From assembly GCA_964023275.1 (NCBI GenBank), contig OZ029915.1, positions 38,319,073 to 38,383,072 of the forward strand: a stretch of DNA of 64,000 nucleotides, given 5' to 3'. This document shows, in pieces, positions 1-64,000 of this stretch. The notes beneath the pieces are model-generated. The model ran no database searches and was not told the origin of the DNA. It was given only the letters and a program-made list of their open reading frames with translations. This stretch comes from Norana najaformis (taxonomy: Eukaryota; Annelida; Clitellata; Crassiclitellata; Hormogastridae). Position numbers and translations under genes: made by a program. The first letter of the stretch is position 1. Every line of letters starts with the position of its first letter.

Positions 1-1817
1 TTTGTCTGATGGCCAGCCCACTTTTCAGTACTGCACAGTTTTCCACTCAGCCTATCACCTTATTCAATAGAGAAGTGGTTGGACCAATCTTTGCAGATGT
101 TATCCTAATTTCCACAATCTTCACCTTAGTCTTCAAAATTAATGGTCTTGGTCATCAAAATCTTACAATTAGCTTGGTTTCATAATCTGAATTTTCTTCC
201 TTCAAGAAATGCCTCAAAACTCACTACATGTAGTTCTCACCTGCTTCAAACATGGACATCTAACTGCATTATCACCTCAGATTCACATTTCTGTTTGACT
301 TTGTGTTTTACAAATTTTAATAACAATAATTATAATAATAATGCCAAAAAATAATAATATACAGCACATCAATGAGGTGCAATGCACAATTCTTTGGTGC
401 CAAAGGAAGGACTCTGCCAACTGCCCCGGTCTTGGGCTCATCTCCATGTTGCATGTCATCCACGGAACTGTGGGCTACACACCCTGGAGACAAGCCCAAG
501 ACTGGTACAGTTGGCAGAGTTGAGGAAATGGCAACACTCCAGAGAGGGGCATGCCAGTCAATGATGATAATGATTAGCTTTGGACCTGGCACAGATCAAC
601 CTAAGAATAGCTTTGGCCTCTACTTGTAGCTAAGGTGGCTCTGCTGAAATAGTCAACTACAGACAAAACCAGTAAGATTTACTTGGAAAAATCTTCAACC
701 TCAACTTCAAACAGAACTAGTCAGTGAAAACGAAACGTTGACAGAGGCAGCGGTCTTTGGTAGCTGCATTGTTGCTCAGGGCAGCTGAACTTGCTTACCT
801 AAAGACACAAGGAACTTCAGGATCCTTTGTTGCCAAGTCAATAAAGCATAGCACCAGACCACGATATGGAACTCATTCAATATCAAACATGTCCAGGACC
901 TATGTAGAAACTGTACAGGGTGGCAAGGCATAGCAAATAACTAATTTCAACAAGGATTTTTTGTAAATAATGTCCTCAGAACTAGCCATGTACTCTCCAT
1001 TTCTTGGCCACTTTATGGTCTGAATATGTATCTGAACACTTACACAGCACCTCGTAAGAACCCCTCGAGGGTGCTAAACATGGCTATTTGGCAGATCTAA
1101 GAGATGCGAATTAACAGAAGCTGAAAATCTTCACAAATCTACACCCAGGAAACATTGTGTTGCAGATTCTGACAAACCGATGTGGCACACCTTCCAAAGT
1201 TGCAAAAATATATCACACACATCATTCCCATTACATTTAACATAAATTATGTATTTATACAAACTGCAATGTATACAAAGGCCATGTGCTGTACATGTAT
1301 GAAGTAACATATTTGACTGAGTCACCGCTTGTACACCAACAGAGAACCAGGCTGGAGCTTCAGTGACCATTAATCTCTTCAAACGGCAAAGATTAAAGAT
1401 TGATGATTGAGTGAACAAAGACTGTTCACTAAAGGAAATGCACAGCCTTACTAAATAAATGTCATTCACTTTTAACGCTAAAGTTTAAATTAAAATCAAC
1501 AAGCAACAGATAGATATTTACATAAATGGATTAATCAATTAATTAACATGCCGTCAAACCCACTCTTTTTCCAGCAGAAAATAATACACTAGTACAATGC
1601 ACATTACTAGAATAAAAACTAGGAAACAGGAGAAGGACTGTTTTTAAACTGTAATAAAAATTCTCAAACTGTAATAAAAATCCTCAAAGAGATAAGATCA
1701 ACAGCTATTATGCAGTTACCTATGCAAACAGTACAGTGCTACATCTGAGGTAAAAATTCCCTTGCTTTAAATCATGTTAACAACAAAATCAACATGTGTT
1801 TGTGTGTGAACTCCCAT
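1..1817. other. Intergenic, nothing recognised
   Basis: AT-rich DNA with a 20-bp direct duplication (AAACTGTAATAAAAAT units at about 1647-1683). I see no exon, RNA gene or full transposon. Confidence 0.4.
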
Positions 1818-2047
1818 GTAACTGTAATTGTAACTGAAGATTTGTATAGTGCCTCTTCAAAATGGTTTTAAGTGCTTACGGAATAGAGGTAAAGAAAGAC
1901 CAAGCAGCTCATGTCGCAGGGTGGCAGGCAACCTATTCCGGAAAGTTGGACCAACCACAGAGAAGCTGCTATGCTGCACTGGACGTTCGGACCAGAGGAG
2001 CAAACAGATCACCCAGTGCAGCAGAGTGAAGGGATCTACGGCCTAAA
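1818..2047 (-). mobile_element. LINE 3' tail fragment
   Basis: Minus-strand translation contains FSVVGPTFRNRLPATLR, the decayed C-terminus typical of CR1/L2-like LINE open reading frames (GPSLWNxLP). It is followed by a short tail of GTTACAATTACA-like repeats at about 1818-1835. Heavily 5'-truncated. Confidence 0.65.
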
Positions 2048-4099
2048 ATGCACAAGACCGAGAAAAATAACTTGTGTGCACTTCTAACACAATTTCATCA
2101 AATGCATGTTATGAATGCATAGTCCTGAGGTGCTAACCTTTTGTCTTAAGTGCAAACACACTAACACCAATCTAAACACTGGACATTTTCAGCTGCATGA
2201 CTCAGCATCCAACTCATGCAGCTGCACAGATACAAATCCCAAAAGCATTACCGAAAGACCACAACATGCTGATTGCTGCACCAAATATTAAGTGAATCCA
2301 CAAAATTTTTTATAATACTTGTGCATTAATTTACATATCCCGTAGTTTGATTTCTACAAAAAAATATGAGATTTTACTCAACATGTGTGCAGGTTTTAAA
2401 TTATTTCATGCCTGGTAAGAGAAATGATGAAATCTGAGCCTAGATCTCAAGCATGTCAGTCTCCATCAAGGCACAGGAACACAGATGCAAACTGACACAG
2501 ACATCAGAACCCTGCCAACAGTTGTAAAGCACTGATAGAAGAGATCGTGCATCTATTTTTAATCAGACACGACAAAAAACAAAGCATCCACACAGATTCA
2601 CTACTCAAGTCCAAACAGCTCTTTGTATAGCATATTTATGAAGGAACGTTTGCTGCATTCTACAAATAACTAAATTCCAAAAACAATTCTGCAACTCTAA
2701 CTAGATGCTGATAAATTCAATCAAAATGTCATCTCCCCTTTGTAAGTCAGAATGTTGCCTGGTCTAACATCTGTTATTCATATTCTGTTATATGTTATAT
2801 AAATTAACAAAAAATGACTTTAATCAGTTCTCTGAATAATCAAATAGTAATTTGCCATTAAAAGCTGTTGCATAATTTTAAAACTTACATATGCATATCA
2901 GTATTTAAAACCTTTTACATAAATTGCCAATTAAGTAAGCCATAACTGCAGAAGTTCCAGTACAGACAGGAGTCTTCTCAGGTCAACCGTTTAAATCTCA
3001 GTCATACTGATGCATTAAGAAATGCGGAATATATGTTAGAACTACTGAAACAAGTTCAAAAACTGTCCTGAATTTTTATATCAAACACAGAATCAAACCC
3101 ACAACACCTAAAAGGCTAGGGCAGAGGGCACACAGAGGAACGACAGATTCAAATGCAACAGACTTCCTTTAGTCATGATTTTAGTTAGATCTCTGCTAGT
3201 AAAACTGCCTTTGTGCAGAACAAGAGTTGTCACTATCTAAAAAAGACTGAAACATAACGAAGTACAAGAAAAGAAATCTAAAATCTTATTCACAAAGTGA
3301 ATAAAATACTTTTCAGTAAGATCAGAAATGCACGATAGCTCTGTAATAAATTACAGCATCTCACAATAACTTACAACAATGCTAAACAATGATTTTATTT
3401 CAATTACCTTGGCTTACTTACTAAAACTTGCTCAAATAGTACTGTGCCAAACTAGAAGATTAGTGAAACATGGGAGACCAAGAGGCCCAGCATCTTGCCT
3501 TTATCATACCATCACCAATAAATGACAAAGGTAAAGGAAGAAAAGGGAGACTGCAAAGTAACGACTGAATTCACAGAAACTAATAAAGCCAGTAAATAAG
3601 GGAGAAGCCAGAATGCATGGATATCTAAGGAAGGGGTATCAAGATCAAGAAACATAAAACGTATAAAGAAATAGGAAGCAACAAAAAAGATAAAAGAATA
3701 ATAATAGGAATGATGACAGCACTGTAGCCTGTTCAAAATAGCATGAATATAACAAACATATGAACATAAACATGAATAATTTCTACTGTGCATCAAAGCC
3801 AAATGCACTACATCAGCACAAAACAAGAGTTTCAAACACGCGACAGCAGTGACTGATATGTGACTTTAGAGTGGACAGATGAAACCAGTTGCCATACAAA
3901 CCGACTGAGATTCTCAACTCAGCAATGTTTTAATAAGGATCACTTAACAGAACAGACTGCTGAACAGAGAACCAGAAGCAAGTCAATCTGCACTTAGGAA
4001 GACAAGACGGTGCAATCATCCACGAAAAAGACAACTGGACAAAATACCTAAACAGACAAGACTAAATAATCGGTGCACAAAACAAGAATGAGTAGTTAA
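2048..4099 (-). other. SIK3 3' UTR and flank
   Basis: No coding signal downstream of the SIK3 stop. The nearest clear AATAAA on this strand is at 3394-3399, about 700 nt past the stop, a candidate cleavage signal. The cleavage site cannot be fixed without transcripts. Confidence 0.5.
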
Positions 4100-18933
<14,834 letters not shown>

Positions 18934-18967
18934 TCATTTTGCTCTTTACCGCCGTCTAGTATTTGAC

Positions 18968-19140
18968 ACAAATCGTAATCGTCATCCCGAGATTTCTACA
19001 GCGTCCGCAAAGCCACGTCACGGGGACCAGCTTATTCACAAGCGCTCAGTCAAAACAAAATCGATAGGTAAAAGGGTTTGGTTCAAGATCAAGATCCAAA
19101 GGTCAAGCAAAGACAGTGTGGCACCTATGGTGGGTAATTC
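18968..19140 (-). mobile_element. LINE/SINE 3' tail, family A
   Basis: On the minus strand it ends ...CGCTGTAGAAATCTCGGGA then a short GATTACG-type tail. The body contains CTATCGATTTTGTTTTGACT. At least four more copies lie in this window (19975, 33163, 37158, 37643). It begins only about 100 bp upstream of the SIK3 ATG. Confidence 0.75.
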
Positions 19141-19489
19141 ATAGTTATCAAAATGGTTTTCTACAAAGTGAATGCAAATCCCCAAAATTCTCAGCACCAC
19201 TCAAGCCGCATTAGGGAGTCCAGTTTAATCACCGGCGCTATTTCAAAGCAAGTCCGTTTGGTTATTTTTGGTGCTAGGTCAGAATTCTTGGAGGTCAAGC
19301 CGGGAGCTACTGTAAAAATCGTTGGTGATACAGGTCACAGATGGTGCGAAAGCAAAAGCAGGATAGGATAGGCTAGCTTGAAGAGTTCGATTTTTAGTCT
19401 TGAGTGAAAAGCTATCGGAGAAATGGCGAGAGGAAGATATTCGTATTAACAGGTAAGCACAGAGCTAGTGTAGGTCTTTAGGAAATTCG

Positions 19490-19690
19490 TTCAAAAGAGC
19501 GGGCACCGCAAAGATTAAGGAGCGGTTGCATAATTTGAGAGAGGAGGAGATTGGAGGCCGAGAAAGAGAGGCATGAGAACCAGCTTATTTTACTTCTCAC
19601 CCTGAAATTGGCTTGCAAAACGATTTTGCTTAGTAACGACCATCGACTGATGCCTTAAGCATTAATACAGTGGCGCTATAGAAATTCTAT
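19490..19690. mobile_element. Composite repeat: family F piece and family C LINE tail
   Basis: 19490-19580 (ATTAAGGAGCGGT...AGGCATGAGAA) recurs at 23735-23840. The following 19600-19690 is a plus-strand LINE tail of family C, with CGACCATCGACTGATGCC and GGCGCTATAGAA. Confidence 0.55.
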
Positions 19691-19781
19691 TGTTGTTGTT
19701 GGTGGTGGTAGTGGTGGCGGCGGCGGCGGCGGTGGCGGTGGTGGTGGTGGCAGCAGCAACAGCAGCAGTAGTAGTAGTAGT
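19690..19781. repeat. Mixed GTT/GGT/GGC/AGC/AGT triplet microsatellite
   Basis: A 92-bp run that shifts through five related trinucleotide units, directly abutting the 3' end of the family C LINE tail. Confidence 0.9.
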
Positions 19782-19974
19782 ACAGAGCGAGTTGATTTTG
19801 ACTGTTGGATAATGAATAGCTAGCGAATTTAAGAGGGTTGAGAAGTTTGAAGGGCATTGTAAGTAAGAGACAATTTTGTAGTGGATGCGCTTAAGGTTCT
19901 TAAGCCAAGGAAGCGATTCGAGCAATGCGGTTATATGGTGTTATTTTGGAGTTTGGTAACTGCACGGGTAAGAC

Positions 19975-20055
19975 AACGCCCAAGGAAAGCTAAATCTCGG
20001 GAACCAGTTTATTCACCGGCGTTCAGTCAAAACAAAATCGATTGACAGATGAGGA
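19975..20055 (-). mobile_element. Family A tail, short fragment
   Basis: About 80 bp match the 18968 copy, including ACCAGTTTATTCAC and CAGTCAAAACAAAATCGATT. Confidence 0.6.
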
Positions 20056-20894
20056 CAGGTATGGTAACTAAATTCTTTACTACTTTTTCTTAAATTGAGA
20101 TGTTGCCAGCGTTTGCGATAGCTGACATTAGCCAAGTCAAAGCAAAATCCATTTAGTTACTAAATAAGATCACTCGACTAGGTACACCTAGGTTAGTGAT
20201 TAGTAAAACAGACTATGGTTCAAGATGACGGTTGGACCCTGTGTGTATATTATATATATAAATTATTTCACTCTATTGGTAACTTCATCTCTACTATAAT
20301 ATTTCAAACGACGAAGTAACAACCTCATGAAGCACTGAAATTTGAAGCCAGTTCATTTATATAAAATGTCTTGATAAGAAAAATGACAATAATTAACGTT
20401 ATTATTTTTACATATTTTATTACATATTTAATCAAACTGACCTTAATGACTACATGATTGTGGCTTGTTTCAGAATTTGAATCTCAGAATACCACGGTCC
20501 CCGTACTCGTAGATCTTAAATGGAGTGGCACTCATTCAAATGGGCATCCGATAAATTCATTGAAAAATGATCAGGGTTGCGGCAATACGATCGCTATAGA
20601 AAACGTGTAGGGGAAGCATGATGTCTAATTTCAAGGCACTGCATAAACTTCTTTAAGAGCACGCTGTCAGTCGCATGATGGCGCATCTAAACTACTTTTA
20701 TTTACGCCATTGAATCTCTATAATTGTAATCTGTGGCAACGAAATGCGTGGGGTGATTGACGTCATTCAAAGATTCGCCCCACGCAGGAACTCGCACGAG
20801 GGAGCCAGAGGTGCTGGCCGCAGGGATTTAAGAACAGCTTTACCAAACCCACTCCTGGGCAGGATCATCGTAAATCTGATTATAATATTTCGCG

Positions 20895-21047
20895 AATCTA
20901 GGTGTTCGAAATCGTAATCGTAAACGCGAAATTTCTAAAGCGCTACTGAAAAGCTAAGCGCAGGGCACCAGTTTATTCACGAGTGCTGCGTCAAGTCCGT
21001 GGGGTTGTCCAAAGCTGCCATGTCAAGAACCAAGTCCGGTTGCCAGG

Positions 21048-21125
<78 letters not shown>

Positions 21126-21565
21126 GGGAGAGGAGGCTAGGTTGGGTTGTGTTTTAGCTGAGAGAAATGGGAAGACTGATCAGAGGGGAATTTCTTGAAA
21201 AGGCGAGACTTCAGTTTCGAATGGAATCCTTGAGGAGTAATAGAAAGAGTGAACGACAGAAGGGATAAAGGAGCAGAGAATTTGTGAAATATAGGAGGGA
21301 GATCGTTCCAGAGTTGAGGTGCAGTGTAGTGTATGGATCGGTTATAAGAGAACTGAAGATGAATAGTTACAGAGGGACAGACAAGAGTGAGGTAAGAGGA
21401 TGAGCGAGTAGAGCGGCCCGATTGGTGGAAAATAGTTTGCGAAGTAAGTAGGTTGGGAAAACTGGAGAGAGTTATAGGTTAGGGAAAGAACTTTGAAATG
21501 AATGCGTTCCAGGATTTTGGTGTTGGGACGGTAAAAGCGCTTTGGAAAATATGTTGAGAGTTAAA
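20895..21565 (-). mobile_element. LINE 3' end, family B
   Basis: The minus-strand reading contains the LINE C-terminal pattern LWNDLPP...FKSKL...LFKKF. It is followed by a 3' UTR ending in CGCTTTAGAAATTTCGCG and a GATTACGATT tail at about 20905. The same UTR occurs at 38900, 45240, 46060 and 63330. The copy is interrupted by the (AG)n array. Confidence 0.7.
21053..21122. repeat. (AG)n microsatellite
   Basis: About 70 bp of uninterrupted AG dinucleotides inside the family B LINE copy. Confidence 0.97.
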
Positions 21566-21687
21566 CGATTCTAATCTAATATAATCGTACAGCTTCTATA
21601 GCGCCACAATAATAATACCCTAGGCAGCGGTCAATGGCACTCCAAAACGTAATAGCAATCCTTTCATTTCCAAGGGTCAGTCCTTGT

Positions 21688-21785
21688 GACAGAAAGGACA
21701 GTTGGAAACGAGTGAATAAGCTAATTCCAGCGACTTAGCTTACGTTGAGAGCTGTAGAAATCTCGAGATTACGATTACGAGTGCA
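21688..21785 (+). mobile_element. LINE/SINE tail, ATTACG-ended
   Basis: Plus-strand fragment ending GAGAGCTGTAGAAATCTCGA then GATTACGATTACGAG. It is the same 3' terminus as family A with a different body. Confidence 0.6.
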
Positions 21786-22084
21786 CTACCTAGCAACACT
21801 TCTACACACTTAAACAAATGTGGAAGTGCATTCCAGAACCGTGGACGAACAACAGAAAAAGCGTTGCTGTCAAGAGCAGTGTTCATTCAAGGTATGGCAA
21901 GAGAAAGGCTATCAGACGACCGATAGTGATGATAAATCTGATGGGGTAAGTGTATGTTGAAGGTATACTGCGGTTGACTAGAATGCGGTGGCTTATAGGC
22001 AATTATACTAATTCTGAAATTAATTCTCTGCTCAACAGGGAGCCAATGCTGGGGTAATGTGATCAAGAACTGGTGTAAAGTGAT

Positions 22085-22440
22085 CACATTTAAAAGTAGG
22101 CCTATCTGTAATAGCCTAGCTATGAGTTCTGAACTCTTGGCAAATATAATTCCAAATATAAAGTCTTTACCCTTAGCTTGTGGAATAGTTACAAACTCTC
22201 ATACGTCCGTTGATCTGACAGAGGTGCAGGCAAATCCAAGATCTTATACCTTAGACCTTCCCTGATGAAAAAGGCAACCCCTCCACTCCTACCAGTAGCT
22301 CTGCATTTAGATATAAATTTATATTCCGAAATAGATACAGGTATGCTAATAGCAGTATCCGAATCAAGCCAGGTTTCAGTTAAAGCCAGGAAGAAGATCG
22401 AGAGATGTGAAAGAATCGTAATTTCCATGGGTCAGTCCTT
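22085..22440 (-). mobile_element. LINE endonuclease-domain fragment
   Basis: Minus strand encodes FFLALTETWLDSDTAISIPV and GRSGGVAFFIREGLRYKI, the ETWL and GGVAxFIR motifs of APE-type endonuclease domains in non-LTR retrotransposons. No reverse transcriptase adjoins it. Confidence 0.8.
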
Positions 22441-22496
22441 GGACAGGAAGGCCAGTTGGCCTATTTAAATATGTAGTCAATGTATACGTGCGTACG

Positions 22497-22560
22497 CATG
22501 TATGTTTGTATGTATGTACGTACGTACGTACGTACGTATGTACGCTTGTATGTATGTAGG
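22497..22560. repeat. (GTAC/GTAT)n tetranucleotide array
   Basis: Imperfect run of GTAC and GTAT units, followed by a TAGGCCTA palindrome at 22557-22564. Confidence 0.85.
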
Positions 22561-22650
22561 CCTATGCATAATTATGTAACGCAGATGGTCGAAAATGCAG
22601 TGTCCGGATATACCTCAAGTCACGCGGCCCAAACTGCACAAAATCCGGTA

Positions 22651-23680
22651 CAGTAAAACTTCGATATAACGTCCCGGTTAAAACGGACTTTCGGATAATA
22701 CAAACTTTTTTTAATCCCGGTCAATTTTCCACCTTTCGCCATGTAAATGAATACGGTTACAACGGACTCGCTTACGGAAGACTTTCGTTTAATACGGGCC
22801 GATTATCAGGTAAATCGGCCGTGTACTGCCTCAGTTATAAGGACTGCAATCGGCGGGAGGTCACAGGGCTGCTTGAACTTTGCCGCCTATGATGTATCGA
22901 GTACGCTAGTTAGCGCTTGGCGTGATATCTATACATGCTTGACATGTATGCCGACCAGCGCGGCGCCGAGTTACAGCATCGGGCTAACAAGCGACTGACA
23001 GATTGTTTCACAGCCAGGTGTTGACACAACTTTGACAGACCAGCTCTGCAGATAATTATGTGCTTTAATATTCTAACAACAGTATTTCGGTTGTTTGACA
23101 CAGTCGGCATGACTTAAAGGATTCGCCGTCTCCTAAGCCCCCACCCCGTGTCACAGAGGAGTGGGAATGTTGAGGCGTGGCTGGCGCGAGACAAAGAATG
23201 CGCCGTCGGTTATACCTCCACTTTCTTAAAGGGACGTGCGCCGGTCACGTCTCAACGTGCTCTGCGAAAATCTATGCCCCGCCTCGAAAATCCTGTGCAC
23301 GCTCTTGGTGTCAAAGGGTCAGGTATCGGCATTACCTTTATACTCTGGGTGACAGTAGGTATCGGCATTATCTTTACACTCGGGGTGACAGCGACGCCGC
23401 ACAAGATCATGCCCTTGACACTGAAACTTTTTGACTGCCGGTCAACGTCGGATGCGACAGACGACTATGAAGGATTTCTTTTGAGGAGTTTAGCATTAGC
23501 TTATAAATAAGCTAATAAAGAAATAAATTGTTTTCATTGGTACTGTCAATGTCAGATATGCGTATAATAGGTCAATGCGTAATGTACGGTACGGACTGGT
23601 GGGTTTGGTTACAAAAGACCTCGGAAATAACGGACGTTTACAACTGGTCCGCAGAAGTCCGTTATAACGAAGTTTTACTG
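22651..23680. mobile_element. pogo-like Tc1/mariner element, decayed
   Basis: TIRs begin CAGTAAAACTTCG(A/T)TATAACG at both ends (20 of 21 identical), flanked by TA at 22649-22650 and 23681-23682. This is the usual signature of pogo/Tigger-type elements. The 1030-bp interior has no intact transposase. It holds a 36-bp tandem duplication at 23321-23391. Confidence 0.8.
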
Positions 23681-23734
23681 TATATAAGTAAGAATAACTC
23701 TGAAACTCAGCTTGGGACACAGTAGATAACCGAA

Positions 23735-23860
23735 CATGAGAGAATTATCGAGATTAAGGAGCGGTGCAGAACCTGAGAGAGAAGGATAGCGGCGGCCGAG
23801 ATAGAGAAGGTATGAGAAAAAGTGGGTAGATCTGGGTGGCTGGATAATGAATAGCTGAAG
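23735..23860. repeat. Family F repeat copy
   Basis: Shares GATTAAGGAGCGG...GGCCGAGA.AGAGA.G.ATGAGAA and GGATAATGAATAGCT with 19500-19580 and 19805-19825. Probably another LINE tail in minus orientation. Confidence 0.5.
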
Positions 23861-24679
23861 GCAGTTTTATAATCAAATATGGGGCGAAGTGGGCGGTTAG
23901 GACAGAACCAGATATTTCGAATACAGAGGAGAATCAGGAGATTACTAATCCTTATAATCTTTCAACCAAACAAGACACAAAATAACGGCCATCTTGGCCG
24001 CCGAACATCTATAGCAAGTACATGTATGTGTTGTAGGTATATTATACTGAAAGATTTCTAAAATTTCTCAAGTGCTATCATATACAACCCAGGCGCATGA
24101 CTCCAATTTAACGCACGAATGTGTATGCAGTAAGATTTATTTATTTAAAATGAGCACATTCACATCCATACTTTATAGCTACTAGGGCCCTATTGTGCTA
24201 AAAATAACGAGGCCTACACGTATTGTAGTCTACAGTTCGGAACTTGTACCTATCTATGCAGGTCAATTCACAGTGCGTCAAGGCTCCAGCCTACCACCGT
24301 ACGGGAGACATTTGTCTAGGCCTATATTTCTTGGCTGGTGCATGCAACGTTGTTAGCCATTTCGATGTTGTAGTCGTCCGTTTGGCTGAAATACAATGAA
24401 AACGAATAGTTAACTGCTCTGTAGGCCTATGTATTCGTACAAAAACATGATACCATTTAAGAAATTATCAAAATGCTGATTATCGTCCTACGATTGCTCA
24501 ACAGTAGGTAGGCCTATACAGTTTGAGTAGGCTACTAAGATTTGATCCACTTTTGTTCAGATATACCGGTCTTAGAAGAATAATGACCCGCACTTTGCGT
24601 CAGCGAAAGATGTATAACTTGCCATCGAGCACAAACTCAAAGCATTTCTAAGGATTGGTGCGTAGGACTCTCACCGTTG

Positions 24680-24905
24680 CCTGTCTGAGACCGTCTCCAT
24701 TCAGCCTCATTCTCTGTCTGCTCGTAGTGGCGTACCTGGCCCGGGGTCCTGACCTTCTGACCCCATCACTCTTGGGATTCATGTCGATTTTTATAATCGT
24801 GATTGCGATATTGACTTGAAAGGACCATCCGCTAATGCCTTGGGCATTATGATAACGACGCTATAAAAGTCTTTAGATTAGATTAGATTAGAATAGATTA
24901 GATGT
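24680..24905 (+). mobile_element. LINE 3' tail, family C, with GATTA tail
   Basis: Ends GACCATCCGCTAATGCCTTG, then GACGCTATAAAAGTCTTTA, then repeats of GATTA. The same terminus recurs at 19600, 37885, 44830, 53340, 54217 and 59430. Confidence 0.7.
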
Positions 24906-25066
24906 GCAGTAGATCCGATTAGAAGTTTCAGATGTTTTTGACTTTATCGATAGATACGAGTATCATAAAATAAAGAGCAGCCCATGTAGCCCACATATGC
25001 CACAGTTGATACTTAACCCTACAAAATTCGTTGGCTTCCGGGACATAGTTATGTACACGACACATT

Positions 25067-25582
25067 TTATATACATACTTTACAAGGGACTGGAGATCGA
25101 CGAACTGGACTGAAAGAGTCAATCCGACGACGAAGACCAGAGTCAAACAGCGGAACAGACCGATCAAAGCCACCCACCGAGGAGGAGTCAAGCGCTGGTC
25201 CATCTCTTTCCGCTCTAGCGTGGCTAAGGCCAGAACGGGCGAATGGGTTAAAGGCATCCGTCCGATGTTGCAACTGAGCCTGCTGCTGCTGCTGCTGCAT
25301 TCTCTGCATCGCCAGCATCAGCAGCAACCCCTTCACCGAAGGCGCCGCCTCCTCTGGCTGCCCAACGCCCAGGCCGGTGCGGTCTCCCACCGCCGCTGGT
25401 TCCCTGTCGCTGGCCTCGACCGCCCTCTTCCCGGCGAAATGGACAGCGCTGCAGCGGCAGACGTTGCCTCCGCGGCCCCAAGTGCAGAGGTTCTGGCAGT
25501 AGGCCGAGTACTCGAGGGTGTCGTTGGCGAAGACGCAGATAGACAGGAAGTAGACGACGACGCCGAGGGTGCAGCACTTCAT
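25067..25582 (-). CDS. Putative secreted neuropeptide-like precursor with four-Cys amidated peptide
   Basis: 171 codons if unspliced. I chose the ATG at 25582 because it starts a typical signal peptide, MKCCTLGVVVYFLSICVFA, with A at -3 of the codon. The predicted mature peptide (residues 20-50) begins NDTLEYSAYCQNLC and ends NVCRCSAVHFA. It is followed by GKR, an amidation and dibasic cleavage site. Cys spacing is C-x3-C-x8-C-x-C. The rest is a spacer with a Gln run (MQQQQQQ), a few basic sites and FSPVRR. A GTATGT donor-like site at 25078 means a 3' exon is possible; otherwise the frame stops four codons later. I do not recognise the family. Coding GC is higher than its surroundings, and a TATA/initiator pair lies upstream. 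Confidence 0.65.
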   Translation of the reverse strand: MKCCTLGVVVYFLSICVFANDTLEYSAYCQNLCTWGRGGNVCRCSAVHFAGKRAVEASDREPAAVGDRTGLGVGQPEEAAPSVKGLLLMLAMQRMQQQQQQAQLQHRTDAFNPFARSGLSHARAERDGPALDSSSVGGFDRSVPLFDSGLRRRIDSFSPVRRSPVPCKVCI

Positions 25583-25844
25583 CCTCGACGACGTATCGAG
25601 GCGGCACGACAGACTTCCGATTCTGCGATGATGCGGATGGTTCGACTTCATCAGAACAGCTCTGCGCACAGCACCAGCACCAGCAGCCGATTCAACTGTG
25701 AACTTCAGTAGAAAGTGGAGTCAATCAAAGGCCACTATGCGCGTCACAGTTCGTTAACCTGCAGAGCCATGCCAGCAGTCACAGAGCCATAGAACACAAC
25801 TCAGTCGACCAGAGTTTCTGGCTGAAGCACAGCAGCCTTCTAAC

Positions 25845-25875
25845 TGCGTTGGCCGTCATTTCCTCGGCCTTTATA
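25845..25875 (-). promoter_or_regulatory. TATA box and initiator for the peptide gene
   Basis: TATAAAG at 25875-25869 and an initiator-like GCAGTT with its A at 25845, exactly 30 nt downstream, on the minus strand. The implied 5' UTR is about 263 nt. Confidence 0.6.
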
Positions 25876-26389
25876 TGCAGGTGACAATAAGTGCATCTGA
25901 AGTCCGTTTCCGGTTGCCTTCAGTCGAGTCGCCGGCGCCTGCACTCGCACTGACCATTTTAGCAATTTTGACAGAGCAGGCGACGTGCCACACGCGACGC
26001 CCCGCAAGTGCACGCAATCAATCTCCAGTTGCTTCTGTCCATCTGGACCCGTCCATCATCCACCCTCCCTCATCCGTCCGTCCCACTCGTCCGATTTCAA
26101 GCCACCTGCTCACGAGACAGTCGAGACTACGGTCGACGACGCTTGACGACGACTGGACAGACACCCGAAACAAGAGTCCGACGAAGAAGGCGACCCCTGT
26201 TGACCAAACAAATCAAGATGACGCCGACTCGTCAGCAGCAGCTGCACTGAAGTCGTTTAAAGTTACGGACACTCGCAGAACGAGCGACACCAGTTGTCCC
26301 AACAGATTTGACAAGCTTCTGAACTCCGTCTCCACAAGAAATTGCCCATAACGTGTTGCTTTCCACAGCAATCGGCAGCATGTGTATAA

Positions 26390-26397
<8 letters not shown>

Positions 26398-26484
<87 letters not shown>
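26398..26484. repeat. (TA)n microsatellite
   Basis: About 85 bp of TA dinucleotides after a short GTGTGT run. Confidence 0.97.
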
Positions 26485-26488
<4 letters not shown>

Positions 26489-26499
26489 GCACGTATGTA

Positions 26500-27206
26500 C
26501 AGTGGAAATCATTTAACATGAAATGCAATTCGTATTAACCGAATTTCGAATTCAATGTCTGATCAACCAAGGCAAGCAAAACCTATTTTAAGTCATATTG
26601 GATTTAAGGCAGTCATACATGTGTGTATTGCAGTGATGGACAGTGGTTTCACAGTTTGGCAATACGATCTGTCTAACTCATGTCTCAGCAGTGATAGCCA
26701 CTTGGCCATATTTTATGCACGCATCTGATGACATCTGCCACAACAGATGGTAAACATCTACTTCAGTCTCTGTAGTCTAGTACGCATGTTACACATTATA
26801 TTCTGTTCCACATTGAAAGTATTTTCCCACAGATGCAAAGATCATCATTGATGTTGAGAGCTGGTAAAGTTATAAATGATGCAGCCCTAAAACGTCATGG
26901 CACTTCAAGTGTTGAAAATATAACTGCCATCAGCACACACCAAGCCTAGACCCCAAAGTTCTTGCTGGATGAGCCAAGCCAGATGTTGTAAATAAATCAG
27001 CACATCGTGTTATTCAACGATTGCATTGCGTTTCATTCAGCAGGACCACAAATTTTTTCCTGTCAAGTGATATTTTTGTCTTATCAGTTTCATGATAAAG
27101 GCATTAATTTTCATTTAAAGCCATTGGTACTGGAATGGACTAAGCATTTTTTTCTTGTTAAACAATATTTCATGTTAAATGTTTTCATGTTAAGCATTTT
27201 CCACTG
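26500..27206. mobile_element. pogo-like MITE
   Basis: TIRs CAGTGGAAA....TTAACATGAAA at both ends, TA duplications at 26498-26499 and 27207-27208. The subterminal motif TTAACATGAAA is repeated at the right end. The 707-bp interior shows no transposase. Confidence 0.78.
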
Positions 27207-29151
27207 TATATATAATTATATCTATGCATGTATGTACCAGGTATGAATAATTATATATATGCATGCATGTATGTAAATATATGTATATATATATATACTT
27301 ATATGAATTATACATTGCATTTATTTACAGTAAGTACATGTAAATATACATGGTTTGCTTTGTATTCTAAATGCCAAATTGATCAGACGATCACTTTCAT
27401 CTGCCAAGCATGATGCCATGTATAGTTGGCCAAGAACCTGCATTTAATATCTGAAACTGAGCTGCAGTCATCTGGTTGTTAATCTTAGAAGATTGCAATT
27501 GCATTTCATTTCTTCAACATCCAAAGAACAACAGAATCAGTTTTTCAAAAATTCTTTGTAAAAACAATTGTCAGATTTGGTTCTGAGTTGAGATCGAAAT
27601 ACCACGCCAGCATATTTGCAGACAGTCATACTTCACTCTAAAAATAACTTAGAGTCTGTTTCTTAGCCTAAAACTAGTAAAAAGGTTTCAAAAACCACAC
27701 TATGAACAATAGAACGATGAAGCCTTGTGGTCTGGCTGGAACTGATAACAAATCGGTATTTACTCTGACAGGTAAAGTAACTACATGACCTTCGATAAAT
27801 GGATCATCAATGATAAACAGTTCCTAAAGATAGAATAGTTCTTATTCAAATTTTTAACAATATACCATGTGAGATTATGATGTAATAAAAATGCAATGCC
27901 TGCTAGAAACAGCATAAACTGTGAGCTCACTGCAATTTAAAGACAGTATACATAACTCTATAATGTATGTTATGCAACTCAGATCTTGTGTGTTTCCTTA
28001 TGAAAACCGGAAATATTTAACTTCCAAAACACACGGATTAGCCATAGATCTGGCCATAGACCTCAGGAACTTTCCCACTACCTCTCCAGCTCATACCAGC
28101 ACCAAATTCTACTGCCTTGTGACATCCTATTGAGCACAAGCAACTTGCGTAACTCACTACACAATGTCTGGCAGGCTTGTCATCAGGTTTGATCAACTGA
28201 GTACTGCACCTACTCACTACTGATGGGGATAACTGAATCACAAATGCAGGCCAGCATAAAACCTTACAAATTATTACATTAATAAATGATCTGAATAACA
28301 TGACATCATTTTAACATGCCAAAAACTTAGAGTACCAGACCATATTATCCAGTTACCAATTTTCTAATGCACAGCCAATATAATGCCAAACTGCATTAAC
28401 CATACAATCATGCTCTCCATATTGAAAACTAAAATAAGACAGAAACCCAACACCTGTGTTTCAAAGCAACAATTTTACTTACAAATAAACTGTCCTGAGT
28501 TTTACAATTTAAACAATCTTTCAAAGCTAGATTTTTGTAGAGCTAGATTCTACAGCTGTTAAAATATGTACACACTGGTTCTGAAACTACTTTACTCACA
28601 CAGTATTCCAACACTGTTCTATACATCAGTAATTATCAGGTGTGGGACTCGTTAAGAAACAGGTTAACTAACGCAATAACAAAGCTCAAGCATGACAGCA
28701 TAGCAATTCACAAAATATCATATGCAAGAAGTCTAGAATGGCAAAGATAACAGTAGTACTTACATTCTAGTGAACACAAAAAGCTTTCATGAAATTTAGT
28801 CTACTCATTAACAAGATGTTTTGGAATTCACAGCTATGATCTTCAAAGGTGAAAAACACTCATGCCAGTAAAGCAGCAAATATTTATAACAAATACATGA
28901 AACTAACTAGTAAACTGAATCAAATAACCTTTAGAGCCACAACTACCATATGATGCTCATTTAGCAGAACAAACAATAATAAACTTATCAAGAACTGCTC
29001 CCTTTATAACCCAACTAAATTAAGAAAGCAAACTTGCTAAAAACTGATCCCTTTTAAACCCAACTAAATAAGAAACTTCCTTGTACGTTTTGATATCAGT
29101 CTACACCACATGCAATGAGATCTGTACTGAGTGAAAGTGAATCAAGTGGAA
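27207..29151. other. Intergenic between peptide gene and PCTP; nothing recognised
   Basis: AT-rich, with short TA and TATG runs near 27220-27310. The part nearest 29151 should include the PCTP 3' UTR. I found no convincing AATAAA there. Confidence 0.4.
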
Positions 29152-29235
29152 TTATTTTGTGCTCTTCTTCTGTAAATACTCATCATAACCTTCACATGCC
29201 TTCTGCATGGTAGTCAAAAAGGCAGGGACACCCGT
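29152..29235 (-). CDS. PCTP: PCTP exon 6, stop
   Basis: 27 codons plus TAA. TGVPAFLTTMQKACEGYDEY then LQKKSTK, the C-terminal amphipathic helix that closes over the lipid in this family. Confidence 0.93.
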   Translation of the reverse strand, partial: TGVPAFLTTMQKACEGYDEYLQKKSTK

Positions 29236-32200
29236 CTAAAAAACACAAATATCACAGCGCAAAATCTGTATCACCCACTGCCCTCATCGTTCTAATTATC
29301 ATTAGCCACTACCATCACTAATACTATCACCACCTTCACCATTATTAACACCACCACCATCAATACTTATACATACATACATCATGCATACATATGTAAC
29401 TACTTACGTGTGTTCATAATCATCATTACCATCATCTCGAGAGCATGAAAACAAAACTAAACATGAAAATTTACCAATGTCCTGCCTACCTTTGCAGCCC
29501 AGTTGATAAGCCATGTTGGAATCATTCCACCTGGGTTGTCATAGTAACGCATGAAGGCTACAAATGTAATAGCTGAACACTGAGCCCAAATGTTAAACAA
29601 AAGCCAACCTAACCTAATCATCATCACTATCCACATAACTATTACCACAGCAACCTCTGCAACTATTGTTAAATTATTTAAGCTTTGTGATATCAAAATC
29701 TGTATATTTGTTTCTTCAGTGCAAAATATTTGTACATTGGTTTTGTCGGTGTAAAAATTCAACATAACTGTTCAAATAGTACTGGTAGCGACAGGTTGCA
29801 AAACATGGCATTTTAGTGAGAAACAGGCTTTCTATGTCTTCATTTACTTGCAACATGCTAGACTGTGTAAGACACAACTTCTAATTTTTATTTCTGGACA
29901 TCTGCTGCCCACAAAGTAAACATAAGTACTTCAATATATTCACCACACTGACAATATTTAACAGTTCAACAGCACCATTTCATCACTAAAATCACTAAGA
30001 CATAATTACATTTACAAGATAAAGTTATAAAAATTATACTAGAAATTAAAAAATTACGAAAAGAACTAACCTTTTGTGCCTCCTTTTCCATTTGATGTTA
30101 TTGCTAAACTCTGAATATACTCAGAAACCCGTACTACTCCACTGACCGGTGGTACAGATGGAAAGACATCCACTTTACCTAGAATAACGTAAATATGTTG
30201 GCCTTCGATTTCCAGCTCCCTTTGTTCTCGCTGGAATGTATACTAAATAAGCTCAGGAGATTTTGTTTGATGCAAAGCTGAATGTTTTGCCATACGTCAT
30301 ACAAAACACAAGACATCATAAAGGCAAAAGTAACAAACATATTTATACGTGTATATCTCTAAAGAAACTTGTTACAGGTTCAAGCATCTCTCATCCAGAG
30401 GGCAAACATTACCACAGCAATCCAATGACAAAACACCCTTTTCAACCTCCCAACTTGCTACTCACCAATCCAGAAGGGAAGTCATTGCCAAGTACAGACC
30501 TCCAGCATGCATGTACAAGACACAAAGCTCTAACTGCCTTTGAATGTAATGCAACTGGACTTTTTATAATGGTACCACTTTCAAGGAAACTTTCTCAGTG
30601 ACACTCCTAACCCAGCAAAAAAATAACCATCAGGTAAGATGATATTTGGACACTGACTGAAAATGATTGCGGGAAGACTCAGAAGCTATATTAATGTTCA
30701 AAAAACACACTTTTATGTAAGGATGTACACAAGGACCGGTATATATGCCTGCACATGTATGAAGAAACATGCCTCAAGTGTTATAGGTAACCTATTCGAC
30801 AGTGATAGGCCTACTCCAGCAAATCTCTGATTTTGTATATGATAGTTCAAAACTTGCAAGCAAACGGGTTACCCAACAGCTACAGCATTAAAAACAGATG
30901 GGAAAGAAGAACAAAGACTGGATGTTGTATGATCTGCTACATGGTACTTGAATCACTATGGCACTAAATGCATCATCTCAGACTAAATTAAGTGCCTGAT
31001 ACACAAAAATACAGCTTGTGAAAGAAGCCACAAAAAACGAGACACATTGAGTGGCTCTGTGACAAATATGGGGCAACTTGTTGGAGGGACTAGTTATAAC
31101 AAAAAGCTAATCTTCAGTAAATTTTTTGACTGATATATTATCTATCATCATCAGCAGTCCTCTTCCCATCAGACTCTTCTTATAGAAGTTGAATAAGACT
31201 GTCCACTTAGACCATCTTCTTACTTAAACAATCCCAGGACTGCAAATTATGGCACTTTTAAATTAATCAACTCATGTTAAACAGATGGCCAATGAACAAC
31301 CAATGAATGTCTGTCAATGACAGCAAATGTATTAGATCAGATACAATCACAAAACTAATTGGATGGATGCCTTTCCATTTACACTGCATGACATGATTTA
31401 CAGATCGACTCATCATTATGAGTCAGGAAAAGTTGAATTTTAAGGATACATCTCTGTTACATAATGGAAATGGGAACTTCACTTGCCAATATATTCCTAT
31501 TTTGTCCTCTTCCTTAATTTCTTGCAATGCTGGAAATAAAAAATCATAATATATTTATTCAGCCAAACAACCTCATTTAGCTAAACCACAGAAAGTGCTT
31601 CTCAAGGTTGGAAATAAAGGGTACAACTATACATGTACTTAGATACTCGTACATACAGAAGCTATAAAGGATTTTATATCATAATGGAAAGACAGGAAGA
31701 AGCTATGCAATTCAGCTCTTCAAAGAGTCCAAAATATCTTGGCCAGAGTTATCACTAACTCAAAAATATGGAGATAAACTACCAATCCTAAAATCAAAGC
31801 ATTAGCAGCTCATAGAAAAGCAAACATTTTCAAGACATGGCTGTTGGCTAATTTCATCCAACCTCGCTGTCTTCACTCTATACTGACACCCAAGACTTGA
31901 CAGGTCTTCTGACTGTCTTAAACTGACTTGTGTGCAAACTCGTTTCATCTGCCAAATCTGCAAACTTAACAAATTTAATTGCTGAAAAAGTGATTAACAT
32001 AAAAATGGTCCGGTTTCTGATGAAGGAATTTTCTTAACAGGTAAAAGCACACCCTTGTCAAAACAAAAGCAAATCAAGCAACAGGGCTCAAGTTAAACAA
32101 ACCTTTAACATAACTGTCCCATTCTTTGCGATAGTCAATATCATTGTAAACCCTTGCACATATTTCTGGACTGATTCCAATCAGCTCACCATAGATTTTG

Positions 32201-33016
32201 TATGAGTATAGCCCAGTGCTCTAACAAAAGTTTAAGATATTCATTTTAAGAGACAATAATTTGGAGAAAAATGAAAACGATAAAAAGAACAGCAGCATAA
32301 ATCTAGAGTTATTGTTATAATTATAAAAAGGCTCTTGATAAGTAACTTGAATTTCTTTTTTCCAGTTCTTTTGACAATCAGTATGATATCCAAGTCACAC
32401 TAATCATAACGTTGTTTACCTAAACGTATGAATGCATGTCACACATTCTGCACTAAAATTCCCTTCTAAATCACCTATTTATTGATAATAAAATATCTTT
32501 TTCTCTATCACCTAATTCTTTTTACAAACAAAAATAAATTTTTAAAACTGTTTTTTGTACAAACACTATTTTTATAACGAAAATAAATTTTTAAAACTGT
32601 TTTTTGTACAAACACTATTTTTATATAAATAGGAATGACATATTAGAAACTTGTGTATTCGTTCTACGTTAAAACCATTTTAAAATTGGAAGCACCTGGA
32701 AGAACTGACATTTATCTTAATTGCAGTATTTGTTACTATAATTATGTTACTACATCTTTTGGCATTCAGCTTTTTTACACATACTCACTGCTTTTGAAAA
32801 GTACTTAAAAGATGCAATATTAAGAGTCTTAATACATAAACACACTTAAAAATTAGTTAGTTCTTTCTTAGATATCTTAGATGTCCTTATGTTATTCACC
32901 TCATTGTAGAAGCGAAAGATTTTGACATTGCTGCTGTCTGCAAACAACTCCCATCCATCAATATCTGGACAATCTAATTCTTCGCAAGCTTTTGTAAATT
33001 CCAGTTCTTCAAACAT
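29152..33016 (-). CDS. PCTP: Phosphatidylcholine transfer protein (PCTP/STARD2), complete 6-exon gene
   Basis: START-domain lipid carrier that binds one phosphatidylcholine and moves it between membranes in the cytosol (family knowledge). Exons 33016-32900, 32220-32103, 31520-31450, 30242-30071, 29557-29490 and 29235-29152 join in frame to 630 nt, 209 aa, against about 214 in mammals. The ATG is preceded by an in-frame TGA four codons earlier (32 bp would be needed for any alternative start). Diagnostic blocks: STGLYSYKIYGEL, DYRKEWDSYVKE, YWQVKFPFPLCNRDY, FQREQRELEIEGQHIYVILG, SGVVRVSEYIQSLAI, YYDNPGGMIPTWLINWAAKT. All six borders are GT-AG. It has no signal peptide or membrane helix, as expected. 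The PCTP-like assignment rests on the whole-length START fold and the GGMIPTWLINWAAK signature. Confidence 0.95.
29490..29557 (-). CDS. PCTP: PCTP exon 5
   Basis: 68 nt. FMRYYDNPGGMIPTWLINWA then AK, the START-domain C-terminal signature. Confidence 0.95.
30071..30242 (-). CDS. PCTP: PCTP exon 4
   Basis: 172 nt. YTFQREQRELEIEGQHIYVI, then LGKVDVFPSVPPVSGVVRVS, then EYIQSLAITSNGKGGTK. Confidence 0.95.
31450..31520 (-). CDS. PCTP: PCTP exon 3
   Basis: 71 nt. IKEEDKIGIYWQVKFPFPLC then NRD. Too short to stand out as an ORF. Found by requiring the YWxVKYPFPxxNRD block of START domains. Confidence 0.9.
31690..31930 (+). mobile_element. LINE reverse-transcriptase C-terminal remnant in PCTP intron
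   Basis: Plus strand reads LCNSALQRVQNILARVIT, matching the ALQRVQNxxARLVT block after the RT domain of CR1/L2-like LINEs. Frames then break. Confidence 0.7.
32103..32220 (-). CDS. PCTP: PCTP exon 2
   Basis: 118 nt. STGLYSYKIYGELIGISPEI, then RVYNDIDYRKEWDSYVK. Leaves one base of a Glu codon. Confidence 0.93.
32531..32625. repeat. 49-bp tandem duplication
   Basis: Two nearly identical copies starting at 32531 and 32580 (AAAATAAATTTTTAAAACTG...ACACTATTTTTATA) in PCTP intron 1. Confidence 0.9.
32900..33016 (-). CDS. PCTP: PCTP exon 1
   Basis: 39 codons. MFEELEFTKACEELDCPDID then GWELFADSSNVKIFRFYNE, the first helix and strand of START. Donor GTGAAT. Confidence 0.93.
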
Positions 33017-33162
33017 TCCGTCTCAAAATATTCCCAGTACTTTCTAGAATAGAGAATACGAATATTAGAGTCCTAAAAGATGAATTATTCAATTCTTGCC
33101 TTGAATATCAAATATCTTTATGCACTGGACATACACTATCTTATGTCATGGCTCTCTGCTGA

Positions 33163-33373
33163 ATCATAATCATAATCCCGAGATTTCTACAGCGCTCAAC
33201 GAAGCCACGCCACGAGGATCAGCTTATTCACAGGCGCTCAGTCAAAACAAAATCGATAGGCAAAAAGAGTTTGGTTCCAGGTCAAGATCCAAAAGTCAGG
33301 CAGACAGACAATGTGGCAGCTACGGTGGGTGGTGTTTGGGATTGGAGCGGAATGAGGGATAAGAGGAAGAAGG
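33163..33373 (-). mobile_element. Family A LINE/SINE tail upstream of PCTP
   Basis: Same body and terminus as 18968 and 37158: TCGATAGGCAAAAAGAGTTT and CAGCTACGGTGGGTGG. Starts about 150 bp upstream of the PCTP ATG. Confidence 0.78.
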
Positions 33374-34256
33374 GGCACAGACAAGCCGAACCATTAACAC
33401 TTGAAGGATGGCACGTTTAATTTACCTAAAAAGTTGACAGAGGTAAAAAAAATTATCGCTAATATATTGCAGCACAGCGTGTCATGTCAATGTAATAAAA
33501 CATGTGAAATGTGACACCAAATTATCTATTATGTTAGCGATCAAAAACGACTGCGATAGACGTTTTAGGCATCCTGTGTCCTGGATTGATCCCAAATTGT
33601 CCCGGAACCTGGTGTAAATATCCACTTCACCAAATGTTGTTCTTCTTTTTGCACACTAAACTCGAACAGCTGGTAGTAAATAAGTTTTACAGAGTGACCA
33701 TAGAATACAGGGTAGTTAGGTTAGTAGGCCCAATAAATGACATCTGCAAATTGCATGTATCATGCATGTATATATGAACTTCACTCGTGCTAGGCCCTGA
33801 AGCCTGGTAGGTTACTGGAATTTAATAAACGTTTTGCTCTTGAAGTTGATTCAAATTTTATATAAAGGCCAATTGTCCCTTGATGATTTGAGTCATGTCA
33901 TTTGACAGTAATTTTTAATGACTATTTGCAGCAGGTCCTACATTAGACTGATGCAACATTCGTTACATACAGTCATGTGGACAGGGAAAATTGGTACTGG
34001 TATATCGAGTGACTATGTGGGTGTCCCGGATTGGCAGAATCAAAAGTTGGCAGCCCTAGGCCTCGTAAGTCTGTGAATGGGTGGCAGACAGAGTTGAAAG
34101 TTTGCAGTTATGTATCCCTCCGAAAATCTTGGACAAGTCATAAAAGAAAAAATTTTTAAAGTGATTCCAATTCTGGTTTAAAAACACGCCATCAAAGTTT
34201 GCAGGCTCTCAAAAATGACCGTTGCCGTCCTTCTGATGTTATACCGATTAATCTGG

Positions 34257-35603
34257 ACGCAGCGAAACCTATCAACAAATACAAATACAAATATAAATAC
34301 ATATCCGGATTCCGGGTTACTAGAGCGTCACCTAGGGAAATGTAATGTTTCAAAAAAAAATGCGTAGCGCGCGTCATTAATTGAAAAGTTCACGAACTAA
34401 TTGGAACTGGATTCTTCGCCAAGTGTATATCGAACCCATACACCGTCCATATGGGTGTCATCAAATGAACCTATTTGCACTCTGGCAGTCACAGTCCTTG
34501 AACACAGATTCGCCAAAATCCGGAAATGCAGCAGATTCAATTACAGATCTGCTTATATAAGCAAAATGCACCACCCAGGCCAGGATGGTCATAAGGGTCC
34601 ATAAGGAACCCATACGTGGTCCATATGGGTGTCATCAAATGAATCTAGTTGCACTGTGGGAGTGACACTCGTTGCATATAAATTCAAATACAGATTCGCC
34701 TATATAAGCAGAATGCACAACGCAGGCCAGGATAGTCATAAGGATCCACAAGGGAACTATAGTTATCTGGTTTTCTGGCCAAACCATTGAAACAAAACCA
34801 TTCATGAACAGAATACAGAAACTCACCAAGTTTCACCTTGACTGACTGATCAGTGGGTGAAAGAGCAATGTCATCAGCGCACTGCTGTACCTTCGCTCCA
34901 AAGTGGTTGGCTATGCGGGTGCGTGGTGCAGTGGATTGTAAATAATAAAGGTCTAAGGACAGATACTTGTGGGCACCACAAGTGCATAAAGAATGATCAG
35001 AGCATTTTTCCGAAATTCCGCGAATCTGTATTTGTATATGCTGAATTTCCGGAATTTCGCAAATCTGTATTCAAGAAGTGTGACTGCCAGAGTGCAAGTA
35101 GATACATTTTATGAGACCCATATGGCCCAAGCATAGTTCCCTTATGGATCCTTATGACTATCCTGGCCTGAGTTGTGCATTCTGTTATATAGGCGAATCT
35201 GTATTTGTATTTGCTGAATTTCCGGAATTTCGCGAATATGTATGTGACCAATGTGGCCCATGTGTGGGTTCCTTGTGGACCCTTGTAGCCATGCTAAGCT
35301 ATGCTGTGCTTTTTGTTTACATAAACGATTCTGTATTTGAATGCGATAAATGCAGTTTATGGGTTTGTAACTGTATCACACAATTCTGTCAAATATAACG
35401 TTTTTTGGCCGAATTTTTGTTAATATTCGCGTTGCCTTAACGAATTGTCCAGTTCCTATTGATTCATGAACATTTTTATCGTTTAAGTGTCTTCGAAATT
35501 TGAGTTGCCGAATATTTCATTGCGATTTCGCCAGACGGCAGCACAGAAACCCGGAATCCGGAACGAAAATGTATTTGTATCCGTTGATAGGTTTTTGTAC
35601 GTC
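34257..35603. mobile_element. Foldback-type element with repeated inverted arms
   Basis: Flanked by the direct repeat TAATCTGG at 34249-34256 and 35604-35611. The outer ends are inverted: AAACCTATCAAC.AATACAAAT...GGATTCCGGGTT on the left matches the reverse complement of 35548-35603. The arms carry tandem copies of a roughly 140-180-bp unit containing CCATATGGG, TCATAAGG.TCCA.AAGG and CAGATTCGCC. The unit runs one way in 34440-34760 and the opposite way in 34990-35400. There is no coding sequence. Confidence 0.82.
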
Positions 35604-36454
35604 TAATCTGGCAACATGTCAACAGGCCCCCTCTTTGTAAACTTGTGCCGGCCCAACCGCAACTAAGGATCCTGTTTCACACTAACTAAATATATGTTTC
35701 GTACTAACAAATCACTTGTCACTTAGTCCACCATGTAATATAATAACTATTATGTAATAAAAAGCTATATTTACCTTTTCAAAACAAAACGGGAAGTCAG
35801 CAAATCGCTGCAATCTGTTACCATGCCTTGCAGTTTCGCTAATTACCAGCATGAAAACAAAAGCCAAAATAAGTTGGTAAAATTAGCCACTATATAAATT
35901 ATTTCTTCCACAGATCGATGATTCCTGCATCAACGAAATATTTTAGAGATTTTTACAAAAAATGTGGCACTGAATGGAAAGACTTTTGAAGCATGTAGAA
36001 GTGGAATATTTTTGGTGAATACACAGATGGGCCAACGAATTCTTATTCACCGTCATAAGCCAACTCGTAAAATAAATGTAAATGTACACGCATACCCTAT
36101 CAGCTCACCTCTCGCAATCTCTGCGCAGGTCTTCCATTAAAAACTGAAACCACTCCTCTTCCGCAGATCCTATCCCGATTCCCCTTCTTCCCCTTATCTG
36201 TCATACGAATCCAATTCCAAACACCAGTGGAGTTGTCTGTCTAGGGAGGTCTTTCGGAGCAGGGCCGTCCCTTGCCATAGGCAGGTTAGGTAATTGCCTA
36301 AGTGTGGCAGTTGTCAGAGACGGCAAATGATGCAGCTGGTTGTCAACTAGAGCTAATGATGTACCTTTCAAGATAAAGGTATCGTTCACCGTTGCAGAGT
36401 TTGCATCAGGCTATAATGCTATAGCCATAGACATTACTGTCCTAAATGCCTAGC

Positions 36455-37072
36455 GCTAATGTGATTCCCGGTTTAATCAGGGTAACAGAGATGACAATAT
36501 TGGGTGTTACCCTATCAGTATGTTAAGTTTTGACTCTCATATTGATCGGATTCATAATCAGGCGCGCCAGTCTTTGTACGCCATACGAATTTTTGTAGCA
36601 CATGGCCTCACTGGCCCTCGGCTCTACGACGCTGTCCGAGCTACAACACTGGCCAGAATGCTATCTATACGCCTCTCCCGCGCGGTGGGGCTATGCTGGG
36701 GCACAGGCTAGGGCTCGGCTCCAGGCTTCGATGCAGAGACTTGTGCGTCTCCACTATCTTCCTGGGGACTCCCAACGTTCGATGAACTCTGAGGCATGTC
36801 CGATGCTTGTCTCTTTAAAGCAATCTTGAACAAACCAAACCATGTCTTACAACAGCTACTCCCGCCAGCTAAAACCCTTAGTTATTCCCTACGGCCCCAC
36901 ACCCATGACCGTATTATTCCTCCCGCTGATAATTTAACGAGTAGGTGTTTTATTATTAGGATTTTGTATGCCTGTTAAGTTTTTCTTATGTTATTAAATA
37001 TTTGTAAACCGATGTGCGATTAGCTACTGGTTAATAAAGAATATACTTACTTACTTACTTACTTACTTACTT
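36455..37072 (+). mobile_element. LINE 3' end, family E, with ACTT tail
   Basis: Frameshifted RT C-terminal region: TEMTILGVTLS, then LSFDSHIDRIHNQARQSLYA, then RPHTHDRIIPPADNLTSRCF. A short UTR with AATAAAG follows, then seven TTAC units at 37044-37072. A typical non-LTR end with tetranucleotide tail. Confidence 0.8.
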
Positions 37073-37157
37073 AATTTATATGATTATTTTCCATTGGACT
37101 GGCAGATAGCAGACGGTAGAGTCTAACCTGCGAGATTAAATTAAATATTATTCAAGC

Positions 37158-37380
37158 GTACCGACATCCCTTCTTCCTCTTATCTCTCTCTTCTCCAACC
37201 CCAAACATCCCCCCGTAGCTGCCACGCTCTCTCCGCCTTGACTCTTGGATCTTGACCTGGAACCAAACTCTTTTTGCCTATCGATTTTGTTTTGACTGAG
37301 CGCCTGTGAATAAGCTGGTCCCCGCGGCGTGGTTTTCGTTGGGCGCTGTAGAAATCTCGGAATTACGATTACGATGTGAT
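37158..37380 (+). mobile_element. Family A LINE/SINE tail
   Basis: Mirror orientation of the 33163 copy. Ends GGCGCTGTAGAAATCTCGGA then ATTACGATTACGATG. Confidence 0.78.
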
Positions 37381-37642
37381 TAGTCGTTGCATCTAAACGC
37401 ATTTTTACATCTTGCGCCGTCATCCGTAGAAAGTAAACTTAGGCCTAAATGTAAATGTAGAGAAAATACCTTCAGTAACAAATGCTATATATTTATTTAG
37501 AAAAGAATGTTAAATGCAGTTATCAAACCATCAATTTAATAATAATAGCATATCACATCCCAAACGTCAGTTTACTCAGCATATTCAGATATATTAACAT
37601 ACGTAAAATAACGCAGTGGATAATAAACGTTACGACCACATT

Positions 37643-37870
37643 AAGAATCGTAATCTCGAGATTTCTACAGCCCCCAACGAAAGCTAAGTCGCGGGAATCA
37701 GCTTATTCACAGGCGCTCAGACAAAACAAAATCGATAGGCAGAAAGGTTTCGGTTCCAGGTCAAGATCCAGAAGTCAAGCAAGCAGACAGTCGGGATTTT
37801 TACGGTGGATGGTGTTTTGATTACTGGTGAGGCAAAATAGGCTAGATAAGGGGACGAGGAAGAATGACGA
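37643..37870 (-). mobile_element. Family A LINE/SINE tail
   Basis: Another copy, beginning AATCGTAATCTCGAGATTTC and carrying CAAAATCGATAGGCAGAAAG. Confidence 0.75.
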
Positions 37871-37884
37871 TAAGATTTTGGACT

Positions 37885-38146
37885 CTGGAACTCTCTTTCG
37901 GCAATGTTCGCTCAGAAAAGTCTGTTTTGGCCTTCAGATCTTGGCTAAAAACTCACTTCTTCCTGTATTCATTTCCTTCATAGGGTGTTTCCGAGTCTTC
38001 TGGATTCCCTCCTTGGGTTTTCTACCGGACTCACCATGGAACTTGTCTTGTACAACGATTTTGCTTAGCAGCGACCATCGACTGAGGCCTTGAGCATTAT
38101 TGCAGTGAGTGGTGGCGCTATAGAAGGTCTCAGATTAGATTAGACT
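37885..38146 (+). mobile_element. LINE 3' tail, family C
   Basis: Degraded ORF end (SLRKVCFGLQILAKNSLLPV resembles SFKSRLKTHLF in a shifted frame). It is followed by CGACCATCGACTGAGGCCTT, GTGGCGCTATAGAAG and GATTAGATTAGA. Ends about 230 bp upstream of the MAIP1 ATG. Confidence 0.65.
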
Positions 38147-38376
38147 TTGTATGTATGCGCTGTCGAAATCTCAGTTTTAGGATTGCTTGTATTGGCCCCA
38201 GATTTCTATGGGCCGCTTGGAAGGAGGGAGTAATCATACAGGTTGACGGAACGACCAATCGCGTTTCAAGAGTCTTGATTAATATTTAAATATTCTCATG
38301 CCCGGTTTGCCGCTAGACTATACGAGTACAGGCGCCTAACCACTGGCTTGTTGTGGTCTGACGTTTTGGATATAAA

Positions 38377-38868
38377 ATGGCCGCCTCTTTTGGTAGAAAG
38401 TTAGTTACAAAATTTATAAAAATTTCCACTTTTATTACAAGTAATTTGGCAAGAAAAATTCCGAAACAGAACGAGGAGAACTTCCAGGTTAAATCCTTCA
38501 TGGGCTCAACTATTGCTAGTAATAACGTGTTGATTTACTTTAAAAACACAGTCTTTGCCTCACAGATTATTGTTTTATACCGTAGTCCAGCAGCCGTATC
38601 AAGGTCGAGCAGGGTCTTTCTTTGCCCAGGTTCGTCGGAATATTTGTCGAGGAGAAACTTTGCAAGTGATTCTAAGGATCCTTTGGGTCCAGCTAAATGC
38701 GACAAGGAGGATGACAGTGACAAGAAGCCGCTGAAACTGATGGACTTCAACGAACTGATATGGCCACATCCGATGAAAACTCTTAGGAATTATTTTTTCT
38801 CTTGGCTGATCCGAGGATATTTTGACGAACACTTTTCACGAGAAAACTTTCTGAATGGCGCCGAACAG
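38377..38868 (+). CDS. MAIP1: MAIP1 exon 1: presequence
   Basis: 164 codons in phase 0, donor CAG|GTATGT. The acidic/basic patch CDKEDDSDKKPLKLMDFNEL precedes the conserved YFDEHFSRENFLNGAEQ block. Confidence 0.92.
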
Positions 38869-41800
38869 GTATGTTGTATAGTCTAGTTTTATATCTTGTG
38901 TGAGCAGTAATGGTATTTCTGGGCAACCTCTGGGACTTAATGCAGTGCTAGTGAAGAAGCATATGCGATGAACTTAGCTTTTTAGTAGCGCTTTGATTAC
39001 GATTACAAATCATATGAAGACTCCAGTGTAACAATGTAGCAACATTTTAACACACAAGGCAACTTACAGCCTTATTTTCGCCAATAAAGGTTTCCTTTAA
39101 GTGGTGAGGAGGTACTGTCAGTCTACAGGCAACACAAATGGTTTTTGCACATAAATACATGTGGCAAATGTTAGTACAATAATAAAAACATTATTCTTGA
39201 CTTGGCACATCACTCTGAAAGCTTTTGCATGCTTTGCAGTGTTCAGCAGGCAGGAGGCAGTTTGTAGGGGGAAGGGATATGCCCTAGCTGGATCAGACTT
39301 TCCCGACTGGCATGCATTTCCTAGTCATTAGCATAACACTGCCCATAGGCCTAAAATTAATCTGATCAAATACGGAAACTTATGTAGTGCTGTTATCACA
39401 AAGCACAAGGCATCAGTGTACGGTTGCCTCTGAGTCAGACCTTATTCTGAATTGATAATCCTTTGGAAACCATTGAAGATCCATGAGGCTCAAGAGACTA
39501 GAGGATAAGCCAACCGAAGAATATGGGAACTTAGCCCAAACCTGAACAACATAAGAGAACTTGTGCAGCAGACAGAAGCAGGCAGTGAATTTCTCAAGAA
39601 CCCTGTTGTGACTCTGGGCACAGCAAGACACAATGAGTGAGTGCAACATTTATGAGTCTGAGGGGTGAACAAAGAACAAATTGGGTGGCCAGTTTGCATT
39701 ACCTTGTAGATTGTGAGTTAAATAACTGTTAACTACACCTTTTAGTAGGAGGTAACTAGTCTGGGACAGCTGTAGAGTTTAATATAAAAAGTGTTGCCCT
39801 GAGCTACAGTTTTTAGCTATATGCCGGTAAGTACTACATCTTTATCATCAACTGAAGTCATCTTGTTTGCAAAGTATAACTCCCTTCACTGACAAAGCTA
39901 CCAGTAGAAATGCAACAGTGACTGCTGCAACTTTTGCCTCACTTAACTGCTCAATCATATGAAAGAATGTTTTGTGTTTAGGCTGTTTCACATGTTGCCA
40001 AACTGATCAGTCAAGGAAATTTTGATGCACTGGATGGACTTGTAGCAAAAGAGGTAGTGTGCTAATGCAGTGCTGTTTTTGTTACAAGAACAGTAATCAT
40101 AGTTTACATACTTTTAGTTATTATGATAGGCAGGCACAAACAACACTATGCACATTTAAAGAAATTGGCTTAATAACCCATTAACACATTCACTTGGAGT
40201 TGGTTTTTGTTTCTGCTGCATTTGACTTCTACCAATTGTTTAATATGGTATGAACATGCTTACATTAATGTTCTTGTCCACTATGTTTTAAAGTACCTTA
40301 AAGTTAGGTGCAACATTCGTTAATTGTGTAAATTGTATGATGCAAAGAAGCTTTCATAACAGACCAACACAAAAGCAACATAGTGGTTTTCTGTTTTGCT
40401 GTCAATGAGAGAAGAATTCATTATTAGTAAGGTATTGGACAAAGTGGCATTGAAGACTGAAAATTTATGAACCTTTTCAGTCTTGGAATTTTGGGCTGTT
40501 GCCATTCATATCTCTTGCAGTCTGCTAAGTGCAAACCTACATGCTAGTTCACAGCGAAGTAAGCAGTTAAAAAGTAGATATACCTGTAAAACTGAAGAAA
40601 ATTGCTTTCAGCATCCTTCTGCTTGAGAATTTATCAGACACAGTTCGATTTTGTGTTTATACTGTTGGAATTTTGATTTAGGCTTTGCTGCATTTAATCC
40701 TGATATTTGGCAGTTGGTATTTTTCCTGCATCAGTTGTCAATTGCTCCATTACTTTCCGTGTGTAATTCTGCAGTAGTGTTTACATAATGCCACTTCCTC
40801 AAGAGAAGTCTTTGGTGCACCCTTACAAACTGTAAAGTCTTAAAATACTGAAGCACTTTGGGCTGGCTTTTTTAAAGTAACATTTCTTCAGCTAAGTGTG
40901 CATGAGCTGTATTTAACTGTCCTGCTGAGAGGGGTATAAATATGCTTACAGTACATTCCTGCTGGAATGTAGTAAGGAAGTTGGAGTCCTGAAAGATACT
41001 GAAGTGCCAGATTACATATCTGAAGAATTATCTGTTGATTTATACATGTAGTTCTGTTTTCACAGGCAATTCAGGAAGTACGCAAGAGTTACCAAAACCT
41101 CAGCCTAAAGCAACGCAAATTCATTGCAGTCAATCCAAAGGACCTGTTCTTTCGGTTCATTTATGAAATAGGATTGATATTTGATGACACCAATAGTAAG
41201 TTAAAGTTTAACTTTCACTTAAGGAGAATACAGCCTCTGATGCTGTATGATTTGATTTGCTGTATTTCTTTAAAATTGTCTTGTGTTATGAAAAGTCTAA
41301 ATTACATGCCAAAGAACTAACTTCTGTTACTTAGGAAAGGTGATGGAAGAACAGAGAATAGGCCACAGTTTCTTGTGTATGAATGTTTTGGAAATTTGGT
41401 TTGTGCTCTACACCAGTATTCTTTGATGAATTTAAGAATAACAGTAGCTTTGTTTTACATTTATGATACCTGATTTTTTTTATTAAAACAAGATTTCAAA
41501 ATGTGCATGTCTATTTGGTGTATATCTGAATCTGGCATACATATGTTTAACAGTCATCAATGGCAGTCAATTGCTTTTCTAGACAGCATTTGCACTCTAA
41601 GCTGTTTACCGAGCAGTATAAACGAGTTCTTCATAGATGTTGTAACTCTGAATACTAGCTGCTGATACCTCAGTTTATCCTGCAATGTCAACCTAAAATC
41701 CACTTGATCTTGTAGCAAGTATTATTCCGTACTAAATTTTGCGTTGCAGTCTGTGTCTGTGCTAACTGACTAAACTGGATTCAACTAGTTTGCAGATAGG

Positions 41801-42833
41801 TTTTAGCATGATAACGACAGATGCATGAGATGCACTTCATAATGAATAAGGTTAGATAATAATGCAGTGGTACTTGAAATAATAGGTATTCTTTTTCTGC
41901 CATAGATCGGAGGTACGTTGAGATAACTGCTGTCCTGCAAGGCTTCCATGGCCTTGATGATGCCAGACAAAAGAACCCCGACACTTATGTTGATGAAATA
42001 TCAAAAGCTCAGGATCAGGTCTATGTTTGCAACTATAGGTCAGTCCTGAATATCTTTTGCATTAAATTTTGTAGAAACTGTATAAATAATTTTGTTCTTT
42101 TGTTATTTCAACTGTGCGCTTTCTTATGTGATGTTAATTTCAAGTATCAGTCAGTAAAATAAAATGTGTTTTGGCCGTTGTCATGTTGTCTTTGAGGTCA
42201 TCCATAAAGGACATCCACAAAAAATAACCTACTTTGGGCGCTTCCTTCCCCTTATCTGCCCTTATCCATTTTCTGTTACCCTGCCTTCCCCTTTTTTGGA
42301 TGTCTGCACTCCAACACAAAGCGAACAAGAAACCACCAACGCGATACAGACTGATTTCTGACTGAAGTTGGTGTTTCAGGCATGGACTGAAATGACTGTC
42401 TCAAATTTAGATTTAGATGTCTGCAGTGGTTAGAACCCCCATTTTCTGCATTTCATTGACCCCTCCCTCCATCTCTGTGGTCAGCCTTATGTGAGTTATT
42501 ATAACTCCCTTCAGATTTTTATTCAGCTACTTTTGCACTGTTTTGTTGTTTATGTTTCTGTCAAGTGGTTTTGCTACAATAAAGTTTAAAAATATAAAAA
42601 CAGCAAAGCCATAAGCAGTTCCTATGGGATTTTATTTTTGGGATTAATTCCGAACAGTTTACAGTCAACACAACTAGGCTTCTGTTTAGTACAGCTTAAT
42701 GCATAGTTGTTTTGTTTCTGGTAGATTTATTCGGGAGTACACAAAAGGAATAACAGACGATTGGACAATAAACAAACTGAATCACTTCAGTCCAAAAGAA
42801 ATGGTTCGTGACAAGGGCATCTTTAGTCGTTAG
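38377..42833 (+). CDS. MAIP1: Mitochondrial m-AAA protease-interacting protein 1 (MAIP1), complete 5-exon gene
   Basis: Matrix protein that in mammals binds the m-AAA protease AFG3L2 and helps assemble the calcium uniporter subunit EMRE (family knowledge). Exons 38377-38868, 39982-40053, 41066-41195, 41906-42038 and 42725-42833 join in frame to 936 nt, 311 aa, against about 290 in human. The N-terminus MAASFGRKLVTKFIKISTFI is basic and non-acidic, like a mitochondrial presequence. Diagnostic blocks: SWLIRGYFDEHFSRENFLNG, AVSHVAKLISQGNFDALDGL, RKFIAVNPKDLFFRFIYEIG, FIREYTKGITDDWTINKLNH. The layout fits the TIM44-like fold of this family. It stands alone on the plus strand, divergent from PCTP. 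The sequence is moderately diverged, so the assignment is by ordered blocks rather than overall identity. Confidence 0.92.
38900..39010 (+). mobile_element. Family B LINE 3' tail in MAIP1 intron 1
   Basis: CTCTGGGACTTAATGCAGT...CTTAGCTTTTTAGTAGCGCT then GATTACGATTACAA, the family B terminus. Confidence 0.6.
39982..40053 (+). CDS. MAIP1: MAIP1 exon 2
   Basis: 24 codons: AVSHVAKLISQGNFDALDGL then VAKE. Acceptor TTTGTGTTTAG, donor GTAGTG. Too short to appear as an ORF; found by family match. Confidence 0.93.
41066..41195 (+). CDS. MAIP1: MAIP1 exon 3
   Basis: 130 nt: AIQEVRKSYQNLSLKQRKFI, then AVNPKDLFFRFIYEIGLIFD. Acceptor TTTTCACAG. Confidence 0.92.
41906..42038 (+). CDS. MAIP1: MAIP1 exon 4
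   Basis: 133 nt: RRYVEITAVLQGFHGLDDAR, then VYVCNY. Splits codons at both borders (phase 1 in, phase 2 out), and both fit the neighbouring exons. Confidence 0.9.
42725..42833 (+). CDS. MAIP1: MAIP1 exon 5, stop
   Basis: 109 nt: FIREYTKGITDDWTINKLNH, then FSPKEMVRDKGIFSR and TAG at 42831-42833. Confidence 0.93.
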
Positions 42834-43187
42834 CTAACCCTCAGGAGTCGTAATTATGTGACATTATAATGCAGCAGCACCAATGGATTCTATTTTGAAA
42901 CCACAGCTCCACTCGAGACTAAATTAAAATATCATTTGTTGGAACGCCCCGTACGAAAAATTACATTTTAAAATACGAAGAACGTGTTGAAGATGACCTG
43001 TGATGATTTAGGACTTGATCACACTGGTTATTAGTTTTGCGTTCTCGGAATCTCTCTGTTTATCAGGTGAATGCACTGAATTACTCGGCATAGAATGCTA
43101 CAAAATAATGTTTGGCATTTGAACTCTTAAAGGATTACATTAGGACTGTCATGAACATCTTCAGCTACATTTGGTGTATGTCACATT

Positions 43188-43193
43188 AATAAA
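43188..43193 (+). terminator. MAIP1 poly(A) signal candidate
   Basis: AATAAA 355 nt after the MAIP1 stop. A second lies near 43981. Confidence 0.55.
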
Positions 43194-44829
43194 TGCAAAC
43201 TGGGTCTGCTTGGCTTCAGAACATAAAACAAGGCAATATGATCAGCATTGGAAAAAAATTGTGCAGCATAAGGGTGGGAAGCAAACTTCCCCTAACAAAT
43301 GCCAAAACATTATGACTGAGATACAGTGTCAAAAATGATGTCAAAAATGTAAAGTTCGGAAAGTATGCTGCAAAGTATTGTACTTTCTCAGAAGTAATTT
43401 CTGGAAACAGAACATGAAAGAATAGAACTGATGAGCTTTCAGTATATCTGAGCACGAGATTCCTGTGTTTGAGATGGGAGGTGGTGATTGGTTGCTGTAA
43501 ATAGTGAACTGCCAGCTGCAGAACTCTGTAACATCAGAGTTAACAAAACAATGTAACAACAATGAAAGACTATTGAACACACTGGTACACCTTTCCATAC
43601 CTTGTCTAGCCAGTTGCCCAAAACACACTTGTGTAGAATAGACTCAAAAGGAATACTGGGCTGAAGCATATTTCTGTCAGCCTTGTTGCCTCTTGTAATA
43701 TTTACATAAAATTAGCTTAAAATGTACACTAAATGCAATTATTTCTAAACTTACAGAAACTTAATTTTAAGTTGGTATTACAGACGACTGTGTATCAGTG
43801 CTCAGCAACACCACTTGGAATGAGGTGTCATTGGTATTGCTCCAAATCATTAGCCTTGCTGCAGAGTTGTTTGTGACAGTTTCTGCACTGAAATCACTCA
43901 GTCACCATCATGGTAACTGAGAGTGGACTTCTCACAATACGGCATGTACTTCTAATCACGTGAATTTTCGTGTAATATGAGTAATAAAACTGATGATTTT
44001 TTCATAACACATTTGTTAAATTTGACGTTACTTGTTAGAGATGTAGGCTTATACGTGGGTGTATAGGCATTCCTTTCTAATGGGACTTGGGTGCATGACT
44101 GTTTAGATGTATTTATGTATCACATTTATGTAGTGCCTTTTCATTGGGCCATTATAAAAGCCATGTGGTTGCTACATACCTGCAGCTGATTTAACTTTGT
44201 GATGGTAAACAAAGTTGTAAGGTCAGGTCCTTCGTCACTTTTATTTTGGGGTGCATATTGCCGTTCCCCTAAATCATCAGCTACATCATCTCTCAATATT
44301 CCAATCTGAATAGAAATGCAAAATACATAGTATCCAAAAACTGTTTGTCTCTATGGATAAAGTCAGATAATTCACTCACTGTTATAACTAACCCTTGGTG
44401 GGAGGGAAGAGAGAGAGGTAGGAGGTAGTGTGGGAAATTTAGGTTAGGGAAGGGCAGGAGGGGAATGAAAAGAAGGAAAATCATGAAAGCCAAGGGAGAA
44501 AAGAAACCCTGTATCATTTACTAGTATTTGCTAGGCATTGATTACTCCCATTTGTCTCCACAGGCCCTCACTGGGCTATTAAACAGTTAAGTAGAGGGAT
44601 AGATCTGAAGGAGGGTGTGCAGCATGGCAGCCAAGGGAGGAAATTAATGCTAGATCATGTATTAGCTTGGCCTTGTTCCACAAACCCTTGCCTTGCCAGC
44701 TGGGATTACTTAAGGCATGCAGTACAGTGGCTGCAGGAGGAATCCAGTCTAGGGTCTGTCTTTGCACAAGCTTCACAGTGCAGTAATACTTAATAATACT
44801 TTAGTAATACTTTTGTTCTCAACTTAAAA

Positions 44830-45000
44830 CATACCTTTTTCAAAGTGCTTATCCACCGTAGGCTGCCTCTCTGTCCTGTGGCCTAACCTTCTGGATATTG
44901 ACATGATTGCGGCTTGGCTATGGTGTGCCATCCCTTGATGCCTTGTTCATTAGACACCGGTGCATTAGAAGTTTCTAATTATTAATATTATTATTATACA
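44830..45000 (+). mobile_element. Family C LINE 3' tail
   Basis: LNLKHTFFKVLIHRRLPLC-like end of ORF, then CCCTTGATGCCTTGTTCATT and GCATTAGAAGTTTCTAATTA. Confidence 0.55.
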
Positions 45001-45234
45001 ATGCAGTTCCATTTACACACTGTCAAAAGGAGCCAGTCACAGTGTGATAACGAACCACAGGTTATGAGCGCCATGCTGAAATACAGTAGTGTTCGATTTA
45101 TGTAAGTCTTAATGTTGCAAGAAAGCTCAAAGATGTGGGCTGTCTGATGTGAAGGCACCTGCACCGTAAATGCTACAGGATGATTTTGTCCAATTACTTT
45201 GATTGACAGGCCACATTGTTTTCTAGTTATACAA

Positions 45235-45605
45235 TAAATACACTACACTGCACCTCGACTCTGGAACGATCTCCCTTCTGAATTTCGAAGTGCTCTGCTC
45301 CTTTACCCCTTCCGTCGTTCGCTCTTTCTATTACTCCTTAGGTATTTCATTCAAACCTAAGTCTCACCTTTTCAAGAAATCCCACCCTGATCAGTCTTCC
45401 CATTTCTCTCAGCTTAAACACAACCCACCTTAGCCTCCCCTCCCCTCCTCTATCTGGTCTCCTGGCAACCGGACTTGGTTCTCGACACGGCATCTTTGGA
45501 CAACCCCACGCACTTGACGCAGAGCTCATAAATAAGCTTGTGCCCTGTGCTTAGCTTTTAAGTAGCACTTTGGAAATTTCAAGTTTACGATTATAATTAC
45601 AGTCG
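45235..45605 (+). mobile_element. Family B LINE 3' end
   Basis: RLWNDLPSEF, then FKPKSHLFKKSHPDQSSHFS in adjacent frames, the usual end of a CR1-like ORF2. UTR GACAACCCCACGCACTTGAC, terminus AGTAGCACTTTGGAAATTTC then ACGATTATAATTAC. The best-preserved copy of this UTR in the window. Confidence 0.78.
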
Positions 45606-46059
45606 TTATGGGCAAAAGTGATTGTGAATTGATACCTGAAAGTTTACATTTCTGGCTATGCTAACATCTACTGTTTTCAGACATTATTTTAAAGGTGAAA
45701 TCTCAAGCATATCAGTACACATCAGTTTAAATATCAAGCTAGCATGGTCCGTACATGGGGCCCTTAACTGGTAGGGCACCCATTGAAATTGGGCAGCGGT
45801 GGTGAAGGATCTCACCCCATCAATTCATTGAAAAATGATCAGTTAGAATGCACAAGTGCAATACTGTAACTAAGAGAAACCAATTCTGCAAAAACAAACC
45901 TGTGTTGTTCTCACATGGTATGGGAAGTTTTTGTTTGAGTTGGAAGGCCTTGTCAAGAACTGCAATAATTTAACAACAAGAGTACATGTGTTTAAAACAG
46001 CTCCTAGATATTAACACTATGACAATGCTGATATAATTTTTATATTTATATATACTTGT

Positions 46060-46175
46060 TCTTCACATGCCATCTGTGGACAACCTCTGTGACTTGATGC
46101 AATCTTTTGAAGAAGCTGGTGCCCTGTGCTAAGATTTCAAATTGGGCTTTTTTGGGTTTATGAATTACAATATGG
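46060..46175 (+). mobile_element. Family B LINE 3' tail
   Basis: GACAACCTCTGTGACTTGAT and AGCTGGTGCCCTGTGCTAAG match the 45235 copy. Confidence 0.65.
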
Positions 46176-48926
46176 TCTTAACCATTTGCAATTGTATATG
46201 TACTAACCTACAGAAACTTAAATTACAGGCTGCTTCCAAAATTACATTTATGAATTAACCTAGTACAATTACTTTGGTTACATAGGGAAAATTAATGCAT
46301 TTAACCTGCAGCTCAAGGTTACCAGATACGAATTTTGCTCTATTTAACTATGATTATCAAAAGGTTCTGTCTAAAGACTGTGCAAAGTAGTCTGTTGTTC
46401 GACTTTTCTCTAAAACTCTTCAATTCTATAAAACACAGAAGACCCTTTGTGCCTGACTGATAGCCAGACAGAGTACTAGCTAGACTCATGTTTCTGACAC
46501 AGTGCTCATGAAGCATTAATTCGGTAACTGTCCTATTACAGCTGAAAATAAATAAATAATGTACTACACTAGCAGTCTGATATTCCCAAATAATGGTAGG
46601 GATATTTAATACCAGTACTTAAAAGATGAATCATAAGTATATGAAATAGTATAGCCTGCTAATTATTATACGAAACTGTGTAAAATACTGGTAACTGGTG
46701 CTAATAATCGGCTTACCAACTTTCCTGGACTTCCGAGTGTCACATTTGCAAAATATTTCTCCATCCTGACTCAAAACCTCAAGCCTCAGCAGGAAGGCAA
46801 CTTTAAAGAAATTAAGAAAAACTAGCCTTGTTCCACCTGTAAACAGTTCTAGTTATTTTAAATAACTACTGCATTTGAACGTGAAAAAATTATATATATT
46901 TAGGTTGAAGATTTCAGACAATTATAGAAAATTTATTAAAAGAATAAAAGTTTAGTTTAAAAATAACAAACTTATGTGTGTATGTAACTTGCTGACTGTA
47001 AGTGTCAAAGTCTGTTGTTGGCTGAGTAAACGTAAATGTAAATGTACACAGTTTTATATAGTGACCATATGGCCTCGGTGATGAAAACACCATCCTTGCA
47101 GTCTTGGATAACTGACTGCTTGCTACTAGGTTGCTGCTATAAAAATGATACAGTGCTTTGAATTTTTTTAATTGATTAAAAGCTAAATATATCATGTGGC
47201 AATAAGTCATTTAATTATGAGTAGTGGTGAATTAAATGAGTATGAGAAGCCATAACTTCCTATTTCTGTATGTCTTGGTTAGATTCTTCTGTGTGGGCTA
47301 GGGCCTGTGCCTAAAAGATCAAACAAAGCCTACACACTGAAATTAATTTTGAATGATATAACTCAATAGAAAATTAAATGAATCCCCGAGTCTCCTGTTT
47401 CCTGTGCTTTAGGTTCATATCTTGTTTGAAAACTAATGGTTTATATCTTTACAACACCGTGGTAACCTTGTGTGGTTTGGACTGTTTTTCTTTATTTCTT
47501 GTAAATAAAATTAACACTACTGCAGCTATTTCTTGATGCACAAAAAGATGAAACACAGCATATAGAGAAATTATTTTTTATGATATTATTGAAAAGAAAA
47601 TAACCTCCACAGTGACTCACCAGTTACGTGGCCACGTAAGGTCTAACCAAGACCAAGTAAGGTTAGCCAAAGCAATAGACAGTTGAACACATGCAAATCA
47701 AAAGATTCTATTCTAAAATGCTGTAAAAGCACAAAGAATCCAAACACATTGAAAGATATAAAACTGACAATGTTAAGTTAATAAGGCCATGCTTAAGTTA
47801 AATTTAATAATATTCCATCAAAAAAAATAATGTTTATAAACTGAATGGGTTGGTAAACCCGAAGGAGCTCTATTTTCCAGTTTTCTGTAATGCATAGGCA
47901 TATATGTTACAAGACCCTGTTACATCATGATCTCACCGAAAGATGATCCTTGTACGAAATCTAAGCTCCAGAGCACACAAAGACCTTGCTACACAATAGA
48001 AAATGTGTTAAAAGAAGTGAAAAACAGATTTCTAAAAAAGCCAATTGACACTGCAGAAATCACGGTAATAAATTAGATGAGCATGAAGTAAAGAGCTGGT
48101 GTGTTAGTAGCCTACTCCAGAAAACTAAAGCTGTCTCTCACAGAAATGCCTTGTTAGAAAGCGAAAGGATTAAGCGGTTAAGTGAGGCAGTGGCTAGTCT
48201 TTTAATTCATCTGTAAAAACTTCACTTATCATTTGTTCATCATACTTAGAAGAAAACAATGATCAAATAGGTGCTTGTGAAGCAAAGAAAACCTAATTTA
48301 CTAAATGTTCATTTGGCTTACTGTCTAACAGCAAACTCAAGTGTAGCAGTCCATGTTCCTGTCTTGGGTCTTCCTTCATGCTTTCAGCCCCACACCCCAT
48401 CATTCCAGATCTTTTTTACTATTCTCTCCCACACAGATCTAGAAAATACAGTCTAGGGACCTTTATACTACCATGGTCCTCATGTGCAACTCATGCAAAA
48501 TGACCATAAAACTGCAACCTGCAATTTGGACAACAGTAGAGACTGGTATGGTTGCCATTTATGCACTGGTGAAATGGTCTGTACAGAGGATGTTGAGGAT
48601 GCTACGGAGTACCCGATATATCAAAATTGTGTTTCGTGGTAAGCGCCTCATTGGTCATCCTTTCTCACAAGCATAGTGAAGCACAGGCAAAAAACATACA
48701 GTCCATACAGTCTGAGCTCGGTTTTGAGTGCAGTACTGGAGCGTCAAATGCCCTGTCAATGGAGACCATGAAGGAATAATTGACCAGAGCTGTGTGGAAT
48801 CTCAGAGCTGCTGGTGTAGTTATGCAATTCTATGGCAAAACTGCTAGCAGTTGGAGTTTGTGAAATATACAAATGAACTAAACAATAAGCTTCCCACTAC
48901 CAATGTTACTCAGCTTCCAAAGCAAG
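46176..48926. other. Intergenic downstream of TMEM145-like gene
   Basis: Mostly AT-rich sequence without a confident exon. It contains the 16-bp palindrome TTACGTGGCCACGTAA near 47626, and may hold missing 3' exons or the 3' UTR of the TMEM145-like gene. Confidence 0.4.
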
Positions 48927-58451
<9,525 letters not shown>

Positions 58452-59329
58452 CTAAATAAAAGAATTCCATTCAAAGTTCAATTACAATATATTTATGAAA
58501 AGTATATCTTAAATTTTACCTTATCCCTTTTGAATTCTAGTCCTAGTTGGAGTCACAATAATCCCTAATCACACATCAAAATTGTTTATTTTTATTTACT
58601 TATCAAACAATGTGTCACATAACTGAAGTGTGTTTTTTTATAACTGTAATTAAATCATGACAATTTATACAGCATCATCAGTAGCAAGCTACTTCAAGGA
58701 TGCTTTATAATGTCAAATGTTGGCATGCACAAGAGTTCAACAATAAATGATAAATTGGCAATATACAAAATCAAAATGGTCTGTTTCATTATAATAAAGC
58801 AAATACTTTAGTTAATTTTCACTTTAGTAGTTAATTTTCACTTCTGAAACTGAACTCCCATGTGTGGTAGCGGGGAGACACAATGCCCAGTATGCATGTG
58901 CCTAGGGTGCAAAGATATAGGCTCCTCTATCCCAGGAACTACGAGAACGACTGGTGTCTCAGATTAATGGCGGTAGTTCCAGAGTTACGAGATGTAGAAT
59001 GGTGGTGACGAGAAAGCCCATAGCAAAGAAGACACACAAAAGGGAACAACTATTGCTGGTAAAGGAAAGAATGCTGTTCTGAAAAAAAGGTCATCCTCGG
59101 GACGTTGTCCATCTTGCAACCACGGAAGAGGCATAGCCGGATCTTGAGACAGATCTTTACAGTTTTGCATCATTTAAGCGGCATCAAGGAAGCGGCCAAT
59201 CCTGAACCTTCCTTTGAGGTAATGGACACTATAGGAAGAGACAGTGCGGAACGGCCACTTTATGTTAACAGTAGAAGGGGCAGCGATGTTGGGCATAGAA
59301 CTGGATTGAGTCACTCCTGTGCTACAAAG
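58452..59329. other. Upstream of first TMEM145-like exon found; no exon recognised
   Basis: A search by eye for a signal-peptide exon followed by a KYVRG-like motif failed. A 19-bp tandem duplication (TTAGTTAATTTTCACTT) lies near 58809-58845. Confidence 0.35.
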
Positions 59330-59520
59330 TTATGCTTGACTGGCTGCCATACTCACCCACTATAGCCTAACTTCCGGTTTTTCTGAACTACGAAAATTAG
59401 ACATGACTTTTTCATTGGATTATCATCTTTGATTACAATATCACTAGAAGTAACCATTGATTAATGTTTTGGGCAATATGATACTGGCGCCATAGAAGTC
59501 CTTAGAATAGATCTGATAAT
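59330..59520 (+). mobile_element. Family C LINE 3' tail
   Basis: AACCATTGATTAATGTTTTG and CTGGCGCCATAGAAGTCCTT then AGAATAGATCTGAT, matching 54217-54302. Confidence 0.6.
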
Positions 59521-59835
59521 GACACTGAACCATAAAACAATACGAAAGACAGTACGAAATCACTGTAGGTAAATGTGCTAAATATGTTTAAATGAAATTT
59601 TCGTGAAAGAGTAGCATTTGCTGAGAAGCAGTATAAGGTGCACACTGCTTAGCTGATCGGCTGTTAGGAATGACTTTGCTTCATTCATTCTGTAAACATT
59701 GATTCTTTAATGATAATTTTTATTCTCCTCACTGGAAATACAAAAAGCCATAACGAAGCTAAATTCTGAAGCAATGTCAGCATAATGCAAGCACCCACAG
59801 ATGTCAAACTTCATCTTATGTATGCATGTGGGGAT

Positions 59836-60960
59836 GGTTGTATTGTGTTGTATTTGATAACCTATATAGCGCTTCTTACAGAACAAACTACTCAGAAGCA
59901 CTTCCAGCATGAGAGCCCCTCGGAAATAAGAACTACTTTAAACAACGAGCTGACTGAGCTCTATTAACAACAGTGACCCCAGCACGAAGCGATAGAGGAA
60001 GTTCATTCCAGAGAGATGGGCCAACAACAGAAAAAGCTCCCTGCTGAGCAAGAGAGGACTTAAAACAAGGCACAAATAGATCTATACGATCTAAAGAACG
60101 TAAAGGGTGGGATGCGGTACTAGAGTGTGGAGGCCGAATAAGATCACAAAGATATTTTGGAGTCTGGCCCATGCGGGCTCTTATTACCAGTGATAATAGT
60201 TTAAACTGAATACGAGATTGGATAGGGAGCCAATGAAGTTGCTGAATTATGTAATCAGAGATATGAGAGAAACAAGGCCGCAGGATTTAGTACTGATTGA
60301 AGGGAAGACAGTCGATACTTAGGCAAACCAGCAAGTACAGAGTTGCAGTAGTCAATGCGACAGCATATCATGGCATGAATCATAGTAGTAAAGACAGAGA
60401 AAGAAACAGAATGACGAACAACTCTTAAGCGCCTTAGTTGGTAGTAACAAGACCGAGTCAAACTAGGAACATGGTTTGCGAAGGTAAGGTTACAGTCAAG
60501 TATGACGCCCAGGTTACGAACAATAGACGAAAACATAAAATAGGGGAAAGCTTCAGATAAACAAGAGTAGTCAATCTGAGCCAGACGGTATTTAGAACCA
60601 AACCAGATCAACTGAGTCTTAGCAGGATTAAGGGGAAGACGATTGCAGGACATCCAATGTTGAGTATCGTGAGTAAGGGCATCAATCTTACCAACAAGAG
60701 CAAGTTGTGCAGATGGAGGTCCCTGAACAAAAGCCTGGACATCATCAGCGTACAAATGACCAACAGCCAAGTGTTTAGTAAAGAGGGAAGGGATATCAGC
60801 AGTATACAAAATGTATAAAAGAGGACCAAGGACAGAGCCCTGGGGAATACCAATATCAACTTTAACCCAGGATGTACGGGAGTCCCCAAGAATAACCATC
60901 TGTGTTCGACCACTAAGATAAGAATGAAACCTATAGCCTGCTTTAATCATCATGCAGTCT
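59836..60960 (-). mobile_element. LINE with YADD reverse transcriptase, family D, 5'-truncated
   Basis: 60953-60255 encodes 232 aa of RT: GIPQGSVLGPLLYILYTADI, LYADDVQAF (the YADD active site), NRLPLNPAKTQLIWFGSKYR, LGVILDCNLTFANHV. The frame is lost about 60255 and resumes in another at 60172 with MGQTPKYLCDLIRPPHSSTA, then FSVVGPSLWNELPLSLRAG. The terminus is AAGCGCTATATAGGTTATCA plus an AATAC-rich tail at 59836-59850. CR1/L2-like by motif order. Dead: 5'-truncated and frameshifted. Confidence 0.9.
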
Positions 60961-60999
60961 GCTGGTGTTCCTTCTTTCCTGCATCTGTTTTAAAATAAT

Positions 61000-61589
61000 A
61001 ATAAAAGGCAGCTCTTAGTCATTTGCCCATTACCAAATCGGACAAGGGAAGGTTCAGATGTGATTTATCCAAGTGCACTGACCAGTTTCTCGAATGGCAC
61101 CAGTGGGGTAAGCTTTTGTAATGTTTTATATCATTGACCAAACAATACCAAGTTGACGACTTGTGTACATGCAGAGTGCATGCACTCGCCACCGCTCTAT
61201 GTCAAAAGCCATATATCACACTACACGCTTTATTCAACCCCCTTCTTCATTGTCTGCATCCTACAGTTGGGCCTGGCCAACGCTACTGTCTTCCATTTTA
61301 TTTAATTACTATCTAGTGCTTATTGTGGAAAAAATCTTGGCCAGCAATTGATTGGTCATATAGAAGCCCTTAACGTTAATGATGCTGGTGCCACTGTGAT
61401 CAAGTGTCCACAATTATTGTGCAGTGGGAAAGTTGCAAAGAAACAATGACTTCATTATTAAATCGAATTAAAACATAAATTGTTGAAATATTAAAAACAA
61501 ACTCAACCTAATGAAATTATTTAAATATCAAGCTACCATGTGATTCCTGTACATTCTTGCTCATAAAACCTACATTTATAGCATTATGG
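61000..61589. other. Intergenic, nothing firm
   Basis: 61230-61370 may be a very decayed LINE tail (GGTCATATAGAAGCCCTTAA). No exon seen. Confidence 0.3.
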
Positions 61590-61960
61590 CATTTTGGCTT
61601 GTCCACCATATAAGCAAGTTGAAACAAATAAGCCTGAAGTTTAAATATGACGTACATAAAAGAACTGACAGCACAAATTGAACTGGACAGCTAATTCCAA
61701 AGCTTTGGACCAGCTACTGAGAATGCTTAAGAACCCAACACCCTTCTGGTGCGACTCGCCACAACAGACACTGTGTCCACTGATTGAGTGCAATATTTAT
61801 AGGTTTGAGGAACGAGCATGAGACATAGAATAATTGGCTAATTTAAATGTAGTACTTCGAGAACAACGAGATAGATTTGAAACTGGATTCTTTGCTCAGT
61901 GGGCTGCCAGTGCAATAAATGCAATACTGGCACAATATGCTGCTTTTATGGGTCTTTGTT
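61590..61960 (-). mobile_element. Family C LINE ORF2-end remnant, minus
   Basis: The reverse complement aligns with 53870-54160: CAAAGAATCCAGTTT, AAAGTACTACA..TTAAAT.AGCCAAT, GTTGGGTTCT, GCTGGTCCA..GCTTTGGAATT. Frames are broken. Confidence 0.7.
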
Positions 61961-63042
61961 ATAGAATTTTGAACCATTTGTAGTTTGTGCAGATACCCCT
62001 TAATGAAGCCACTGAGAAGTGAGCATTATGGGCATTGAAATTTAAGTACATTGCCCTTTTACCTAAAAGTACACAACCTTTCCTCACAACCTCATTGTGC
62101 CCAGTAATTCTCCAAGTTAATATAATACACTGAGACCTGAACTTCAAATGAAGTGAAATGTGAGTAAATATGCATCTGATCATATAAGTGTTGTATTTTA
62201 GAAGCGCCGAAAGGCACCGAACTGGCACTGAAAAGCATGAGCTGAACCACTCAGGTACCAAATGTTAAGGTAGAAATGGCAGGAATGTATTTATTTAAAG
62301 ATAACATGAGCTGCTCAGGAAGAGGCTCAGCCATCAGATTTGGATTGGATTGACTCTTGTGACCATCCCAAATATGGTTGACTCAGATGTGTAACTTATT
62401 AAAGGGGGACAGCATTCATGACATTCATTTTCATGACTTTTTAAAAATAGCAAATATTTACTTTTAAGTCTCACATTAAGGAAGTATTACTGTCTATTGA
62501 AAACTGTCTGTTAAAAGGCAATGTTACTGTCTGAAAAAAGCTAGGATAAAACAAAAATTGTAATTTTAACCATAGCAATAATGTTGCACATAAAGTGACT
62601 CCAGTGTCTGCCGAATTTTATTTATGAGACAATAAATGTGTCACACTAGACATAAATTGTATTATTAAAACTTTTTAGTTTGGTGATATACCTGTAGTGA
62701 AGTAACAGCCTGCCATAACTGGTGCCTGTTATCAGGAATGCACAGTTTACCATCTTGACTATATTATGAATGTAACATTTTATATCAGTCTTGAATTAAA
62801 CCATACAGTTTGATTGCTTTCAGGGTATCTGATTTTTGGATAATTTTTTGCAACAATTCCAAAGAATGATGTCTAAAAATTGGAAGCATTTCAATTATGG
62901 ACTTTTGAAATATGCAGAGAAGGGCCAGAAAAACATGTTCAGAGGACTGTATAAAGGAATAGTTTGGGTGTCCTCCCCCCCATAATCAACCCAACTGTCT
63001 GCAGTCTTGCCATCATTTTCTAACACAATCTAATTTTCCAAT

Positions 63043-63208
63043 CAGTGGCGTAACTAGCCTTCCAAGGGCCCTTGTGCAAACTGAACTTCGGCTATTTTGC
63101 TTTACGTAATTGAGCAAATGGGCCTTGGCCCCTTGGGGCCCAGACGGCCCCTGGCCTCGTGGGCCCTTGTGCTGTGCACAACCTGCACAACCTATTGCTA
63201 TGCCCCTG
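63043..63208. mobile_element. hAT-like MITE
   Basis: 166 bp with ends CAGTGGCGTAACTAG and, inverted, CAGGGGCATAGCAATAG. Flanked by the perfect 8-bp duplication TTTCCAAT at 63035-63042 and 63209-63216. GC-rich interior (GGGCCCTTGTGC, GGCCCC) unlike its surroundings. Confidence 0.85.
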
Positions 63209-63324
63209 TTTCCAATAATTTTTCCAACCTTTTCTAACCTTCCCCGTATTTGGCCCAGCTTGTCTTCAAAACCACCTCCACCATGGCAACTTACACAGTA
63301 CACTAGCAAACATGGCAGTTCACT

Positions 63325-63455
63325 ATTCCTCAATCTTGAATCCATCCAAATGAAGCACCTTCAGCTTATCCAAAACACGTTCGCTTCAGCCGGTGTTCCA
63401 CACTTACCTTTTAAGTAGCACTTTAGAAATTCAGAGTTCATGATTATGTAATGTC
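63325..63455 (+). mobile_element. Family B LINE 3' tail
   Basis: MKHLQLIQNTFASAGVP resembles the LQxxQN block of LINE ORF2. The terminus CTTTTAAGTAGCACTTTAGA matches 45550-45600. Confidence 0.6.
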
Positions 63456-64000
63456 CATGGGCGCGAGTCAGTAGCAGTTGATTTAGTTGGTGTTCATGAT
63501 AACAAAGCATGCATTACAATAACCCAAAACTACACGTGCCACTGCCAACTCCATAGTTTAAACTAAGCGAACTTGGAAATGACGCTGGTGCTTTTGAAGT
63601 CATGAATTGGACGCATTATCTGCATAGTAACGGATGTGCATGAAACAGAAACATTTGGTGATGTCATCAGAATATAGCCTTGGTTTAATTCTATCAGGCT
63701 TGCACCAACTTTGCGGACCAGAGAATTTGTAATAAAGATGTGAGTAGAGAAGTCCAAATTTAAAGGGTAGCACTCTCAGCAGTTTCCCTGAGTTGGTCAA
63801 AGAGGCCAACAAGTAAGAAATATGGTTTAAGTAGGGGAGATTTGATCGATGATATGAGGAATTATGAAAGGCCGCCGAACTGTGATAAACAGAGTGACTG
63901 AAACAGTTCGGAAACAAATGAATAATTAATCGGTGTAAGGCTGCCACTGACGTAATGAGCGAAATACATAGACTAATCAGCATAAAGATGAAGAGAAGAC
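63456..64000. other. Window edge, unassigned
   Basis: A 127-codon minus frame (63983-63600) starts with a hydrophobic stretch MLISLCISLITSVAALH. The rest has no recognisable domain, and it is not supported as a gene. Confidence 0.3.

Follow-up and report, generated by a model that had tools for sequence, protein, structure and literature searches.

Introduction

HFAamide, or HFAa, is a neuropeptide precursor family defined in the annelid Platynereis and counted among the lophotrochozoan-specific proneuropeptides, a proneuropeptide being recognized by a signal peptide together with a basic cleavage site (PMC3890597, in its passages on these precursors). HFAamide expression has been described in neurons of Platynereis larvae, and the in situ signal for HFAa is reported in 3-day-old larvae only, with none at 2 days (PMC5747525). 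The oyster HFAamide, Cragi-HFAamide, is expressed mainly in larval stages (PMC8398477), and HFAamide is also listed for nemerteans, brachiopods, and phoronids (PMC8557429, section 5).

Here, we describe a gene for a candidate member of this family. It lies in a stretch of 64,000 nucleotides (positions 38319073-38383072 of contig C3), referred to below as the window, and its relatives were sought in the genome to which the window belongs (608,420,607 bases in 17 contigs). Unless a contig is named, positions are those of the window.

Organization of the Precursor Gene

The precursor frame opens with an ATG at 25582 on the minus strand, closes with a stop codon ending at 25067, and encodes 171 amino acids. 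Its features are as follows:

25067..25582, minus strand: precursor reading frame, 171 residues and stop (full-length match to itself and matches to three paralogues in the same genome)
25526..25582, minus strand: predicted signal peptide, residues 1-19, MKCCTLGVVVYFLSICVFA (hydropathy peak at residues 8-17; probable cleavage after VFA)
25433..25525, minus strand: predicted 31-residue four-cysteine peptide ending in AVHFA-amide (core kept in all four genes and under purifying selection)
25424..25432, minus strand: Gly-Lys-Arg amidation and dibasic cleavage site (GKR in three of four genes, GRR in one)
25070..25423, minus strand: poorly conserved spacer (BLASTP and permissive comparison with the nearest paralogue)
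25073..25081, minus strand: possible splice donor, AAA/GTATGT, at the frame end (score 6.7 on approximate donor frequencies; fourth best in the scanned stretch)
25869..25875, minus strand: TATAAAG, a possible core promoter that precedes the ATG by about 290 bases (such strings occur at chance frequency)

The hydrophobic N-terminal segment, VVVYFLSICV, has a mean hydropathy of 2.83, and it is hydropathy only, rather than a dedicated signal-peptide predictor, that marks it as a signal sequence. The predicted peptide, NDTLEYSAYCQNLCTWGRGGNVCRCSAVHFA, has 31 residues with the spacing C-x3-C-x8-C-x-C and stands directly before GKR. A run of six glutamines, QQQQQQ, occupies positions 25280-25297 within the spacer.

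The putative donor falls just before the stop codon, and an intron using it would begin at about 25078. The sense strand was searched for a shared second exon over about 20 kb for each paralogue and about 6 kb for the window gene, with no convincing result; among the matches listed, those beyond exon 1 are all short resemblances between pairs of loci, the best with E 2.8e-5 over 23 residues, and were taken for repeats. With a fair donor match ahead of the stop codon and no convincing exon to follow it, the C-terminal end of the precursor is uncertain; the predicted peptide lies well inside the exon. Strings of the TATAAAG type are no commoner in the window than chance predicts (15 found vs 15.35 expected), and the first downstream AATAAA on the minus strand is at 24140-24145.

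Paralogues and Selection on the Peptide Core

Three paralogues of the window gene are dispersed in the genome, with frames of 132-217 amino acids measured from stop to stop:

C1:7388508, plus strand: paralogue, E 5.2e-14
C9:1886937, minus strand: paralogue, E 2.1e-9
C1:23695351, minus strand: paralogue, E 1.3e-7

The family has at least four members, as counted with four single-sequence queries in a search that scores the best candidates only and uses no profile. Two further matches were rejected as a fifth paralogue, one on C12 (E 0.77) that lacks the cysteine pattern and one on C10 (E 0.18) that also lacks it and lies in a frame that appears EGF-like by eye.

All four genes encode a hydrophobic N-terminus, judged by hydropathy only, followed by a common core, which reads TLEYSAYCQNLCTWGRGGNVCRCSAVHFAGKR in the window gene and SFEYNAYCQKLCLWGRGGNLCKCNAVHFVGKR, TFEYISYCDNVCKWGKGGNLCKCTAGHFIGRR, and SFEQVAYCRKLCLRGLGGNLCQCNVIHFAGKR in the three paralogues. 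The order C-x3-C-x8-C-x-C is kept in every gene, with just four cysteines per core, and 14 of the 33 core columns are invariant, including the four cysteines, GGN, HF, and the glycine and arginine of the amidation and cleavage site. The peptide ends in HFA in two of the four genes and in HFV and HFI in the others. Together, the four sequences give the profile E-x3-Y-C-x3-C-x2-G-x-GGN-x-C-x-C-x3-HF-x-amide.

The core is under purifying selection: over its 32 codons (Nei-Gojobori method), pairwise dN is 0.19-0.45, while dS is 1.35-2.41 in five of the six pairs and not computable in the sixth. Against the nearest paralogue, the window protein aligns in BLASTP over residues 6-54 at 57% identity; a permissive comparison extends the alignment to 80 residues at 45%, with weak similarity in the spacer. 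Selection thus maintains the peptide more than the spacer.

An initial annotation of the frame had proposed a signal peptide, a 31-residue peptide with this cysteine spacing, a GKR site, and a spacer with a glutamine run, and the translation agrees with each of these, the signal peptide by hydropathy. Its reading of the gene as a peptide prohormone is borne out by the three paralogues, which share the hydrophobic N-terminus, the four cysteines, a GKR or GRR site, and the purifying selection.

The Host Genome

The host is an annelid, because its genome contains a close match to haemoglobin linker chain L1, further matches to Eryth_link_C, and a myomodulin-type precursor. Eryth_link_C, the linker domain of annelid haemoglobins, is matched 29 times in this genome by Pfam and not once in the 14 control genomes, a weak control in that the named ones are prokaryotes. 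A frame of 126 amino acids matches linker chain L1 (2gtl_M, presumably from the earthworm Lumbricus) with E 1.7e-56 over residues 3-126, and a precursor on C9 carries repeated PV-x-LLRMGKR units of the myomodulin type. An FMRFamide query returned three weak matches, of which the myomodulin gene accounts for two and C4 for the third. A TTAGGG-type telomere repeat stands at one of six contig starts, that of C3 (92 CCCTAA in 4000 bases, of which 2500 are N); a telomere of this type argues against an arthropod. The host is probably a clitellate, earthworm-like annelid.

Two side observations concern the same genome. A dense cluster of Eryth_link_C matches of the haemoglobin-linker type, drawn from the 29 found genome-wide, spans about 160 kb at C5:36718918-36879561. 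Decayed, ambiguous nuclear copies of mitochondrial COX1 are found at C15:412069-412726 and C15:570464-571281; PF00115 also matched 8 of the 14 controls, which is normal for COX1. An echinoderm host, entertained on reading these copies, was rejected in favor of an annelid one on the strength of the linker matches and the myomodulin-type precursor.

Probable Assignment to the HFAamide Family

The window peptide ends in AVHFAGKR, i.e., exactly in HFA-amide, the ending that the family name implies, and the host phylum, given by the haemoglobin-linker match and the myomodulin-type precursor, lies within the HFAamide range. The general proneuropeptide features of a signal peptide and a basic cleavage site (PMC3890597) are found in all four genes, the signal peptide by hydropathy. 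HFAamide is distributed across lophotrochozoans, and an annelid should therefore have one. The window gene is very probably a lophotrochozoan HFAamide precursor, as identified by its three-residue ending and its phylum rather than by comparison with the cysteine pattern of a reference member. The initial annotation had allowed for a described family that it did not recall, and this was very probably right; its heading of the precursor as unrecognized probably does not stand, on the grounds of the HFA-amide ending and annelid origin and not of a sequence comparison.

Against the assignment, just two of the four genes have the HFA ending, a survey across the molluscs (PMC6425005) nowhere uses the word HFA in its main text, and Pfam returned no match at E 10 for any of the four members. 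Pieces of the core, searched as strings in the main texts of papers, led to no printed HFAamide sequence and no relevant paper. There is some possibility, though a limited one, that the four genes form a separate two-disulfide amidated hormone family of annelids, or else a lineage-specific expansion of HFAamide in which the HFA, HFV, and HFI endings serve different receptors. It is improbable that they are a distinct family of secreted annelid peptide hormones with an HFA ending by coincidence: the two members with other endings, the lack of an aligned reference sequence, and the fruitless string searches would fit such a family, but the ending is precisely that of the family name, HF is invariant in all four genes, and HFAamide is reported across the lophotrochozoans.

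With the HFAamide assignment, a precursor that had no place gains a probable family and a working profile built from four sequences. Having four natural variants from a single annelid would aid a receptor screen; otherwise, this is ordinary genome annotation.

Predicted Processing and Function

By analogy with other prohormones, the product would be a single-peptide neuropeptide or peptide-hormone precursor that enters the regulated secretory pathway. Cleavage at Lys-Arg would be the work of a prohormone convertase and a carboxypeptidase, the exposed glycine would be converted to an amide, and two disulfides would form within the 31-residue peptide; cleavage, amidation, and disulfide formation are standard steps of prohormone processing. 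The stored peptide would then be released from neurons or gland cells and act on a cell-surface receptor, probably a G protein-coupled receptor (GPCR); we infer this release and receptor action from the nature of the precursor. The literature passages on the family name no HFAamide receptor, and many lophotrochozoan-restricted peptides are described as having no known receptor (PMC8557429, section 15).

Single-sequence AlphaFold2 modeling of 30 residues (the core and the glycine) gives a hairpin with strands at 7-15 and 18-26, predicted with modest confidence (mean pLDDT 72.1, pTM 0.28). The hairpin is a point in favor of an antimicrobial or defence peptide, amidated and with two disulfides, rather than a signalling peptide, and antimicrobial peptides such as tachyplesin likewise include small cysteine-rich amidated peptides located directly behind the signal peptide. 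Such a role is nonetheless very improbable: the cores carry a low net positive charge, about +1 to +2 by our own count, the core, with its ending, has stayed strongly conserved since these old paralogues diverged, and no Pfam antimicrobial family matches.

Genomic Neighborhood

GC content across the window peaks in the 2-kb bin that holds the gene (0.487 vs 0.333-0.441 in the other bins), and long overlapping frames are present there on both strands. The four-cysteine spacing followed 3-7 residues on by G[KR][KR] is present once in the window and absent from all 60 simulated windows, and the spacing alone occurs twice vs 0.13 times per simulated window. A functionless chance frame, such as the high GC content and overlapping frames might favor, is effectively refuted, decisively because three paralogues elsewhere in the genome conserve the core, with dN well below dS, and also by the absence of the motif from the simulated windows.

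Other features recorded in the window are:

4103-18933, minus strand: protein kinase exons, on the strand of the peptide gene and downstream of it
13484-13771, 15266-15559, and 15780-16112, minus strand: Pkinase matches (Pfam)
18622-18933, minus strand: start of the kinase, which resembles a salt-inducible kinase
51196-51441, minus strand: GPR180/TMEM145 transmembrane exon (E 2.3e-11)
60258-60989, minus strand: reverse-transcriptase piece (E 9.4e-10)

Arrays of a 15-base unit lie in opposite orientation at 6769-6889 and 7610-7746 (GGACAATAACCCCCT / GGGGGGTAATTGTCC) and flank broken frames on the minus strand at 7053-7502. The arrangement resembles a transposon whose inverted ends enclose MULE-like pieces, but the three pieces had no Pfam match at E 0.1. 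Rfam, run over the whole window at gathering thresholds, found nothing.

Comparison with Described Peptide Families

Endothelin also has four cysteines arranged as a C-x3-C and a C-x-C pair, but its spacing, C-x-C-x7-C-x3-C as given in the initial annotation, is the reverse order, and the window peptide has an amidated end. A relation was rejected on the reversed cysteine order in all four genes and the lack of a Pfam match; the likeness is coincidence, as the initial annotation had guessed.

CS-alpha-beta toxins and defensins have six or more cysteines, with C-x3-C and C-x-C. Scorpion alpha-toxins of this fold share short look-alikes with the family in the profile search (YC-x2-LC and GN-x-C-x-C), but the core has four cysteines in all four members, short of six, and length and processing differ. 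In the search of the four-member profile against the PDB, CO dehydrogenase was best (E 0.24); the scorpion alpha-toxins, a single related group that makes up six of the seven profile matches, have E 1.7-5.4, which is chance level, and the relation was rejected, as was a chance-level match to lactoferrin (PDB, E 1.1).

CCWamide and agatoxin-like peptides resemble the window peptide in being cysteine-rich and amidated and in coming from a single-peptide protostome precursor; they have a W-amide ending and more cysteines. The two are described as orthologous to each other (PMC8557429).

The HFAamide proneuropeptides of lophotrochozoans, such as Platynereis HFAa and Cragi-HFAamide, compare with the window gene in the annelid host, the signal peptide, and the amidated HFA C-terminus, and the annelid described here may differ in having four paralogues, of which two end in HFV and HFI. 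What is mildly new is that a single annelid has four such genes, two with HFA endings and the others with HFV and HFI.
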